This document shows, piece by piece, positions 1-64,000 of a stretch of DNA of 64,000 nt. Below the pieces are notes generated by a model that ran no database searches, was not told where the DNA came from, and saw nothing but the letters and a program-made list of their open reading frames with translations. The stretch is taken from contig SEFA01000003.1 of assembly GCA_004210455.1 (NCBI GenBank), forward strand, positions 1 to 64,000. Reading direction: 5' to 3'. The stretch's first letter is position 1. Every line of letters begins with the position of its first letter. Origin of the DNA: Rubrivivax sp. (GTDB lineage Bacteria > Pseudomonadota > Gammaproteobacteria > Burkholderiales > Burkholderiaceae_C). The translations under genes and the position numbers were made by a program.

Positions 1-433
1 GCGGTGGTTCAGACTCAGGTTGCGGCTTGAGAATCGGCTCGACAGTGGAATCGGTCGTCGACGTGGTCGGGAGAACGGGAGGCGCCTCGGGTGGAGTCAC
101 GACCACGGCGGGGATCTGCGTCAGCGGAATCTGCTTCGGCGGGATCGGGATCGACGGCGGCTTCGCAGCCGGCTCTGTTGCTCCTCCTCCTGAAGCGGCC
201 GCAAGACCGGAGAAGGCCAAGACCGACGTTGTCCCCCAGGCCATGGCCTCCTCTTCCGATGCACCGTCGCTGCCGGCCTGTTCGGCGTGTTCGGCCTGTG
301 GTGGAAGCGCTTGCTCAATGGGCTGCTCAGCGTGTTCAGATGCGTGATCCGCTTCGTCTTCGGCGCGTTCCTTCTTCCGGTGCTGCTTGCCCGGCTTCGT
401 CGCGTTCTCCTGTCTCGCCGTCTTGCCCGTCAT
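1..433 (-). CDS. N-terminal fragment of a probable large surface/adhesin-type protein (cut by window edge)
   Basis: An open minus-strand frame runs from an ATG at 433 (GGGAAG upstream) to the window edge without a stop, giving about 144 residues. It begins with a hydrophilic Lys/Arg-rich segment, passes through a Glu/Gln/Ala-rich stretch, then a short hydrophobic block with AMAWGTTSV and a GGG turn near residue 95, and becomes Pro/Thr/Val-rich. Giant repeat-containing surface proteins of Burkholderiales (Ig-like or cadherin-like adhesins) often start like this, but the repeats lie outside the window, so the identity is an inference. It is divergent from the GbsR-type regulator. Confidence 0.45.
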   Translation of the reverse strand, partial: MTGKTARQENATKPGKQHRKKERAEDEADHASEHAEQPIEQALPPQAEHAEQAGSDGASEEEAMAWGTTSVLAFSGLAAASGGGATEPAAKPPSIPIPPKQIPLTQIPAVVVTPPEAPPVLPTTSTTDSTVEPILKPQPESEPP

Positions 434-586
434 GCCGTCTTCCCAGGTTCAAACCGGAAAGTATCGAAACGACGCGGCGCGGCGGCACTCCTCAACCGTT
501 GCCTGAGCTTCCTGCCGGCCGGCAGCTTGCGGCGGTGGCCACTCCCGGTTCCGGCGGTCCGGTTCACTGGCCGGTTGTCGATCTTC

Positions 587-608
587 AATTTCTGTATTGA
601 CAGAAATT
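587..608. promoter_or_regulatory. Perfect 9-4-9 inverted repeat, probable operator of the GbsR-type regulator
   Basis: AATTTCTGT at 587-595 and its exact complement ACAGAAATT at 600-608 flank a 4-base spacer. The palindrome covers the TTGACA element at 597-602 of the promoter for the following regulator, so binding would block transcription (autorepression inferred). The same architecture recurs at 1186-1207 ahead of the next operon. Confidence 0.7.
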
Positions 609-624
609 TCTGTCCGTATACATT
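597..624 (+). promoter_or_regulatory. Sigma-70-type promoter of the GbsR-type regulator
   Basis: A consensus -35 (TTGACA, 597-602), 16-base spacer and a -10-like TACATT (619-624) are visible. The expected start site falls at about 630-632, on top of the ATG at 632, so the transcript would have almost no leader. No in-frame alternative start with a ribosome-binding site is visible. Confidence 0.55.
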
Positions 625-631
625 CAACGCC

Positions 632-1162
632 ATGGAACTCACCGATACCGCCCGACGTTTCGTCCTGCACTGGGGCGAGATGGGCAGCGCCTGGGGCGTC
701 AACCGCACCGTGGCGCAGATCCACGCCCTGCTCTATTTCCACGGCCGGCCGCTCAACGCGGAGGAACTGGCCGAGACGCTGTCCGTCGCCCGCTCCAACG
801 TCAGCACCAGCCTCAAGGAACTGCAGAGCTGGAACCTGATCCGCGTGACCCACGTGCTGGGCGACCGGCGCGATTATTTCGAGACGACCGCCGACGTCTG
901 GGAACTGCTGCGCACCATCGTCCGCGAACGCAAGCATCGCGAGTTCGATCCGACCGTGCGCATGCTGTCCGACCTCGTCGAGGACAAGGGCTTCCAGGAC
1001 GAATCCCCCGACGCCCAGGACCGCGTCCGCGAATGCCTGCGCCTGATGCAGACCTTGGGCGCCTGGTCGGAGGAGATGATGCGGCTCTCGCCAGCGACGC
1101 TGGAGAAGGTGCTCAAGCTCGGCGCCAGCGTGCAGCGTTTCGTGCGCGGCGACGGGACCTGA
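632..1162 (+). CDS. GbsR/MarR-family transcriptional regulator
   Basis: A 176-residue cytoplasmic DNA-binding protein. The start Met-Glu-Leu-Thr leads into FVLHWGEMGSAWGVNRTVAQ, the hallmark N-terminus of the GbsR group of MarR-like regulators, followed by a winged-helix region (LNAEELAETLSVARSNVS, then a wing with GDRRDYFET at about 70-85) and a helical C-terminus for dimerisation. This start matches the family, although codons upstream are also open in frame. It probably represses itself and the 1280-3504 operon through the shared inverted repeats at 587 and 1186. The inducing signal cannot be told from sequence. Confidence 0.85.
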   Translation: MELTDTARRFVLHWGEMGSAWGVNRTVAQIHALLYFHGRPLNAEELAETLSVARSNVSTSLKELQSWNLIRVTHVLGDRRDYFETTADVWELLRTIVRERKHREFDPTVRMLSDLVEDKGFQDESPDAQDRVRECLRLMQTLGAWSEEMMRLSPATLEKVLKLGASVQRFVRGDGT

Positions 1163-1178
1163 TCGGGTCCCTTTTTTT
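1154..1178 (+). terminator. Rho-independent terminator overlapping the regulator's stop codon
   Basis: GGGACC (1154-1159) pairs with GGTCCC (1166-1171) around a 6-base loop, followed by seven T. The loop contains the TGA stop of the regulator, so the gene ends within its own terminator and the downstream operon needs its own promoter. Confidence 0.75.
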
Positions 1179-1185
1179 GATCTCG

Positions 1186-1207
1186 AATTTCTGTCTCTAC
1201 TGAAATA
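1186..1207. promoter_or_regulatory. Second 9-4-9 inverted repeat, probable operator of the 1280-3504 operon
   Basis: AATTTCTGT (1186-1194), identical to the left arm at 587, is followed after four bases by ACTGAAATA (1199-1207), which matches the complement at 7 of 9 positions. It lies between the regulator's terminator and the first gene of the operon. Confidence 0.6.
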
Positions 1208-1279
1208 TCAAACAGACGATCAACCGGGGAACCTCATGCCGCGATGCCGCCTGTTCCCTCAACCACAAGGAGTGATGTG

Positions 1280-1714
1280 ATGACCCCCTGGACCCTGCCC
1301 CTCAGCCTGCTGATCGCTGCCGCCGCACCGTTGCTGGCCTTGCGCTACCTGCGCACGATCCTCCTGCAGGTGCTGACGATGATCTGCGACGCCCGCGGCG
1401 GCGCCGAATTCTGGTGGCGCGTGACCAATGTGCTGGCGCTGTGCGGCTCGGTGCTGCTGATGCTGACCTTCGGCAACGGCGACCAGCCCGACGTGAACTG
1501 GAGCGACTTCCTGCGCCGCACCTTGTGGCTGGTGACCGCCGGCATCTTTGTCAGCGTCGCCATCGTCGCGAACCAGGTCTGGTCGAACGTGCAGGCGATG
1601 CTCCGGGAGCGCGCGCGCGTGTCCGCCCCGGCGGCCGCGGCAGCCGGTTCCGTCACCGCTGCGGCCACGGCCGCCGCCCCGCACCCGTCGACAGCCGCGG
1701 GAGCAGCATCGTGA
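1280..1714 (+). CDS. Small multi-pass membrane protein, first gene of the GbsR-linked operon
   Basis: 144 residues starting at the ATG placed 7 bases after AAGGAG (1267-1272). Hydrophobic segments lie at about residues 4-22, 47-62 and 82-98, with a polar stretch FGNGDQPDVNWSDF between the last two and an Ala/Pro-rich cytoplasmic-looking tail. I do not recognise a named family. It overlaps the SDR gene by GTGA, so the two are translationally coupled. Association with the SDR, DoxX-like and DUF2269 genes suggests a membrane redox or envelope role, which is inference. Confidence 0.75.
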   Translation: MTPWTLPLSLLIAAAAPLLALRYLRTILLQVLTMICDARGGAEFWWRVTNVLALCGSVLLMLTFGNGDQPDVNWSDFLRRTLWLVTAGIFVSVAIVANQVWSNVQAMLRERARVSAPAAAAAGSVTAAATAAAPHPSTAAGAAS

Positions 1715-2646
1715 ATACGGCAACGCCCCGATCGGTGCTGGTCTGCGGCGCCAGCGGCTTCGTCGGGCGACACGTCGTCCGGGCGTTGCGCGAGGCCGGA
1801 CTCGCGGTCACCGCGGGCACGTCCCGCACGCAGGACTTCCAGCAAGACCTGACGCCCGAGGCCTGGCTTCCCCGCGTGACCGGCTTCGATGCCGTGGTCA
1901 ACGCGGTCGGCCTGCTGCGCGACACGCCGCGCCGCCAGCTCGAGCCCGTGCATCACCAGGCGCCCGCCGCGCTGTTCGAGGCCTGCGCCCGCGCGGGCGT
2001 GGCGCGGGTGGTCCAGATCTCCGCGAACGGCGTGGCGCACAGCCCGACCCGCTACGCCACGACCAAGCGCGCCGCCGACGAGGTGCTGCTGCATCTGCGT
2101 GCGGAAGGCCGGCTCGACGCCACCGTGTTGCGCCCAAGCATCGTCTTCGGCCGCGGCGGGGCCAGCGCCGCGCTGTTCATGAACCTCGCGCGGCTGCCGG
2201 TGCTGGTGCTGCCGCGAGCGGCCGTCCAGGCCCAGGTGCAGCCGGTCGCGGTGCCCGACGTCGCGCTGGCGGTGCTGCGCCTTCTGCAGGACGGCGGTCC
2301 GGAGATCGTGACCGCCGTCGGACCGCGGGCGCTGCCGCTGGCGGCGTTCATCGGGGAACTGCGGCGCCAGCGCGGTCAACTCGGCCAGGGCGGCCTCCGC
2401 GGTCAAGGCGGCAGAGGGGGCCGAGGCGACCTGCAGCCAGCCCGCGTCATCCCGCTCCCGGACGCGCCGAGTCGCTGGAGCGCCCGTCTGGGCGACTTCG
2501 TCAGCGGGCAGCCCTGGAGCAGCGAAAGCCTCGCCCTGCTGGAGCAGGACAACATCGGCGACGCCGCCGCGTTCGAGCGCGTGCTCGGGCGGCCGGCGGT
2601 GCCTATCGAACAATTCGTGGAGGCTGCATGGGCATCGGACGTGTGA
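1711..2646 (+). CDS. SDR-family NAD(P)-dependent oxidoreductase/epimerase-like protein
   Basis: 311 residues from a GTG start that overlaps the preceding stop. The Rossmann motif GASGFVG sits at about residues 11-17 and a YxxxK pair (YATTK) at about 112-116, as in extended/atypical SDR proteins. The chain continues with LRPSIVFGRGG, typical of NAD(P)H-binding sugar-epimerase-like members. It is coupled to the upstream membrane protein and overlaps the DoxX-like gene by 19 bases. The substrate is unknown. Confidence 0.85.
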   Translation: MNTATPRSVLVCGASGFVGRHVVRALREAGLAVTAGTSRTQDFQQDLTPEAWLPRVTGFDAVVNAVGLLRDTPRRQLEPVHHQAPAALFEACARAGVARVVQISANGVAHSPTRYATTKRAADEVLLHLRAEGRLDATVLRPSIVFGRGGASAALFMNLARLPVLVLPRAAVQAQVQPVAVPDVALAVLRLLQDGGPEIVTAVGPRALPLAAFIGELRRQRGQLGQGGLRGQGGRGGRGDLQPARVIPLPDAPSRWSARLGDFVSGQPWSSESLALLEQDNIGDAAAFERVLGRPAVPIEQFVEAAWASDV

Positions 2647-3017
2647 ACTTCCGGCATCGCCGCACGCGCGTGGTCGCGCGCGGCGGGCTCATCGCGCTGT
2701 GGCTGGCCACAGGGGCGGCCAGCCTGATCGAGCTCGACGGCCGCAGCCGCGACCTGATGCTCGCCGCGCAGACGCCGGAGGCCTGGATCGCACCGGTCAT
2801 CGTCGCGGGGGCGCTCGTCGATCTGCTGCTCGGCGCGGCGATGTGGCGCTGGCACCGGCGCTGGGTCTACCGCCTGGCGGGTGGGACGATGCTGCTGATG
2901 ACGGCGGTCGCGACGCTCATCCTGCCCTCGCTGTGGCTGGACCCGCTGGGCTGCCTGACCAAGAACCTGCCGGTGGCGATCCTGCTGCTGATCCTCGACG
3001 AGGACGCACCGGCCTGA
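2628..3017 (+). CDS. DoxX-like family membrane protein
   Basis: 129 residues with four predicted membrane helices after a basic N-terminus. The C-terminal block with PLGCLTKNLPVAILLL is typical of the DoxX-like proteins that partner SDR genes. The ATG at 2628 lies inside the SDR gene, 19 bases before its stop, with a GGAGG sequence just upstream. Acts in the inner membrane; the biochemical role of this subfamily is not established. Confidence 0.8.
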   Translation: MGIGRVNFRHRRTRVVARGGLIALWLATGAASLIELDGRSRDLMLAAQTPEAWIAPVIVAGALVDLLLGAAMWRWHRRWVYRLAGGTMLLMTAVATLILPSLWLDPLGCLTKNLPVAILLLILDEDAPA

Positions 3018-3027
3018 GAGAAAAACA

Positions 3028-3504
3028 ATGAACACCTACCTCGTGATCAAGTGGCTGCACATCGTGTCGAGCGTGCTGCTGGCGGGCACCGGCTTCGGCT
3101 CGGCCTTCTACCTGTTCTTCGCGAACCGCAGCGGTTCGATCGCGGCGCAGGCCGTGGTCGCGCGGCTGGTCAAGCGCGCGGACCTGTGGTTCACGACGCC
3201 GGCGATCATCGTGCAGCCGGTCACCGGCGTGTGGATGGCGATGACGGCTGGGTGGACGCTGGACACGCCGTGGCTGGCGCTGTCGATCGCGCTTTACGTG
3301 ATCGCGGGCGCATGCTGGCTGCCGGTGGTGTGGCTGCAGATCCGGCTGTCGCAGATGGCCGACGCGGCGCTCGCCGCGGGCCAGCCGCTGCCGGCGCTCT
3401 ACTGGCGCTACGCGCGCTGGTGGGAAGGCCTGGGCTACCCGGCCTTCCTCGCGGTGCTCGTCGTCTTCTACCTGATGGTGAACAAGCCCGCGCTGTGGAG
3501 TTGA
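3028..3504 (+). CDS. DUF2269 family integral membrane protein
   Basis: 158 residues with four hydrophobic helices and conserved His in the first one (LVIKWLHIVSSVLLAGTGFG), followed by an arginine-rich cytoplasmic loop and a final helix ending VNKPALWS, the DUF2269 pattern. AGAGAAAAAC precedes the ATG. It is the last gene of the GbsR-linked operon, 10 bases after the DoxX-like gene. Function unknown; the His residues could bind haem or metal, which is speculation. Confidence 0.85.
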   Translation: MNTYLVIKWLHIVSSVLLAGTGFGSAFYLFFANRSGSIAAQAVVARLVKRADLWFTTPAIIVQPVTGVWMAMTAGWTLDTPWLALSIALYVIAGACWLPVVWLQIRLSQMADAALAAGQPLPALYWRYARWWEGLGYPAFLAVLVVFYLMVNKPALWS

Positions 3505-3549
3505 ACGCACGACCCGCCCCCGGCTGTCCGGCGATTGCTGCCGCAGGAC

Positions 3550-4146
3550 TCAACCGCCCCGGAGTTCGGACTTGCGCTCGATGATCCGGGACACCAGTCC
3601 GTACGCGACGGCCTCCTCGGCGGAGAGCCAGCGGTCGCGCCCGATGTCCTCGAGGACGACCTCCAGCGACTTCCCCGTCTCTCGCGCGATCGTTCGGGCG
3701 ATGCGTTCCCTGGCCTTGATGATCTCGCGGGCCTGGATGGCGATGTCGCTTGCCGGTCCGCCGGCACCGCCGCTGGGCTGGTGAATGAGGAAACGGGTGT
3801 TGGGCAGGCAGTAGCGGCGCTCGCGCGGCACCGAGAGGTACAGGTGGGTGGCGGCGCTGCCGACCCAGCCGGTGCCGATCATGTTCACCGGCGCGGCGAT
3901 GAAGCGCACGATGTCGTGGATGGCGTCGCCGGATTCGAGATGACCGCCCGGTGAGCTCACCAGCACGTCGATCGGATCGGCGCTCTCGGCGTCCAGGGCG
4001 ATGAGTCGGCGTGTGACATCGGCGGCCAGCACATCGGTGACGGTGCCGAAGATCAGCAGCGTGCGGGCCTTGAAGGCCTTCTCCTCCAGGTAGGAGGTGC
4101 GCGGCTCGGTGACGCTGGACGGGGCGGCGGGGGTCGGATGCTCCAT
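3550..4146 (-). CDS. ClpP-like serine protease subunit (solitary paralogue)
   Basis: 198 residues with a ClpP fold signature: DVLVSSPGGHLESGDAIHD, then the nucleophile region GWVGSAATHLY (Ser97), FLIHQPSGG (His122) and GRDRWLSAEEAVAYGL (Asp171), so the catalytic triad is intact. The residues around the Ser differ from the usual GQAASMGA, and the protein has a charged 20-residue N-terminus in place of a classic propeptide. No clpX or tig flanks it, unlike the housekeeping locus, so it is likely a second ClpP-type peptidase. Transcribed alone, convergent with the DUF2269 gene. Confidence 0.8.
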   Translation of the reverse strand: MEHPTPAAPSSVTEPRTSYLEEKAFKARTLLIFGTVTDVLAADVTRRLIALDAESADPIDVLVSSPGGHLESGDAIHDIVRFIAAPVNMIGTGWVGSAATHLYLSVPRERRYCLPNTRFLIHQPSGGAGGPASDIAIQAREIIKARERIARTIARETGKSLEVVLEDIGRDRWLSAEEAVAYGLVSRIIERKSELRGG

Positions 4147-4250
4147 GGGGCGGTTCCTCGTGGTTGAACTGCTGCCTTGACGAACGAGCGGCGCCTCGCG
4201 TGACAGAGACGCCGCAGATGCCTTGTCGTCGCCTGTGGCAAGCTCTCCCC

Positions 4251-5138
4251 ATGCACGACGACAGCGCTCATCCCCTCATCGATGCCGACCACCGCGGCCT
4301 GGTTCGCGCAGCCGCCCGCCTGCTGGGCCCGACCGACGCGGAGGACGCGGTGCAGGACGCCTATGTCCGCGCGCTGGAGGCGGCTCCGACGGAGCTCAAC
4401 GCCGCGCAGGCCTGGCTGCTCACCGTGGTGCGCCACCTGGCCATCGATCGCCTGCGGCGACGGGACTGGATGCGGCAGTGGCTGGAGGCGGCGCACGACC
4501 AGCCGCCGGAATCGACGTCGACGTCAAGCTCGACATGGACTTCGACATGGCCCGTCTCCATGGCGCCCTCGGCGGAAGCGGTGGCGACGCTGGCGGAAGA
4601 AGTCGCGCTGGCGCTGCGACTGATGGCCTCGCACCTCACGCCGATGGACGGCGCCGCCCTCCTCCTGCACGAGGTGTTCGAGGTCGAACACGCGGAGATC
4701 GCCCGCGCGAATGATCAGTCCGAGGCGACCAGCCGTCAGCGCCTGCGCCGAGCGCTGGCGCGACTGCATCAGGCGGCTGCAGGCCCGGATGGACTGGCTG
4801 CGCGGCGGGCGGACGCCGAGCCGGAAGTCGAGCCGGACGCCGGTGAGGACGCCGTCTTCCGCCAATACCTGGAATGCCTGCGCCTGCGCGATCCGCGCGC
4901 GTTGTGGGCGATGCTCCGACAGCCGCCGATCAGCGCGATGGCGGCGGCATCCCCGACCGGATCCGCACCCGCCGGACCTGCCGCCAGCGGCGGCGCCGCG
5001 AGCGTCGTCCAGGTCGGCGGACAGCTCGGCCTGGCGCTCACGCTCGACGGGGTCACCCTGTGCGTGCTGCCGCTGGGCGTGCTGGGCGTGCTGGGCGTGC
5101 TGGGCGAAGTCTGCCCGACGCAGCCCGAAGCGGCCTGA
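4251..5138 (+). CDS. ECF-type RNA polymerase sigma factor with C-terminal extension
   Basis: 295 residues. Region 2 is clear (LLGPTDAEDAVQDAYVRAL, then LTVVRHLAIDRLRRRDW) and region 4 follows (LLHEVFEVEHAEIARANDQS, SRQRLRRALARL). They are separated by an unusual Ser/Thr-rich linker at about 86-105. An approximately 110-residue C-terminal extension resembles the extra domain of SigJ/ECF41-type factors and ends in a tandem GVL repeat. The ATG at 4251 was chosen because region 2 begins just after it. No obvious anti-sigma gene is adjacent; the extension may act as the internal regulator, as known for ECF41. Confidence 0.8.
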   Translation: MHDDSAHPLIDADHRGLVRAAARLLGPTDAEDAVQDAYVRALEAAPTELNAAQAWLLTVVRHLAIDRLRRRDWMRQWLEAAHDQPPESTSTSSSTWTSTWPVSMAPSAEAVATLAEEVALALRLMASHLTPMDGAALLLHEVFEVEHAEIARANDQSEATSRQRLRRALARLHQAAAGPDGLAARRADAEPEVEPDAGEDAVFRQYLECLRLRDPRALWAMLRQPPISAMAAASPTGSAPAGPAASGGAASVVQVGGQLGLALTLDGVTLCVLPLGVLGVLGVLGEVCPTQPEAA

Positions 5139-5154
5139 CGAAGCCTGACGAGGC

Positions 5155-5880
5155 CTACTCGACGATCAGCGTGTAGCTGACGGCTTGGGACATGCGCGGC
5201 AGCGCGCCGCCGAAATTGATCGTGTGCCGGCCGCGCGGCAGCGGCTTGAGCATCACGTAATAGCCGTTCGACGCCGTCGGGAAAAGCCGCGCCCCGCTGG
5301 GATGCCGGGCCCAGGCGTTGAAGCATTCCGGGCTGGCCTGCCGGTGGCGCTGGAGACCGTCGTAGCGCACGCCGTCCACTTCCAGCACCAGCATCTCGGC
5401 GCCATCCGTGACCCGCGCCGCCGTGGTCGAGATCTGCATGCAACTCCGCACGGCGCCGCCGTTTGGCATGACGACGTAGTTGATCAGCGGGAAGAACAGG
5501 TACTTGTCCGCCGGCACCCGGCAGGTGCGGACGGTGCGGGCCGTGCCGTAGGTGCCCGCGAGGAAGAACACGTCGCCCGACTGCCGGTTGCCGCACTGCA
5601 CGCCGGAGCGGTCGGCGACGGGGCTGATGTCGTCCTCGAAGGACAGCGCCCATTCCCACCAGCGGCGCGACCATTCGGCTTGCGTCACCCAGCCCACCTG
5701 CTCGTCCGGCCCCAGCAGCGGCGAAGCCGGAGCCGCGGCGGCGGCTGGACTGGAGGCTGCGGGCGCTGCGGCGGGCGGGGCCGAGTCCGCAAGCGCACGG
5801 CCCTGACCCGCCATCGTCAAACTCGCCGCGGCAGCCAGCAGCGCCGCCTTCCCTCGCGCGGTCATCCCTCGTGCGTTCAT
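5155..5880 (-). CDS. Exported protein of unknown function (WEWALS/GQ-type family)
   Basis: 241 residues starting MNARGMTARGK with a Sec signal peptide (cleavage probably after GRALA, about residue 31), then an Ala/Pro-rich linker. The mature part has WSRRWWEWALSFEDD, CGNRQSGDVFFLAGTYG and RTCRVPADKYLFFPLINYV, a pattern found in uncharacterised exported proteins of many proteobacteria. Four Cys residues could form disulfides in the periplasm. It is convergent with the sigma-factor gene, 16 bases between stops. No function is assigned. Confidence 0.75.
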   Translation of the reverse strand: MNARGMTARGKAALLAAAASLTMAGQGRALADSAPPAAAPAASSPAAAAAPASPLLGPDEQVGWVTQAEWSRRWWEWALSFEDDISPVADRSGVQCGNRQSGDVFFLAGTYGTARTVRTCRVPADKYLFFPLINYVVMPNGGAVRSCMQISTTAARVTDGAEMLVLEVDGVRYDGLQRHRQASPECFNAWARHPSGARLFPTASNGYYVMLKPLPRGRHTINFGGALPRMSQAVSYTLIVE

Positions 5881-5973
5881 CGTTCCGAGCTCCCTGGTAT
5901 CTCCCTTGGATCGGGGCGCATTCTCGCTGTGACGGACGACCGCCCGGCATGACCTCCGCCACAATCCCGCCCC

Positions 5974-6489
5974 ATGAGCTTCGAACCCACACCGATGCTG
6001 GACATGTCCGGCGCCGAGGCCAAGCGCGCCTCGTACGACACGCTGGTCGCCCAGACCCAGGCCCTGCTGCACGGCGAGCGCGACTGGCTCGCCAACCTGG
6101 CGCAGTTCTCCGCGCTGGTCTTCAACGCCGTCCCGACGCTGAACTGGGCCGGCTTCTACCTCGTCAACCCGAAGAACGACCAGGAACTCGTCCTCGGCCC
6201 GTTCCAGGGCAAGGTCGCCTGCGTGCGCATCGCCTTCAGCCGCGGCGTCTGCGGCGCCTGCGCGCGGACGCAGGAAGTCCAGCTCGTCGAGGACGTCCAC
6301 GCCTTCCCCGGCCATATCGCCTGCGACGCGGCCTCGCGTTCGGAACTGGTGCTGCCCGTCGTCGCCGGCGGCGCGCTGCGCGGCGTCTTCGACCTCGACA
6401 GCCCCGAGCCCGCGCGCTTCGACGCGATCGACGCCGAAGGTTTCCAGCGCGCCGTCGCCGTGCTGGTCGCCGGCACGGACTGGTCCTGA
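5974..6489 (+). CDS. msrC: Free methionine-(R)-sulfoxide reductase (GAF domain)
   Basis: 171 residues forming one GAF domain. It reduces free L-methionine-(R)-sulfoxide in the cytoplasm using thioredoxin. NWAGFYLV, LGPFQGKVACVRI and the cysteines at 83, 93 and 117 coincide with the three conserved Cys (84, 94, 118) of E. coli fRMsr; an extra Cys is at 96. HIACDAASRSELVLPV forms the end of the ligand pocket. The cpdB gene starts 5 bases after the stop, so the two are probably cotranscribed. Confidence 0.88.
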   Translation: MSFEPTPMLDMSGAEAKRASYDTLVAQTQALLHGERDWLANLAQFSALVFNAVPTLNWAGFYLVNPKNDQELVLGPFQGKVACVRIAFSRGVCGACARTQEVQLVEDVHAFPGHIACDAASRSELVLPVVAGGALRGVFDLDSPEPARFDAIDAEGFQRAVAVLVAGTDWS

Positions 6490-6494
6490 TCCCG

Positions 6495-8420
6495 ATGCGC
6501 ACGACGCTCTTCGCCTTCGCCGCGCTCGCCGTGCTCGGCGGGCTCTCGATGCCGCTGTCCGCCGCGGAGCTCAAGCTCCGTGTGCTGGAGACCAGCGACA
6601 TCCACATGAACCTGCTGAACTACGACTACTACCAGGACCGGCCGGCCCAGGAGTTCGGCCTGGCCAAGACGATCACGCTGATCCACCGCGCCCGTGCCGA
6701 GGCGCCCAACAGCCTGCTGTTCGACAACGGCGACCTGCTGCAGGGCAACCCGCTGGGCGACGTCGTCGCGCGCGTCAAGCCGCTGAAGGCCGGGGACGTC
6801 CATCCCGCCTACAAGATCCTGAACCTGCTGGACGTGGACGCCGCCAACCTCGGCAACCACGAGTTCAATTACGGCCTGCCCTTCCTGCGCCAGGCCATCG
6901 CCGGCGCCAACTTCCCCTACCTCAACGCCAACGTGATGGAGGCCGACGGCCGCCGTCATGCGTTCACGCCCAGCGTGATGCTGGAGCGGACGATGCGCGA
7001 CGAGACCGGCAAGGACCACGCGCTCAAGATCGGCGTCGTCGGCGTCACGCCGCCGCAGATCCTGGAGTGGGACCGTCAGAACCTCGCCGGCAAGGTGCGG
7101 GTGCGCGACATGGTCGACGCCGCCGCCGAACAGGTGGCCGACCTGCGCAAGCGCGGCGCCGATCTGATCGTCGTCATCGCCCACACCGGCATCGACAAGA
7201 CCGAGCTGCCCAAGCTGTCCGAGAACATGGCCGCTCAGCTCGCCCGCGTGAAGGGCGTGGACGCGCTGCTGCTCGGTCATGCGCACACCGAGTTCCCCGG
7301 CCCCGGCTTCGCGGGTTATCCGGGCGTGGACCTGGCGAAGGGTCGGCTCTACGGCACCCCGGCGGTGATGCCCGGACGCTGGGGGGACCACCTCGGCATC
7401 GTCGATCTCACGCTGAAGCAGACCGGCAAGACCTGGCACGTGGCGGACAGCCAGTCCAGCCTGCGCCCCATCTTCGATCGCGCCGCGCGCAAGCCGCTGG
7501 TGGAGGCAGATGCCATGCCGGCCGCCGTCATCGCCACCGAGCATCAGGCGACGCTGGACTACGTCCGCAGCCAGGTCGCGGTGGCGGACCAGCCGATCCA
7601 GAGCTACTTCTCGCAGGTGCTCGACGGCACCGCGGTGCGGCTGGTCGCGCAGGCGCAACTGGCCTATGCGCTCAAGGCGGTCCAGGGCACGGCGCTGGAG
7701 AAGCTGCCCATGCTCAGCGCCGCCGCGCCGTTCAAGTCCGGCGGCCGCCAGGGCTGGACGCAGTACACCGACATCCCGGCCGGTCCGGTCGCGATCAAGC
7801 ACGTCGCCGACCTCTACGTCTATCCGAACACGATCAAGGTCGTGAAGCTGAGCGGCGCCCAGGTGCGCGACTGGCTGGAGATGTCCGCCGGGCAGTTCCG
7901 CCGCATCGATCCGCAAGGACCGGCGCGGCAGGACGTCGTGGACACGAACTACCCGAGCTTCAACTTCGACATGATGCTGGGCCAGGACGGCGCGCTGCGC
8001 TACGAGCTCGACCTGACGCAACCGGCGCGCTTCGACAAGGACGGCAAGCGCGTCGGAGACGGCCGGCGCGTCGTGAATCTCACCTGGCGCGGCCAGCCGC
8101 TGGACGAGCGCGCGGACTTCCTCGTCGTCACGAACAACTACCGCGCCTACGGCGGCGGGCACTTCCCGGCCCTGACGGCGGACAAGGTCGTCGTCGATGC
8201 TCCGGACGAGACGCGGGAGTCCCTCGCCCACTTCCTGGCGGCCCAGCCGTCACTGAGCGCGGCGGTCGCGACCTCGTCCTGGCGCATCTGCCCGGTGCCG
8301 GGCGTGGCAATGCAGTTCGTGTCCGGCAACGGCGCGACGGCCCACCTCAAGGACACGCCGCAGGTGACGCGGGTCAAGGACAACGGGGACGGGTCGTCGC
8401 TGTTTGAGTTGAGGCCCTGA
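6495..8420 (+). CDS. cpdB: 2',3'-cyclic-nucleotide 2'-phosphodiesterase/3'-nucleotidase, periplasmic
   Basis: 641 residues, close to the usual CpdB length. A signal peptide (cleavage after LSAAEL region, about residue 23) is followed by a calcineurin-like metallophosphatase domain with DIHMNL, NGDLLQG, GNHEFNYG, AHTGID and GHAHTEFPG metal-binding motifs. The second half is the 5'-nucleotidase C-terminal domain with the substrate-stacking NNYRAYGGG. It hydrolyses cyclic nucleotides and 3'-nucleotides from degraded RNA in the periplasm. The open frame extends upstream but the ATG at 6495 is the one that yields the signal peptide. Confidence 0.92.
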   Translation: MRTTLFAFAALAVLGGLSMPLSAAELKLRVLETSDIHMNLLNYDYYQDRPAQEFGLAKTITLIHRARAEAPNSLLFDNGDLLQGNPLGDVVARVKPLKAGDVHPAYKILNLLDVDAANLGNHEFNYGLPFLRQAIAGANFPYLNANVMEADGRRHAFTPSVMLERTMRDETGKDHALKIGVVGVTPPQILEWDRQNLAGKVRVRDMVDAAAEQVADLRKRGADLIVVIAHTGIDKTELPKLSENMAAQLARVKGVDALLLGHAHTEFPGPGFAGYPGVDLAKGRLYGTPAVMPGRWGDHLGIVDLTLKQTGKTWHVADSQSSLRPIFDRAARKPLVEADAMPAAVIATEHQATLDYVRSQVAVADQPIQSYFSQVLDGTAVRLVAQAQLAYALKAVQGTALEKLPMLSAAAPFKSGGRQGWTQYTDIPAGPVAIKHVADLYVYPNTIKVVKLSGAQVRDWLEMSAGQFRRIDPQGPARQDVVDTNYPSFNFDMMLGQDGALRYELDLTQPARFDKDGKRVGDGRRVVNLTWRGQPLDERADFLVVTNNYRAYGGGHFPALTADKVVVDAPDETRESLAHFLAAQPSLSAAVATSSWRICPVPGVAMQFVSGNGATAHLKDTPQVTRVKDNGDGSSLFELRP

Positions 8421-8472
8421 GCAGAGCGATCTCAAGCCTGAACCGCAACACCGGGTTATTGGCTGTATCGAT

Positions 8473-8778
8473 TCAATCGAAGATTTCAGAGTACCAATAT
8501 GCGACCGGACTTCGAAACCAGTCCGAGAACTCCGCACGGTCAAACTGAGCCAACTGGCGCTTTTCGATGCCGTATCGATGAAAAAGCGCTAGCAAATCTC
8601 TCAGAGCATCCTCATCGAGAGCTTCTAGTCGGACTGTAATGAACACCGTAAGACCACGTCCTTCGAAGTTCACCACGCAAGGCAGATCGCGGAGCCATTT
8701 AAAAAAAACCGCCTCATCGTATTGCGAGTAGAAGCGCACACCTGTCGCCTCAAGCAAGATCTTTTTTACCTCGGTCAT
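8473..8778 (-). CDS. Probable immunity protein of a displaced polymorphic-toxin tail
   Basis: 101 residues (start Met-Thr-Glu-Val-Lys-Lys-Ile-Leu), acidic, ending VAYWYSEIFD; no family recognised. Its ATG (8778-8776) overlaps the stop of the toxin-tail frame as ATGA, the same coupling used by the intact Rhs/ankyrin pair at 9838. Base composition is clearly more AT-rich than the flanking chromosome. A longer in-frame start at 8955 would only add residues derived from Rhs core DNA and is unlikely. Small size, acidity and position make an immunity role likely but unproven. Confidence 0.65.
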   Translation of the reverse strand: MTEVKKILLEATGVRFYSQYDEAVFFKWLRDLPCVVNFEGRGLTVFITVRLEALDEDALRDLLALFHRYGIEKRQLAQFDRAEFSDWFRSPVAYWYSEIFD

Positions 8779-8955
8779 CGCTGTGTTCCACCTGGGTAAA
8801 CATTGACATAACCTCCTCCGGGAAGCTGCACGTCCCAGTGAGGACCACCGTGCGCCAAGTCCCCTTGACCTGTCGGCACCCAAACATTCCCCTTCGAGTC
8901 GCGCCAGCCGTAGCTCGTCGTAGTCGAAGCTCTGGTTCATCGCCTGCGCAGTCAC
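8775..8955 (-). pseudogene. Remnant of an Rhs C-terminal toxin module (core scrap plus toxin tail, out of frame)
   Basis: Reading the minus strand, 8955-8914 encodes AQAMNQSFDYDEL, a near copy of AQAMNQSFGYDEL in the intact Rhs core at about 11060-11100. Shifted by one base, 8912-8775 encodes a 45-residue toxin end with RDSKGNVWVPTG, GGPHWDVQ and YVNVYPGG, resembling the end of polymorphic toxin type 37 domains (from memory, not searched). The stop overlaps the next ATG. The rest of the toxin and the Rhs are missing, so it cannot make a full effector. Confidence 0.6.
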
Positions 8956-9172
8956 CGTGAACTTGTGAGCCCGTCACCGCATAGCAAGCCTGGCTCATGG
9001 ACGCGCTTCTAGCCGCAGAGCCCGGTGGCAAGGGGGATGGACGCTGTAAAGACGATCTGAAAAAGACCGTCGGAGCCGTCATTGCAACGGCTTGAAAAAG
9101 GCGTCAGGAAACGAAGCTGAACGAGCGCGTCGGGCACGCGAAAGTGGAGTCGACCAGCGGGCGACGCGCACC

Positions 9173-9466
9173 TCATCGATCGACCTTTTCCATCGAATCC
9201 GAGGCTGGCCAGTCCTCGTCGGCTTGCCAACTCAGACAGTCATCCGAGGGCAAATCAAGTTTGTTCAGCACACCCACGCCGTGGAAGTATGTGCACTCGG
9301 AGGCATCCAGATGCCGGAGTGCATCCAGCGCTTCTGCCCTGCGATCCTTCACCGTAAGGAGGAAGGCAATATTGATTGCGGACACGCTGAAGTAAGACCC
9401 TTCACCCCTGGCCGACCGAAGCAACCAGCACCCTCTGCAAGATGCCGATCGCCTGCATGAAGCCAA
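9173..9466 (-). CDS. Hypothetical ORF, possibly a broken or orphan immunity gene
   Basis: A minus-strand frame of 97 codons beginning with a TTG. The C-terminal 70 residues look protein-like (SAINIAFLLTVKDRRAEALD, then ASECTYFHGVGVLNKL, acidic end), whereas the first 25 are Cys/Arg-rich and unconvincing. An overlapping frame (9349-9534) reads RFVLADFWLHAGDRH, as if the gene were interrupted by a frameshift near 9420. It sits between the ankyrin immunity gene and the toxin-tail remnant, where displaced Rhs immunity genes commonly accumulate. Low confidence. Confidence 0.3.
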   Translation of the reverse strand: MASCRRSASCRGCWLLRSARGEGSYFSVSAINIAFLLTVKDRRAEALDALRHLDASECTYFHGVGVLNKLDLPSDDCLSWQADEDWPASDSMEKVDR

Positions 9467-9505
9467 AAATCCGCCAAGACAAAACGCGACTCAAAGATAG
9501 AAACC

Positions 9506-9841
9506 CTATTCTCCCGGCAATTTTCCAAAATCATTCTTCAATTCAGTTGAAGCACCTTTCGTCAATAGAAAATCAACAACTTCCTGATGCTTGCCATCAT
9601 ATGCATAGTGTAAAGCCGTGCTCCCCATATCTCCCGCCTTATTTATAGCCATGCCAGCATCAATCAAGGACGAGATCGTCTCCAGATCACCAAGTTGCGC
9701 AGCAATGTGCAGTAGACTATCCCCTCCAGAATCCACATAAGTGAGCGGATCAATTGGCTCGTTCGGGTCACTTGAACCATAATTAACAAGATAATGATAT
9801 TTATCTTGAATTTTTTTAACTACCTTTGAATCAGTTTTCAT
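9506..9841 (-). CDS. Ankyrin-repeat protein, probable cognate immunity of the Rhs toxin
   Basis: 111 residues starting MKTDSKVVKKIQDKYHY. Two ankyrin repeats are visible: GGDSLLHIAAQLGDLETISS and GSTALHYAYDGKHQEVVDFL, followed by a partial third (GASTELKNDFG). The ATG overlaps the Rhs stop as ATGA, so translation is coupled to the toxin. The gene is markedly AT-rich relative to the chromosome, pointing to transfer. Ankyrin proteins are known as immunity partners in several polymorphic-toxin loci; that role here is inferred from position. Confidence 0.75.
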   Translation of the reverse strand: MKTDSKVVKKIQDKYHYLVNYGSSDPNEPIDPLTYVDSGGDSLLHIAAQLGDLETISSLIDAGMAINKAGDMGSTALHYAYDGKHQEVVDFLLTKGASTELKNDFGKLPGE

Positions 9842-12165
9842 GGGCATGTACATCCAGGTGTGTTTCTGATCTTTGCTTCGATATTCTTAATTGCATTGCC
9901 TGATTGAATAATAGCTTCGGGGTGGTGCGCACCCCATTTTGCGTCCCATGCCATTCGCGCCGCAAGCAACGCCTTCTCGCGCGCCAATTGCCACTTAAGT
10001 TTTTCACACGGATTCTGATTCGGGGGTGGTGGCTGATTGTACGCATCCTTATATGCCTTATGCTCCGCAGCGGCAGCCGGGTCTGTTACGCGTGGGGGCT
10101 TTGTTGCCATCGCCATCCAATCCGGCCAAACTACTCCATCCCAATTCCATCTCGGCAAGAGCGGGCTCGGCTTTGTAAAATCGGATTCCGGCGTGACCGG
10201 CCTAGAATCATCAGGGTTACTTACTGGCGGTGGCGGTGGTGGGCAGACCCCATTAACACATATTCGCACTCCAGGCGCCAAACCCAATCCATCGACGGAA
10301 CCCAAGGGATTTGCGCTTACATATGAGTATGTATTTATGCCGCCATCCAGCCCAATCGGATCACTCTGAACATACCTCCCCAACGTCGCGTCATAGTCCC
10401 GGAAATAGTTGTAGTGCAGTCCCGACTCGCTGTCGAAGAACTGCCCGGGGAAGCGCAGGTTGAAGACCACTTGCGCCAGACCCGCTGGCGCCTGCTCCGG
10501 CTGCCCCGTCCCGAACGGCTCGCTGATCCACCTCCACCGCGCAGCGTCGTTCTTGTCCACCAGCAGTCGCGGCGTGTTCAAGTGATCGGTGTACACGAGC
10601 AACGGCAGCGGTGCTGTAACCGTTCCCGAGATTACCGCCACCGGCGTATCCCCCAGCCACACGTACTCTTGCACCGGGCCCGTCGCGTTGTACTCGCCGA
10701 GCAGGTGCCCGTCCTGGTCGTACGCGAAGTTGCGCAGTCCCGCGCTGTTTTCCTTGCGTACCCGCTGGCCACCGGCGTCGTACTGGTAGGTCGTTGTGAG
10801 ACCCGATCTGCTCAGCGTGCCCAGCCGGTTGTCCAGCCGATACGTCGTCGTATAGGCCATTCCCGTGTCGCTCAGCGTGTTGCCGGCCGCGTCGTAACCG
10901 AAACCTCGCGCGGGATTGGAGATGCTCGTGAGCCGGTTGCTGGTGGTCGCGGTCGTGTAGCCGCGCGACGCGCCGTTGATCGCCACACTCGTCCGATTGC
11001 CGTTGGCGTCATACGTGATCGCCCAAGAATTGGCAGGCGTGATGATGCTTGTGAGCCGGCCCAGTTCGTCGTAGCCGAAGCTCTGGTTCATCGCCTGCGC
11101 GGCTGCGGTGGATTGACCGGAGGTCGCATCCAGGTGCGTGTAGCTGACGATGCGATCCGCTGCGTCGTAGGTGATGTCGCGCACCACCGCGCCTAACGGG
11201 TATCGCACCAGGCGGCCGTACTGGTCGAACACGCGCTCCTGCAGCTTCGTCCCGCTGGTCATCTGCATCTGCCAGCTGCGCACCGGGCCGAACGGCTCCC
11301 ACTGGATGTCGCTGATCAACGGCTGCGCGGTGCCCGATGCATTCGGCGCCAGGCTCATGCTCACCGGCAGGCCGGCGTCGTACTGGATGGTGACGACGCG
11401 ACCCGACGGGTAGGTGATCCGGTTGACCCGTCCGGCGTCGTTGTAACCGTAGCGCGTGGTGAGCACCGTCGTGCCCACGGTCTGGATCGCCGTGATCAGC
11501 CGGCCCTCCGGGTCGTAGCCGTACTTGGTGTTGCCCGACGGACTGGTCGCCGTCGTCAACCGCCCGACGCCGTTGGTGAAGTCCCCGCCCGTCTGGTCAT
11601 ACGTCCACGCGTAGTTCAGCGCCGTCTGACCGCTCTGCGTATAGATCGCCGAGGACAGCCGATTGAGCGCGTCGTAGGTGTAGGTCCCCTGCACATTGCG
11701 GCTGTCGATGCGCGTGAGCAGATTGCCGTTCGCATCGAAGGTGCTGTTGGCTGTCCCGGTGTCAGGGCTTGCCAGTTGCGTGAGGTCGCCCAGCCCGTTG
11801 CGCTGATAGCTCGTCACCAGGTTGCGGGGATCCGTGACATCCTTGAGCTGATCGATGCCGTCGTAGCCCAGCTTCGTCACGCCGTTGCGCGCGTCCGTGC
11901 TGGTCTTGACACGGTCCAGCTTGTCGTACGCGTTGGTCGTCGCGAAGTTGAAACCCGAGATTCCCTTGGCCCTGATGACCTTGGTCGGATTGCCGTTGGC
12001 GTCGTACTCGTAGTCCGTGACCGGAGCCGGAGAGACCGGCGGAGGCGGCAGCGTCTGCGCGTGGGCGATCGGCCCGATCAGCCCGGATAGCAAGCCTGCG
12101 ATAAGCGCGAGCTTGCTCCGGCGCTTCGAAGTCGAAACCCGAGGGGCGCCAGTGACGTTGTGCAT
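9838..12165 (-). CDS. Sec-exported Rhs/YD-repeat protein with variable C-terminal toxin tip
   Basis: 775 residues. A signal peptide (RRSKLALIAGLLSGLIGPIAHA, cleavage about residue 36) precedes tandem YD repeats (YDANGNPTKV, YDALNRL, YDPEGRLI, YDAAGNTLSD and others), then the Rhs-associated core (GLHYNYFRDYDATLGRYVQS, DPIGLDGGINTYSYVSANPL). After VDGLGL (about residue 629) an unrelated 146-residue tip starts, rich in Pro at first and ending with CEKLKWQLAREKALL, HHPEAIIQSGNAI and CTCP. The DNA becomes AT-rich at this border. This is much shorter than T6SS Rhs proteins and no vgrG or PAAR gene is near. I do not recognise the tip's activity. Confidence 0.88.
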   Translation of the reverse strand: MHNVTGAPRVSTSKRRSKLALIAGLLSGLIGPIAHAQTLPPPPVSPAPVTDYEYDANGNPTKVIRAKGISGFNFATTNAYDKLDRVKTSTDARNGVTKLGYDGIDQLKDVTDPRNLVTSYQRNGLGDLTQLASPDTGTANSTFDANGNLLTRIDSRNVQGTYTYDALNRLSSAIYTQSGQTALNYAWTYDQTGGDFTNGVGRLTTATSPSGNTKYGYDPEGRLITAIQTVGTTVLTTRYGYNDAGRVNRITYPSGRVVTIQYDAGLPVSMSLAPNASGTAQPLISDIQWEPFGPVRSWQMQMTSGTKLQERVFDQYGRLVRYPLGAVVRDITYDAADRIVSYTHLDATSGQSTAAAQAMNQSFGYDELGRLTSIITPANSWAITYDANGNRTSVAINGASRGYTTATTSNRLTSISNPARGFGYDAAGNTLSDTGMAYTTTYRLDNRLGTLSRSGLTTTYQYDAGGQRVRKENSAGLRNFAYDQDGHLLGEYNATGPVQEYVWLGDTPVAVISGTVTAPLPLLVYTDHLNTPRLLVDKNDAARWRWISEPFGTGQPEQAPAGLAQVVFNLRFPGQFFDSESGLHYNYFRDYDATLGRYVQSDPIGLDGGINTYSYVSANPLGSVDGLGLAPGVRICVNGVCPPPPPPVSNPDDSRPVTPESDFTKPSPLLPRWNWDGVVWPDWMAMATKPPRVTDPAAAAEHKAYKDAYNQPPPPNQNPCEKLKWQLAREKALLAARMAWDAKWGAHHPEAIIQSGNAIKNIEAKIRNTPGCTCP

Positions 12166-12232
12166 CTACCCCAGCCTTGAGGGGATCACTGGAGCGTCAT
12201 CAGGGTCAGGTATTGCTCTCAGCGTCGAGCGT

Positions 12233-12267
12233 TCAGAAACGACAACGGCCGCTTGAAGCGGCCGTTG
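12233..12267 (-). terminator. Strong hairpin terminator between the rod-like gene and rhs
   Basis: CAACGGCCGCTT (12243-12254) and AAGCGGCCGTTG (12256-12267) form a 12-bp perfect stem. On the minus strand it is followed by TCGTTTCT. It lies just downstream of the minus-strand gene ending at 12286 and upstream of the rhs start at 12165, so it should insulate rhs from read-through. Confidence 0.65.
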
Positions 12268-12285
12268 GTCAGGAGGGCGGACAGA

Positions 12286-12591
12286 TCAGACGTGGATGTC
12301 CAGCAGCGCGCCCTCGGCCCGCAGCTGCGTCTGCAGCACCCGAAGGTTGCCGACGAAGGCATAGGTCGCCGATTTCTGTTCGACGATGTCGGCCGCCAGG
12401 TCGGCGCCGGGTTCCGGCAGCTTCTCGACCTTCGTCGTCACGCCGTTGCCGTCCTGGGCCGTCTGGGCTTCGATGCGCTCGCGGCGATAGCCCGGCGTGG
12501 CGACATTCGCGACGTTGTTCGCCGAGGCGCGCAGGCGCTCGTTGGCGGCGGAGATGCCGGACAAGGCGGTCGACAGGCTGACGTTGGACAT
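12286..12591 (-). CDS. Small stand-alone flagellar rod-like protein
   Basis: 101 residues. The N-terminus has the flagellar rod/hook signature (SGISAANERLRASANNVANV, ATPGYRRE) and the C-terminus has the matching coiled-coil end (DIVEQKSATYAFVGNLRVLQT), with only about 30 residues between. FlgB/FlgC-like proteins are longer and encoded in flagellar clusters; no other flagellar gene lies nearby. Stand-alone proteins of this size are annotated as flagellar basal body proteins in Burkholderiales, with no known role. Monocistronic, followed by a strong hairpin terminator. Confidence 0.75.
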   Translation of the reverse strand: MSNVSLSTALSGISAANERLRASANNVANVATPGYRRERIEAQTAQDGNGVTTKVEKLPEPGADLAADIVEQKSATYAFVGNLRVLQTQLRAEGALLDIHV

Positions 12592-12782
12592 GGCGTGCTT
12601 CCCAGGATCCCGGCCTCAAGCGACCGGTCTTCCCGCCGTCATCGGCACTTTCCGGGCGATCTTTAGAAAAGAAATGGATTCCCCGACCAATTCTTTCGAT
12701 CGACCGTCCGGACATCGCCCAAAACCTGTTGCGGATTCGCCGACCTCCCCCTTTCGGGTCGGGTTAACGAGAAGCTCATCCA

Positions 12783-12804
12783 GATAATGAGAGTAATTCT
12801 TATC
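12783..12804. promoter_or_regulatory. Probable Fur box upstream of the siderophore receptor
   Basis: The stretch at 12786-12804 reads AATGAGAGTAATTCTTATC, closely matching the AATGAGAAT-N-ATTCTCATT form of the Fur binding site. It begins 42 bases before the ATG of the TonB-dependent receptor. Iron-repressed expression is inferred. Confidence 0.7.
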
Positions 12805-12824
12805 TGCGAACTCTTCTCAACGTC

Positions 12825-15089
12825 ATGTCGTCTGCTGCCTTCCGACCCGTCCTCGCGCCGCTGGCGCTCGCCCTGACCGCCGCATTGCACGGTGGCGCAT
12901 TTGCCCAGTCGGCCCCGTCGGCGCCGCAAGCCCCTGAAACGGCGGCGTCGGCGGCGAGCGCCACGACCCAACTGCAGAAGGTCGTCGTCGAAGCCAGCGC
13001 GGACGCGTCGCGCGGCGGCCTGATCAAGTCCTACGCCGGCGGCCAGGTCGCGCGCGGCGGCCGGGTCGGCCTGCTGGGCAACCAGGACATCATGAGCACC
13101 CCGTTCAGCACCACCTCCTACACCAACGAGCTGATCCAGAACACGCAGGCCCACAGCGTCGGCGACGTGCTGCTCAACGACCCCGGCGTGCGCCTGGCGC
13201 GGGGCTTCGGCAACTTCCAGGAAAGCTACTTCATCCGCGGCTTCATCCTGAACTCCGACAGCGTCGCCTACAACGGCCTCTACGGCCTGCTGCCGCGCCA
13301 GTACATCTCGGCCGAACTCTTCGAACGCGTGGAAGTGCTGCGCGGCGCCTCGGCCTTCCTCAACGGCTCGACGCCCAACAGCGACGCCATCGGCGGCTCG
13401 ATCAACCTGCTGCCCAAGCGCGCACCCAGCCAGCCCCTGACACAGATGACGGTCGGAAGCGCCAGCGGCGGGCAGACCATCCTGGCGGTCGACGTCGCCC
13501 GGCGCTTCGGCCCGGACAACGCCACCGGCGTGCGCGTCAACCTGGCCTCGCGGGCCGGCGACACCAGCGTGGACAAGGAAAGCGTCAACCTCGGCATGGC
13601 CTCCGTCGGCCTTGATTGGCGCGCCCGCGACGTGCGCCTGTCCGCCGACATCGGCTACCAGGACCACAAGCTCAAGCGCACCCGCACCAACGTCACGCTG
13701 GGCGCGGCGGTCACCGCGGTGCCGGCCGCGCCGGACAGCGAGGCCAACTGGGCCCAGTCCTGGACCTACTCCAACGAGCGCGACCTCTTCGGCACACTGC
13801 GCGGCGAGGTGGACCTGGACCGCTGGCTGCAGCCCTTGCTGGGAAGCGGCTGGACCGCGTGGTTCGCGGCCGGCGCGCGCAGCAGCGACGAGGCCAACTC
13901 GCTGGCCAATCTCTCGCTGACGAACGCCGCGACCGGCGCCGGCACGACCTCGCGCTTCGACAACACCCGCGAGGACCGCGTCCGCACCGGCGAAGTCGGC
14001 CTGCGCGGCCTGCTGACCACCGGCGCGGTGAAGCATGAGCTGGTGGTGTCGGCGAACGCCTTCCGGCTCGACAAGCGCGCCGCTTTCGGCGTCTCCACCA
14101 CGGCCGCCACGCCGCGCCTGATCCCGAGCAGCCTCTACGGCGAAGGGGCCGCGCCGCTGCCCGCGCTGATCTCCGTCAGCAACCGGCTGGAAGATCCCGC
14201 CACCACCGGCATGACCCGCCTGCGCAGCGTGGCCATGGCGGACACGCTGGTGATGCTGGACGACGCGCTGCGCATCACGCTGGGTGCGCGCCACCAGTCG
14301 CTGGACCTGCGGACCTACGCCTACAACACCGGCGTGCCGGGTGCGCCGTACGACCGCAGCAAGACCAGCCCGATGGGCGGCGTCGTGTTCAAGTTCAGCA
14401 AGTGGCTCTCGGTCTACGGCAACTACATCGAGGGGCTGACGCAAGGCGACTCGGCGCCGTCGACCGCGACCAACGCGATCGGCAAGGTGCTGGATCCCTA
14501 CCTGTCCAAGCAGAAGGAAGTCGGCATGAAGGTCGACGGCGGTCGCGTGGGCGGCGGGCTGGCGTTCTTTTCCACGGCCAAGCCGCGCGGCGTCGTGACG
14601 AGCACGCTGGGCTTCGAAGCCCAGGGCGAGGACCGTCACCAGGGCATCGAGCTGACCGCCTTCGGCGAGCCGATGGCCGGCCTGAAGCTGCTGGGCGGCC
14701 TGACCTGGCTGGACGCCGAGCAGAAGAGCACCGGCGTCGCCAACACCGAGGGCAAGCGCGTCATCGGCGTGCCGCGCACGATGCTGAACCTGGGCACCGA
14801 ATGGAACGTGCCGGGTGTGCAGGGGCTGTCGCTGGATGCGCGCGCGATCGCCACGGGCAGCGTCTACGCCAATGCGACGAATACGTTGAGCGTGCCGGGT
14901 TGGGGTCGCGTGGACATCGGCGCGCGGTACGCGATGGACGTCCGCGGCCACCTGGTCACCTTGCGTGCGCGCGTCGACAACGTCGCGGACCGAAACTACT
15001 GGGCGTCCTCGGGCGGTTTCCCGAACAGCGGCTACCTGGTGCTCGGCTCGCCGCGCACGGTCAGCGTGAACGCCTCGTTCGAGTACTGA
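12825..15089 (+). CDS. TonB-dependent siderophore (ferric iron) receptor
   Basis: 754 residues. Signal peptide (cleavage after GGAFA, about residue 27), then a low-complexity Ala/Pro linker and a plug domain (QKVVVEASA TonB-box region, TNELIQNTQAHSVGDVLLND, RGFILNSDSVAYNG, ERVEVLRGASAFLNG, GGSINLLPKRA). The rest is a 22-strand barrel ending in the aromatic SVNASFEY outer-membrane signature. FhuA/FhuE-like siderophore receptors share this plug. It is monocistronic; a Fur box just upstream supports iron-controlled uptake. The siderophore is not predictable. Confidence 0.9.
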   Translation: MSSAAFRPVLAPLALALTAALHGGAFAQSAPSAPQAPETAASAASATTQLQKVVVEASADASRGGLIKSYAGGQVARGGRVGLLGNQDIMSTPFSTTSYTNELIQNTQAHSVGDVLLNDPGVRLARGFGNFQESYFIRGFILNSDSVAYNGLYGLLPRQYISAELFERVEVLRGASAFLNGSTPNSDAIGGSINLLPKRAPSQPLTQMTVGSASGGQTILAVDVARRFGPDNATGVRVNLASRAGDTSVDKESVNLGMASVGLDWRARDVRLSADIGYQDHKLKRTRTNVTLGAAVTAVPAAPDSEANWAQSWTYSNERDLFGTLRGEVDLDRWLQPLLGSGWTAWFAAGARSSDEANSLANLSLTNAATGAGTTSRFDNTREDRVRTGEVGLRGLLTTGAVKHELVVSANAFRLDKRAAFGVSTTAATPRLIPSSLYGEGAAPLPALISVSNRLEDPATTGMTRLRSVAMADTLVMLDDALRITLGARHQSLDLRTYAYNTGVPGAPYDRSKTSPMGGVVFKFSKWLSVYGNYIEGLTQGDSAPSTATNAIGKVLDPYLSKQKEVGMKVDGGRVGGGLAFFSTAKPRGVVTSTLGFEAQGEDRHQGIELTAFGEPMAGLKLLGGLTWLDAEQKSTGVANTEGKRVIGVPRTMLNLGTEWNVPGVQGLSLDARAIATGSVYANATNTLSVPGWGRVDIGARYAMDVRGHLVTLRARVDNVADRNYWASSGGFPNSGYLVLGSPRTVSVNASFEY

Positions 15090-15144
15090 GCCGGACCGAT
15101 CTCCCGATCACCATGCCCCCTCTCACGAGGGCATCGCTGCTGAT

Positions 15145-15230
15145 GGGCCCGGAATAGGGCTTGAGGGTCCTGGAGGGAGCCCTCATGCCCTGTGATGGGC
15201 CGCGCCTGGCGTTGCGAAGTTGGGGGGCCT
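15145..15230. repeat. Dispersed intergenic repeat, copy A
   Basis: An 86-base stretch beginning GGGCCCGGAATAGGGCTTG and ending with GCGAAGTTGGGGGGCCT matches 31681-31767 at roughly three quarters of positions in my hand alignment. It is preceded by a small hairpin, ATGCCC (15113-15118)/GGGCAT (15129-15134), a version of which is also found at about 57459. Its end touches the stop codon of the GGDEF gene. Confidence 0.5.
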
Positions 15231-16159
15231 CACGCCCCTGCCAGTTCCTCGTAGCTCCCGCTCGAGATGAACACCCGGACCGAGTCTCCGCCGGCGGCCT
15301 TGGCTTCGGTGCAGGCCAATTGCCCGGCACCGAGCACCGCATCCACGGTATCCAGCGAGGTCTGCAGCTGCACCACCCCGAGGCTCGCCTTCACGCGCGC
15401 ACGGTGCAGGCCCCAGCGCAGCCGGTAGCCGGCGATGGACGAGCGGATCTTCTCCGCGACGATCTGGGCGTAATGCTGGTCGCAGTCCGGCAGCAGCACG
15501 ACGAAGTGGTCGTCCTCCAGCCGCGCCACGGTGTCGGACGCCCGCACCTTGGTGATCAGCATCTGTCCGAGTCCGTACAGGAAGTGGTCGGCGACCTCCG
15601 CCCCCATGCCCTGCTGGATCTCGCTGAACTTGTCGACGTCGACGAACAGCACCGACACCGGCTCATGCCGCCGGCTGCCGACGTGCTCGGCCAGACGGCG
15701 TTCGATCTCGCGGCGGTTCGCCAGTTCGGTGACGTCGTCGTGCTTGGCCGACCAGGTCGGCTGCAGCCGCTGCTGGCGGGCGGCGGTGACGTCCTCGAGG
15801 ATCCACATCGCCTCGCCGGCCGGCTGTTCCCAGTGCACCGGCGTCGCCTGCAGCCGGCCCCAGAAGCGCGAACCGTCGCGGCGGACGAATTCCACCTCCT
15901 CGTCCAGCGGGCGTCCCGCGCCGAAGGCGGTGCCGATGCGGACCTGCAGCGCCTGATGGGCCGAATCCGACACCACCGAGGCGCGCTGGTCGGTGCCGGT
16001 CAGGTCGGTCTCGTCGCCGTGGCCGAACAGGTGGTTGAAGTGCTCGCTGACCACCTCGAACTTGCCGGCGGCCACGAAGGCCACGGCCAGCGGCGCCCGC
16101 ACCAGCATCGCCCGCATGCGGGCGGCGGTCGGATCGGCGGCGTCGTGTTGGGATTGCAT
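15230..16159 (-). CDS. PAS-GGDEF protein with a degenerate active site
   Basis: 309 residues from an ATG 5 bases after AGGAG. A PAS-like sensor domain covers about 20-125 (FEVVSEHFNHLFGH, FVRRDGSRFWGRLQATPVHW), followed by a GGDEF domain (DDVTELANRREIERRLAEHV, SVLFVDVDKFSEI). The signature GG(D/E)EF is replaced by EDDHF at residues 215-219 and the substrate-contact N of the usual IND is missing. It should therefore not make c-di-GMP and may act as a sensor or partner protein. No EAL domain. Cytoplasmic, transcribed alone. Confidence 0.82.
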   Translation of the reverse strand: MQSQHDAADPTAARMRAMLVRAPLAVAFVAAGKFEVVSEHFNHLFGHGDETDLTGTDQRASVVSDSAHQALQVRIGTAFGAGRPLDEEVEFVRRDGSRFWGRLQATPVHWEQPAGEAMWILEDVTAARQQRLQPTWSAKHDDVTELANRREIERRLAEHVGSRRHEPVSVLFVDVDKFSEIQQGMGAEVADHFLYGLGQMLITKVRASDTVARLEDDHFVVLLPDCDQHYAQIVAEKIRSSIAGYRLRWGLHRARVKASLGVVQLQTSLDTVDAVLGAGQLACTEAKAAGGDSVRVFISSGSYEELAGA

Positions 16160-16260
16160 GTCGTCTCCTGGCGTATGCCGAAGGTGTACCCGTTTTGGCC
16201 CGCGCTGCAAAGCCCGGAAAGGACCCGGTTCCCGGGCCTCGTCAGACAACGGCCCCGCTT

Positions 16261-17718
16261 TCAGGGGGGCGGCGGCGCGATCTGTTCGGCCCAGTCATAG
16301 AGCGCAGAGAGAATTTCTCCAGCGCGCTCGTCTTCCGACTCCTCAGCCGTCTGGGCCAGAGTATCGATGCGCTCGAAGAACGCTTCCAGCGTCTGCGCCC
16401 CGCCCTCGCCGCCGTACAGGCGGGCGGCGCGGTGCTGTTCCCAACGCGAATGCTCTTCACCGGTCAGGCTGTCCGGGAAGTTGCGCGCGCGGTAGCGGAA
16501 CAGGATTTCCTCCAGCCGGGCATCCTGGAAGTCGACCTTGCCCTGCGCGACGCGGTCGGCCAGCGCCTCGGGCGACAGCTCACGCAGGCGCTCCAGCGAA
16601 CGGCGGTCGTCGTTCGACACGAAACCGCCGTACAGGTCCTCGTCGACATCCACGCCGCCCTCGCCCGCCGGACGCAGGAACACCTGCGACCAGAGCCGCG
16701 ACAACTCTCCGCCACGCGCGGCCAGCGTCTGCGCATGCGCCTGCCCCTGCGCGAGGTCCAGGCCCCAGCGCGCCGCCATCTCCGGCGAGAGGATCTTCAT
16801 CGACGCGATCACGATCGGCGACTTGTTGACGTGGATGGTCTTGATCGGCAGCCGGGTCACGCCCTCGGGGAGCAGCTCCTGCTTCGTGTACATCCGCACC
16901 CGGATCGCCTCGGCGTCCAGCGCGAACAGCTCGGCCGGGTCGCTGCCCAGGTCCCAGACGATCAGCTCGTTCTTGTTGGTCGGATGCGGCGCCAGCGGCC
17001 ACACCAGGGCGATGCAGCCGCGGTCCGTGCCGTACATGCCCGACACGTGCAGGAAGGGCCGGTTCGTGCCGATCTCAGCCCAGACGGCGTCCTTGCGGCG
17101 CAGCTTCAGGCAGAAGTCCCACAGCCGCGGCTGCTTCTCCTTGATCAGCCGGGCCAGCGCGATCGTCGCGCGCACGTCGGACAACGCATCGTGCGCCGCC
17201 TCGTGCGCCAGGCCGTTGGCGGCGGTCAGGTGCTCCAGCTTGAAGGACGGCCGGCCGTCCTCGTGCTTCGGCCACTCGATGCCTTCCGGGCGGAGCGCGT
17301 AGGCGCAACGCACGACGTCCAGCAGGTCCCAGCGCCCGCAGTCGTTCTGCCATTCGCGCGCGTAGGGATCGATCAGGTTGCGCCAGAACAGGAATCGCGT
17401 CACCTCGTCGTCGAAGCGGATCGTGTTGTAGCCCAGCCCGACGGTGCCGGAGCGCGACAGCTCGGCGTGGATGTCGGCGGCGAAACGGTGTTCGACCAGC
17501 CCCTGTTCCGCGCAGGTCTGCGGCAGGATGCCCGTCAACAGGCAGGACTCCGGATCAGGCAGCGAGTCCGTGGGCGGCTGGCAATAAACCATCAGCGGAT
17601 CGCCGATCTCGTTCAGCTCGGCGTCGGTGCGGATGCCGGCGAACTGCGCCGGCCGGTCGCGGCGCGGCACGCGTCCGAAGGTCTCGTAGTCGTGCCAGTA
17701 GAAGGTCATCTCATGCAT
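16261..17718 (-). CDS. sbcB: Exodeoxyribonuclease I
   Basis: 485 residues; a 3'-5' exonuclease on single-stranded DNA used in recombination and repair. HDYETFGRVPRRDRPAQFA (DEDD motif Exo I with Asp and Glu), GYNTIRFDDEVTRFLFWRN (Exo II) and AHDALSDVRATIALA (Exo III) match E. coli ExoI, as do the SH3-like and C-terminal helical parts (VNKSPIVIAS, SRWEQHRAARL). Start MHEMTFYW at 17718 gives the family length; Met4 is an alternative. Overall length is similar to the 475-residue E. coli enzyme. Confidence 0.93.
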   Translation of the reverse strand: MHEMTFYWHDYETFGRVPRRDRPAQFAGIRTDAELNEIGDPLMVYCQPPTDSLPDPESCLLTGILPQTCAEQGLVEHRFAADIHAELSRSGTVGLGYNTIRFDDEVTRFLFWRNLIDPYAREWQNDCGRWDLLDVVRCAYALRPEGIEWPKHEDGRPSFKLEHLTAANGLAHEAAHDALSDVRATIALARLIKEKQPRLWDFCLKLRRKDAVWAEIGTNRPFLHVSGMYGTDRGCIALVWPLAPHPTNKNELIVWDLGSDPAELFALDAEAIRVRMYTKQELLPEGVTRLPIKTIHVNKSPIVIASMKILSPEMAARWGLDLAQGQAHAQTLAARGGELSRLWSQVFLRPAGEGGVDVDEDLYGGFVSNDDRRSLERLRELSPEALADRVAQGKVDFQDARLEEILFRYRARNFPDSLTGEEHSRWEQHRAARLYGGEGGAQTLEAFFERIDTLAQTAEESEDERAGEILSALYDWAEQIAPPPP

Positions 17719-17794
17719 GGGGCGGGACGATACCTCAGCGGACCGGGTGCGCGGGGCGGCGACCGGCCGGATCCGACCCGCGCCCGGGGCCCCG

Positions 17795-19051
17795 TCAGCG
17801 CTCGCCGCGAGCCCCGGGCGGCGGTGCCGATGATTCGCCGGTCTCGAGCAGCACGCCCTCGACGAACTGCTCAACCACGGGACCGTACCGGCCCGCAGGG
17901 GTATTGTCGCCGCGGAAGGTGTTCAGATGGCCCGCCCGAACGGGATCGACCAGACCGTGCTTCTTGTTGGTCAGCAACAGGAGGTAGCGACCGCTCGCGA
18001 AGTCGAGGACGGCGCATTGGCCGGTCCAGCCGGTATGTGCCACCACCTCGCCGGGTTGGCGATGCCGCGGCAGCAGCTTGCGGAACAGGTGGGAGGTCGC
18101 CTCGGTCGGCAGCCGCCAACCCAGCGCGAAGCTGCGGTCCAGGTTGAAGGTCTCGCGGAAGAGCGCCACGGTCTCCGGCGAGTACAGCGTGAAATCCCCG
18201 TGGCGCCCGCCGTTCAGCATCAGGCGGCACAGTCTTCCGAGGTCCGATGCCGTCGAGAACAAGCCCGCATGGCCGGACACCTCGCCCATCGCGTGGAAGG
18301 CCTTCTCGTCGTGGACCTCGCCTTGCAGCGTATGGGTCCGGATGCCGGGGAAGCTCACTTGTCCGTCGCGGGTGTTGCCACAGCGTTCGGAAGCCATGCA
18401 GTCACGTGCCGCAAACCCGTGCCGCAGCGGCTGGTAGCAGGTGCGCGACAAGCGCATCGGCGCGTAGATCCGTGCCGTCGCCGCGTCGTCGAGGCGCTGT
18501 CCTGTCACCCTCTCGATGACGGCCCCCAGCGCCATGAAGTTCAGGTCGCTGTAGGCCGTGCGGGTGCCCGGCAGCGCGTCCATCGTCACCCGGCCCAGCA
18601 ACTGCATGGTCTTCGTCCGATCCAGCGAATAGAGATCGCCGGCGCGCGCCGGATCGTGAAAGGCCACGCCGTCGGGGAATGCGGTGTGTCCCATCAGGTC
18701 GCGCAGTCGGATATGGCGCTTGTCGCCCGTGTCCAGCGCGGGCAGGTAGCGGGCGACGGGATCGTCGATCCGGAGCGTCTGGTCGTCGACCAGCTGATGC
18801 ATCAGCGGCAGCGTCCCGAAGACCTTGGTCAGGGAGGCCAGATCGGCCATCGAGTCCGCGTACATCCGTTCCGGCTCCGGCCGCAGCACCATGCCGTCAT
18901 AACGTCGCTGGTATCCATACGCGCGCTCGTCCGTCGTGCGGTGGCGGTCGCCGACATGCAGCACCGCGCCCGCGAGGCCTTCAGACAGGCTATTCCGGAC
19001 CGTCGTTTCCATCGCTTCCATCGTCGGGAACGGCGCGGCACGGGCGTACAT
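17795..19051 (-). CDS. Serine hydrolase of the beta-lactamase/PBP-like family
   Basis: 418 residues. SLTK (in MADLASLTKVFG) is the SxxK nucleophile motif, YSDLNF supplies the Tyr-x-Asn motif and VAHTGWTG the HTG equivalent of KTG. This combination marks class C beta-lactamase-like esterases/peptidases such as E. coli YfeW. No clear signal peptide follows the ATG at 19051, which has AGGAG 7 bases upstream, so the protein may stay in the cytoplasm. The substrate (ester, peptide or cell-wall fragment) is unknown. The frame stays open far upstream, opposite PBP1A, but that is not coding. Confidence 0.82.
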   Translation of the reverse strand: MYARAAPFPTMEAMETTVRNSLSEGLAGAVLHVGDRHRTTDERAYGYQRRYDGMVLRPEPERMYADSMADLASLTKVFGTLPLMHQLVDDQTLRIDDPVARYLPALDTGDKRHIRLRDLMGHTAFPDGVAFHDPARAGDLYSLDRTKTMQLLGRVTMDALPGTRTAYSDLNFMALGAVIERVTGQRLDDAATARIYAPMRLSRTCYQPLRHGFAARDCMASERCGNTRDGQVSFPGIRTHTLQGEVHDEKAFHAMGEVSGHAGLFSTASDLGRLCRLMLNGGRHGDFTLYSPETVALFRETFNLDRSFALGWRLPTEATSHLFRKLLPRHRQPGEVVAHTGWTGQCAVLDFASGRYLLLLTNKKHGLVDPVRAGHLNTFRGDNTPAGRYGPVVEQFVEGVLLETGESSAPPPGARGER

Positions 19052-19186
19052 GATTTCTCCTGGCAATAAGGCGCCGCTGAGTGCCGCCACGCCGCCGCGG
19101 AGACCGTCCGGAAAGCCGTCGTCGTCGCTTCGTGGATACTGCGGCGCGATTGCCTTCCGACAACCCGACGCCGTCCCCGGATTCCG

Positions 19187-20053
19187 ATGCCGCTCAGCCA
19201 CCTGCTCCTGTGCCTGTCGATTGCCGCCGCCCTGCTGCCGGTGCGCGCGCCCTGGCCCTGGCTGTCCCTGCTGATCATGGCGGTCACCGCCGGCCTGGTG
19301 CACGGGCAGCTCACGATCGCCGCGATGGTGCCCGTGGCCGCGCTGGCCGCCCTCGCCTGGATGGCGATCGAGGCTCGGCACCGTCCGCGCCGCGAGGCGG
19401 TGCTGATGCTGCTGATGCTGGTGATCGGCTTCGCGCTGGCACTGCACCTGCTGCCGGGCTTCCTGAATCCGACCTACCTGGCCACGACCTCCGACGCGAA
19501 GCCGCCGACGCTCAAATACCTGAATTTCGACAAGGGCGTCGCCGGCATGCTGATGCTGGCGGTGCTGGCCTCGCAGCAGCGCCGGCGGTCCGAGGGGGGA
19601 TCCCCGCTTCCTTCGGCCGGCCTGCCGGGCCGGGCGCTCTGGGCGGTGCTGGTCGCGACGCTCGCCCTGCCCTGGCTGGCGGCCGCGATCGGCGGCCTCG
19701 GCCAGCCGACGCTGCGCTGGCCGGACAACGCGGGGCTGTTCCTGGCGACCAACCTGTTCCTGACTTGCGTGGCCGAGGAAGCGGCCTTCCGCGGCGTCAT
19801 CCAGGGCCTGCTGGCGCGCCGCCTGGGCACCGACCTGCGCACCATGAACGGCTGGCTGCCAGTGCTGCTGGCCGCCCTGCTGTTCGGGCTGGCACATGCC
19901 GCCGGCGGCACCGCCTACGTGGCGCTGGCCATGCTGGCCGGTCTGGGCTACGGTCTGGCCTACACGCTGAGCGGACGCATCGAGGTGGCCATCCTGCTGC
20001 ACTTCGCGCTCAATGCGCTGGTCTTCCTGACCTTGAACCTCGGGCACGGTTGA
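19187..20053 (+). CDS. CPBP family intramembrane metalloprotease
   Basis: 288 residues, seven or eight hydrophobic helices. The three Abi/CPBP motifs are present: EEAAFRG (Glu-Glu-x-x-x-Arg), FGLAH (Phe-x-x-x-His) and HFALN (His-x-x-x-Asn), which form the metal site in the membrane. Members cleave prenylated or membrane proteins or act in bacteriocin self-immunity; the target here is unknown. It lies between the divergent serine hydrolase and pbp1A. Confidence 0.85.
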   Translation: MPLSHLLLCLSIAAALLPVRAPWPWLSLLIMAVTAGLVHGQLTIAAMVPVAALAALAWMAIEARHRPRREAVLMLLMLVIGFALALHLLPGFLNPTYLATTSDAKPPTLKYLNFDKGVAGMLMLAVLASQQRRRSEGGSPLPSAGLPGRALWAVLVATLALPWLAAAIGGLGQPTLRWPDNAGLFLATNLFLTCVAEEAAFRGVIQGLLARRLGTDLRTMNGWLPVLLAALLFGLAHAAGGTAYVALAMLAGLGYGLAYTLSGRIEVAILLHFALNALVFLTLNLGHG

Positions 20054-20142
20054 TGCCCTGCCGGCCAGATCCCGCCATGTCCTCCACCGTGGGTCGGCCG
20101 TGTGTCTTCTGTGTACGGATTGTTGCCGTGCGCACCGGGCCC

Positions 20143-20170
20143 GGGACAGCCCCGGATGTCTGACGATAAT
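20143..20170 (+). promoter_or_regulatory. Candidate promoter of the PBP1A gene
   Basis: GGGACA (20143-20148) and GATAAT (20165-20170) are separated by 16 bases and end 28 bases before the ATG at 20198. Only the -10 element is a close match to consensus. Confidence 0.35.
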
Positions 20171-20197
20171 CCGCCGACCTGAACTCGTGCGCCCCGC

Positions 20198-22669
20198 ATG
20201 CAGCAGATTGCCCAATTCGCCCGCAACCTCGCCCGCGCCCTGGCCGGTTTCTTCCTGGCGCTCTGGCGCCGCACGGCGCCGCTGCGCGATTCGCTGCGCC
20301 AGCTGCCCACCTGGAAGCGCATCGCCGTCTGGTCGGGCGCCGGCCTGCTGGCGCTGACGCTGCTGGTGGCCGGCGCGGCCGCCGTGATCTGGCCAGGCCT
20401 GCCCGACCTCGACCGGCTGACCGACTACAACCCCAAGCAGCCGCTGCGGGTCTACTCGGAGGACGGACAGCTGCTCGCCGAGTACGGCACCGAGCGCCGC
20501 AGCTACCTGCCGCTGGAACAGATCCCCAAGCAGATGCAGCAGGCGCTGCTGGCCGTGGAGGACGCCAACTTCTACGACCACCAGGGCGTCTACGTGCCGG
20601 GCATGCTGCGGGCGTTCTGGGTCAACCTGTTCTCGTCCTCGCGCAGCCAGGGCGCGTCGACCATCACGCAGCAGCTGGCGCGCGACCTCTACCTCACGAA
20701 GAAGAAGCTCTACACCCGCAAGGTCGTCGAGATCCTGCTGGCCTTCAAGATCGAGAGCCAGTTGTCCAAGGACAAGATCCTCGAGGTCTACATGAACCAG
20801 ATCTACCTGGGTCAGCGGGCCTACGGTTTCGAGGCGGCGGCGCAGGCCTACTTCGGCAAGTCGCTGAAGGAGCTGTCGACGGCGGAGACGGCGATGCTGG
20901 CCGGACTGCCGCAGAGCCCGTACCGTGCCAATCCGATCACCAACCTCAAGCTGGCGCAGCGCCGCCAGGCGACGGTGCTGATGCGCATGGTGGACGTCGG
21001 CATGATCACGCCGGAGCAGGCCAAGCAGGCCAGGGAAGAGCCGCTGAAGCTGCGCACCGTGCAGGACCAGCGGCTGCCCTACGGCCAGTACGCGACGGAG
21101 ATGGTGCGTCAGGTGGTGCACGCCCAGTACGGCGAGGACGCCTACAACCGCGGCTTGCGGGTGACGACCACGCTGCGCATGGACGACCAGATCGCCGCGT
21201 ACAAGGCGCTGCGCCGCACGCTGATGGACTACGAGCGCCGCAAGGCCTGGCGCGGTCCCGAGGGCGACGTCGACCTGCCCGAGGGCATGGACGCGCAGGA
21301 ACAGGACACGGCGATCTCGCAGGTGTTCAACGAGCATCCGGACAACGACGACCTGCGCACGGCGGTCGTTACCCAGGTCGCGAACAACAAGCTTCAGGCG
21401 AGCCTGTCCGACGGGGACGACATCGAGATCCAGGGCGAAGGCCTGCGCTCGGTGCAATCGGCGCTGTCGCCCAAGGCCAAGGCGGACCTGCGCATCCAGC
21501 GCGGCTCCATCATCCGCGTGCTGCGCGGCGCGCCGACCAAGGCGTTTCCCAAGGGCGCCTGGGTGGTGACGCAGTCGCCGGAGGCCGAAGGCGCGCTGGT
21601 GTCGGTCGAGCCCGACAGCGGCAAGATCCTGGCGCTGGTGGGCGGTTTCGACTTCAACCGCAACCAGTTCAACCATGCGACGCAGGCCTGGCGGCAGCCG
21701 GGATCGAGCTTCAAGCCCTTCATCTACTCGGGCGCGATGGAACTCGGCGCGAGCCCCGCGACGCTGGTCGACGACGCGCCCATCTCGGTCGGCGACTGGA
21801 ACCCGCGCAACTCCGACGGCAACTTCGACGGTCCGATGACGCTGCGCCAGGCGCTGGCCAAGTCCAAGAACATGGTCACGATCCGGGTGCTGGAGCAGCT
21901 CACGCCGGCGCGCGGCCGGACCTGGGCGGGCAAGTTCGGTCTCGACGTCGAGAAGCAGCCGGAGAACCTGACGCTGGCGCTGGGCTCGGGCTCGGTGACG
22001 CCGCTGCAGATGGCGAGCGCCTATTCGGTCTTCGCCAACGGCGGCTATCTGCTCAAGCCGCTGCTGGTGACGAAGATCGTGGACGCGCAGAACCAGGTGC
22101 TGTTCCAGGCGGAGCCGGAGAAGCTCACCGACGACCGCCGCGCGATCAGCGAGCGCAATGCGTTCATCACCGGCTCGCTGCTGCGCGAGGTGGCGATCCG
22201 CGGCACGGCCTACAAGGCGAGCGCGTCGCTCAAGCGCTACGACCTTTACGGCAAGACCGGCACGACGAACGACGCGGTGGACGCGTGGTTCGCGGGCTTC
22301 CAGCAGCGCGTGGCGACGGTGGTGTGGATCGGCTACGACCAGCCGCGCAGCCTGGGCGCGGGTGAGTCCGGCGGCGGCATCGCGCTGCCGGCGTGGATCG
22401 ACTACATGCAGGTCGCGCTGAAGGACATCAAGCCCGCCGAGATCCAGCCGCCCAAGGACGGCGGTCTAGTGCAGGAGGAAGGTCCGTTCGGTCCGGACTG
22501 GGTCTTCAGCGAATACGCGGGCGACGCGGGCCTGAAGACCATCGGCCCGATGCCGCCGCCGTTGCCGCCCCCGGACGCGGCGTCGGACGCGGCCTCGGGG
22601 CCCGCAGGGCGTGCCTCGGGCGTGCCGCCGTCCTGGTGGATGGGCGGCGAACGCAGCGGCGGACAGTGA
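20198..22669 (+). CDS. mrcA: Penicillin-binding protein 1A, bifunctional transglycosylase/transpeptidase
   Basis: 823 residues, typical of class A PBPs. A cytoplasmic tail and one membrane anchor (about 46-66) precede the GT51 transglycosylase (LLAVEDANFYDHQGVYVPGM, STITQQLARDLYLTKKK, ILEVYMNQIYLG). An OB-like insert (about 300-450) is followed by the transpeptidase with S503-S-F-K506, KSKN and K686-T-G. The enzyme polymerises and crosslinks peptidoglycan from the inner membrane. The Pro-rich end (PPPLPPPDA) is disordered. The outer-membrane protein gene starts 26 bases downstream, so both may be cotranscribed. Confidence 0.93.
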   Translation: MQQIAQFARNLARALAGFFLALWRRTAPLRDSLRQLPTWKRIAVWSGAGLLALTLLVAGAAAVIWPGLPDLDRLTDYNPKQPLRVYSEDGQLLAEYGTERRSYLPLEQIPKQMQQALLAVEDANFYDHQGVYVPGMLRAFWVNLFSSSRSQGASTITQQLARDLYLTKKKLYTRKVVEILLAFKIESQLSKDKILEVYMNQIYLGQRAYGFEAAAQAYFGKSLKELSTAETAMLAGLPQSPYRANPITNLKLAQRRQATVLMRMVDVGMITPEQAKQAREEPLKLRTVQDQRLPYGQYATEMVRQVVHAQYGEDAYNRGLRVTTTLRMDDQIAAYKALRRTLMDYERRKAWRGPEGDVDLPEGMDAQEQDTAISQVFNEHPDNDDLRTAVVTQVANNKLQASLSDGDDIEIQGEGLRSVQSALSPKAKADLRIQRGSIIRVLRGAPTKAFPKGAWVVTQSPEAEGALVSVEPDSGKILALVGGFDFNRNQFNHATQAWRQPGSSFKPFIYSGAMELGASPATLVDDAPISVGDWNPRNSDGNFDGPMTLRQALAKSKNMVTIRVLEQLTPARGRTWAGKFGLDVEKQPENLTLALGSGSVTPLQMASAYSVFANGGYLLKPLLVTKIVDAQNQVLFQAEPEKLTDDRRAISERNAFITGSLLREVAIRGTAYKASASLKRYDLYGKTGTTNDAVDAWFAGFQQRVATVVWIGYDQPRSLGAGESGGGIALPAWIDYMQVALKDIKPAEIQPPKDGGLVQEEGPFGPDWVFSEYAGDAGLKTIGPMPPPLPPPDAASDAASGPAGRASGVPPSWWMGGERSGGQ

Positions 22670-22695
22670 GCGGCGGGCGACAAGGAGCTCTGGCC

Positions 22696-23502
22696 ATGAC
22701 GAAGACGCGGGTGATCGTTGCTGCGCTGCTGACGGCGGCGGTGGGCGCCGCGCGCGCGGCGGATGAAGCCGCTGAGGCCATCGAGCCGGATCAACCCGGC
22801 ATCGTCGAATCGAGCAGCACCGTGGGCAAGGGCCGCGCGCTGCTGGAGACCGGCCTCGGCTACCAGCGCGACAGGAGCGACGGCGTGCGCAGCCGCCTGT
22901 GGTCGACGCCCACGCTGCTGCGCTTCGGCTTTGCCGAGGACTGGGAGTTCCGCCTCGAGACCGACGGCCACCAGCGCCTGCGGGCCACGGATGGCGGCGG
23001 AACGTCAAAGATCAGCGGCTGGGCCGACTCGGCGCTCGGCGTGAAATGGCACGTGCAGGACGGCGACGCGGAGCGCAACACGCCGGGACTCGCCTGGCTG
23101 CTGAACGTCGACATGGACAGCGGCTCCTCGGCGTTCCGGGGTCAGGGCTGGCGGCCGTCGCTGCGGCTGACGGCGGAATGGGACCTGCTGCGCGACTGGT
23201 CGGCCGGCCTGATCGGCGGACTGTATCGGGACAGCCGCGATGACGGCAGCGGCAAGCACTTCGTCGGAGGCATTCTCGGCGCGTCGCTGGGCTGGCCAAT
23301 CGCGGAGGCGTGGAAAGGCTATGTTGAGATCGCGGGCGACCAACTCGCCTCCAATCGCAACGGCGGACGGAGCATCTCGGCAGGCACGGGAGTGACCTGG
23401 CTGGTCGACCGCCGGCTGCAGCTCGACGCGTCCATCAACCGCGGGCTGACGAAGCAGACGGCGGACTGGGTGCTGGGCGTTGGGGTATCGATCGGTTTCT
23501 GA
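22696..23502 (+). CDS. Outer-membrane beta-barrel transporter-like protein (MetA/phenol-degradation-type)
   Basis: 268 residues with signal peptide (cleavage after ARAAD region, about residue 21). AAGGAG lies 8 bases before the ATG. The mature protein starts with EPDQPGIVESSSTVGKGRAL, then alternating beta strands with aromatic ends and a final GVGVSIGF strand, as in the transporter family that includes the MetA-pathway-of-phenol-degradation proteins. It is expected in the outer membrane as a small barrel; the substrate is unknown. Confidence 0.7.
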   Translation: MTKTRVIVAALLTAAVGAARAADEAAEAIEPDQPGIVESSSTVGKGRALLETGLGYQRDRSDGVRSRLWSTPTLLRFGFAEDWEFRLETDGHQRLRATDGGGTSKISGWADSALGVKWHVQDGDAERNTPGLAWLLNVDMDSGSSAFRGQGWRPSLRLTAEWDLLRDWSAGLIGGLYRDSRDDGSGKHFVGGILGASLGWPIAEAWKGYVEIAGDQLASNRNGGRSISAGTGVTWLVDRRLQLDASINRGLTKQTADWVLGVGVSIGF

Positions 23503-23596
23503 GCCAGCGGGTTGCCGGATGTGAGCCACGGGCTCATTCCCCGCAACGCCCAGATGACGTACAAAGCCGGCTGTCCTGACAGCATCGATCGACACC

Positions 23597-24634
23597 ATGC
23601 GCCTCGCTCTCCGAATCGCCGCCCTGTCGCTGGTGATCAGCGCCCTCCCCTCGGCCTGGGCCGATCCCGCGAGCGGCACCTTCACCGCGTCGCGCGCCTG
23701 CGAGGCCTTCCAGTCCTTCAGGAAGAGCACCAACCCCGACGGCGCCAAACTGTCGCCGGGGACGGGCTACACGATCCTGGAATCGCACAACGCGGGCTGG
23801 ACGCGGGTGCAGGTGCCCGGGGCGCGACCGCCGGAGCGCTGGGTGCAGAACGACTGCGGCGCGGCTGCGGGCGGAGGCGCGCCGCCGCCGCCGCCGTCGA
23901 ACCCGACCCGCGCCCGTGGGCCGTCGGTCAACAACGAGACGGGGTCATCGACGACGAGCGGTGGTGGTCAAGGCATGTGCAAGACGCCGGACCAGTACGA
24001 CAGCTTCGTGCTGGCGATGTCGTGGCAGCCCGGCTTCTGCGAATGGACGGCGGGCGGCCGGCGCGGCAAGCCCGAGTGCGAGGCGATGGAGGACGGCAAG
24101 CTCAAGGTGACCAACCTGACGCTGCACGGCCTGTGGCCCAACCGCCAGCAATGCGGGATCAGCTACGGCGATTGCAGCAATGCGCCGATGAATCTCTCGA
24201 AGGAGACGATCTCGTACATCGGCCCGTGGATGCCGAACTTCCTCTACGAGAAGGGCTTCGGCGAGCACGAGTGGCGCAAGCACGGCACCTGCCAGACGAC
24301 GCTCAATCCGGACGCGTACTTCCGGCGCGCGGTCGACCTGGTGAAGCAGTTCAACGATTCCAGCGCGGGCAGGTACATCCGCCAGAACATCGGCGGGGCG
24401 ATCTCGCGCAACACCTTCTACGAGAAGCTGAAGGCGGAGACCGGCAGCGACGCGTACCGCGACAGCGTCAAGCTGATGTGCTCGGGGCAGTACCTCACCG
24501 AGATCCAGGTGAAGTTGCCGCGCGATTACAAGGCCGGCGGAACGCTGAAGCAGCTGCTCGGCGACCAGCCGAGCGGCAGCGGCGGTGGGACCTGCCGAAG
24601 GGACGAGATCAGGATCGAGGCGAGCGGGCGGTGA
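23597..24634 (+). CDS. Secreted ribonuclease T2 family endoribonuclease
   Basis: 345 residues. Signal peptide (cleavage after PSAWA, about residue 22), then an SH3-like N-terminal region containing VQVPGARPPERWVQNDC, a Pro/Ser/Gly linker (about 90-125), and the RNase T2 domain. Both catalytic segments are present: LTLHGLWPN (CAS I) and EHEWRKHGTC (CAS II), each with its His. Cys pairs suggest periplasmic or extracellular folding. It would degrade RNA outside the cytoplasm, and CpdB encoded at 6495 could process the products further. Confidence 0.9.
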   Translation: MRLALRIAALSLVISALPSAWADPASGTFTASRACEAFQSFRKSTNPDGAKLSPGTGYTILESHNAGWTRVQVPGARPPERWVQNDCGAAAGGGAPPPPPSNPTRARGPSVNNETGSSTTSGGGQGMCKTPDQYDSFVLAMSWQPGFCEWTAGGRRGKPECEAMEDGKLKVTNLTLHGLWPNRQQCGISYGDCSNAPMNLSKETISYIGPWMPNFLYEKGFGEHEWRKHGTCQTTLNPDAYFRRAVDLVKQFNDSSAGRYIRQNIGGAISRNTFYEKLKAETGSDAYRDSVKLMCSGQYLTEIQVKLPRDYKAGGTLKQLLGDQPSGSGGGTCRRDEIRIEASGR

Positions 24635-24688
24635 GCGCCGCGATGCATTTGAACGACTTGAGCCTCGTGGACACCGGCGTCCGTTGCC

Positions 24689-24949
24689 ATGACTGATCTG
24701 CTCTTGATCCTGTTGTCGTTTGTCACCGACACGATCGGGTACTTCACTGCCTGGTTGCTACTGCCCGTGTTGACGCTCGGACGCCTGCGAGTCGAACCCC
24801 TCATGGGCGGAAGCTTCCCCGAGCGCGGCGGAGGCAGGATCAAGAAACAGCCGGAAGGTCACTGGATCGCCGAGGCGGGACTGGCGTCCGCGCTGGGTCT
24901 GCTGCTGTGGGCCATCATCGGCGTCGTCATCGTGCTGGCGATGTCCTGA
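24689..24949 (+). CDS. Small two-helix membrane protein
   Basis: 86 residues with hydrophobic helices at about 3-28 and 63-85, separated by a basic loop (RGGGRIKKQPEGH). No family recognised. The next gene starts one base after its stop, so it is probably cotranscribed with the YdjM-type hydrolase. Confidence 0.6.
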   Translation: MTDLLLILLSFVTDTIGYFTAWLLLPVLTLGRLRVEPLMGGSFPERGGGRIKKQPEGHWIAEAGLASALGLLLWAIIGVVIVLAMS

Positions 24950-24950
24950 C

Positions 24951-25493
24951 ATGCCCACCATCCTTACCCACGCCGTCATCCCTGTCGCCGCCCGCCTGGG
25001 TCTCGGCAAACCGCTCGTTTCCAACCGGTTGCTGATGGCCGGCATCATCGCCACGGTGATTCCGGACCTCGATGTCATCGCCTTCCGTATCGGCATTCCG
25101 TATGCGGATGCCTTCGGGCATCGAGGCGCTTCGCATTCGCTGGTCTTCGCGCTGCTGATGGGGCTGATCGCGCTCCTGTCCGCGAAGACGCTGCAGGCGT
25201 CGCGATGCTGGGCCTTCGCCTTCGTCGCCCTGTCCGGGCTCTCCCACGGCCTGCTGGACATGCTGACCGACGGCGGTCATGGCGTCGCGCTGTGGTGGCC
25301 GTTCTCGGAGGAACGCGTCTTCTTCGCCGCGCAGGTGATCGAGGTATCGCCGCTCAGCCTGCGACGCGTGCTCAGCGGACGCGGGTGGGAGGTGCTGCAA
25401 TCGGAACTGCTGTGGGTGTGGCTGCCAGCACTGGTCGCGGCGATCGGCATTGCGCTCGCTCTGGCCGCGCGGCGCCGCACGGCTCGACACTGA
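24951..25493 (+). CDS. YdjM/DUF457-type membrane-bound metal-dependent hydrolase
   Basis: 180 residues, four to five helices. The family's His/Asp motifs are visible: LTHAVIPVAARLGLG at the start, VIPDLDVIAFRIG, GHRGASHSLVFALLMG and GLSHGLLDMLTDGGHGVALW with WPFSEERVFF. These resemble E. coli YdjM, an inner-membrane protein induced by the SOS response. The ATG follows the previous stop by one base. Hydrolase chemistry is inferred from the family only. Confidence 0.82.
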   Translation: MPTILTHAVIPVAARLGLGKPLVSNRLLMAGIIATVIPDLDVIAFRIGIPYADAFGHRGASHSLVFALLMGLIALLSAKTLQASRCWAFAFVALSGLSHGLLDMLTDGGHGVALWWPFSEERVFFAAQVIEVSPLSLRRVLSGRGWEVLQSELLWVWLPALVAAIGIALALAARRRTARH

Positions 25494-25501
25494 GGAATGT
25501 C

Positions 25502-25825
25502 ATGGGACTGGACGCGCAACTCATCGCCATCGGACCGTTTTCGAAGGACATTGCTTCGGCGCTGGAATATGGTCCGACCGCCCACGCCGATGTGACGGCC
25601 GGAGCCACCGTCGTCACCAACGTCCTCGTCGCGTGCACCAGCAGCGCCAGCCATCTACTCGCCAAAGCCTTCGAGGTCGGCGCCATGGAACTTGGCAAAC
25701 ACCACCTGCGCCCAGAGACAGCGGATCTGGCACTGCTCCGGCAGGAGTTCGGGGACGACGACGTCGACAACTTCCAGCGACTCGCGGCGCATGGCTTCCA
25801 GTTCTTTTACCTGCCGAATGCCTGA
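25502..25825 (+). CDS. Hypothetical soluble protein, 107 residues
   Basis: Begins MGLDAQLIAIGPFSKDIASA with a GAGGAA ribosome-binding site 5 bases upstream and ends GFQFFYLPNA. No signal peptide, membrane segment or known motif. Composition looks like a genuine small globular protein and it is 8 bases after the YdjM-type gene. Similar small stand-alone proteins occur in polymorphic-toxin immunity families, but nothing here proves that. Confidence 0.6.
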   Translation: MGLDAQLIAIGPFSKDIASALEYGPTAHADVTAGATVVTNVLVACTSSASHLLAKAFEVGAMELGKHHLRPETADLALLRQEFGDDDVDNFQRLAAHGFQFFYLPNA

Positions 25826-26170
25826 TCGGCGCTGACAGCCGGTCTCTGAGAGCGCTCGGCACGTCGACGGACGATGAAGGGCGGCAAACCACGATGGAGG
25901 CGGAGGTCGATCAGGCGGTCCGCGCGTCGCTCGACGATCTGCGGGCCGAGGTCGATGGGGACCTCGCCGCAGCGGCAGACCAAGACACTCCCAAGTAGCG
26001 AAGCAGCGCGCAGGATCGACACGCCACCGTCCTCGCCGCGACCGCATCAAGATGACATGAACGATGGGGCGATTGACATCGCGCCCATCGCTGCTGGCCG
26101 GGCGAACCCCGATGCGATCGGCACCAGACCGCTTGTAGTCTCCGCGCGTCTTGAAGAGGAGGAAGTGCAC
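25826..26170. other. Intergenic region without a supported gene
   Basis: 345 bases between the hypothetical protein and the lipoprotein gene. Short open frames exist on both strands (for example minus 25807-26022), but none has a convincing start site or recognisable product. AGGAGG at about 26157-26163 is the ribosome-binding site of the following lipoprotein. Confidence 0.5.
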
Positions 26171-26719
26171 ATGCAAGTTGCACATGGAAACGACGCGCGC
26201 GCATCTGCGAGCGCATGGCGTCGGCTGACGCTCGCGACGGCGCTGGTCGCCAGCCTGACGCTGCTCGGCGGATGCGTCGGCATCGCGGTGAGCAGCGCGG
26301 ACTACGTGGACATCCGCACCGACCTGAAGACCCGGGAAGACGTTCAAGCCCGACTCGGCAAGCCCGTGGAGATCAGGCAGGAAGGTGATCTCGAGGTCTG
26401 GACCTATCTCCTCAGGGGCCAGGGCCTGGCCGGACCCGCCAGCGAAGGCACCATGAACGGTGTGTTCCTCATCGTGCCCCTGGTCAAGATGACCGACTTC
26501 AAGGACAACGTCCGCGTGTCCTTGAAGGACGGCCAGGTCGTCCGCGTGCAGGAGCGCGACGACAAGGAGCACGGCCTCGTCTGCGGTCTCGACGGTCATA
26601 ACCTCGCGCCCATGTGCATGGGCGGCCATGGGTCCACACGTACCGCAACTCCGCCGCGGGGTCGCCCGGCGGATGCCCTGCCCGGCCCCACGGCTCCCGC
26701 TTCGGGACCGGCAACGTGA
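26171..26719 (+). CDS. SmpA/BamE-like outer-membrane lipoprotein
   Basis: 182 residues. A signal peptide ends in the lipobox LLGGC (Cys about 36), and the mature part has a BamE/OmlA-like fold pattern: DYVDIRTDLKTREDVQARLG, KPVEIRQEGDLEVWTYLL and VSLKDGQVVRVQE. A Pro/Thr/Arg-rich tail follows. The usual role of such proteins is in envelope assembly, but this is not the housekeeping bamE. The last codons overlap the next gene by GTGA, so both are coupled. The AGGAGG site upstream decides the start. Confidence 0.75.
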   Translation: MQVAHGNDARASASAWRRLTLATALVASLTLLGGCVGIAVSSADYVDIRTDLKTREDVQARLGKPVEIRQEGDLEVWTYLLRGQGLAGPASEGTMNGVFLIVPLVKMTDFKDNVRVSLKDGQVVRVQERDDKEHGLVCGLDGHNLAPMCMGGHGSTRTATPPRGRPADALPGPTAPASGPAT

Positions 26720-27474
26720 ACGCGCTCCGAAAACGTGCTTCGAGGCTCGCCGCGCGCCGCGCCTTGTCGATCAGCCTGCTGGCCGGGTTCGCCGCGCCCC
26801 TGTCGCACGCCGCGGCGCTGTCTACGGATGTTGGGTTGAAGTGTGAGCGGGCGGCTCGCCCGCTGACGGTGCTCGATGCGGATGGCAAGGTCGTCGCCGG
26901 CGATGTCACGGTCAACGCGCGTTTCGCGCAAGGTCAGGTCGAGCAGGTCGAATTCGTGTCGGGTCGGGCCGAGTTGCTCCCGGCGGCGCAGGAGACGCTG
27001 CGGCAGTACCGCTGCGACAAGGCGGCCCCGCCGCGTGGGCTGACGATGACGCTCAGCGTGGTCGATCCCAAGGTCCCAATGACCTTCTCGCATCCGAAAG
27101 GCGATCCGCGCAACGTGATCGAGGCCCACAACCGCTCGATTCGCTCGAACTTTCCGACGCGCATCGACGCTTTGTTCAACCTGGCCGAGACGGATCCCGC
27201 ACGATTGAAGAACGTCGCGATCGTCCGGGAAGGCCAATTGGAGATCAGCCCGGAAGAAGGCGCCCACCTCAGGGGGCGCTTCCATGTCCTGGCGGTCTTC
27301 CTTGTCGACACCGACGGCAAGACGTCGGACATCGTGTTCCATTCCGATGCGCCGCAGGCGGTGTTCGACATCGTCGGTCGCGCGTTGAGGCGATCAAGTT
27401 TCCGGCCTGCCACCTATGACGGCGTCCCCTACCCGTCCGTCGCCGAACGGGAGTACCGGTTCGAGATCGAGTGA
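26716..27474 (+). CDS. Exported protein with a TonB-C-like domain, paralogue 1
   Basis: 252 residues from a GTG overlapping the previous stop. Signal peptide ends around PLSHAAA (about 33), followed by AALSTDVGLKCERAARPL. The C-terminal part (ALRRSSFRPATYDGVPYPS, then REYRFEIE) is the F.PA..DG motif of the TonB C-terminal domain. An internal segment with FPTRIDALFNLAETDPARL recurs in the paralogue at 27947. There is no ExbB/ExbD gene, so it probably is not a true TonB energy transducer. Function unknown. Confidence 0.7.
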   Translation: MNALRKRASRLAARRALSISLLAGFAAPLSHAAALSTDVGLKCERAARPLTVLDADGKVVAGDVTVNARFAQGQVEQVEFVSGRAELLPAAQETLRQYRCDKAAPPRGLTMTLSVVDPKVPMTFSHPKGDPRNVIEAHNRSIRSNFPTRIDALFNLAETDPARLKNVAIVREGQLEISPEEGAHLRGRFHVLAVFLVDTDGKTSDIVFHSDAPQAVFDIVGRALRRSSFRPATYDGVPYPSVAEREYRFEIE

Positions 27475-27557
27475 CTCGACGGGGTGATGCCCTGCGTGAC
27501 GGGGCTGCCTGGCGCACGACTGTCGTGCCACAAGGCGGACTGCCAGAATCACCCTCC

Positions 27558-27956
27558 ATGAGCTTCACTGTCTATCTGCAGCGATTCCACGAGGGTGCGG
27601 ACGTGCCCGTTCCGTTTGCATCCCTCATCGCTTTCCTGTCGCAGTACGGCACTCCCGGAAACGATGCACTCGCGGGGGAGTTCGTCTTTCCAGACGAACT
27701 TGCGGACGATGCAAGCGTCATCGGGAACGATGAACAAGGCGCTTCCTGCATTGCCTTTCACCGGCCGGTGATCGACGATCGATTCAAGCGCCTTGTCCTC
27801 TCAGCAATGACGCAGTTCGGGCTGTCCGCCTACGACGACGGCTGCGAGTGGCTGTTCATGCCGCCCGGGGAAAGCGGCCATGCGCCGGCAGCCATGCTGG
27901 AAGAGCTTGCGAACGGCACGCGTGAAGTCCATGGCCTCGACGACCTGTGGCCCTGA
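27558..27956 (+). CDS. Hypothetical soluble protein inserted between two paralogues
   Basis: 132 residues, starting MSFTVYLQRFHEGADVPVPF, acidic, without signal peptide. WLFMPPGESGHAP is the most distinctive stretch; I know no family. Its end overlaps the GTG start of the next gene by 10 bases, suggesting coupling. It is less GC-rich than its neighbours, so it may have been acquired separately. Confidence 0.6.
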   Translation: MSFTVYLQRFHEGADVPVPFASLIAFLSQYGTPGNDALAGEFVFPDELADDASVIGNDEQGASCIAFHRPVIDDRFKRLVLSAMTQFGLSAYDDGCEWLFMPPGESGHAPAAMLEELANGTREVHGLDDLWP

Positions 27957-29239
27957 AGCTCCGGCTGACGACACGATGGTGCCAAGTCCTGGACTCCGCA
28001 CCTCGCCCGTTCCTCGCCCTGCTGGGGCTGGGCGTCCTGACCCTCGCGCCGATGGCGCAAGCGACCGGGCTGTCGACCGAAACGGGGCTGTCCTGCGAGA
28101 CCACCCCCAAGCCCGCGCCCCCGCTTGACGCGCAGGGCCAGGGCGTGTTCGGCGAAGTCACCGTCCAGGCGCGCTTCGCCGGCGGACGCGTGACCCAGGT
28201 CGACCTCGTCCAGGGGCGGCCGGAGCACCTGGCCGCCGTGCGCGAGGCCATGCAGGGCTATCGCTGCGACCCGACGGCGTCCCGCACGCTGACGATGACC
28301 TTCGAGTTCCGCGACCCGGCCGTCACGCCGACGCCGAAGTACCCGGCGGGTGACCGCCGCAATTCGCTGGTCGGGCACGACACGATGATCCGGGCGGACT
28401 ATCCGACACGCGTGGACGCGCTTTTCAACGTGGACGAGGTCGATCCAGCGCTGCTGGTCGGGCCGAAACCGATCTACCTGGCGCGGCCCGACCTGACGCC
28501 GGACGCGGCGCAATTGACCGGCCACTGGAAGCTCAGCCTGTCGATGCTGATCGACACGGACGGCAAGGTGCGGCACTTCGACGTGCCCGGGAATCCGCCC
28601 CAGGCGTTCCGCGACATGCTCGCCGACGCGGCCGCCCGCATGTCGTTCAACCCCGCGACCTACGACGGCCGGCCGTATCCCGTCCTCGCCGAACAGAACT
28701 TCGATTTCGTGCTGGAGGCCAGGCAGGCGTCGCCCGTGCGTTTTGATCCGCCGGTGATCCAGCCGGAGCCGGCGGCGGCCACCGAGGGTCGCACCGGATG
28801 GCGCGTCGGCCCGATGTGGATCGCCCTGCCGCCGACCTGGGCCAGCGACGCCGGCCTCGGCCTGGCCCGGATGACGAGCACGAGCGGCGGCACGATCACC
28901 TTCGTTGGCCTGCGGGCGACGCCGCAAGCGATGGAGAAGGACTTCTCACTGATGAACGATCCGGTGCTGGGCGCCTACCGCTTCACGCCCGACCGGAGCT
29001 GGCTGCGCTGCGACGCGTCGGCGCGGCCGTTCATCGGCGGCATGCGCGTGCGCGGTTTCAACAAGGCCGCCTATGCGTCCTGCAACGGTCAGCTGCCGAA
29101 CGGCCAAGCGGGCAAGTACCTGGACATCGGCGTCTATTCGACGCACCGGTCGATGACGCTGCGCGCCTACGGCACCGAGGAGGAGATGCAGGACCTGCGC
29201 GCCGCGATCTCGTTGGCGGATTGGGACGACAAGCGGTGA
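27947..29239 (+). CDS. Exported protein with a TonB-C-like domain and C-terminal extension, paralogue 2
   Basis: 430 residues from a GTG. Residues 40-260 parallel the gene at 26716: TGLSTETGLSCE, VTVQARFAGGRVTQVDLVQG, YPTRVDALFNVDEVDPALL and MSFNPATYDGRPYPVLAEQ, again the TonB-C-like F.PA..DG motif. Beyond it comes an extra domain of about 155 residues (GWRVGPMWIALPPTWASDAG to SLADWDDKR). A short hydrophobic signal (LALLGLGVLTLAPMAQA) lies at about 25-41. Probably arose by tandem duplication of one gene, with a domain gained or lost. Confidence 0.7.
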   Translation: MALKLRLTTRWCQVLDSAPRPFLALLGLGVLTLAPMAQATGLSTETGLSCETTPKPAPPLDAQGQGVFGEVTVQARFAGGRVTQVDLVQGRPEHLAAVREAMQGYRCDPTASRTLTMTFEFRDPAVTPTPKYPAGDRRNSLVGHDTMIRADYPTRVDALFNVDEVDPALLVGPKPIYLARPDLTPDAAQLTGHWKLSLSMLIDTDGKVRHFDVPGNPPQAFRDMLADAAARMSFNPATYDGRPYPVLAEQNFDFVLEARQASPVRFDPPVIQPEPAAATEGRTGWRVGPMWIALPPTWASDAGLGLARMTSTSGGTITFVGLRATPQAMEKDFSLMNDPVLGAYRFTPDRSWLRCDASARPFIGGMRVRGFNKAAYASCNGQLPNGQAGKYLDIGVYSTHRSMTLRAYGTEEEMQDLRAAISLADWDDKR

Positions 29240-29305
29240 TCGCCACAGGGCGACGCTCCCGTTCCTCGGGAGTCGCCTGGGCCAGCCCGCGTGCCGGCAT
29301 GGCGC

Positions 29306-30427
<1,122 letters not shown>

Positions 30428-30563
30428 GTGGCTTGTCTTCTGATGTCGCCCGTTGAAGGGCCAAGGGGGCGAAGTTTAGCGAACTGCGCCCAAAAGCCCC
30501 GGATCGATGCATGCTGCACCGCAGCGCGGCGCGGACTTCCGGCAGCACGCGTAGAATGGGTCA

Positions 30564-30595
30564 CCGGGCCCAAATTTTGGGACTCGGTTTTTTTT
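30564..30595 (+). promoter_or_regulatory. Terminator-like hairpin in the guaC leader
   Basis: CCGGGCCC (30564-30571) pairs with GGGACTCGG (30579-30587) with one mismatch around AAATTTT and is followed by eight T (30588-30595), about 78 bases before the guaC start. A TAGAAT -10-like element lies immediately upstream (30552-30557). No plus-strand gene precedes it for more than a kilobase, so it is either an attenuator or a 5'-end structure of the guaC mRNA. Confidence 0.4.
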
Positions 30596-30672
30596 GGCCG
30601 GGTCCCAAGTCAAGCGCTCGCAGCCCAGGGCGTGCACTGCATCAACGCAGCCCGACTTTGCGACTTTGGACC

Positions 30673-31650
30673 ATGGAAATCTTTGACTACGACAACATCC
30701 TGCTGCTGCCGCGCAAGTGCCGCGTGAACAGCCGCAGCGAGTGCGACACCTCCGTCGAATTCGGACCCCGCCGCTTCAAGCTGCCGGCGGTGCCCGCGAA
30801 CATGAAGACGGTCGTCGACGAGAACATCACCGAATGGCTGGCCGCCAACGGCTACTTCTACGTGATGCACCGCTTCGATCTGGACGCCGTCGCCTTCGCC
30901 CGCACCATGCGCGACAAGGGCCTGCTGGTCTCCATCAGCGCCGGCGTCAAGGAAGCGGACTACGCCCTCATCGACCGCCTCGCCGCCGAAGGCCTGGGCG
31001 CGGACTACATCACCATCGACATCGCCCACGGCCACGCCGATGCCGTGCAGCGCATGATCGCGCACATCAAGCACAAGCTGCCCGACACCTTCGTCATCGC
31101 CGGCAACGTCGGCACGCCCGAAGGCGTCATCGATCTCGAGAACTGGGGCGCCGACGCCACCAAGGTCGGCATCGGGCCGGGCAAGGTCTGCATCACGCGG
31201 CTCAAGACCGGTTTCGGCACCGGCGGCTGGCAGCTGTCGGCCTTGAAGTGGTGTGCCCGTGTCGCGACCAAGCCCATCATTGCCGACGGCGGCATCCGCC
31301 ATCACGGCGACATTGCCAAGAGCGTGCGTTTCGGTGCGGCGATGGTGATGATCGGCTCGCTCTTCGCGGGTCATGAGGAGTCGCCGGGCCACACTGTCGA
31401 GGTCGACGGCAAGCGCTACAAGGAGTACTACGGCTCCGCGTCCGACTTCAACAAGGGCGAGTACAAGCACGTCGAAGGCAAGCGCATCCTCGAGCCGGTC
31501 AAGGGTCACCTGGCCGACACGCTGCGCGAGATGGAGGAGGACCTGCAGAGCTCCATCTCCTATGCCGGCGGGCGCGCCCTCGGCGATCTTCGCAAGGTGA
31601 ACTACGTGGTCCTCGGCGGCGAGAACGCTGGCGAGCACCTGTTCATGTAA
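30673..31650 (+). CDS. guaC: GMP reductase
   Basis: 325 residues. It converts GMP to IMP with NADPH, balancing purine pools. The fold is the IMPDH/GMPR barrel; Cys173 in [13 protein letters not shown] is the catalytic thiol, with [22 protein letters not shown] (phosphate site) and a terminal [11 protein letters not shown]. Size and sequence fit the bacterial GuaC2 type rather than a CBS-containing IMPDH. The ATG at 30673 opens the conserved [16 protein letters not shown] start. A leader hairpin upstream may regulate it. Confidence 0.93.
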
Positions 31651-31680
31651 GGCTCAGGCCCGCGCACATCGAGCCTCACT

Positions 31681-31767
31681 GGGGCCGGAATGATGCTTGG
31701 GGTTCCCGGAGGGATGCCCCATGCATCGTGGAGAGCCCGCGCCAGGCGACGCGAAGTCGAGGGCCCT
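31681..31767. repeat. Dispersed intergenic repeat, copy B
   Basis: An 87-base stretch beginning GGGGCCGGAATGATGCTTGG and ending GCGAAGTCGAGGGCCCT resembles 15145-15230, with about three quarters of positions identical in my hand alignment. It lies between the guaC stop and the cobalamin riboswitch. No open frame is conserved, so it is more likely an RNA- or DNA-level element. Confidence 0.5.
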
Positions 31768-31784
31768 CCCGTTATGATCCCGCC

Positions 31785-32012
31785 CGTTGGTGCTCGCGCC
31801 CGGCTCCCTGCCGGCGCAGTTCAACGGGAATCAGGAGGGGCCGCACCCGTGCGGTCGCTGCCCCAACCTGAGCTGCCCCCGCAACGGTAAGCGGAAGGCG
31901 CGCCTCTTCTCCACGTTGAGGGCGCGCGGCTCGTGTCTGAACACCACTGGACGGTCGTCCGGGAAGGCAACACGGGTTCATTCTTCCGACAGCCCGGATA
32001 CCGGCCAACAGG
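31785..32012 (+). promoter_or_regulatory. Cobalamin riboswitch (AdoCbl-type aptamer)
   Basis: The aptamer core is recognisable: GTTGGTGCTCG at about 31786, AACGGGAATCAGGA at about 31824, CTGCCCCCGCAACGG at about 31874, the CCACTGG/GGGAAGG arms, and the B12 box AGCCCGGATACCGGCC (31991-32006). It precedes btuB by 105 bases. Binding of a cobalamin should switch off btuB expression, probably through the GC-rich hairpins around 32070-32095 that lie between the aptamer and the start codon. Confidence 0.92.
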
Positions 32013-32116
32013 CGGATCGTCGCCGTCCCTCCAGGGCATCCCTGAAGGATGGCGCGTCCATTCCGCATGCGGCCGCGGGGAAGCGGCCGTCTGCCGCTGC
32101 TTTCCGAAGTTCCGAC

Positions 32117-34018
32117 ATGCAAGCCTCCTCTCCCCGCGCCACGCTGCGCGCCGTCGCCCGTGCTTCCGCGACCGCGCTGGTCGCCCTGCCCGCCCTGTCC
32201 CTCGTCCCGTCGATCGCGTTCGCGCAGTCCTCGCTGGATCCCGTCATCGTCATCGGTACCCGCGAGCCGCAGGCGCTGAGCAAGAGCGTCGCCGACGTGG
32301 TCCTCATCGATGCGGGCACGATCCGAGACAGCGGCGCCGGCAGCGTCGAAGAGCTGCTGCGCCGCTACGCCGGCCTGCAGATCACGCGCAACGGCGGCCC
32401 CGGCCAGAGCGGCGGCTACCTGCTGCGCGGCGCCAACACCACCGGCACGGTGGTGATGATCGACGGCGTGCGTGTCGGCTCCTCGACGCTGGGCCAGGCG
32501 TCCCTCGAATCGATGAGCCTGTCCAACATCGATCGCATCGAGGTGCTGCGCGGGCCGGCCTCCGGCCTGTATGGCGCGGACGCGGTCGGCGGCGTCATCC
32601 AGATCACGACGAAGAAGGGTCAGGGCCCGCTGAACCTCACGGCCAATGCGGCGATCGGCGAATACGCCTCGCGTCTCGGCGACGTCGGCATCAGCGGCGC
32701 ACAGGGCGGCTTCGACTACGCGGCCAGCCTGAGCCGCGAGACCAGCGACGGCACCTCCTCGATCCGACCCAACGACGTCAACGGCTACTACAACCCCGAT
32801 CGCGACGGCTTCCGCCGCACGACGGGCTCGGCGCGACTGGGATTCACGCCGGCGGAAGGCCATCGCATCGGCGTCACCGCCACGCAGAGCAAGCTCAACG
32901 CGCAATACGACAGCGCCAACTTCGGCGGTCCGCCGGATTACCTCAGCGATCCGACGCCGGACTTCCGCAACCGCCTGACGACCCGCGTCGTCAGCGCCGA
33001 TTACCGCGGCACGCTCTCGCCGATCTGGACCACCACGGTGCAGGTCAGCCACGGCCTGGACGACTCGCACAGCGGTGCGCCCGATCCCGCGCGCTTCACG
33101 ACCAAACGCGATCAGGCGACGTGGCAGAACGCGTTGCGCCTTTCGCCCGACCAGCAGGTGGTGCTGGCCTACGAGCACCTCACCGAGCAGGCCGACGGCG
33201 TCACGACCAACACGCTGAAGCGCAAGAACGACGCCTACATCGCGGGTTACTCGGGCCAGTTCGGCCCGGCCTCGCTGGAAGCGAGCCTGCGTCACGACGA
33301 CAACAACGCCTACGGCAAGTCCACGACGGGCAGCATCGGCGCGAGCTACGCGCTGACCTCGATGCTGAAGGTCCGCGCGGTGGCGGGCAAGACCTTCCGA
33401 GCGCCGACTTTCAACGAGACCGACTATCCGTTCTACGGCACGGCGGTGAAGCCCGAGGACGGCCGCAGCGTGGAGCTGGGCGTGAACTGGCGTTCCGGCG
33501 CGAGCAGCGCCTCGGCGACGGTCTACCGCAACAAGGTCGACAACCTGATCGGCTACAACCCCGATCCGGACGGCACGCAATGCCCGCCGGGGTATTTCGG
33601 ATGCTCCTACAACGTCGCGAAAGCCAAGCTGCAAGGCGCGACGCTGAGCGGCGCGCACCGCTTCGGCAACCTGAGCCTGAGCGCGACGGTGGACTTCCTC
33701 GACGCCAGGGACGAGCAGACCGGCTCGCGCCTGCCGCGTCGGGCGGCGCATCAGGAAAGCATCTCGGTCGACTATGACACCGGCGTGTGGGGCCTCGGCG
33801 CGTCGCTGACGGAAGTCGGTGCGCGGCCAGATGTGGGTGCGCAGCTCGGCGCGTACACGGTGGTGGACGTGCGCGCGACCTGGCGCTTCCTGCCGCAATG
33901 GCGCCTGGAGGCCAAGGTCCTCAACGCCGCCGATCGCGATGTGCAGCCGGTCTATTCGTACCAGGGTCTGGGCCGTCAGGCGTGGGTCGGGGTGCGGTAC
34001 GACATGAAGGGCTTCTGA
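32117..34018 (+). CDS. btuB: TonB-dependent vitamin B12 receptor
   Basis: 633 residues, similar to E. coli BtuB (614). A signal peptide (cleavage after IAFAQ, about 36) is followed by a TonB-box/plug region (DPVIVIGTREPQALSKSVAD, VLRGPASGLYGADAVGGVIQ) and a barrel ending VGVRYDMKGF, with a terminal aromatic. It moves cobalamin across the outer membrane with TonB energy. The cobalamin riboswitch just upstream supports the substrate. No B12 transport or synthesis genes follow within the window. Confidence 0.92.
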   Translation: MQASSPRATLRAVARASATALVALPALSLVPSIAFAQSSLDPVIVIGTREPQALSKSVADVVLIDAGTIRDSGAGSVEELLRRYAGLQITRNGGPGQSGGYLLRGANTTGTVVMIDGVRVGSSTLGQASLESMSLSNIDRIEVLRGPASGLYGADAVGGVIQITTKKGQGPLNLTANAAIGEYASRLGDVGISGAQGGFDYAASLSRETSDGTSSIRPNDVNGYYNPDRDGFRRTTGSARLGFTPAEGHRIGVTATQSKLNAQYDSANFGGPPDYLSDPTPDFRNRLTTRVVSADYRGTLSPIWTTTVQVSHGLDDSHSGAPDPARFTTKRDQATWQNALRLSPDQQVVLAYEHLTEQADGVTTNTLKRKNDAYIAGYSGQFGPASLEASLRHDDNNAYGKSTTGSIGASYALTSMLKVRAVAGKTFRAPTFNETDYPFYGTAVKPEDGRSVELGVNWRSGASSASATVYRNKVDNLIGYNPDPDGTQCPPGYFGCSYNVAKAKLQGATLSGAHRFGNLSLSATVDFLDARDEQTGSRLPRRAAHQESISVDYDTGVWGLGASLTEVGARPDVGAQLGAYTVVDVRATWRFLPQWRLEAKVLNAADRDVQPVYSYQGLGRQAWVGVRYDMKGF

Positions 34019-34221
34019 GCGCTTCGACGCCGGTCAGCGCCGCATCGCGAGGCAGCCGCGCGGCCTTCGCTCGGCGTCGATTCCAGTGGTAGCGATGCCA
34101 CTGCGGCATCCATCACAGCGATTCCCCCCGACGCGGGGGAAGCTTTCGCGCGGAAGCCACACGCGCGCCCTTTAGCATTCCGCCCCTTCAGCAACAAACA
34201 CGACAAGTCGGGGATTGAGTG

Positions 34222-34758
34222 ATGGCGCGGAATTCGAAGTCCTGGGGTCGCGGCGTGATGGCCGTTCTGGCGGCGCTGGCTGTCGCCGCACTGCTCAACG
34301 GCTGCGGCGGAGGCGGTGACGACTGCGAGGTCACCGGCGAGCGTGCCGACGTGTACTTCACACCCAGCATCCCGGTCACCGACACGGTGGCGCAGGACGC
34401 GCTGACCTACTCGCTGAACCAGCGCAATACCTGGACACCGCAGCCCCGCGGCATGACGGCGGCCTGCCTGACCGGCGTCAAGGTCGAACTGCGTGACAAC
34501 GACGCGCCCTTGCCGGCCGGCTTCACGATCGACGCGGCGACCGGCGCGATCAACAGCGGCGTCATGACGCGTCATGTCGAAGGCCGTTGCGAGCGGAAGG
34601 TCGGCAACGCGACGGAATCCGGCCCCATGTCGACGGGTCGCGTCTGCCCGGAGGGCTACACGCTCAGGGACCAGCGTTACGTCGTGCTGGTCACATCCGA
34701 TCGATTCAACAACAACACGCGCGTCCCGACGGCGCTGGTCTTCCGCCCGGCGCAGTAA
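34222..34758 (+). CDS. Lipoprotein of unknown function
   Basis: 178 residues. A basic N-terminus and hydrophobic segment end in the lipobox LNGC (Cys about 30), followed by GGGGDDCE, a flexible linker. The mature part is Asp/Thr-rich with ADVYFTPSIPVTDTVAQDAL, a pattern like secreted Ig-like lipoproteins, and several Cys that may form disulfides. A GTG lies 3 bases before the chosen ATG. Monocistronic, 203 bases after btuB. Confidence 0.65.
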   Translation: MARNSKSWGRGVMAVLAALAVAALLNGCGGGGDDCEVTGERADVYFTPSIPVTDTVAQDALTYSLNQRNTWTPQPRGMTAACLTGVKVELRDNDAPLPAGFTIDAATGAINSGVMTRHVEGRCERKVGNATESGPMSTGRVCPEGYTLRDQRYVVLVTSDRFNNNTRVPTALVFRPAQ

Positions 34759-34773
34759 AGTGCCACGCGAGCG

Positions 34774-35370
34774 TCAAGGCGCAGGGCGGACGGCGGTGCA
34801 CTCAACCTCGACCCGCGCGCCCAGCGCAAGTCCGTTGCAGCCGAACGCGCTGCGCGCCGGCAGCGGCCGGTCGCCGAAGAAGTCGCGGTAGACCTCGTTG
34901 AAGACGCCCCACTCCGCCATGTCGGCGAGCATCACGGTGCAGCGCATCAGGTGCTCGACACCGAGTCCCTGCGCCTGGAGCGAGGTCTCGATGTTGCGCA
35001 GCGTCTGCAGCGCCTCGGCACGGATGCCTCCTTCGACCAGTTCCAGCGTGCCGGGCTTATTGCCCAGCTGACCCGACAGGAACACGAACGATCCGAAGGC
35101 CGTGCCTTCCGGGAACGGCACGCTGGCGGGGAGGACGAGGCCGCTGTTGAATCGCTCGACCTCACCCGTCACGATGGCGATCGCTTCACGCTGCAGCGGT
35201 TCCGACGCACGGACGATCTCGTTCCAGCAGGGTCGTGAGGAGACGACCTCCTTGGCCTCCCGCAAACCGATCGAGAACTTGACCACCACCGCCTTGATCG
35301 TTTCCACGATCGTCAGGCCTTGTGCGTGGCATTCATCGACGTAGGCGTCGATATCTTCAGTCGTATGCAT
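34774..35370 (-). CDS. RidA-family protein with an extra N-terminal L7/L12-like domain
   Basis: 198 residues. Residues 1-65 (GLTIVETIKAVVVKF, SIGLREAKEVVSSRP) resemble the ribosomal L7/L12 C-terminal fold, and residues 70-198 form a RidA/YjgF domain (FVFLSGQLGNKPGTLELVEG, QTLRNIETSLQAQGL, LPARSAFGCNGLALGARVEV). The Arg of the RidA active site is kept in PLPARS. RidA enzymes deaminate reactive enamines/imines. The ATG at 35370 has an AAGAAGAG site; a GTG two codons upstream is an alternative. Confidence 0.72.
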   Translation of the reverse strand: MHTTEDIDAYVDECHAQGLTIVETIKAVVVKFSIGLREAKEVVSSRPCWNEIVRASEPLQREAIAIVTGEVERFNSGLVLPASVPFPEGTAFGSFVFLSGQLGNKPGTLELVEGGIRAEALQTLRNIETSLQAQGLGVEHLMRCTVMLADMAEWGVFNEVYRDFFGDRPLPARSAFGCNGLALGARVEVECTAVRPAP

Positions 35371-35406
35371 GGTCACTCTTCTTCGTGTGTGTCGCGCAAT
35401 GCGCGT

Positions 35407-35643
35407 TCACCGCAGGACGGGTTCCAGCGGAATGATGTCGGCGATCGAACCCGGCCACGCGTAGATGATCAGGCAATCGTCCAGTTGTTCGAGCTCAAAC
35501 GCCGAACCTTCTGCACCACCCCTTCCGGCCACTTCCACGCATTCACCGGGGCCCAACAGATGCTGTTCCGCCCACGGCTCCAGAATCAGCAGCACCGCCT
35601 TGTGCGATGAGTTCCGGTAGACCAACTTGCTGGTGTATTCCAT
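35407..35643 (-). CDS. Hypothetical small soluble protein
   Basis: 78 residues (MEYTSKLVYRNSSHKAVLLI to DIIPLEPVLR), acidic, without signal peptide; HLLGPGECVEVAGRGGA is the central stretch. The base composition is lower in GC than in the flanking genes. It lies just upstream of the RidA-like gene on the same strand. Unknown function. Confidence 0.5.
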   Translation of the reverse strand: MEYTSKLVYRNSSHKAVLLILEPWAEQHLLGPGECVEVAGRGGAEGSAFELEQLDDCLIIYAWPGSIADIIPLEPVLR

Positions 35644-35725
35644 GGGATCAATTCTCTGATGGAAACTTGAATGACTCCGCGAGGAGCACGCACATGCTGA
35701 TCGCATCGACATCGGCGCGCCACCG

Positions 35726-37837
35726 TCAGCGCGTCATCCCCATCGCCGCTTCCAGCTGCGCCGGATCGAACACCCGGCCCGCCTTGATCGTCTTCACCAC
35801 CTGCCGCAGCGCGGCGATGTCCCTCAGCGGATCGCCGTCCAGCAGCACCATGTCGGCCTGCTTGCCCGCCGCGATCTCGCCGCGCTGGCCGGCCACGCCG
35901 AGCACCTGAGCCGGCGTCAGCGTCGCCAGGCGAAGTACTTCGGCGTTCGGAATGCCGGCGCGCACGTAGAGCTCCAGCTCGCGATGCAGCGTGTAGCCCG
36001 CGAAAGCGTCCGTTCCTGGCATCAGCGTCACGCCGCCGTCGTGCAGCCGCTTGATCAGCTGCAGCAACCGCGGCAGTGCCTGACGGTACGCTTCCTCCTT
36101 GCCCGGCGGCACCGCCACCGCGCCGGACAGCAGCCGCCGCCGCACGATCGGCGGGAAGCGCTCGACCATGCCCTTCAGCGCCGCCGGCGGCTCGCCCGGT
36201 GCGCCGGAGTACAAGCCCTCCAGGATCGCCACCGTCGGGTCCAGCACCGTGTGCCGGCGCCGCAGCTCCGCGATGAAGCCGGTCACCGGCGCGCTGTCGA
36301 GGTCCAGCTGCAGCAGCTTCTCCGCCATCACCGTGTACCGGTCCTTGCCGCGCGTGTCCGCGACCTCGGGGAAGAAGTTCAGCACGATGAAGTTCAGATG
36401 CTGGATCTCGTCCGCGCCCGCGTCGATGAACTGCCCGGCCCGCATGAACGCCGGGACGTGCCCGCTGACGCGCAGCCCGCGCGCATGCGCCATGTCGGCG
36501 ATCGGGCGCACCAGCTCCGGCTTGAAGGACGAATAGATCTTGATCTGCTCGTAGCCGCGATCGGCGTACCAGTCGACGGCCTTGCGCGCCTGCTCGACCG
36601 TCTCGACGCGCACGTCCGTCGGACCGGCCAGCGGGCCGACGCCTTCGACGATTCCGGCTTTCACCACGCGCGGGCCGAGCTCGGTGCCTGCGTCGAAACG
36701 CCTCACGCGCTCGATCAGCGGCAGGTTGTCGTTGGCCATGTCGCGCGCACTGGTCACGCCGGCAATCAGGTCGAAGACACCATCGGTGCCGGAGAAGTGC
36801 TGGTGCACGTCCCACAGCCCCGGCATCAGGAAACGGCCTGCCGCCTCGATGACCTCGGTGCCGGCCGGCGCCGTCGAACCGTCGTCCGGCTCGACGCGCA
36901 CGATGAAGCCGCCTCGCACCAGCACCCGCATGTCCTCGCGCGCCACGAGGTCGCGGGGGTCGAACAGCCGCGCATGGCGGATCAGCAGATCGCCCTGCGG
37001 CACATGCGTCATCCGCTTCGCCAGGTCCGCGGACCAGCGCTTGTCCGCGTCGCGCTGCGCTGCGGAGAGCCGCGCCAGCGCCGGCACGTCGCGCGCCTCC
37101 AGCACCTCGAACCAGTCGTCGATCACGGCGGCGGTCTGCTGGCGCTCGTCCAGCCACACCGCCACCGGCGTGAAGTCGATGCCCGAGATCAGATGCAGCG
37201 TCAGCCGCCGGCCGCCCGCCGCGATCGTCGGCCCCTTCGTGAGCGTCGCCTCGCCCGCCGGCAGCAGGGCCAGTCGTTGCCCCGGCGCCTTCAGCAGCGC
37301 GCGGGCCAGCACGCCTGTGAACTCCGGCGGTGCGTTGGCGGGCAGGTAGAAGGCGCCCGCCTCAGGCCAGGCCGCGCCGCCCTGCTCCACGCGGTTCTTC
37401 CAGGACGCCTTGCCGTCGGCGCGGTCGAAGCGCTCGGTGAGCGGCACCTTCCAGTAGTCGTTGCCTTCAGCCTCGTAGCGCAGCGGCAGGCCGCGTGCGT
37501 CGAGCGTCCACTTCGCGCGGAGCTGGTCCCCGCGGCCGCGCTCGCTGAACGCGTAGTCCACCAGCACCTCGTCACCCTGGCGGCTCAGCACCTGCCGGCC
37601 GACCGTCATGCCATGGATCTGGATCTGGGACAGCAGCGCCTTCGCGCCCGGCAGGACCTGCGGCGCGGGCAAGGCGGCTTGCGCCGCCTGCGCATCGGCG
37701 GCGGTGGGCGCCCATTGGCGTTCGAGGTCGTCGTGCGCGGATGCGATCGGCGCCCAGAGCCCCACGCCCATCGCGGCGCAGGCCATGGCGCAAGCAGCGA
37801 CCCGTCGCGTGATTCGCTTCATCGGCTTCATCGTCAT
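35726..37837 (-). CDS. Exported amidohydrolase-family metallohydrolase
   Basis: 703 residues, with a signal peptide (MKRITRRVAACAMACAAMGV, cleavage about 37), an N-terminal beta-rich domain of about 270 residues, then an amidohydrolase domain. Metal motifs include WDVHQHFSGT (His-x-His), SGHVPAFMRAG, a His at IQHLNFIVLNFFPE and the final Asp in LMPGTDAF. VLLDGDPLRDIAALR is the typical tail strand. Start ATG overlaps the stop of the dipeptidase gene as ATGA, so the two are coupled and may handle periplasmic dipeptides or amides. The substrate is not predictable. Confidence 0.82.
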   Translation of the reverse strand: MTMKPMKRITRRVAACAMACAAMGVGLWAPIASAHDDLERQWAPTAADAQAAQAALPAPQVLPGAKALLSQIQIHGMTVGRQVLSRQGDEVLVDYAFSERGRGDQLRAKWTLDARGLPLRYEAEGNDYWKVPLTERFDRADGKASWKNRVEQGGAAWPEAGAFYLPANAPPEFTGVLARALLKAPGQRLALLPAGEATLTKGPTIAAGGRRLTLHLISGIDFTPVAVWLDERQQTAAVIDDWFEVLEARDVPALARLSAAQRDADKRWSADLAKRMTHVPQGDLLIRHARLFDPRDLVAREDMRVLVRGGFIVRVEPDDGSTAPAGTEVIEAAGRFLMPGLWDVHQHFSGTDGVFDLIAGVTSARDMANDNLPLIERVRRFDAGTELGPRVVKAGIVEGVGPLAGPTDVRVETVEQARKAVDWYADRGYEQIKIYSSFKPELVRPIADMAHARGLRVSGHVPAFMRAGQFIDAGADEIQHLNFIVLNFFPEVADTRGKDRYTVMAEKLLQLDLDSAPVTGFIAELRRRHTVLDPTVAILEGLYSGAPGEPPAALKGMVERFPPIVRRRLLSGAVAVPPGKEEAYRQALPRLLQLIKRLHDGGVTLMPGTDAFAGYTLHRELELYVRAGIPNAEVLRLATLTPAQVLGVAGQRGEIAAGKQADMVLLDGDPLRDIAALRQVVKTIKAGRVFDPAQLEAAMGMTR

Positions 37838-38904
37838 TCCCAGGTCTCCGTCATCAGCCGGCGGAAGTTGCCGTGCAGGATCTTCTCGATGCGCGCCGCA
37901 CGGTGTCCCCGCGCCGACAGCAGCCGCGCGAGCTGCTGGTACTGGTCCGGCCCGCACAGGTCGGGCAGGAACAGCCCCACGTCCGCCGTCTCGCCCGGCG
38001 CGCCGATGCCCAGGCTGCGGCGCAGCGCGACCTCGTCCTCGAGGTGCTTGCGGTAGGCGGCCATGTCGTCGTAATGCGTGCTGCCGCCGTCCGTGCCCAG
38101 ACCGACATGGTCCTCGCCGCAGACGTCGATGGCGTGTTCCAGATGGGCGATCAGATCCTCGGCGTGCGGCTGGCCGCTCAGGCGCAGGTAGGGCATGAAG
38201 TACAGCCCCACGACGCCGCCCCGCTCGGCGAGCAGCCGCAGCTCCGAATCGCTCTTGTTGCGCGGATGATCGGCGATCGCACGGCAGCCGGTGTGCGTGA
38301 TCGCGACGGGACGTCCGGCCCGCCGCAATGTGTCCAGGCAGGTGCGCTCGCTGCTGTGGCTGAGATCGACCAGCACCCGCCGTTGCTGCAGCCGCTCGAC
38401 CACCTCGGCCCCGAAGGCGCTCAGGCCGTCGTCCTCCGGCACCGTCGCGCCGCAGCCGACCGCGTTGCGGCCGTTGTAGGTCAGCTGGACCACCCGCACG
38501 CCCAGGTCCGCGAAGTAATCCACCGCCTGCGCGTCGTTGCTCAGCATCTCCGTGTTCTGGAACCCGTAGATGACGCCGATGCGGCCCTCCCGGCGCGCGG
38601 CGGCGAGGTCCTCGCCCGTGCGCACCTTCAGCAATTGTGGCTGCGCGGCGATGAAGGCGTCCCAACCGGCGATGTCGCGTTCCGTCGCGGCGCGCGCATC
38701 GTCGCTGCCGGCGACATGCCCCAACGTCACGTTGACGGCGTACAGCCCCGACGCCAGCGCATCGGCCAGCGAACGCGCATCGACGTGCTGCGCGCTGCTG
38801 GCATAGGCCATCGCCTGACGATCGTCGGGAGCGGCCTGCAATTGCCGGTTTGGGTTGTCCAGGACACCGAGGGCATTCAGGACGGGCAGCAAGGAAGGCT
38901 TCAT
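37834..38904 (-). CDS. Membrane (renal)-type dipeptidase, family M19
   Basis: 356 residues. Zinc-site motifs fit the M19 family: a candidate His-x-Asp at residues 40-42 (QHVDA), the Glu in GFQNTEML, LVDLSHSSERT, AITHTGCRAI and LGTDGG near residue 272. No signal peptide is evident, so it may be cytoplasmic. It cleaves dipeptides, including D-amino acid-containing ones in known members. The stop overlaps the downstream amidohydrolase start (ATGA), which indicates a two-gene operon. Confidence 0.82.
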   Translation of the reverse strand: MKPSLLPVLNALGVLDNPNRQLQAAPDDRQAMAYASSAQHVDARSLADALASGLYAVNVTLGHVAGSDDARAATERDIAGWDAFIAAQPQLLKVRTGEDLAAARREGRIGVIYGFQNTEMLSNDAQAVDYFADLGVRVVQLTYNGRNAVGCGATVPEDDGLSAFGAEVVERLQQRRVLVDLSHSSERTCLDTLRRAGRPVAITHTGCRAIADHPRNKSDSELRLLAERGGVVGLYFMPYLRLSGQPHAEDLIAHLEHAIDVCGEDHVGLGTDGGSTHYDDMAAYRKHLEDEVALRRSLGIGAPGETADVGLFLPDLCGPDQYQQLARLLSARGHRAARIEKILHGNFRRLMTETWE

Positions 38905-39014
38905 GCGTGCGTGAACACCATGTTCTTTGAGGGATGATCGCGGCTCATCGCAGCGCGGTCGCCAGGTTGGCTGGATTGCCGGACGGGATCGTCCGGCGAG
39001 ATCGCGGAAAACTC

Positions 39015-39029
39015 TAGAAGATTATTCTA
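39015..39029. promoter_or_regulatory. Inverted repeat ahead of the TetR gene
   Basis: TAGAA (39015-39019) and TTCTA (39025-39029) form a perfect palindrome around GATTA, ending 3 bases before the ATG at 39033. It is the only AT-rich block in this spacer and would suit a TetR operator or a -10 element. Autoregulation is inferred. Confidence 0.45.
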
Positions 39030-39032
39030 ATC

Positions 39033-39680
39033 ATGCCCACGAAGACCGCCAGGGCCGTCGCGAAGACCGAGCTGGTCCTGAAGGCCGCCTACCCGGAAGA
39101 CCGGGCCGAAACCAAGCGGCTGATCCTGGCACAGGCCTTGTCGGCCTTCAACGCCCGGGGCATCGAATCCACGACCATCGACGACCTGCGCGCGGCCAGC
39201 GGGCAGAGCGTGGGCACGATCTATCACCACTTCAAGAACAAGGAAGGCGTGGTCGCGGCGCTGCTGTTCGCGGCGGTCGACGACCAGAGCCGCGCGATCG
39301 CGCAGCGGACCGAGGGGCTGGAAGACAGCCATGCGGTGGTCGACGCGCTGATCACCGCGTACGTCGTCTGGATCACCGAACATGCGGATCTGGCCCGTTT
39401 CTACTTCATCGCCCGCGAGGTGGTCGCGGGCGGGCCTTTCGGGGACGAACTGCGCAAGCGGATCTCGGCGCGATACGCGCCGATCGACGCGTGTTTCGCG
39501 CGCGACGTGAAGTACGGGCGGGTGATGCCGCTGCCGGAGGAACTGATCCCGGCGCTCGTGCTGGGCGCGGCGGAGTGGTACAGCCGCTCGTGGCTGGCGG
39601 GGCGCCGGCTGGCGAGCCCGGCGGACCGCGCGGCGGTGCTGGCCGAGGCCGCCTGGCGGTCGATCGCGCGACAGATCTGA
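39033..39680 (+). CDS. TetR family transcriptional regulator
   Basis: 215 residues. The DNA-binding domain is clear: RLILAQALSAFNARGIESTT, IDDLRAASGQSVGTIYHHF and KNKEGVVAALL. The C-terminal ligand and dimer domain is helical with ITEHADLARFYFIAREVV. It lies divergent from the dipeptidase/amidohydrolase pair, 128 bases away, so it may control them, itself, or both. The effector is unknown. Confidence 0.88.
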   Translation: MPTKTARAVAKTELVLKAAYPEDRAETKRLILAQALSAFNARGIESTTIDDLRAASGQSVGTIYHHFKNKEGVVAALLFAAVDDQSRAIAQRTEGLEDSHAVVDALITAYVVWITEHADLARFYFIAREVVAGGPFGDELRKRISARYAPIDACFARDVKYGRVMPLPEELIPALVLGAAEWYSRSWLAGRRLASPADRAAVLAEAAWRSIARQI

Positions 39681-39696
39681 CGAGCGACGGGCGGGG

Positions 39697-40320
39697 TCAG
39701 GCGTTGAGCCGACGCAGCTCTTCCAGGAACCGGCCCGCCGCGATGTCCGCCGGCCAGGGCTCCCACGGCGTGCCGCCGTACGCGGCCTGGAGCGGATCCG
39801 CCTCCAGCACCGGATGCGTGATCCCAAGCACCTCGCGCACCTCGCGCTCCGACCAGCCCGTACAGCGCACGGCTTCGGTCGCGGCGGCGATGCTGTCGGC
39901 GCGCTTGTGCGTCGCGTGCGTGTCCGGCGTCCACGCGGGCAGTCGGTATCGGACGGCGATGGCGCTCATCAACCGGTCGCCGACGATCCGGAACGGTTCG
40001 CCCAGCACGCGCTTGAGCGGCGAGATGCAGTCGAACCCGAGGAAGCCTTCCTCCGCGTCGTGCAGGAGTTCGGCGCGCTGGAGCGCCGACGACAAGGGCT
40101 CGCCGCCCTCCTCTGCCCATCCACGACGGAGCGCGAGCACCAGCAGCGAATGCTGCGCGACCGACAAGGGCCACGGCCAGATGGATTCCCCGCCCCAGCG
40201 GTAGGTGCGGGCGAGGCGCAGCGCGAGGTCCTCGTCGGTCCAGGCGTCGGGGGACGGGTTGATCAGGTCGAGCGCCGCTCCGGAGGGCAGGCGGATCCAG
40301 GCACGGGGGCTGTCGGTCAT
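39697..40320 (-). CDS. HD-domain phosphohydrolase (YfbR-like)
   Basis: 207 residues. The HD signature is present as SVAQHSLLV and AELLHDAEEGFLGFD, with ISPLKRVLG following, as in nucleotidases of the YfbR/HD superfamily. Metal-dependent hydrolysis of a nucleotide monophosphate is likely; substrate not known. It is 16 bases from the convergent TetR gene end and monocistronic. Confidence 0.75.
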   Translation of the reverse strand: MTDSPRAWIRLPSGAALDLINPSPDAWTDEDLALRLARTYRWGGESIWPWPLSVAQHSLLVLALRRGWAEEGGEPLSSALQRAELLHDAEEGFLGFDCISPLKRVLGEPFRIVGDRLMSAIAVRYRLPAWTPDTHATHKRADSIAAATEAVRCTGWSEREVREVLGITHPVLEADPLQAAYGGTPWEPWPADIAAGRFLEELRRLNA

Positions 40321-40388
40321 GCGATCGACTGTAGCGAGGGCCGCGGCACTGCCTGTCAGCAGGGATCGCCGTTCGAACCGCCGCGCGC

Positions 40389-40865
40389 TCAGTCCATCTG
40401 CTCGCGCAGCGCCCTGGCCTTGGCGCGATAGAACTTCGCCGAAGCGGCGTTGCCCGCCTGCTCGAAGCGGTCCGCGGCGGCGGACGCGGCCTTGGCGGCT
40501 TCATCGAAAGCCTGGAGGATCTCCGCCCGGTCTTCGGACGGGACGAGCTTGCCCTGCGCGAAGCGCCCGGCCATGAAGCCCTGGTCGGGGATGTCGACGA
40601 CGCCCAGCGCCAGTTCGCCCTTGGCCACGCGACCCAGGAACATGCGCTTCACGGCGGCGCCCTGCTGCTCCTTGAGCACGCCCAAGCCGTCGGCCAGATT
40701 GGTCTGTCCCGAGGCGCAGAGGCCATCCCAGCGCGCCGATCCGGCGGCCCAGCCGTCGGGCAGCGTAGTCACGGTGCAGGTGGCCAGCGCGGGCTGGCAG
40801 GCGGCGGCCATGGCCAGGCCAGTCAGGACCAGTACGCGGAAGAAGGCTTTCGGTCGAAGTGTCAT
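40389..40865 (-). CDS. Small exported protein of unknown function
   Basis: 158 residues. A signal peptide (RVLVLTGLAMAAACQPALA) is cut about residue 29, or Cys 23 in AAACQP could serve as an unusual lipobox. The mature chain is helical and basic (AAKAASAAADRFEQAGNAAS, AKFYRAKARALREQMD). Its ATG overlaps the stop of the dehydratase as ATGA, so both genes form an operon. No family recognised. Confidence 0.6.
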   Translation of the reverse strand: MTLRPKAFFRVLVLTGLAMAAACQPALATCTVTTLPDGWAAGSARWDGLCASGQTNLADGLGVLKEQQGAAVKRMFLGRVAKGELALGVVDIPDQGFMAGRFAQGKLVPSEDRAEILQAFDEAAKAASAAADRFEQAGNAASAKFYRAKARALREQMD

Positions 40866-41881
40866 GGCGTCGGAGTATCGACGGTGGTCCGCGCGCCGAC
40901 CAGTTCGCAGAACCGCGCCATGTCGACGTTCCCGCCGCTGATCACGATGCCGACGCGCTGGCCTTTCAGTTGGTCCTTCATCGCCTTCGCGGCAGCGAAG
41001 CCGAGGCAGCCGGTGGGCTCGACCAGCATCTTCATCCGCGACGCGAAGAAGCCCATCGCATCGACCAGTTCCGCATCGCTCGCGGTGAGGACATCGTCGA
41101 CGTGCTGGCGGATCAACGCGAAGGTGATGTCGCCGAGGTGCGGCGTCTGCGCGCCGTCCGCGATCGTGCGCGGTGTATCGATGGTGACGATCGTGCCGCT
41201 GCGGAAGGACTGCTGGCCGTCGTTGCCCGCCTCGGGCTCGACGCCGTACAACTTCGCCTTCGGCGACAGCGCGCGGGTCGACAGTGCCGTCCCCGACAAC
41301 AGCCCGCCGCCGCCAAGCGGCGCGAAGACGGCATCGAGCGGGCCGACCTCGTCGAACAGCTCCTTCGCGGCGGTGCCCTGCCCCGTCAGCACGTCGGGAT
41401 GGTCGAACGGCGGGATCAGGGTCAGACCGTGCTTCTCGGCAAGATCGCGGCCGATCTGTTGGCGGTCCTCGGTGTAGCGGTCGTAGAGGACGACCTGTCC
41501 GCCGTAGCCGCGCGTCGCGGCGATCTTGGCGGCGGGCGCGTCCTTCGGCATGACGATGGTGGCTGGCATGCCGAGGAGGCGCGCCGAGAGCGCGATCGCC
41601 TGCGCATGATTCCCCGACGAGAACGCGACGACGCCGAAGCGCCGCTGTTCCGGCGTGAAGCGCGAGAGCGCATTGAACCCGCCGCGGAATTTGAAGGCGC
41701 CCATGCGCTGGAAGTTCTCGCACTTGAAGAACACCTGCGCGCCGAACAGCTCGTCGACGGTGCGCGAGGTCAGCACCGGGGTGCGATGCGCATGGCCGTC
41801 GATGCGACGGGCGGCGGCCTCGACGTCGTCGTAGGTCGGAAGGGCCACGGGCGTGGCGGCGGGGTGGGTCGTGACGCTCAT
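40862..41881 (-). CDS. PLP-dependent threonine/serine (or threo-3-hydroxyaspartate) dehydratase
   Basis: 339 residues. This tryptophan synthase-beta/threonine-dehydratase fold enzyme carries the PLP-lysine motif MGAFKFRGGFNAL, SSGNHAQAIALSARLLG, the phosphate loop PLGGGGLLSG and VISGGNVDM. There is no C-terminal ACT domain, so it is not the biosynthetic allosteric form. It removes ammonia from hydroxy-amino acids; whether from Thr, Ser or 3-hydroxyaspartate cannot be told. Followed by a coupled small exported-protein gene. Confidence 0.85.
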   Translation of the reverse strand: MSVTTHPAATPVALPTYDDVEAAARRIDGHAHRTPVLTSRTVDELFGAQVFFKCENFQRMGAFKFRGGFNALSRFTPEQRRFGVVAFSSGNHAQAIALSARLLGMPATIVMPKDAPAAKIAATRGYGGQVVLYDRYTEDRQQIGRDLAEKHGLTLIPPFDHPDVLTGQGTAAKELFDEVGPLDAVFAPLGGGGLLSGTALSTRALSPKAKLYGVEPEAGNDGQQSFRSGTIVTIDTPRTIADGAQTPHLGDITFALIRQHVDDVLTASDAELVDAMGFFASRMKMLVEPTGCLGFAAAKAMKDQLKGQRVGIVISGGNVDMARFCELVGARTTVDTPTP

Positions 41882-41951
41882 CGCTGCTCCTGGGCAAAGG
41901 GCCGACGCATCATGCCGCAGCGCTGTACCGAAACAGCGCCGGAGCGGCCAT

Positions 41952-42389
41952 TCAGGCCTGCCAGACGCCGTAACCCGCCTCGCGCAGGCCGATGGCGAGC
42001 TCGACCTCCATCTCCCGCGCGGCCTCGTAGGGCATCGGGTTGTAGACCTCGTACAGCTGCGGCAGCAGGCGCAGGCCGTAGTCGAAGACGAAGCGGTTGG
42101 ACTGGATGCCGGCCTTGTGCTTGTCGAAACGCAGGTCGGGATCCAGCCCCGTCATGCCGACATAGACGAAGGGCATGCCGAGGCGGTAATCGGGATTCGC
42201 CTTGCGGAAGCGCGGCTCGTTCCAGACCTGGTCGGCGAGCTCGACGACATAGACGTAGTGGTGGTGGCGCTTCTCGCGCGGGGCTCTGGTGGCGGTTTTG
42301 GCGGCGGTTTTCGCAGCCGGCTTCGCGACGGTCTTCTTGGCCGCCGCGACAATGTCCTTCTTCTTCCGCTGCCCGCCCTCGCCCGCCAT
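41952..42389 (-). CDS. GIY-YIG-like protein with a histone H1-like Lys/Ala N-terminal tail
   Basis: 145 residues. Residues 9-36 are Lys/Ala-rich (AAAKKTVAKPAAKTAAKTA), like bacterial H1-like proteins. The rest looks like a divergent GIY-YIG fold: Y45-V-Y47, Y77-V-G79, R87-F-D-K-H91 and Glu128/Glu130 (EMEVELAIG) fall in the order of the catalytic Tyr/Tyr/Arg/Glu, with an unusual 30-residue gap between the first two motifs. A DNA-binding or nuclease role is an inference. Its ATG overlaps the ATG of the divergent carbonic-anhydrase gene (CATG, 42387-42390). Confidence 0.6.
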   Translation of the reverse strand: MAGEGGQRKKKDIVAAAKKTVAKPAAKTAAKTATRAPREKRHHHYVYVVELADQVWNEPRFRKANPDYRLGMPFVYVGMTGLDPDLRFDKHKAGIQSNRFVFDYGLRLLPQLYEVYNPMPYEAAREMEVELAIGLREAGYGVWQA

Positions 42390-42918
42390 GCCGCTGTCTC
42401 CCTACCTCGATACTGCCCCGGTGCTCGCCGAGCGCGTCTTCGTCCATGAATCCGCCCAGGTGATCGGCGACGTCACGCTCGGTCCCGATAGCTCGGTCTG
42501 GTGCAACACCGTGCTGCGGGGCGACGTGAACCGCATTGTGATCGGCATCGGCACCAACGTGCAGGACCTGACCATGGGCCATGTCTCGCACAAGAACCCG
42601 AAGAAGCCGGAAGGCTCGCCGCTGATCATCGGCGACCACGTGACCGTCGGACATTCCGTCATCCTGCACGGCTGCCGCATCGGCAACGAATGCCTCATCG
42701 GCATGGGCAGCATCGTCATGGACGACGTCGTCATCGAGGACCGCGTGATGCTGGGCGCCGGCAGCCTGGTGTCGCCGGGCAAGGTACTCAAGAGCGGCCA
42801 CCTCTACATCGGCCGGCCCGCGATGCCCGTGCGCGAACTCACCACGGACGAGATCGCCTACCTCAAGTACTCCGCCGAGCATTACATCCGGGTGAAGGAC
42901 AACTACCTGCGAGGCTGA
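42388..42918 (+). CDS. Gamma-class carbonic anhydrase-like protein (left-handed beta helix)
   Basis: 176 residues of hexapeptide-repeat beta helix (DVTLGPDSSVWCNTVLRGDV, VTVGHSVILHGCRIGNECLI, GMGSIVMDDVVIEDRVMLG). The zinc His residues are in MGHVSH and VGHSVILHG, as in gamma carbonic anhydrases. A C-terminal helix (DEIAYLKYSAEHYIRV) completes the trimer form. CO2 hydration is likely but many homologues have unknown activity. Starts at 42388; upstream codons are open but lie inside the divergent gene. Confidence 0.85.
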   Translation: MPLSPYLDTAPVLAERVFVHESAQVIGDVTLGPDSSVWCNTVLRGDVNRIVIGIGTNVQDLTMGHVSHKNPKKPEGSPLIIGDHVTVGHSVILHGCRIGNECLIGMGSIVMDDVVIEDRVMLGAGSLVSPGKVLKSGHLYIGRPAMPVRELTTDEIAYLKYSAEHYIRVKDNYLRG

Positions 42919-42990
42919 TCCGGCTCGCGGGTTCGATGAACGAGCAGTTCCGCTGATCGCACGCCGCCCTGATTCGTGGGGGCAATGCTC

Positions 42991-43020
42991 TTGACCCGGC
43001 TCACTCGCCGCTCCTACGAT
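42991..43020 (+). promoter_or_regulatory. Sigma-70-type promoter for the VOC-family gene
   Basis: TTGACC (42991-42996) and TACGAT (43015-43020) are separated by 18 bases. The transcript would start near 43027, leaving a leader of about 110 bases before the ATG at 43140. Confidence 0.5.
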
Positions 43021-43139
43021 GGCATCGCTCCGCGGTCTTCATGACCCGCACCGAGCCGTAAGCGTTTACGTCAGCCAACGCGCAACCTCACCGGCAGTCC
43101 GACGCAGCAGCGTCGTGCCGGCTTGCGCACAGGCATCAC

Positions 43140-43559
43140 ATGACCACGCACACCACCACGGTTCGTTCCACGCTCAATCACCTCAGCTTCCCTTCGCACG
43201 ACGTTCCGGCGACCGCCGCGTTCTTCGAGCATTTCCTCGGCTTCGCCGTGCTCGCGATGGGCCGCAGCCGCGTCGTGAAGAAGGACGCCCTCGACATCGT
43301 CATCGAGGACGCCCGCGATCGCGACATCACGTGGCCGGGCAACTTCCACATCGGCGTCGAGGTGTCGACGATGGCCGACCTCCGACGCATCCACGCCGAC
43401 ATGGTCGATGCGGGCGTGCCGATGGAGACCGAGCTCATCTCGCACGCGCGAGGCTCGCGCTTCTTCTGCTGGATGCCGGGGAAGCTGATGCTCGAAGTCA
43501 ACACCCGCGAGGACGCGGCACCGGAGTTCCGCAGGACCTTCGCGAGCCAGCAGGGCTGA
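43140..43559 (+). CDS. VOC (glyoxalase/bleomycin-resistance fold) protein
   Basis: 139 residues. The betaalphabetabetabeta repeats of the VOC fold are visible: NHLSFPSHDVPATAAFFEHF at the start and ADLRRIHADMVDAGVPMETE in the second half, with metal-ligand candidates His14, Glu77 and Glu126 (IGVEV, LMLEVN). Probably a metal-dependent lyase or dioxygenase-like protein; the substrate is unknown. No neighbour on the same strand. Confidence 0.75.
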   Translation: MTTHTTTVRSTLNHLSFPSHDVPATAAFFEHFLGFAVLAMGRSRVVKKDALDIVIEDARDRDITWPGNFHIGVEVSTMADLRRIHADMVDAGVPMETELISHARGSRFFCWMPGKLMLEVNTREDAAPEFRRTFASQQG

Positions 43560-43603
43560 ACGGACGGCGGACAGCTGAAGGCCGAAGCACCGAGCCGGCG
43601 GCC

Positions 43604-44152
43604 TCAAGCCGTCGGCTTGGCCTTCTTCGGCTTCGCGGCCGCGTCGTTCAGCGCCGCGGCCGCCTGGAACAGCGCCTTCAGCGCCTGCTCGTCGATCTTC
43701 TCGCCCTTGCGGATGTCGATCGCGCGACGCGCGTTGCCGTCCAGGCTCGAGTTGAAGAGCCTGCCCGGATCCGCCAGCTTCGCGCCCTTCGCGAAGGTCA
43801 TCTTCACGACGTCCTTGTAGGTTTCACCGGTGCAGATCTGGCCGTTGCGCTCGAACACCGGCGTGCCGCGCCACTTCCACGTCTCCTCGACGCCCGGCAC
43901 CGCCTGCTTCATCAGCTTGCGCAGCCGCGCGAGCATCTCGCCGCGCCAGTCGGCAAGCTCCGCGATGCGAGCATCGATCATCTTGGAGGCGTTCACGCCG
44001 GGGACGTTGTCGTCGCTGGGCGCGGCGCTTCGGAAAGTGCTCTTGACGGCCGGCTTGACCGTCTTCTTCGCCGGGGAATTCGCGGCGAACTTCGCGGCGT
44101 GCCTGGCGGCGCCGGTCAGGGGCTTCTTCTTCGGATCGGTGGAGCTGGGCAT
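43604..44152 (-). CDS. DUF1801-type protein with a basic N-terminal tail
   Basis: 182 residues. Residues 1-40 are Lys/Ala/Pro-rich, and the rest is a DUF1801/YdhG-like fold (MIDARIAELADWRGEMLARL, KWRGTPVFERNGQICTG, KMTFAKGAKL) with the C-terminal Lys-rich end (AAAKPKKAKPTA). The domain is widespread with no known activity. It is 14 bases upstream of nothing on its strand except the VOC gene ending at 44167, which precedes it, so the AraC, VOC and DUF1801 genes may be one transcript. Confidence 0.75.
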   Translation of the reverse strand: MPSSTDPKKKPLTGAARHAAKFAANSPAKKTVKPAVKSTFRSAAPSDDNVPGVNASKMIDARIAELADWRGEMLARLRKLMKQAVPGVEETWKWRGTPVFERNGQICTGETYKDVVKMTFAKGAKLADPGRLFNSSLDGNARRAIDIRKGEKIDEQALKALFQAAAALNDAAAKPKKAKPTA

Positions 44153-44166
44153 GCGGGTCTCCGGGG

Positions 44167-44580
44167 TCAGGGCTTGAGCTGCTGGATACGGATCATGTTC
44201 CCCGCCGGGTCGCGCACGCCGAAGTCACGCACGCCGTAGGGCTGGTCGGTGGGCTCCTGCACGATCTCGGCGTCCCGCGACTGCAGCCGCTGGAAGGTCT
44301 CGTCCAGGTCCTTCGCGCCGAGCAGCAGCATCGCGTAGGTGCCCTTGGCCATCATCTCGGCGATGGTGCGCTTCTCCTCGTCGGTGAGGCCCGGCGTGGC
44401 GTTCGGCGGGAACAGCACGATGGACGTGTCCGGCCTGCCCTTCGGCCCGATCGTGATCCAGCGGTTGCCGCCGAAGGCCACGTCCTTGCGGATCTCGAAG
44501 TCCAGGCCGTCGCGGTAGAAGGCCAGCGATTCCTCGGGGTCCGTGTGCGGCAGGAAGGTCGAGTGGATGGTGATGTCCAT
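44167..44580 (-). CDS. VOC-family protein (glyoxalase-like)
   Basis: 137 residues: HSTFLPHTDPEESLAFYRDG and GNRWITIGPKGRPDTSI at the N-terminus, GVRDFGVRDPAGNMIRIQQ at the C-terminus, the classic VOC pair. It sits between the AraC regulator (upstream, same strand) and the DUF1801 gene. AraC plus VOC pairs are common in proteobacteria, so it is probably controlled by that regulator; the ligand is unknown. Confidence 0.82.
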   Translation of the reverse strand: MDITIHSTFLPHTDPEESLAFYRDGLDFEIRKDVAFGGNRWITIGPKGRPDTSIVLFPPNATPGLTDEEKRTIAEMMAKGTYAMLLLGAKDLDETFQRLQSRDAEIVQEPTDQPYGVRDFGVRDPAGNMIRIQQLKP

Positions 44581-44669
44581 GCTTGTCTCCAGATGAGTGA
44601 TTCCAGATGGCTGCTTTTCAGCGGGGCTGGCGGCCGTCGCCGCCGGGTTCCGGACCCTTGGAACGCAGT

Positions 44670-45131
44670 CTAGGGGGACGATTTCTCCGGCGCTTCTCGA
44701 TTCCTGATCGGACGCGTCACCTGTTTGGCGACGCAGGACGGCAAGCCCTCCGCCTCGGCCGCGGAGTCGCGCCGGTAGACGCTGGGCGGCACGCCCACCA
44801 GCTCGGCGAAGCGCGTGCTGAAGGTGCCCAGCGAGGAACACCCGACCTCGAAGCAGACCTCGGTGACGCTGAGATCGCCGCGGCGCAGCAGCGCCATCGC
44901 GCGCTCGATGCGGCGCGTCATGAGGTACGAATAGACCGACTCTCCATAGGCCAGCCGGAACTGCCGGCTGAGGTGGCCGGCCGACATGCCGATGCCCGAC
45001 GCGAGCGCGTCGACGTCCAGCGGCTGGGCGTACTCGCGGTCGATGCGGTCGCGCACGCGTCGCAGGCGCGCGAGGTCGCGCAGGCGCGTGACGGGGATGT
45101 CGGGGGTGCCCGGAGTCTCGGGGGAGCTCAT
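44670..45131 (-). CDS. AraC family transcriptional regulator (DNA-binding domain only)
   Basis: 153 residues. Both helix-turn-helix units are there: LDVDALASGIGMSAGHLSRQ, FRLAYGESVYSYLMTRRIER and AMALLRRGDLSVTEVCFEVG, SSLGTFSTRFAELVGV. No separate effector domain is present, only a short N-terminal stretch and a basic tail. Upstream of the VOC gene by 89 bases, it is the likely regulator of that gene. Confidence 0.87.
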   Translation of the reverse strand: MSSPETPGTPDIPVTRLRDLARLRRVRDRIDREYAQPLDVDALASGIGMSAGHLSRQFRLAYGESVYSYLMTRRIERAMALLRRGDLSVTEVCFEVGCSSLGTFSTRFAELVGVPPSVYRRDSAAEAEGLPSCVAKQVTRPIRNREAPEKSSP

Positions 45132-45218
45132 CCGGGCATCCTATCCGCCGCCCTCGTCTCCCCAGGGTCGCGGAGGCCGCCCGCGATAATGCTGGATAAC
45201 CCGCAGACGAGTCATCGC

Positions 45219-47432
45219 ATGGAAATCAAGGTCAACTTTCTCGACAAGCTTCGCCTGGAAGCCAAGTTCGACGACTTCACGGTCATCGCCGACCAGCCCA
45301 TCCGCTACAAGGGCGACGGCTCGGCGCCGGGCCCGTTCGACTATTTCCTGGCCTCCTCGGCCCTGTGCGCGGCCTACTTCGTCAAGTTGTACTGCGTCAC
45401 CCGGGACATCCCGACCGAGAACATCCGCCTCTCGCAGAACAACATCGTCGACCCGGAGAACCGCTACCAGCAGATCTTCAAGATCCAGGTCGAGCTGCCC
45501 GCGGACATCTCCGAGAAGGACCGCCTGGGGATCCTGCGCTCCATCGACCGCTGCACCGTCAAGAAGGTCGTGCAGGCAGGACCGGAATTCGTGATCGAGG
45601 AGGTCGAGAACCTCGACGCCGACGCGCAGGCCCTGCTGACGCTGAATCCCGATGCGACCGCGGCAACCTATATCCCGGGCAAGGACCTGCCGCTGGAGCA
45701 GACCATCGCCAACATGACGGCGATCCTGGCGAACCTGGGCATCAAGATCGAGATCGCTTCCTGGCGCAACCTGGTGCCCAACGTCTGGTCGCTGCACATC
45801 CGCGACGCGCATTCGCCGATGTGCTTCACCAACGGCAAGGGCGCCACCAAGGAAAGCGCCCTGGCCTCGGCCCTGGGCGAATACATCGAGCGCCTGAACA
45901 ACAACCACTTCTACGCGGGTGTGTTCTGGGGCGAGGACATCGCCAACGCCGAGTTCGTGCATTACCCCGATGAGCGCTGGTTCAAGCCCGGCCCGGACGA
46001 TGCCCTCCCTGAAGGACTGCTCGACGAGCGCTGCCTCGCCTGGTACGACCCCGACGGCGAGCTGCGCGCCTCGCACCTGATCGACACCAACTCCGGCAAT
46101 GTGGCGCGCGGCATCTGCGCGCTGCCGTATGTGCGCCGCTCCGACGGCGAGGTGGTCTGGTTCCCGTCCAACCTGGTCGAGAACCTCTACGTCAGCAACG
46201 GCATGAGCGCCGGCAACACGCTGGCCGAGGCACAGGTGCAATGCCTGTCCGAGATCTTCGAGCGCGCCGTCAAGCGCGAGATCCTGGAAGGCGAGATCGC
46301 CCTCCCCGACGTGCCGCAGGCCGTGCTGGACAAGTACCCCGGCATCGTGGCCGGCATCCGCAGCCTGGAGGAACAAGGCTTCCCGGTGCTGGTGAAGGAC
46401 GCCTCGCTGGGTGGCGTCTATCCGGTGATGTGCGTGACGCTGATGAACCCGCGAACCGGCGGCGTGTTCGCCTCCTTCGGGGCGCATCCGAGCCTGCAGG
46501 TCGCGCTGGAGCGGAGCCTGACGGAACTGCTGCAGGGCCGCAGCTTCGAAGGTCTGAACGACCTGCCCCGCCCCACCTTCGCCAGCAACGCCGTCACCGA
46601 GCCCAACAACTTCGTCGAACATTTCATCGACTCCAGCGGCATCGTGTCGTGGCGCTTCTTCAGCGCCAAGGCGGATCACGCGTTCGTCGAGTGGGACTTC
46701 TCCGGCCAGGGCGCCGACTCGAACGCCGAGGAGGCCGCCAGGCTGTTCGGCATCCTCGAGGACATGGGCAAGGAGTCCTACATGGCCGTGTACGACCAGC
46801 TCGGCGCGACGGCCTGCCGCATCCTGGTGCCGGACTACTCGGAGATCTACCCGGTCGAGGACCTGATCTGGGACAACACCAACCAGGCCCTGGCCTTCCG
46901 CGCCGACCTCCTCAACCTGCATCGGCTGGACGACGAGCAGTTGGCGGCGCTGCTGGAGCGCCTTGAGGACAGCGAGCTCGACGACTACACCGACATCGCC
47001 ACGCTCATCGGCATCGACTTCGATGAGAACACGGTCTGGGGTCAGCTGACGATCCAGGAACTGAAGCTGCTGATCCATCTCGCGCTGGGGCAGCTGGAGG
47101 AAGCGCAGGAACTGGTCGGCGCCTTCCTGCAATACAACGAGAACACCGTCGAGCGCGGCCTGTTCTATCAAGCCGTGAACGTGGTGCTGGAAGTGCTGCT
47201 GGACGACGAACTGGCACTCGATGACTACGTGGCCAACTTCCGTCGGATGTTCGGCGACGAGCGCATGGACGCCGTGCTCGGATCAGCGGACGGCAGCGTG
47301 CGCTTCTACGGCCTGACGCCGACGAGCATGAAGCTGGAAGGGCTGGATCGACATCACCGCCTGATCGACAGCTACCGCAAGCTGCACATGGCGCGCGCCG
47401 CCGCGGCAGCCCGCAAGCGCTCGGCGGGTTGA
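45219..47432 (+). CDS. ycaO: OsmC-YcaO fusion protein
   Basis: 737 residues. The N-terminal 140 residues form an OsmC-like domain (DGSAPGPFDYFLASSALCAA, SIDRCTVKKVVQ) and the rest is a YcaO domain homologous to E. coli YcaO (CFTNGKGATKESALASALGE, ERLNNNHFYAG, LYVSNGMSAGNTLAEAQVQC, FASFGAHPSLQVALERS). YcaO is an ATP-dependent cyclodehydratase-type fold implicated in ribosomal-protein S12 methylthiolation with RimO. An upstream in-frame ATG (45189) is an alternative start. No RiPP precursor is near, so an azole-type RiPP role is unlikely. Confidence 0.9.
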   Translation: MEIKVNFLDKLRLEAKFDDFTVIADQPIRYKGDGSAPGPFDYFLASSALCAAYFVKLYCVTRDIPTENIRLSQNNIVDPENRYQQIFKIQVELPADISEKDRLGILRSIDRCTVKKVVQAGPEFVIEEVENLDADAQALLTLNPDATAATYIPGKDLPLEQTIANMTAILANLGIKIEIASWRNLVPNVWSLHIRDAHSPMCFTNGKGATKESALASALGEYIERLNNNHFYAGVFWGEDIANAEFVHYPDERWFKPGPDDALPEGLLDERCLAWYDPDGELRASHLIDTNSGNVARGICALPYVRRSDGEVVWFPSNLVENLYVSNGMSAGNTLAEAQVQCLSEIFERAVKREILEGEIALPDVPQAVLDKYPGIVAGIRSLEEQGFPVLVKDASLGGVYPVMCVTLMNPRTGGVFASFGAHPSLQVALERSLTELLQGRSFEGLNDLPRPTFASNAVTEPNNFVEHFIDSSGIVSWRFFSAKADHAFVEWDFSGQGADSNAEEAARLFGILEDMGKESYMAVYDQLGATACRILVPDYSEIYPVEDLIWDNTNQALAFRADLLNLHRLDDEQLAALLERLEDSELDDYTDIATLIGIDFDENTVWGQLTIQELKLLIHLALGQLEEAQELVGAFLQYNENTVERGLFYQAVNVVLEVLLDDELALDDYVANFRRMFGDERMDAVLGSADGSVRFYGLTPTSMKLEGLDRHHRLIDSYRKLHMARAAAAARKRSAG

Positions 47433-47467
47433 AACACAGGACCCTCCCGGGTTTTCCCTGAACGATC

Positions 47468-47485
47468 CTAGGGGGTTCCTCCCCC
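47468..47485. promoter_or_regulatory. Inverted repeat in the spacer upstream of the hydrolase gene
   Basis: GGGGG (47471-47475) and CCCCC (47481-47485) form a stem around TTCCT in the 145-base spacer between the YcaO gene and the hydrolase. A CTAG tetranucleotide adjoins the left arm. It could be a terminator stem of the upstream gene (no T-run) or an operator for the hydrolase operon. Confidence 0.3.
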
Positions 47486-47577
47486 GGCTGCGTACAAGGC
47501 ACTCCGACGGTGCGCTTCCTAGACTGGGTCCGCCCTGTCGCATCTCGCGGCACGGGCGCCTCATCAAGGGAGACACC

Positions 47578-48441
47578 ATGACTCAGAGAGCTCCGCTGCG
47601 GACCGCCCTGCGGGCCGCCGCCCTGTGCGTCGCCTTCACCACCTTCGCCGCGGGTCACGCCTCGGCGCAGATCGGCCCGGATCCCACTTCCGCCAGCCTC
47701 AACGCCACCGCGGGATCGTTCGCAGTCTCGACCAGCACCGTCACGCTGCCGCGCGGCTTCGGCGGCGGCACGATCTACTACCCCACCACCGCCGGGCGTT
47801 ACGGCGTCGTGGCCATCAGCCCGGGCTTCACGGCCACGCAGTCCAGCATCGCCTGGCTGGGCCGCCGGCTGGCGACCCACGGTCTGGTCGTGATCACGAT
47901 GAACACCAACACGACGCTGGACCAGCCCGCCAGCCGCGCCACGCAGCTGATGGCGGCGCTGAACCACGTGGTCAACAGCGCCAGCAGCACGGTGCGGAGC
48001 CGTGTGGACAGCACCCGGCTGGCGGTGGCCGGCCATTCGATGGGCGGCGGCGGCGCGCTGATCGCCGCCGAGGACAACCCGACGCTGAAGGCCGCGCTGC
48101 CGCTGACGCCGTGGAACCTCAGCACCAGCTTCACCCAGGTGCGGGTACCGACGCTCATCGTCGGCGCCGACGGCGACACGGTGGCGTCCGTCGCCGCTCA
48201 TGCGCGGCCCTTCTACGCCAGCCTGCCGGCTTCGACTTTCAAGGCCTATGCGGAACTCAACGGCGCCACCCACTTCACGCCCAACAGCACCAGCACGCCG
48301 ATCGGCCGCTACGGGGTGACCTGGATGAAGCGTTTCGTGGATGCGGACACGCGCTACTCGCCGTTCCTGTGCGGCGCGGCGCATTCGGCCTACGCCACCG
48401 CCCTCGTCTTCGATCGCTACAACCAGAACTGCCCGTACTGA
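47578..48441 (+). CDS. Secreted cutinase/PETase-like polyester hydrolase (dienelactone-hydrolase fold)
   Basis: 287 residues: signal peptide (cleavage after GHASA, about 30), then an alpha/beta hydrolase of the polyester-hydrolase group. The catalytic triad is Ser154 in GHSMGGGG, Asp200 in GADGDT and His232 in NGATHFTPN. SPGFTATQSS, PLTPWNLS (Trp179) and WMKRFVDADTRY match bacterial cutinases/PETases, and Cys265-Cys285 fit the C-terminal disulfide. The GHS and THF residues and the lack of the Cys pair next to Asp/His are the type I (TfCut2-like) pattern rather than the IsPETase one. Precedes a foldase-like gene by 17 bases. Confidence 0.88.
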   Translation: MTQRAPLRTALRAAALCVAFTTFAAGHASAQIGPDPTSASLNATAGSFAVSTSTVTLPRGFGGGTIYYPTTAGRYGVVAISPGFTATQSSIAWLGRRLATHGLVVITMNTNTTLDQPASRATQLMAALNHVVNSASSTVRSRVDSTRLAVAGHSMGGGGALIAAEDNPTLKAALPLTPWNLSTSFTQVRVPTLIVGADGDTVASVAAHARPFYASLPASTFKAYAELNGATHFTPNSTSTPIGRYGVTWMKRFVDADTRYSPFLCGAAHSAYATALVFDRYNQNCPY

Positions 48442-48458
48442 GCCGCAGGGAGGACGCC

Positions 48459-49226
48459 ATGTCGCACCCATCCGATCGTCACCGGGGCCGGCGCATCGCA
48501 CTGGCCTTTGCCGCCGGCCTGGGTGCCGTGGCGCTCCTCGTCTGGTTGGCCGCCGGGGCTCATGCGCCGGCAGCCGGCGATGACCCGAAGACGGCCTTCC
48601 CCTGGTCGCGGCTGGCCGGAGCCTCCGCGCCGGCCACCGCCCCGACCGCGAACGCAAACGCGCAGTCGGCGTCCGAAGTCGGCGTCGGCGCCTGGCCGCC
48701 CGTGGCGATGTCAACGTCGTCACCGGCGTCGGCATCCTCGGCGCCGGGGCCAGGTCTTGCTGATCCCTCCCGTCGGGTGTTCCGCACCGATGCCCGCGGG
48801 AGACTCGTCGTCGACCAGCCGATGCGACTGCGCGCCGAGGCGCTGCTGGCGCTCAACGAAGGCGACGCCCTGGCCGCACGCGTGGACGCGGAAGTGGCGG
48901 ATCTGCCGGCGCCGGCCGCGGCGCGAGCCCGCGAACTGGTCGCTCAGTTCGAGGCCTACCAGACTGCGCAAGCCGCCGCCTTCCCACCGGGTCAGGCGCC
49001 GCTGGTGCCCGAGGAAGGACTCACGCAACTGCAGACGATGCAGGCGCTTCGAGCCGCTCACTTCGGCGCGGAAGCGGCCCGGGAGATGTTCGCTCAGGAC
49101 GACGCGGTCGCGCGTCGCATCCTGGAGCTCATGCGCGAGGACACCTCCACCGCGCGCAGCATGGAAGAGAAGGCGATGCGCGCGCAGCTGCGCTATGACC
49201 AGGAGCGCGGCGCGGTTCCGCCTTGA
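48459..49226 (+). CDS. Lipase-foldase (Lif)-like membrane-anchored chaperone, truncated
   Basis: 255 residues: one TM helix (about 12-32), Ala/Pro/Ser-rich linker, then a region resembling the Lif minidomain 1 (RTDARGRLVVDQPMRLRAEA, LLALNEGDALAARVDAEVAD) and helical stalk (LQTMQALRAAHFGAEAAREM, FAQDDAVARRILELMRE). Known Lif proteins (about 340 residues) fold partner lipases in the periplasm and have a second minidomain, which appears absent here. A GGGAGGA site lies before the ATG. Coupling to the hydrolase gene upstream suggests a dedicated folding helper; similarity is weak and judged by eye. Confidence 0.6.
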   Translation: MSHPSDRHRGRRIALAFAAGLGAVALLVWLAAGAHAPAAGDDPKTAFPWSRLAGASAPATAPTANANAQSASEVGVGAWPPVAMSTSSPASASSAPGPGLADPSRRVFRTDARGRLVVDQPMRLRAEALLALNEGDALAARVDAEVADLPAPAAARARELVAQFEAYQTAQAAAFPPGQAPLVPEEGLTQLQTMQALRAAHFGAEAAREMFAQDDAVARRILELMREDTSTARSMEEKAMRAQLRYDQERGAVPP

Positions 49227-49258
49227 CGCGACGACGCCGCCGGTCGCAGCATGTCCTC

Positions 49259-50083
49259 ATGACGTCTGGCAACTTCGTCGGCCCGCGTTTGGGCCTGTTG
49301 GGGGACAGCTTCATCTACGCGAGCGGCGCCGTGCGCTCGCGCGTGCGGCGCCACTCGGTCACGCTGGCCTGCGCGCTGACGCCGCAGCCGCTCAGCGTCA
49401 GCGTCGACGGGGAGCAGTGGTCAGGCCGTCTGGTGGCGGTGCGCCCTTTCTCGACGCGCGCCATCGACTCCGGCGGAGCGCCGGTCGTGCTGATCGACCT
49501 GGAGCCCTCGCACCCGCGCTACAACACTTTCAGCCGCTCGTCGGACCGCGCGCCGGTGCGCGTGCTGGACGAGCAGCACTTCGCCGGACTGCTGGACTGC
49601 GCGTCCGCCTTCGCGTCCTATGCGCTGAGCGGAAGAAGGCTGCAGGCCTCGGTGCAGATGCTCGTGGGCAGCGTGGCCGACAGCGTCTCACCGCATCAGC
49701 CGCTGGACCCGCGCGTGCTGCAGATGATGGCCGGCCTGCGGCTCGATCCGGCGCAGGACCTGGCGACGCTGGGCGCGCCGGTGGGGATGTCCGCCGCGCA
49801 GGCCTCGCGCGGATTCCTGAAGTCCCTGGGCATCTCGGCGCGGCAGTACGCGCTGGCGGTGAAGATCCAGCGCGCGGCGATGTTCTTCGGCAGTGGAAGA
49901 GCGCTCACCGCCATCGCGCAGGCGTCCGGGTTCGCGGACTCCGCCCACCTGGCGAAGGTCTGGGTGCGCTGCTACGGCGAATGCCCCTCGCGCTACTTCG
50001 GCCAGCACCGTGGCGCGCAGGAGGGTCAGGTGGACCATGCCTGGCGGCAGCGGGTCAGTCTGCAAGGGGCGACCGGGATCTGA
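49259..50083 (+). CDS. AraC family transcriptional regulator
   Basis: 274 residues. The C-terminal helix-turn-helix pair is visible (DLATLGAPVGMSAAQASRGF, ALTAIAQASGFADSAHLAKV, WVRCYGECPSRYF). The N-terminal part (about 1-170) is a cupin-like, beta-rich region without clear ligand motifs. It lies 32 bases after the foldase-like gene on the same strand, so it may be part of the hydrolase operon and regulate it. A TTG upstream in frame (49223) is a weaker start. Confidence 0.82.
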   Translation: MTSGNFVGPRLGLLGDSFIYASGAVRSRVRRHSVTLACALTPQPLSVSVDGEQWSGRLVAVRPFSTRAIDSGGAPVVLIDLEPSHPRYNTFSRSSDRAPVRVLDEQHFAGLLDCASAFASYALSGRRLQASVQMLVGSVADSVSPHQPLDPRVLQMMAGLRLDPAQDLATLGAPVGMSAAQASRGFLKSLGISARQYALAVKIQRAAMFFGSGRALTAIAQASGFADSAHLAKVWVRCYGECPSRYFGQHRGAQEGQVDHAWRQRVSLQGATGI

Positions 50084-50116
50084 CCCGGCGCCCGATGGTC
50101 TTCGCGTTGTGGCGGG

Positions 50117-50923
50117 CTACTTCGCCGCGGCCGGGAATGCCGGCAGCTTGCCGATGTCGCGCGGGTCGTGCTGGATGATGACCGTCGCCTTCAGGTTCTT
50201 CTCGATCTGCTTGACGCGCTGGATCGAGGCGAGCGTCTGCGCGCGGTCGTCGTTGAAGCCGGGCACGCCGTCGTGCTCGTAGTTCTCGTGGAAGTGGACA
50301 GAGTCGCCGCTGAGGATCACCGGGCCCATCTCCTTGAGGCGCACCAGCAGGATGCTGTGGCCCGGTGTGTGCCCCGGCGCGCGCAGGACCATCACGGTGC
50401 CGTCGCCGAAGACGTCCTTGTCCGCGCTGAGCGGCTCGACCTTGCGCTTCTCGGCGATCCACTCGGTGAAGCCCTTCGCGTTGGCGCCGGCCATGGGCGG
50501 CGTCGCGTTGATGGCCTCCCAGTCGGCCTTGCCGATCAGCAGCGTCGCGTTCTTGAACAGGCTCACCTGGCCGGTGTGGTCGGCGTGGAAGTGGCTGATG
50601 CCGACGAACTTCACATCGGCGGGATCGATCTTGATCTGCTTGAGCAGATCGCCCAGCGGCTTGTTGGTCGCGTTGGGCACGGAGCCCGGCAGGTAGCCGG
50701 TGTCCCAGACCATCACGTCCGAGCCGTGCCGGATGACGTAGCAGCTGAAGGTGAAGGGCTTGCTCGTCTCGGTGTAGGCGAAGGTGTCGCTGAAGCGCCG
50801 AGGATCGTTGGTCCCGTTGCCGCAGTCGAGCCGCGTCAGCGTGACCTCCTGGGCTGCCGCCGACAGGGAAGTCAGAGAGAGAAGCGCGGTCGCGGTGAGC
50901 GCCAGCCAGAAGCGTGTCTTCAT
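50117..50923 (-). CDS. Exported metallo-beta-lactamase-fold enzyme, AHL-lactonase-like
   Basis: 268 residues with a signal peptide (TALLSLTSLSAAAQ, cleavage about 24). Zinc motifs HFHADH (111-116), AP-GHTPGHS, LSGDSVHF and a final His in IIQHDPRD match the MBL family of N-acyl-homoserine lactonases; DCGNGTNDP and VWDTGYLPG support that subgroup. It would open the lactone ring in the periplasm. True AHL activity is unproven; other lactones are possible. Monocistronic, convergent with the AraC gene. Confidence 0.8.
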   Translation of the reverse strand: MKTRFWLALTATALLSLTSLSAAAQEVTLTRLDCGNGTNDPRRFSDTFAYTETSKPFTFSCYVIRHGSDVMVWDTGYLPGSVPNATNKPLGDLLKQIKIDPADVKFVGISHFHADHTGQVSLFKNATLLIGKADWEAINATPPMAGANAKGFTEWIAEKRKVEPLSADKDVFGDGTVMVLRAPGHTPGHSILLVRLKEMGPVILSGDSVHFHENYEHDGVPGFNDDRAQTLASIQRVKQIEKNLKATVIIQHDPRDIGKLPAFPAAAK

Positions 50924-51002
50924 GTCGTCTCCTTGATCGCGGGGATGATAGCCATGAAGCGGCCCGGCGTGCGCCCTGCCTTGTGGAGGCAGTGCGGCCC
51001 CG

Positions 51003-51368
51003 TCAGCCGCGCGCGGCAGGGAGCGCGCAAGGCCCGGGCTGCTTGAGCGAGGTCACCACCGACCATCCGCTCGCGCCATCCGGCGCCTTGACCTGCACCG
51101 CCTGGGCGTCGCAGGAGCGCCGCCCGATCACGGCCAGTGCGGACTCGACCACGATCATGCGAGGCACGGCTCCCGGATGGCCGGATGCCACCGCGATCGC
51201 GTCCTGTTCGGTGTTGAAGACGGAGACGGCGTCCGCCCGCTGTGCCCACTCCTCGTCAGCTCGCTCAGGCGGGAGGCTCTGGCAGGCGGTCAGACAGAGA
51301 ATGACCGCGAGGGTCGTCGCGCCTCTGACGGCGTTGGATCGCTGGTGGTGTCGATGGGCGTGCTGCAT
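51003..51368 (-). CDS. Small lipoprotein overlapping the sensor-kinase gene
   Basis: 121 residues. A basic start and hydrophobic stretch end in the lipobox LTAC (about residue 29). The mature part is short with GWSVVTSLKQPGPC near the end. Its first 79 bases lie inside the 3' end of the sensor kinase in another frame, so translation may be linked. Function unknown. Confidence 0.55.
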   Translation of the reverse strand: MQHAHRHHQRSNAVRGATTLAVILCLTACQSLPPERADEEWAQRADAVSVFNTEQDAIAVASGHPGAVPRMIVVESALAVIGRRSCDAQAVQVKAPDGASGWSVVTSLKQPGPCALPAARG

Positions 51369-52816
51369 GTGGACAGGATAGCGTCCGCCGAGGGGGCGGT
51401 CGTTGCGTAATCGGTCGTTGCGTCATGGGCCGTTGCGTCATCGGTCGTCGGCGCCATCTCGCACCGGACCTCCAACCCCGGCCCTGGCGTCCGCCGATGC
51501 GCGCTCAATCGCCAGCCGTGGGCCGCGGCGATCTCGGTGCAGATTGCCAGACCCAGCCCAGCGCCCTGCTCCCGCCGGTCCGCGCCGCGCCAGAAGCGCT
51601 CGAAGATGCGTGGCAGGTCCTTTTCCTCCACGCCCCGGCCCTGGTCCATGACCGAGAAACCGTCCGGTCCCGCCGACAGCGTGACCACGCTCTCCCGCGG
51701 GCTGTGCTGGATCGCGTTCTCCAGCAGGTTCTTCAACAGCGTGAAGAGCGCCCCGCGATCCGCGCGCCAGTGGCGCAGCGACGGACTCAGGTGCAGGCCG
51801 AGGGTCACGTCGTGCCGCGCGGCCACGCGCTCCATGAAGTCGAACACTTCTCGCAACGCCGGCGTCGGATCCATCGCCTCGACGCGATAGTTGCGCTGTT
51901 CGCTGGCCTCGGCCAGCAGCAGCAGCTGCTGCACCTGACGCGCGACGCGGTCGACATCGTCCAGGATCTGGTCGCGCCAGGCACCCGCCTCTGCCTGCTC
52001 CACCTGCGCGCGGATCAGCGCCAGCGGCGTCTTCAGCTCGTGCGCGGCGTTCGACAGGAACTCCTGCTGCGTCTTGAATCCGCCCTGCAACCGGTCCAGC
52101 GCCGCGTTGAAGGCCTCGACCAGCGGACGCAGTTCGCGCGGCTGGTCGGTGGTCGGCAGACGCTCGGCGAGCGTTCTCGGCGCGATGCGCCGCGCCGCGC
52201 CGGAGGCCGCCCGCACCGGTTTCAAGGCCTGCCGCAGCGCCACATGGATCGTGATCAGGAAGATCAGCACGAAGGTCGCGCCCAGCGCGATCACGCCCTG
52301 GCGGAAGACGTCCAGGCCGATCGACTCCCGCATCTGCAGCACCATCCGATCGGTGACGGCGAACTGGACGTACCACCGTCGCCCCTCGTGATCGAAGGGC
52401 ACGGTGGCCCCGTGCATCGCGACGCCGTCGCGCGTGAAGACGAAAGATTGGCGACGCGGCTCAAAGCGCTTGCCATCGGGCGCGATCGAGACCCGAGGGC
52501 CGTCCGACGAGTAGGCCACGTTCCCGTCCCTGTCCGCCACGCGCAGCATCAGTTCGTCCTTCAGGCTGCGGAACATCCACGGCTCGATCTTCGTCTCGTC
52601 GATGCCGATGGGGCGGCCTTGCGCGTCGAAGCTCAGATGCTCCGCGATCTGCTGGCCGTTGTCCTCGATCTGGTCACGCAGCACCCAGCGCGTGAACGGC
52701 TCCCACAGCACGGTCGACGCGAGGGCAACCAGCACCGCGCTCAGCACCATGCTCGCGGCCAGCACCGCCAGCACGCGGTTGCGCAGGCTATTCGGCCACC
52801 GCATCTTGAAGCGCAT
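51290..52816 (-). CDS. Sensor histidine kinase of a QseC/PmrB-like two-component system
   Basis: 508 residues: membrane helix (about 12-34), periplasmic sensor of about 130 residues, second helix (about 175-195), HAMP, then HisKA (FLSNAAHELKTPLALIRAQV, His about 263) and the HATPase (LLKNLLENAIQHSP N-box, MDQGRGVEEK G1-box, RREQGAGLGLAICT G2-box). It senses an external signal and phosphorylates the adjacent regulator. The start overlaps the regulator's stop by 29 bases. A low-complexity Thr/Ala/Asp tail of about 55 residues follows the ATPase and is unusual. Confidence 0.87.
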   Translation of the reverse strand: MRFKMRWPNSLRNRVLAVLAASMVLSAVLVALASTVLWEPFTRWVLRDQIEDNGQQIAEHLSFDAQGRPIGIDETKIEPWMFRSLKDELMLRVADRDGNVAYSSDGPRVSIAPDGKRFEPRRQSFVFTRDGVAMHGATVPFDHEGRRWYVQFAVTDRMVLQMRESIGLDVFRQGVIALGATFVLIFLITIHVALRQALKPVRAASGAARRIAPRTLAERLPTTDQPRELRPLVEAFNAALDRLQGGFKTQQEFLSNAAHELKTPLALIRAQVEQAEAGAWRDQILDDVDRVARQVQQLLLLAEASEQRNYRVEAMDPTPALREVFDFMERVAARHDVTLGLHLSPSLRHWRADRGALFTLLKNLLENAIQHSPRESVVTLSAGPDGFSVMDQGRGVEEKDLPRIFERFWRGADRREQGAGLGLAICTEIAAAHGWRLSAHRRTPGPGLEVRCEMAPTTDDATAHDATTDYATTAPSADAILSTCSTPIDTTSDPTPSEARRPSRSFSV

Positions 52817-53471
52817 ACCCGTGATTCCTGAGATTGACGATGCGCAGCTCCGACCCGAGCGAGCTCAGCTTCTTGCGCAGCCGATGCAGCGCGACGTCGA
52901 GCGCGTTGGGCGTCACCGCCTCCGACAAGCCCCAGGCCGCCGCCTCCAGCGCCGCGCGCCGCACCGTGCGCCCCTGCTGCTGCACCAGCGCGATCGCGAT
53001 CTGGAGTTCCGCCGGCGCCAGCGCCACCGACCCCTCGCCGCGCACCAGCAAGGCTTCCTCGATCACCACCTCGATGTCGCCGAACACCGCCCGCGGCGGC
53101 CGCACGGCGACGGACCGGCGCATCAGCGCCCGCACGCGCGCCACCAGTTCCTCCATCGGGAAGGGTTTGGCGAGGTAGTCATCCGCTCCGGACTCGAGCC
53201 CGTCGATGCGGTCATGCAGCGCGTCGCGTGCCGTCAGCATCAGGCAGGGCGTTCCTTGATGCGCGGCGCGCAGGCGCTTGACCAGCGCCAGCCCGTCGCC
53301 GTCCGGCAACCCGCGGTCGATGACCAGCGCGGCGTAACCGACATCGCGATGCGCCACCCAGGCAGGTTCCATCGCGTGGAAGACATCGGTCGGAATGCCG
53401 GCGGCCTGGAGCGCCTGACGGATCAGGTCGGCCAGCCGGACGTGATCCTCGACGAGGGCGATTCGATTCAT
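52788..53471 (-). CDS. OmpR/PmrA-like response regulator
   Basis: 227 residues. Receiver domain: ALVEDHVRLADLI, VIDRGLPDGDGLAL (Asp about 53) and KPFPMEELVARVRAL (Lys about 103). The DNA-binding winged helix has LAPAELQIAIALVQQQGRTV and NALDVALHRLRKKLSSLG. The gene precedes its kinase and overlaps it by 29 bases, forming a two-gene operon. Target genes are not identifiable. Confidence 0.9.
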   Translation of the reverse strand: MNRIALVEDHVRLADLIRQALQAAGIPTDVFHAMEPAWVAHRDVGYAALVIDRGLPDGDGLALVKRLRAAHQGTPCLMLTARDALHDRIDGLESGADDYLAKPFPMEELVARVRALMRRSVAVRPPRAVFGDIEVVIEEALLVRGEGSVALAPAELQIAIALVQQQGRTVRRAALEAAAWGLSEAVTPNALDVALHRLRKKLSSLGSELRIVNLRNHGYALQDAVAE

Positions 53472-53557
53472 GGGCAGCGGGGGCGGAAATGCGGATGTTA
53501 AGCGCGCATCCTCCTCCGCCCCGACTTACCCGCGCCTTACCCGCGCCTTACCGTGCC

Positions 53558-54244
53558 TTACCGCGCCTCGTCCGCCACCGGCTCGTGGTACTGCACCACC
53601 GCCACGCCGTCGCGGATCGCCTGCTCATAGACCCCGAGCATGCCCAGCGCCTCGCGCAGGTCGTCGCGGATCGCGGCGGAGGCGACGACCGCCTCGTCGT
53701 CGTTGCACAGCGCCCCGTCCTCCTCATCGTCGCGCTTGAGGCGGCAGACCAGCTCGGCGATGACCGCCGCGTGTTCGATGCGTTCGCGCAGCGTCTTCAT
53801 CGCCAGACCCACCGTGATGTCGCGCCGCGGCACGAAGTACTCAACGCTGCCCGCCGCGAAACGGCTCAGCGACGGGTACATGCGCGACTGGTAGAGGAAG
53901 GCTTCGAACTCCTCGCCGTTCAGGCGCAGCAGCGGACGGAGCTCCATGAGGCGGCGCTGCATGAACAGCGTCCTCGTGCGGCGCGGCCCCGGGGCAACGG
54001 ATCCGCCCGCCGCGGAAACCGGCGGGAACGGCGGCGGCGCGGGAGGTTCGCCGCTGCCGGCGACCGAGGCAGCGGCGGCGGCGAAAGCGCGGGCATCCGA
54101 GTCCAGGGCCCGTGCGGCGAGCTCGGCACCGGGATCGTCGTCGAGTTCGTCGTCGAGGCTCGGGTGGAAGCTGGCGGGACCGCGGAAACGGGCCGCAGCA
54201 GCGGTGGCGGAGGGACCGGACGCACCGGCATGAGAAAAGGACAT
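53558..54244 (-). CDS. Hypothetical protein with a disordered N-terminal half
   Basis: 228 residues. The first 105 are Ala/Pro/Ser/Gly-rich and likely unstructured, while the rest is helical and acidic (RRLMELRPLLRLNGEEFEAF, TVGLAMKTLRERIEHAAVIA, RDDEEDGALCNDDEAVV). No family recognised and no neighbours on the same strand within 85 bases downstream. The ATG at 54244 is preceded by a lower-GC stretch. Unknown function. Confidence 0.55.
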   Translation of the reverse strand: MSFSHAGASGPSATAAAARFRGPASFHPSLDDELDDDPGAELAARALDSDARAFAAAAASVAGSGEPPAPPPFPPVSAAGGSVAPGPRRTRTLFMQRRLMELRPLLRLNGEEFEAFLYQSRMYPSLSRFAAGSVEYFVPRRDITVGLAMKTLRERIEHAAVIAELVCRLKRDDEEDGALCNDDEAVVASAAIRDDLREALGMLGVYEQAIRDGVAVVQYHEPVADEAR

Positions 54245-54525
54245 TCAGGACATGGACAACTCCAGTCAGATCGGATCAATTCATAAACATCACCTTCATC
54301 GGGATGACATGGACCGCGCCTGACGACGCGGGAGATGGATCTTCCTCGCGACATCGGCCAGGCCGGCCACGAAAAGATCAATGAAATCGATTCGATGAAA
54401 TCGTTGGCGTCGGCGCCACACGGGTTCTCGCAGGGGGACCGACTCGTCTCGGTAGTCGAATCGTCAGGTGCCACTTTCATGAGTGAGCCGCCCTGAGATC
54501 AGGGCAACTGCATCAGGGATTCGCA

Positions 54526-55695
54526 TCAGGGGAATCGCACCACCGCTTCGAATCCCGGCTGCGCGTTGCGCAGCACCAGGCGACTGCCGTGCGCCTCGGC
54601 GATGAGCCGGCACAGCGAGAGGCCCAATCCGACGCCGCCTTCGCTGCGCGCCCGCGCCTCGTCCGGCCGGAAGAACGGCTGGCCGAGCTGCGACAGGACC
54701 TCCGGCGGCACGCCCGCGCCGTGATCGCGCACGGTGAGCGTCGCGCCGTCTCCATCACGCACGACGGTCACCATCACGGGGCCGACCTCCGGATCGTTGT
54801 GCCGCAACGCGTTGTGCACCAGGTTCCGCAACAGCAGCTGGACCCGCATCCGATCAAGCTTCAGCACCGGCAGGTCGCGGTCCACGCGCAGCGCCACGCC
54901 GGGCTGGTCCTGCTCGCGCGCCAGCGCGCCGAGGTCGCAGTCGGCGACCTGCAACGCGCGGTGGCCGCTGCCCAGCCGCTCGCTCTCCAGCAACGCGGAG
55001 ATCAGTTCCCGCATCTGGGCGAGCTCGTCCAGCAGCGACGCCTTCGACGCCCCCTCGTCGACCAGCTCCGCATGCAGCCGCGCCCGTGTCAGCGGGCTTC
55101 TCAACTCATGGCTGATCGCCAGCAGCAGCGCGCGCTTGCCGTCGAGCATCGCCTGGATGTCTTCCGCCATCTGATTGAAGCGGTGCGCAAGGTCGCCGAT
55201 CTCGTCACGGTGACGGATCGGCACGCGGTGCTCGAGATCGCCCCGCCCGAAAGCCTCCGCGCCGGCCGCCAGTTCGCGCAGCGGCCCCACCATGTGACGG
55301 ATGCCCCCGTAGGCAAGACCTGTCACCAGCAGCAGGAGCGGCACCGCCCACAGCAGGCCGTACTCGACCTGCATCGAGGCCCACAGGATGCCTATGACCG
55401 CACAGGACAACACGACGAAGATCGCGATCAGCCGCGCGCCCAGCGAGTGATTGAACTGCGCGTGGTGCCGGTGCCAGCGCTGGTGCCACCGGTTTCGCGC
55501 CCGCATGTGCCAGCGCCAGCCGCGCTCGCGCGGGAACGGAATGCCTTTGGCCTCCATCTCCGCCCAGCGGCGCAGCTTTTCGAGCTTGTGCTGGCGACGG
55601 GCCTGCCGCATCCTGTGCCGCCACGCGTCGCGGTGGCCTTCCGGCCCGCTCCGGGGATCGTGCCAATGATCGTACGGATGGCGAGGATCTCTCAT
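54526..55695 (-). CDS. Sensor histidine kinase with a His-rich cytoplasmic N-terminus
   Basis: 389 residues. The first 85 residues contain 15 His (HPYDHWHDP, RWHQRWHRHHAQFNHS), then two close membrane helices (about 86-125) with almost no periplasmic loop, HAMP, HisKA (LLAISHELRSPLTRARLHAE) and HATPase (LLLRNLVHNALRHNDPEVGP, RDHGAGVP, SEGGVGLGLSLCR). The lack of a sensor domain suggests detection inside the membrane or via the His segment, perhaps of metals. Starts with ATGA overlap of the response regulator. With a Spy-like protein and ferredoxin upstream, it probably senses envelope or metal stress (inference). Confidence 0.85.
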   Translation of the reverse strand: MRDPRHPYDHWHDPRSGPEGHRDAWRHRMRQARRQHKLEKLRRWAEMEAKGIPFPRERGWRWHMRARNRWHQRWHRHHAQFNHSLGARLIAIFVVLSCAVIGILWASMQVEYGLLWAVPLLLLVTGLAYGGIRHMVGPLRELAAGAEAFGRGDLEHRVPIRHRDEIGDLAHRFNQMAEDIQAMLDGKRALLLAISHELRSPLTRARLHAELVDEGASKASLLDELAQMRELISALLESERLGSGHRALQVADCDLGALAREQDQPGVALRVDRDLPVLKLDRMRVQLLLRNLVHNALRHNDPEVGPVMVTVVRDGDGATLTVRDHGAGVPPEVLSQLGQPFFRPDEARARSEGGVGLGLSLCRLIAEAHGSRLVLRNAQPGFEAVVRFP

Positions 55696-56402
55696 GCGTC
55701 CCCCTCGCCCGCCGCCGGCAGCGCGAAGCAGTACCCCGCGTTGCGCAGCGTCTTGAGCGCCTCCAGCGGTTCGAGCTTGCGGCGCATCCGGCTCACCAGG
55801 ATGTCCACGGCCCGTGTGTAGAGGTCGGCCTCCTGGCCGCGCAGCCGGTTCAGGATCTCGTCGCGCGAGAACACGCGGCCCGGCTCACGGGCCAGCATCA
55901 GGAGCAGCTCATATTCAGTGCTGGTCAACTCGACGCCCCCCGCCGCCACGGTCACGACGCGGCGCGCGGTGTCGATCTCCAGGCCCGCGAAGCGCAGCAC
56001 GGTCGCCGGCACGGCCGCAGCCGGCGCCAGCCGCGTGCGCCGCAGGATGGTCTGCAGCCGCGCGGCCAGTTCGCGCGGCTCGAAGGGTTTGGCCAGGTAG
56101 TCGTCCGCGCCGAGTTCCAGGCCGACCACGCGGTCGGTCAAGTCGCCGCGCGCGGTCAGCATCAGGATGGGGATTTCGCGCCAGGGCTCCGTGCCGCCGC
56201 GCACGCGCTTGCAGAACGCGAACCCGTCCATCTCCGGCAGCATGCCGTCCAGGATCAGCGCGTCGAAGCGCTCCTCGGCCAGCCGCGCGAGCGCGGCGCT
56301 GGGGCGCGTGACCGCACTCAGCGCGAAATCGAAACGGGCCAGGTAGCTCGCCAGCGGCGCGGCCAGCGCCTCGTCGTCGTCAATCAGCAGCAATCGATGC
56401 AT
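55692..56402 (-). CDS. OmpR family response regulator
   Basis: 236 residues. Receiver: LLLIDDDEALAAPLASYLAR, LILDGMLPEMDGFAFCKRVR (Asp about 54) and ADDYLAKPFEPRELAARLQT (Lys about 104). Effector domain: TSTEYELLLMLAREPGRVFS, TRAVDILVSRMRRKLE. The start at 56402 lies inside the ferredoxin gene, which ends at 56380, and its stop overlaps the kinase ATG. An alternative start five codons upstream (MGVTM) is possible. Adjacent gene order indicates one operon with the Spy-like protein and ferredoxin. Confidence 0.88.
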   Translation of the reverse strand: MHRLLLIDDDEALAAPLASYLARFDFALSAVTRPSAALARLAEERFDALILDGMLPEMDGFAFCKRVRGGTEPWREIPILMLTARGDLTDRVVGLELGADDYLAKPFEPRELAARLQTILRRTRLAPAAAVPATVLRFAGLEIDTARRVVTVAAGGVELTSTEYELLLMLAREPGRVFSRDEILNRLRGQEADLYTRAVDILVSRMRRKLEPLEALKTLRNAGYCFALPAAGEGDA

Positions 56403-56703
56403 CGTGACGCCCATTGTGGCCGTGCCGGACCAGCGTGATCGCCCGTTCCGGACAGGCCTTCACGCAGTGGCCGCAGCCGCGGCACACGTCGGCGTTCGGC
56501 GTGAAGGCCTGCTGCCAGCCGTGCGCGTAACCCCGCAGCTTGCCGAACAGGTTCAGTTCCTTGCGCCGGTCGGTGGGCAAGGTGCCGACCGAGAAGACGC
56601 CGTACGGACAGACCTCGACGCAGTCGCCCTTGCCCTCGCAGCGGTTGCGGTCGATGACCGGCCGCAGCAGCCCCGGCGGCTGCCTGCAATCGCGGCTGTC
56701 CAT
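56380..56703 (-). CDS. Ferredoxin-like 4Fe-4S protein (two clusters)
   Basis: 107 residues. Two four-Cys clusters are spelled out: CEGKGDCVEVCPYGVFSVG and CRGCGHCVKACPERAITL, each ending Cys-Pro as in bacterial 2[4Fe-4S] ferredoxins. It has no signal peptide, so it is cytoplasmic. The ATG at 56703 overlaps the stop of the Spy-like gene (TGATG), and its end overlaps the response regulator. An electron-transfer protein inside a sensor operon is unusual; it may report redox state or serve a partner outside the window. Confidence 0.85.
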   Translation of the reverse strand: MDSRDCRQPPGLLRPVIDRNRCEGKGDCVEVCPYGVFSVGTLPTDRRKELNLFGKLRGYAHGWQQAFTPNADVCRGCGHCVKACPERAITLVRHGHNGRHDASIAAD

Positions 56704-57395
56704 CAGCGGCTCCGTTCGTCGGCGCGCCCCGCCCGGCGGCGCAGGCGCCGCAGCAGGAAGCGCAGCATCTGCTGCTGGTCGAAGTCCAGGGCGTCGAAGA
56801 AGTCGCCGAAGGCGGCCACCAGCGCCGGGCCGGTCGCCCGCAGCGCCTCGATCTGGCCGTCGAAGAGCGCCTGCGCCTCCTCGCGCCGGAAATTCTCGCT
56901 GTCGACGAGCCGGGCGACCTCGGGGCCGCGCGCCAGCGCCTTGAGCGCGCGTCGCGAGGTCGCGAGCTGGGTGATCAGCCGCTCCAGCAGTCCGGACTGG
57001 CTGTCGCTCAGGTCCAGAAAGGCGCGGGCCCGGGCTTGCAGCCTCTCGCCGCGACCGGCGTGGTGGGCATCGGGTCCCACGCTCCCGCCGAAGCCGTCCC
57101 ACCCATGACCGCCGTGGTGACCATGGCGACCGTGGTGGCCGTGGCGACCGTGTCCGCGTCCATCCCCGCATCCATGTCCATGCCGGCCGTGCCCCCGACC
57201 ATGGCCGTATCCAAGACCGCCCCACCCCCAGGGGAAGCCGCCGAAACCGCCGAAGCGGTACCAGGGGCCGGTGACGGGCAGCGGGCCGTAGAAGCCGTCG
57301 TCACACACAGGGCCGACAGGACTGAAACGACCAGGGTGGTCGAAGTGAGCGTGCTGACGTTCATGGGGGTGGCTCCAGCGTCGAAACAGATGCAT
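56703..57395 (-). CDS. Spy/CpxP-like His/Gly-rich protein
   Basis: 230 residues from an ATG at 57395 behind GAGGAAT (strong RBS). The N-terminal half is His/Gly-rich (HGRGHGRHGHG, GHHGRHGHHGGHG), and the C-terminal 110 residues show the two-fold helix pattern of Spy/CpxP proteins (FLDLSDSQSGLLERLITQLA, RREEAQALFDGQIEALR, FFDALDFDQQQMLRFLL). The chosen frame has no signal peptide, whereas a second frame starting at 57364 opens with a good one (MNVSTLTSTTLVVSVLSAL). Either the first half is cytoplasmic, or a frameshift separates signal and body. Confidence 0.65.
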   Translation of the reverse strand: MHLFRRWSHPHERQHAHFDHPGRFSPVGPVCDDGFYGPLPVTGPWYRFGGFGGFPWGWGGLGYGHGRGHGRHGHGCGDGRGHGRHGHHGRHGHHGGHGWDGFGGSVGPDAHHAGRGERLQARARAFLDLSDSQSGLLERLITQLATSRRALKALARGPEVARLVDSENFRREEAQALFDGQIEALRATGPALVAAFGDFFDALDFDQQQMLRFLLRRLRRRAGRADERSR

Positions 57396-57807
57396 GTTGC
57401 AATTCCTCGGTAAAGCCCGGGTGTCCGGGCGGTGAATCCATGTCGCCATGATTCCCATGCCCCCTCGCCAGGGCATCTCACCGCGGTATCGCTGTTTTTC
57501 GTTTTGTATCGCCGTTGCCCCGTCCGAGGGAATGCCTCCAAGGGGGGAACCGGGCGAAACGCGGCGTCGACAGGCGTCTCTGCTGACACGACGCGTCAGG
57601 GAGTCGGATATCGACATGGATATCGACATCTCCCTTTCGGTGGGGTCGCATCCCCTCTCTGCCCCTCTCTTCCCCACCTCCGCCCCTCTCTGCGGTGTCC
57701 CCCGTCTCCGGGCACCCTGCCGGGGCGTCGCGGGGTTTCGCCGCCCTACAATCGTGGGCTCACCTTGTCCCTCGCCCAGATGACACCGCCGCAAGGCGGC
57801 GCGCCCC
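57396..57807. other. 412-base spacer with a 12-bp tandem repeat and the valS promoter region
   Basis: Contains GGATATCGACAT twice in tandem (57606-57617 and 57618-57629), a pyrimidine-rich block (about 57650-57690) with CCCCTCTCTGC repeats, a -10-like TACAAT (57747-57752) and a CCGCC-GCAA-GGCGG hairpin (57786-57799) immediately before the valS ATG. Another ATGCCC/GGGCAT hairpin (about 57459-57475) resembles that at 15113. No gene is supported. Confidence 0.55.
57747..57752 (+). promoter_or_regulatory. -10-like element of the valS promoter
   Basis: TACAAT matches consensus at five of six positions and lies 55 bases before the ATG at 57808. No clear -35 is visible at the usual distance, so confidence is limited. 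Confidence 0.35.
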
Positions 57808-60666
57808 ATGACCGAACTCGCCAAGTCCTTCGAACCCGCCTCTCTTGAAGCCCATTGGGGCCCGCTGTGGGAGTCCAAGGGCCTCTACGAGCCGACGCTC
57901 GATCCGGCCAAGCCGTCGTTCAGCATCCAGCTGCCCCCGCCGAACGTGACGGGCACGCTGCACATGGGCCACGCGTTCAACCAGACCATCATGGACTCGT
58001 TGACGCGCTACCACCGCATGCGCGGCCACAACACGCTGTGGGTCCCCGGCACCGACCACGCCGGCATCGCCACGCAGATCGTCGTGGAGCGCCAGCTGCA
58101 GGGCCAGGGACAGAGCCGGCACGACCTCGGCCGCAAGAACTTCGTCGCCCGCGTCTGGGAGTGGAAGCAGCAGTCCGGCTCGACCATCACCCAGCAGATG
58201 CGCCGCATGGGCGACTCGGTGTCCTGGGGCCACGAGTACTTCACGATGGACGAGAAGCTCTCGCCCGTCGTCGTCGACACCTTCGTCAAGCTCTTCGACG
58301 AGGGCCTGATCTACCGCGGCAAGCGCCTGGTGAGCTGGGACCCGGTCCTGAAGTCCGCCGTCTCCGACCTCGAGGTCGAGAGCGAGGAGGAGGACGGCTC
58401 GCTGTGGCACATCCGCTATCCGATGGCCGAGGGCGATGAATCGCTGGTCGTCGCGACCACGCGTCCCGAAACCATGCTGGGCGACACCGCCGTCATGGTC
58501 CACCCCGAGGACGAACGCTACAAGCACCTCATCGGCCGGCAGGTGAAGCTGCCCCTCACGGGCCGCCTGGTGCCCGTGATCGCCGACGACTACGTCGACA
58601 AGGCATTCGGGACCGGCGTCGTCAAGGTCACGCCCGCGCACGACACCAACGACTACCAGGTCGGGCAGCGCCACAAGCTGCCGATGCTGACGATCTTCAC
58701 GCTGGACGCGACCGTCGTGGACACGATGGACGAGATCCCCGCCGAGTACCGCGGCCTGGACCGCTTCGCCGCGCGAAAGCTGATCGTCAAGGCGCTCGAG
58801 GACCAGGGCCTGCTGATCGAGGTCAAGAAGCACAAGCTGATGGTGCCGCGCTGCACCCGCACGGGCCAGATCGTCGAGCCGATGCTGACGGACCAGTGGT
58901 TCGTCGCCACCAGCAAGCCGGGCCGGGACGGCAAGTCCATCGCACAGAAGGCGATCGACGTCGTCGCCAGCGGCGAGGTGAAGTTCGTTCCCGAGAACTG
59001 GGTCAACACCTACAACCAGTGGATGGGCAACATCCAGGACTGGTGCATCTCGCGCCAGCTGTGGTGGGGTCACCAGATCCCGGCCTGGTTCGGCACGGAC
59101 GGCGAGATCTTCGTCGCCCATGACGAGGCCGAGGCGCAGGCCAAGGCCACCGCCGCCGGCTACACCGGCCCGCTGAAGCGCGACGAGGACGTGCTGGACA
59201 CCTGGTACTCGTCGGCGCTGGTGCCCTTCTCGACGCTGGGGTGGCCCGCGAAGACGCTCGAACAGGACCTCTTCCTGCCGTCGTCGGTGCTCGTCACCGG
59301 CTACGACATCATCTTCTTCTGGGTCGCCCGGATGATCATGATGACGACGCACTTCACCGGCCGGGTGCCCTTCAAGCATGTGTACATCCACGGCCTGGTG
59401 CTGGACGCGCAGGGCAAGAAGATGAGCAAGTCCGAGGGCAACGTGCTCGACCCGGTCGACCTGATCGATGGCATCGAGCTGGCGCCGCTGCTGGACAAGC
59501 GCACGCAGGGCCTGCGCAAGCCCGAGACCGCCCCCAAGGTCCGCAAGGCCACGGAGAAGGAATTCCCCGAAGGCATTCCCGGCTACGGCGCCGACGCGCT
59601 GCGCTTCACCTTCGCGGCGATGGCGACGCTGGGGCGCAGCGTCAACTTCGACAGCAAGCGCTGCGAGGGCTACCGGAACTTCTGCAACAAGCTGTGGAAC
59701 GCCACGCGCTTCGTGCTGATGAACACGCAAGGCCAGGACTGCGGCCTAGTCGAGCACACGAAGGAACAGTGCGCCCCCGGCGGCAGCGCCCACGGCTACC
59801 TGCAGTTCTCGCACGCCGACCGCTGGATCGTCAGCGAGTTGCAGAAGGTCGAACAGGCGGTCGCGCAGGGTTTCGCGGACTACCGCCTGGACCAGGTCGC
59901 CAACGCGATCTATTCCTTCGTGTGGGATGAGTACTGCGACTGGTACCTGGAACTGGCCAAGGTGCAGTTGCAGACCGCGCAGGCCGAGGGCAACGAGGCC
60001 GCGCAGCGCGCCACGCGCCGCACGCTGATCCGCGTGTTGGAAACCATCCTGCGCCTGCTGCACCCGATCGCGCCCTTCATCACCGAGGAGCTGTGGCAGA
60101 CCGTCGCCCCCATCGCGGGCCGCAAGTCCACCGACTACCTGGTGACGGCCGCCTATCCGGTTGCCCAGCCGGAACGCATCGACGCGCAGGCCGTCGCCTG
60201 GGTCGAGCAGTTGAAGTCGGTGGTCGGCACTTGCCGCAGCCTGCGCGGCGAGATGGGCCTGAGCCCATCCGACCGCGTGCCGCTGCTGGCCGGCGGTGAC
60301 CTGTCCTTCCTGCGCGAGGCGGCGCCCGCGCTGAAGGTGCTCGCCAAGCTGCAGAGTGTCGAACTGATCGAGGACGAGACCGCGTTCAACACGCAGAGCG
60401 CAATGTCGCCCGTGCTGGTGCACGGTGCGGCGCGGCTGGCGCTGAAGGTGGAGATCGACGTCGCGGCCGAGCAGGCCCGGATCGCCAAGGAGATCGCCCG
60501 TCTGGAAGGCGAGGTCGCCAAGGCCAGGGCCAAGCTGGACAACGAGGGCTTCGTGGCGCGCGCGCCGGCGGCCGTCGTGGAGCAGGAACGTCAGCGCATC
60601 GCCGACTTCAGCGCCACCGTGGTTCGGCTAAAAGATCAGGCAGCACGCCTGGGTGGGTCGGCCTGA
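57808..60666 (+). CDS. valS: Valyl-tRNA synthetase
   Basis: 952 residues, the family's normal length. Class I signature motifs are [18 protein letters not shown] (HIGH) and [13 protein letters not shown] (KMSKS), with the editing domain between them ([20 protein letters not shown]). A C-terminal coiled coil ([20 protein letters not shown]) completes the ValS pattern. It charges tRNA-Val. A hairpin with a GCAA loop covers the AAGG ribosome-binding region. The 3' end overlaps the convergent dehydrogenase-like gene by 59 bases. Confidence 0.95.
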
Positions 60667-61582
60667 ACTCAGGCTGAACGGCGGGCGTGGCCAGGATCTC
60701 CGCGATCCGCCGCGCCACGCTCCACGCGGCGCGCATCCGGGATTCCCGGGTCGTCGCCGCGATCCTCGGCGTGACCTGCAATCCAGGGACGCCATGCAAG
60801 GGTCGCCCGGCTTCCATGAGGCCCGGCTCCATCAGATCCAGCCAGACGGCCAGCAGTCGGCCGGCCTGCAACGCATCCGCCAGTGCCTGTTCGTCGAACA
60901 GCGCCGAGTGCGAGGTCGACACCAGCACTTGCGACGGCTTGCAGAAGTTCAGCACCCGCTCGCCGATCAGGCCTCGGTAACGCGGGAAGTAGGCCAGCTG
61001 CACGCTGACCGCATCGGCGGCCTGCATCAGCTCGCGCAACCCGTACGGCTCGATGCCCCACTGCCCCCAGAGCGGGTCGGCATGGTGCAGGCTGGGGTCG
61101 TAGCCGATCACGCGCGCACCAAAGGCCGGCAGCAGCGTCGCCAACTGGCGCGCCGAGGGCGTCAGCCCCACCAGGCCGACCGTCGCGCATCCGAGCTCTC
61201 TCCCGACCCAGTTCCCGTCCGCGCCCTGCACCGGCACCCGGCGCAGCAGCGCCAGCAATGCGCCGATGACGAACTCGGCCTCCGCCGAGGCCGCCGCGGT
61301 CGGCGCACGCACCACCTCGATGTTGGCGGCACGGCAGGCTTCGAGATCGATGTTCTCCGCGCCGGCGCCGATGCGGCCCACGGCCCTCAAACGGGGGGCA
61401 CGGCGGACCAGTTCCGCATCCAGTGCAATCGAGGCGGGCAAGAAAATTGCCTGGGCCTGCGCAACATGCTCTCTCAAGGTCAGCGGCGCATCCGCCAGAT
61501 CGGGCGCGGCCTGGATGACGTGGCGTTCCGCCATCCATTCAAGGATGTCGGCCTCCAGCGGTTCCAGGACTAGCACTGACAT
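60608..61582 (-). CDS. D-2-hydroxyacid dehydrogenase homologue with altered catalytic residues
   Basis: 324 residues with the two-domain fold ([60 protein letters not shown]). The usual catalytic Arg of the ARG motif is replaced by His225 (STSHSALF), and the catalytic His of TPHIA by Arg273 ([10 protein letters not shown]). The glycine motif is also weakened (GLTPSA). Dehydrogenase activity is therefore doubtful; a binding or regulatory role is possible. Its last 59 bases overlap the end of valS on the other strand. MSVLVLEP at 61582 is the likely start. Confidence 0.8.
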
Positions 61583-61666
61583 GAGTGGTTTGGAGAGGTT
61601 TGTTTGATTTTCTTTCAGCTGTGCCGTGCAAGAATGCCGGCGCAATTACCGTCGGAGTGTACGTAA

Positions 61667-62536
61667 ATGGCCCTCATCAACAAGGCAATCTTCCCGGTTG
61701 CTGGACTCGGCACACGCTTTCTACCCGCCACCAAGGCGCAGCCCAAGGAGATGCTGCCCGTGGTCGACAAGCCGCTGATCCAGTACGCGGTCGAAGAAGC
61801 CTACGCGGCGGGCATCCGTCAGATGATCTTCGTGAACGGGCGTAACAAGCGCGCCATTCCGGATCATTTCGACACCGCCTTCGAACTTGAAACCGAACTC
61901 GAAGCGGCCGGCAAGAAGGAACTGCTGGCCATGGTCCATTCGATCAAGCCCGACGACATGGAGTGCATCTACATCCGCCAACCCAAGGCCCTCGGCCTGG
62001 GCCACGCGGTGCTGTGCGCGCAGTGCGTCGTCGTCAACGAGCCTTTCGCCGTGCTGCTGGCCGACGACCTGATGGTCGGCAAGCCGCCGGTGCTCAAGCA
62101 GATGGTGGACCAGTTCTCCGAGTGGCAGGCGTCCATCCTGGCGGTCCAGGAAGTGCCGGCCGAGCACACCAAGCGCTACGGCATCGTGGCCGGCGCGCCG
62201 ATCAGCGACCGCCTGATGGATCTCACCCATATGGTCGAGAAGCCCGCCCCCGAGGACGCCCCGTCGCGCCTGGGCGTGGCCGGCCGCTACATCCTGACGC
62301 CGGGCGTGTTCCGCGAGATCGCCACGCAACCGCGCGGCGTCGGCGGCGAGATCCAGCTGACCGACGGCATCGCGGCACTGATGCGTCGCGAGAAGGTCTT
62401 TGCCTTCCGCTACGAAGGCAAGCGCTACGACTGCGGCAGCAAGGAAGGTTTCCTGCAGGCCAACGTCGAACTCGCGCTGGATCACCCGCAACTCGGCGCC
62501 AGCTTCCGCGAGTACCTCAAGGCCCTGGAAATCTGA
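61667..62536 (+). CDS. galU: UTP-glucose-1-phosphate uridylyltransferase
   Basis: 289 residues. Makes UDP-glucose for envelope polysaccharides. [20 protein letters not shown] is the nucleotide-binding signature, with [35 protein letters not shown] and [15 protein letters not shown] as family blocks. GGAG lies 11 bases before the ATG. A strong intrinsic terminator follows at 62591. Monocistronic. Confidence 0.95.
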
Positions 62537-62590
62537 CCGCGCTGAACTTCTGACGGCAGGACTTCCCGTCACTGCCGCGTCATGAAGGAC

Positions 62591-62615
62591 GAAGGCCACG
62601 CATCGCGTGGCCTTC
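62591..62615. terminator. Bidirectional-type rho-independent terminator
   Basis: GAAGGCCACGC (62591-62601) pairs perfectly with GCGTGGCCTTC (62605-62615) around ATC; CTTCGTTT follows on the plus strand and T-rich sequence on the minus. It separates galU from the convergent TusA-like gene. Confidence 0.8.
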
Positions 62616-62639
62616 TTCGTTTCCAGGCGTATCCGGACG

Positions 62640-62867
62640 TCAGCGTCGCTTGAGCACGTGGATGAACTCGTCGCCGGCCGCGGTCTGCTCGACCAGTTCA
62701 TTGCCGGTCTGCCGCGCGAAGGCCTGGAAGTCGCGCGTCGAGCCGGGATCTGTCGCGACGACCTTCAGCAGTTGACCGCTTTCCATCTCCGCCAAGGCCT
62801 TCTTGGCCTTGAGGATGGGCAGCGGGCAGTTCAGGCCGCGGGTGTCGAGTTCCTTGTCAATGTCCAT
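62640..62867 (-). CDS. TusA-family sulfurtransferase (sulfur carrier)
   Basis: 75 residues. The signature is LNCPLPILKAKKALAEM with the sulfur-carrying Cys at about residue 14, then GQLLKVVATDPGSTRDF and the end VLKRR. TusA-like proteins pass persulfide sulfur for tRNA thiolation or cofactor synthesis. Cytoplasmic. The neighbouring Nudix and cysM genes on the same strand may share the transcript, which would group sulfur-related functions, though this is inference. Confidence 0.88.
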   Translation of the reverse strand: MDIDKELDTRGLNCPLPILKAKKALAEMESGQLLKVVATDPGSTRDFQAFARQTGNELVEQTAAGDEFIHVLKRR

Positions 62868-62923
62868 GAGAGCGTCCTTGCCGCCGATGACCGGGGCGAT
62901 GAAGCAGATTCTAGTCAGCCCCC

Positions 62924-63451
62924 TCAGCTGCGAGGCGCCATCCACTTCGGTTCGATGCCGCGTCCGCGCAACCAGTCGGCCAGCGCCTGGCCGGTACCTG
63001 CCGGCCAGCATTCGAGTTGATCCGGCGGTGTCAACGTGTACTCGACCAGTTCCGGCGACAGCGTGACCCGCCCGCGCGCGGGCACGTGGTACGCGATGAT
63101 CACCTGGTTCTTCTTCTGGAAGTCGTAGACGCCGATCAGCGTCGCGCCGAGCGCCTCCAGCGAGGTTTCCTCCAGCACCTCGCGCTGGATGCCTTCTTCG
63201 GGCGTCTCGCCGGCCTCCATGAAGCCGGTGATCAGGCCGAAGAACGGTCCCGGCCACGCCGCGTTGCGCGCGAGCAAGACCTGCCCCTCGCGATCGACGC
63301 ATTCGACGACCGCGGCCAGCACGGGCGTCGGATTGTTCCAGTGAGTGAAGTCGCAGTTCGGGCAACGCAGCCGGGTCTTGGGACCACCGTCTTCGGGCAG
63401 CTCGATCCAAGCGAGTTCACTGGCGCATTGCGGGCAGAAGCGGAAGCTCAT
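62924..63451 (-). CDS. Nudix hydrolase with an N-terminal zinc ribbon
   Basis: 175 residues. A zinc ribbon (CPQC at residues 6-9, CPNC about 31-34) precedes a Nudix domain with the full box GFMEAGETPEEGIQREVLEE plus TSL. This is the arrangement of NudC-like and similar NADH pyrophosphatase relatives, but shorter. It hydrolyses a nucleoside diphosphate linked to X; the substrate is unknown. ATG 63451 is chosen because it begins the ribbon; an upstream ATG (63472) is in frame. Confidence 0.85.
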   Translation of the reverse strand: MSFRFCPQCASELAWIELPEDGGPKTRLRCPNCDFTHWNNPTPVLAAVVECVDREGQVLLARNAAWPGPFFGLITGFMEAGETPEEGIQREVLEETSLEALGATLIGVYDFQKKNQVIIAYHVPARGRVTLSPELVEYTLTPPDQLECWPAGTGQALADWLRGRGIEPKWMAPRS

Positions 63452-63517
63452 CGGGCGTGGGCGCGAAAGCACCAGCGTGTCGCGGAGCAGCCATCATCCC
63501 TGATCGGCCGCGTGGCG

Positions 63518-64000
63518 TCAGGCGGGGAAGACGCCGGTCGACAGATACCGGTCGCCGCGGTCGCAGACGACGAACACGATCGTGGCGTTCGAAACCTGGC
63601 GCGCGATCTGCATCGAGACCCAGCAAGCGCCGGCTGCCGAGATGCCGCCGAACAGCCCTTCCTCGCGGGCCAGACGGCGGGCCATGTCTTCCGCGTCCGA
63701 CTGACCGACCAGCACGAGTTCGTCGACGGTTTCGGGGCGGTAGATCTTCGGCAGATACGCCGCCGGCCACTTGCGGATGCCGGGAATGCGTGACCCTTCG
63801 GCCGGTTGCGCGCCGACGATGCGCACGTCGGGATTCTGCTCCTTCAGGAAACGAGAGACGCCGGTGATGGTGCCGGTCGTGCCCATGGCGCTGACGAAAT
63901 GCGTAATCCGTCCGCCGGTGTCGCGCCAGATCTCCGGCCCTGTGGTCTCGTAGTGGATGCGCGGGTTGTCGCTGTTGGCGAACTGGTCGAGCACCCGTCC
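63518..64000 (-). CDS. cysM: Cysteine synthase B, C-terminal part (cut by window edge)
   Basis: About 160 residues without the start. The PLP-binding part reads FVSAMGTTGTITGVSRFLKE, PAEGSRIPGIRKWPAAYLPK and EGLFGGISAAGACWVSMQIA, matching CysM (SRIPGI) and not CysK. It condenses O-acetylserine with sulfide or thiosulfate to form cysteine or S-sulfocysteine. The frame continues upstream beyond base 64000, so the window contains only the C-terminal half. Confidence 0.88.
   Translation of the reverse strand, partial: GRVLDQFANSDNPRIHYETTGPEIWRDTGGRITHFVSAMGTTGTITGVSRFLKEQNPDVRIVGAQPAEGSRIPGIRKWPAAYLPKIYRPETVDELVLVGQSDAEDMARRLAREEGLFGGISAAGACWVSMQIARQVSNATIVFVVCDRGDRYLSTGVFPA

Follow-up and report, generated by a model that had tools for sequence, protein, structure and literature searches.

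A half-length lipase-foldase-like protein is encoded beside most PETase-family hydrolases of the diderm bacteria checked

The window analyzed here, a stretch of 64,000 nucleotides of Rubrivivax sp. DNA (assembly GCA_004210455.1, contig SEFA01000003.1, positions 1 to 64,000), carries an operon in which a gene for a secreted hydrolase of the PETase family is followed by a gene for a half-length relative of the Lif lipase foldases, hereafter half-Lif, and by a gene for an AraC-family regulator. We found that the hydrolase/half-Lif pairing is conserved beyond chance, since only the hydrolase, the half-Lif, and often the AraC regulator recur outside one near-identical locus. The pairing reaches a gene whose product is identical to the Ideonella PETase, which an earlier sequence-only reading of the same DNA had not foreseen. 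The balance of the evidence tips modestly toward the half-Lif being a membrane-tethered periplasmic chaperone that escorts the hydrolase to type II secretion; its activity, its binding to the hydrolase, and the effect of its deletion are inferred, without data.

The three open reading frames lie on the forward strand at positions 47578–48441 (hydrolase, 287 aa), 48459–49226 (half-Lif, 255 aa), and 49259–50083 (AraC-family regulator, 274 aa), separated by gaps of 17 and 32 bases. The hydrolase begins with a Sec-type signal peptide (residues 1–30, cut after ASA; positions 47578–47667), recognized by eye in the translation, and its catalytic triad, S154/D200/H232, is intact. The third gene product matched PF12833 with 48.8 bits. 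The sequence-only reading had claimed a secreted hydrolase with this triad, these two gaps, and an AraC regulator in third position, all of which held when the ORFs, the residues, and the PF12833 match were checked. Upstream of the hydrolase (positions 47468–47526, forward strand), an alignment, not a consensus scan, revealed an element, CTAGGGG-N18-TACAAGG followed by TTCCTAGACTG, whose function is inferred. The CTAGGGG-N18-TACAAGG part ends 78 bases upstream of the hydrolase start, and CTAGGGG-N(8–25)-TACAAGG occurred as a single copy in the window and in 0 of 100 shuffles. Exact matches of the CTAGGGG/TACAAGG element were detected in 38 of the 209 loci scanned, all of them in the genus of the window or its closest relatives, with none in the Aquabacterium, Hydrogenophaga, Steroidobacter, or Syntrophaceae loci; in tandem hydrolase pairs, the element precedes each of the two genes. 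Promoter and terminator consensus scans found nothing. The type II secretion system (T2SS) protein GspD is present in the window's genome (576.8 bits).

The hydrolase scored 359 bits against PF12740 (cut-off 28), meeting this criterion for the PETase family, and its best matches in the PDB were PET hydrolases (from E 2e-106), in agreement with the earlier claim of a cutinase/PETase-like enzyme. Against the NCBIfam model of the bis(hydroxyethyl) terephthalate hydrolase BdeA it scored 364.5 bits, under the cut-off of 520. The enzyme resembles the Ideonella sakaiensis PETase (IsPETase) and P. aestusnigri PE-H, which are PET/polyester hydrolases (PMC7031157). It is 51% identical to IsPETase, with Trp at the IsPETase W185 position, and has the C-terminal cysteine pair. 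A second disulfide together with W159/S238 is a feature of the Ideonella-type PETase subtype. Unlike IsPETase, the window hydrolase lacks this second disulfide, having Ala and Thr at C203 and C239, and does not keep W159 and S238, at which His and Phe are found. Together, the sequence and profile evidence indicates a PETase/cutinase-like enzyme of the polyester-degrading type; hydrolysis of PET or other polyesters is inferred, without an assay.

The second protein resembles Lif, as the sequence-only reading had claimed, but in a half-length, motif-less form that this reading had not foreseen. It matched PF03280 with 27.1 bits (gathering score 25.7), covering profile positions 3–83 of 192. A PF03280 scan of the whole 6.3-Mb genome returned the half-Lif with 33.1 bits and no second match at E 0.001. 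The protein stayed under the NCBIfam lipase secretion chaperone equivalog cut-off (35.6 vs 285 bits). Two canonical-length Lifs span PF03280 positions 1–192 and 1–191, and six half-Lifs (that of the window and five others) all end by position 100. A single-sequence search of the PDB with the half-Lif alone found no foldase; a profile of the half-Lif and 11 relatives retrieved four lipase-chaperone sequences (E 5.6e-13 to 4.1e-7) and nothing but lipase chaperones below E 0.3.

A structure model of the half-Lif was generated using AlphaFold2 with an alignment of the protein and 17 relatives. According to the model, a hydrophobic N-terminal helix (residues 7–33, positions 48477–48557), which is inferred to anchor the protein in the membrane, is followed by an Ala/Pro/Ser-rich flexible linker (residues 34–100, positions 48558–48758) and by a helical domain (residues 101–250, positions 48759–49208) whose six helices, within residues 120–251, take in mini-domain 1 of Lif and run halfway into its extended helical domain. 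The pLDDT was under 50 in the linker at residues 35–48 and 50–100, 79 for residues 101–110, and 94–98 in blocks covering residues 111–250. The model matched the foldase of the A. baumannii LipA:LipB complex (9g8u_B; Z 11.2, 155 residues, rmsd 5.7) and that of B. glumae (2es4_E; Z 11.0, 148 residues, rmsd 6.8, foldase residues 53–217); mini-domain 1 alone (6gsf) gave Z 4.5, and the next unrelated chain gave Z 3.8. Weaker rows below the foldases in the Foldseek and structure comparisons were treated as background. Helical models can reach a Z of about 11 through arrangement alone, and the fold match rests on the sequence profile and on the drop in Z to the next chain, not on this value itself.

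The Lif of P. aeruginosa consists of mini-domain 1 (helices 1–3), a helical arm (helices 4–8), and mini-domain 2 (helices 9–11); the RXXFDY motif sits in mini-domain 1, and its mutation inactivates the foldase (PMC7046727). By comparison with this protein, the half-Lif is predicted to retain roughly helices 1–6, the rest and RXXFDY being gone. In the window half-Lif, RLRAEALLAL stands at the place of the RXXFDY(F/C)L(S/T)A motif, and mini-domain 2 is absent, as the protein stops after the sixth helix with no residues past the shared core. Among 51 distinct Lif cores, 40 end 0–17 residues past the shared core, and 11 continue for 102–135 residues. An FDY-like motif was present in 10 of the 11 canonical-length Lifs (eight by regular expression, L131 and L139 by eye), the one without it being L017, and the regular expression matched only two of the 40 half-Lifs (L043 and L064), in a later helix. 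An ordinary full-length Lif was rejected as the identity of the second protein on account of its partial PF03280 coverage, the missed equivalog cut-off, the short tail, and the lack of RXXFDY. Together, these results show that the second gene encodes a Lif relative by profile and model-predicted fold, but one of half length; any foldase activity is putative.

In comparisons of the window half-Lif with four relatives, dN/dS was 0.04, 0.14, 0.27, and 0.20 for residues 101–255 and 0.29–0.71 for residues 1–100, which include the anchor; the values for the hydrolase were 0.10–0.16 in three relatives. The range of 0.04–0.27 supports the helical domain being coding and under purifying selection. A Lif tree was built from 45 of the 51 distinct cores, with six near-copies or second copies omitted. 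The hypothesis of a single half-Lif clade had an AU p of 0.026, the L017 protein (345 aa, with the second domain but without FDY) grouped with the Ideonella-type half-Lifs, and the L008/L011 pair fell beside the canonical Lif clade. The half-Lifs are perhaps not one clade, a possibility that we leave as such because long branches make the placement unsure.

A hydrolase-based search of bacterial and archaeal genomes matched at least 592 stretches; confirmation left 523, and the 80 best of these were used, some on contigs that end near the hydrolase. These comprised 17 diderm loci (Betaproteobacteria, Steroidobacter, and Syntrophaceae) and 63 actinobacterial loci, eight of which (10 rows) were kept for the hydrolase tree. 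A half-Lif adjoins the hydrolase in 17/17 diderm loci and 0/63 actinobacterial loci, and no Lif match was found when six actinobacterial genomes of four genera (Thermobifida, Streptomyces, Amycolatopsis, and Kineococcus) were scanned whole. Among the genomes checked, the half-Lif partner follows the outer membrane. The check for conserved adjacency proposed in the sequence-only reading came out in its favor, the pair being conserved in relatives of two phyla. Two arrangements were found: the half-Lif either follows the hydrolase on one strand or is divergent from it. Within the window's genus, the hydrolase is present in 11 of 16 genomes, the window's included; the same 11 have an adjacent half-Lif, and the remaining five have neither gene.

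Across the family, PF12740 hits with E of at most 1e-20 were found in eight of 299 genomes (window included) at 14 places, 13 of which have a half-Lif beside them or beside a tandem partner; the exception is one diverged hydrolase in genome G159, with no Lif within several kb. A class search (369 genomes, E 1e-30) added two genomes, G440 and G552, both of which carry the pair and additionally hold canonical-length Lifs with FDY elsewhere; this coexistence indicates that the two Lif types are distinct. A phylum search (319 genomes, E 1e-30) added G719 and G950, from another family of the class, whose PETases have no Lif within 1.5 kb. The Lifs of these two genomes lie elsewhere and are canonical-length, with tails of 111–112 residues; two of the three carry FDY and the other carries FDF. 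All these sets share members and lack phylogenetic independence; counts are given without a p-value.

A family-wide search from the Lif side, which used a single-sequence query and can miss distant Lifs, gave 16 places, spread over 13 of the 299 genomes. Eleven adjoin a PF12740 hydrolase (one, L030, being a contig-end fragment), two adjoin a PHB-depolymerase-type gene, and one (L017) adjoins a small lipase; L012 is a canonical Lif without such a hydrolase, and L014 has a broken frame. In the class, 9 of 13 Lif places were canonical-length, and none of these had a PF12740 hydrolase as a neighbor within the stretch examined. When ten window genes were compared with 25 related loci, the hydrolase recurred in all 25, the half-Lif in 21 by tblastn and in the other four by profile, and the AraC regulator in 13, a narrower conservation than that of the half-Lif. 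The other seven genes recurred only in L048, a Roseateles noduli locus with 97% identity. Of the 25 loci, eight (L018–L023, L025, and L026) were picked for their Lif and are not independent evidence of adjacency, and L018 and L051 were taken as one locus.

The pairing also covers a PETase gene whose product is the same as that of Ideonella. The protein encoded on a 4,023-base contig (G053) is identical to IsPETase (PDB 6qgc sequence) at 290 of 290 residues, and a half-Lif lies on the opposite strand, with the two start codons back to back, separated by 216 bases. The same PETase/half-Lif block is found on a Piscinibacter gummiphilus plasmid (99.4% over 3,810 bases), where the PETase is 97.2% identical and the half-Lif identical to those of the contig. 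This plasmid block is flanked by an IS1071 transposase on one side and an IS91-like transposase on the other, and the NCBI annotation names this half-Lif and a second one on the plasmid "lipase secretion chaperone".

We propose that the operon would allow a secreted PETase-family hydrolase to be made together with its own membrane-tethered, half-length Lif chaperone. Sec would carry the hydrolase across the inner membrane, a route inferred from the signal peptide seen by eye. The half-Lif, with one predicted anchor helix and a linker of about 65 residues, would bind the hydrolase through mini-domain 1 together with the first helices of the arm, the fold of which is predicted; it would then keep the periplasmic hydrolase soluble and export-ready and pass it to type II secretion, both the binding and the hand-over being inferred. 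The AraC protein would probably regulate the operon by way of the element conserved upstream of the hydrolase, which is likewise inferred. There is precedent in the membrane-anchored T2SS chaperones encoded beside their clients (PMC4713064). The idea of a dedicated secretion and control system, raised in the sequence-only reading, is supported by homology and adjacency, while any foldase activity, the substrate (polyester or wax), and AraC control remain inferences. An escort role is preferred over obligatory steric folding because mini-domain 2 and RXXFDY are missing and because homologues fold without Lif in Actinobacteria and in E. coli; E. coli has yielded active IsPETase both with general chaperones and without any (PMC11587651, PMC12296185). 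A strict need of the half-Lif for hydrolase folding is doubtful. Against the escort reading stand, besides this production of IsPETase in E. coli, the six actinobacterial genomes that have PETase homologues and no Lif, as well as the G719 and G950 PETases and the diverged G159 hydrolase, which have no adjacent Lif; the doubt over a single half-Lif clade also weighs against it.

The strongest rival, although unlikely, is a true steric foldase, in which the hydrolase would need the half-Lif to reach its active fold in the periplasm, as LipA needs Lif. The predicted fold of the lipase-binding Lif domain and the near-obligate adjacency with the hydrolase speak for it, but RXXFDY, whose mutation inactivates a true foldase (PMC7046727), and mini-domain 2 are missing, and hydrolase homologues fold without Lif. 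Less likely still is a periplasmic keeper that would tether the hydrolase or keep it inactive until it is exported, shielding the cell's own esters and lipids. The putative hydrophobic anchor and long linker, the occurrence of half-Lifs in diderms and their absence from the actinobacteria checked, and the shared operon in the window are compatible with this idea; however, there is no evidence of inhibition, and the Ideonella-type loci are divergent, so that gene dosage is not fixed. That the half-Lif is a general helper of several secreted esterases and not a dedicated partner is very unlikely. In its favor, the window genome has one PF03280 match vs three PHB-depolymerase-type matches, and half-Lifs adjoin PHB-depolymerase-type genes in two genomes, G132 and G047. 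Against it, PHB-type depolymerases occur in 126 of 299 family genomes with a half-Lif beside one in only two (single-sequence search), the best 30 depolymerase loci have no half-Lif within 1.5 kb, and half-Lif presence tracks the PETase exactly within the window's genus. Finally, chance neighborhood or hitch-hiking gene order without a functional link, which inheritance could explain inside the genus alone, is all but excluded, as the pair is kept in Betaproteobacteria, Steroidobacter, and Syntrophaceae while other tested neighbors changed, occurs in two orientations, and includes a half-Lif under purifying selection.

Compared with known systems, the half-Lif shares with the Lif/LipB/LimA foldases (B. 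glumae 2es4, A. baumannii 9g8u, and P. aeruginosa Lif) a variable linker, mini-domain 1 with the first helices of the arm, the profile and fold match, a gene position beside a secreted alpha/beta hydrolase, and, as far as the hydrophobic N-terminal helix of the model indicates, an anchor; it differs in its half length, its lack of RXXFDY, and its partner, a PF12740 PETase-family enzyme instead of a family I.1/I.2 lipase. In another member of the Burkholderiales, B. vietnamiensis, the lipase Lip1 and the lipase chaperone LipO are required for mcl-PHA degradation (PMC13101487), a similar case of chaperone-assisted polyester degradation with a T2SS; unlike the window pair, Lip1 is annotated as a triacylglycerol lipase and LipO as a lipase secretion chaperone, with no description of a PETase. 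CpaB and other anchored T2SS chaperones are likewise encoded beside a type II substrate that needs them for secretion (PMC4713064), but CpaB has an SRPBCC-type domain and a protease substrate. Already known, then, are anchored T2SS chaperones beside their clients and the NCBI name given to the plasmid half-Lifs. In a partial search of open-licence literature, without subscription papers, we found no link between a lipase chaperone and the PETase family, and the statement in the sequence-only reading that no foldase-type partner of a PETase-like enzyme was known held within this scope. The PE-H paper (PMC7031157) contains neither "chaperone" nor "foldase", PMC13195121 has "foldase" and "PETase" only in its reference list, in two different entries, and PMC13304423 concerns an ordinary family I.1 lipase and its chaperone. 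The relevant sections of two PETase production papers (PMC11587651 and PMC12296185) mention only general chaperones; those of the former, a review of IsPETase production in which "foldase" does not occur, cover GroEL/ES, DnaK/DnaJ (including those of I. sakaiensis), TF, and yeast helpers.

A bolder reading, in which most diderm PETase-family hydrolases, the Ideonella PETase included, would be half-Lif clients, can be put forward only tentatively, and we incline slightly against it as a joint claim. It would comprise a so far unrecognized class of half-Lifs that lost the lipase-activating motif and the second domain, their recruitment more than once to polyester depolymerases (of the PETase type and, in two genomes, of the PHB-depolymerase type), and poor recombinant IsPETase yields that would stem in part from the absent partner. 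Many heterologous hosts are used to make PETase-family enzymes, and if a native partner exists, co-expressing one small gene could alter their yield and secretion. A natural half-foldase that has neither mini-domain 2 nor the activating motif, the half-Lif lets the role of each half of Lif be addressed directly. The presence of the gene pair tracks the outer membrane among the genomes checked, and the half-Lif, if it is indeed a native partner, would be a marker for Gram-negative polyester degraders.

Upstream of the operon, the window encodes an OsmC-YcaO fusion protein (44607-47432; PF02566, PF02624 and PF18381), the start codon position of which is uncertain. On the other side, a gene for a metallo-beta-lactamase-fold protein (50117-50923; PF00753) is convergent with the AraC gene and has a counterpart only in the nearest of the 25 related loci.

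The numbers of hydrolase and half-Lif genes (the latter encoding half-length foldase-like proteins) varied among related loci. In genome G552, a single PETase gene is followed by two different half-Lif genes in tandem (L135:688-2346), and a canonical-length Lif is encoded elsewhere in the same genome. One half-Lif gene is flanked by two hydrolase copies in Roseateles terrae (L051:2921-5885) and likewise in G668 and G672; in these two-hydrolase loci, the upstream element precedes each hydrolase copy. A 345-aa Lif encoded in locus L028 (L028:7194-9782), beside a parvulin-like gene assigned by eye and a gene for a small class 2 lipase, contains the second domain and lacks the RXXFDY motif; it is intermediate between the half-length and canonical-length types.

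PETase-family genes were also found without an adjacent Lif gene. Genome G159 encodes a strongly diverged PF12740 hydrolase (L047:6019-6933), the branch of which is very long in the hydrolase tree, and no Lif was found in the 13-kb stretch around it; this enzyme possibly has a different function. Two other PETase genes without an adjacent Lif lie beside divergently oriented AraC-like genes (L201:2801-3655 and L202:2790-3719), raising the possibility that the regulator type is retained where the chaperone is not, although these regulators were assigned by eye.

A plasmid of Piscinibacter gummiphilus carries a PETase/half-Lif/pyrC/regulator block (L159; NZ_CP136337.1 156507-169271) flanked by an IS1071 transposase on one side and an IS91-like transposase on the other. 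From this location between two transposases on a plasmid, the module appears to be mobile. The same locus contains a second half-Lif gene with no annotated hydrolase adjoining it.

In two genomes, G132 and G047, a half-Lif gene follows that of a secreted type-1 short-chain PHA depolymerase (L024:6650-8265 and L027:7290-9022). This adjacency suggests that such depolymerases are a second polyester-hydrolase partner for the same chaperone type.
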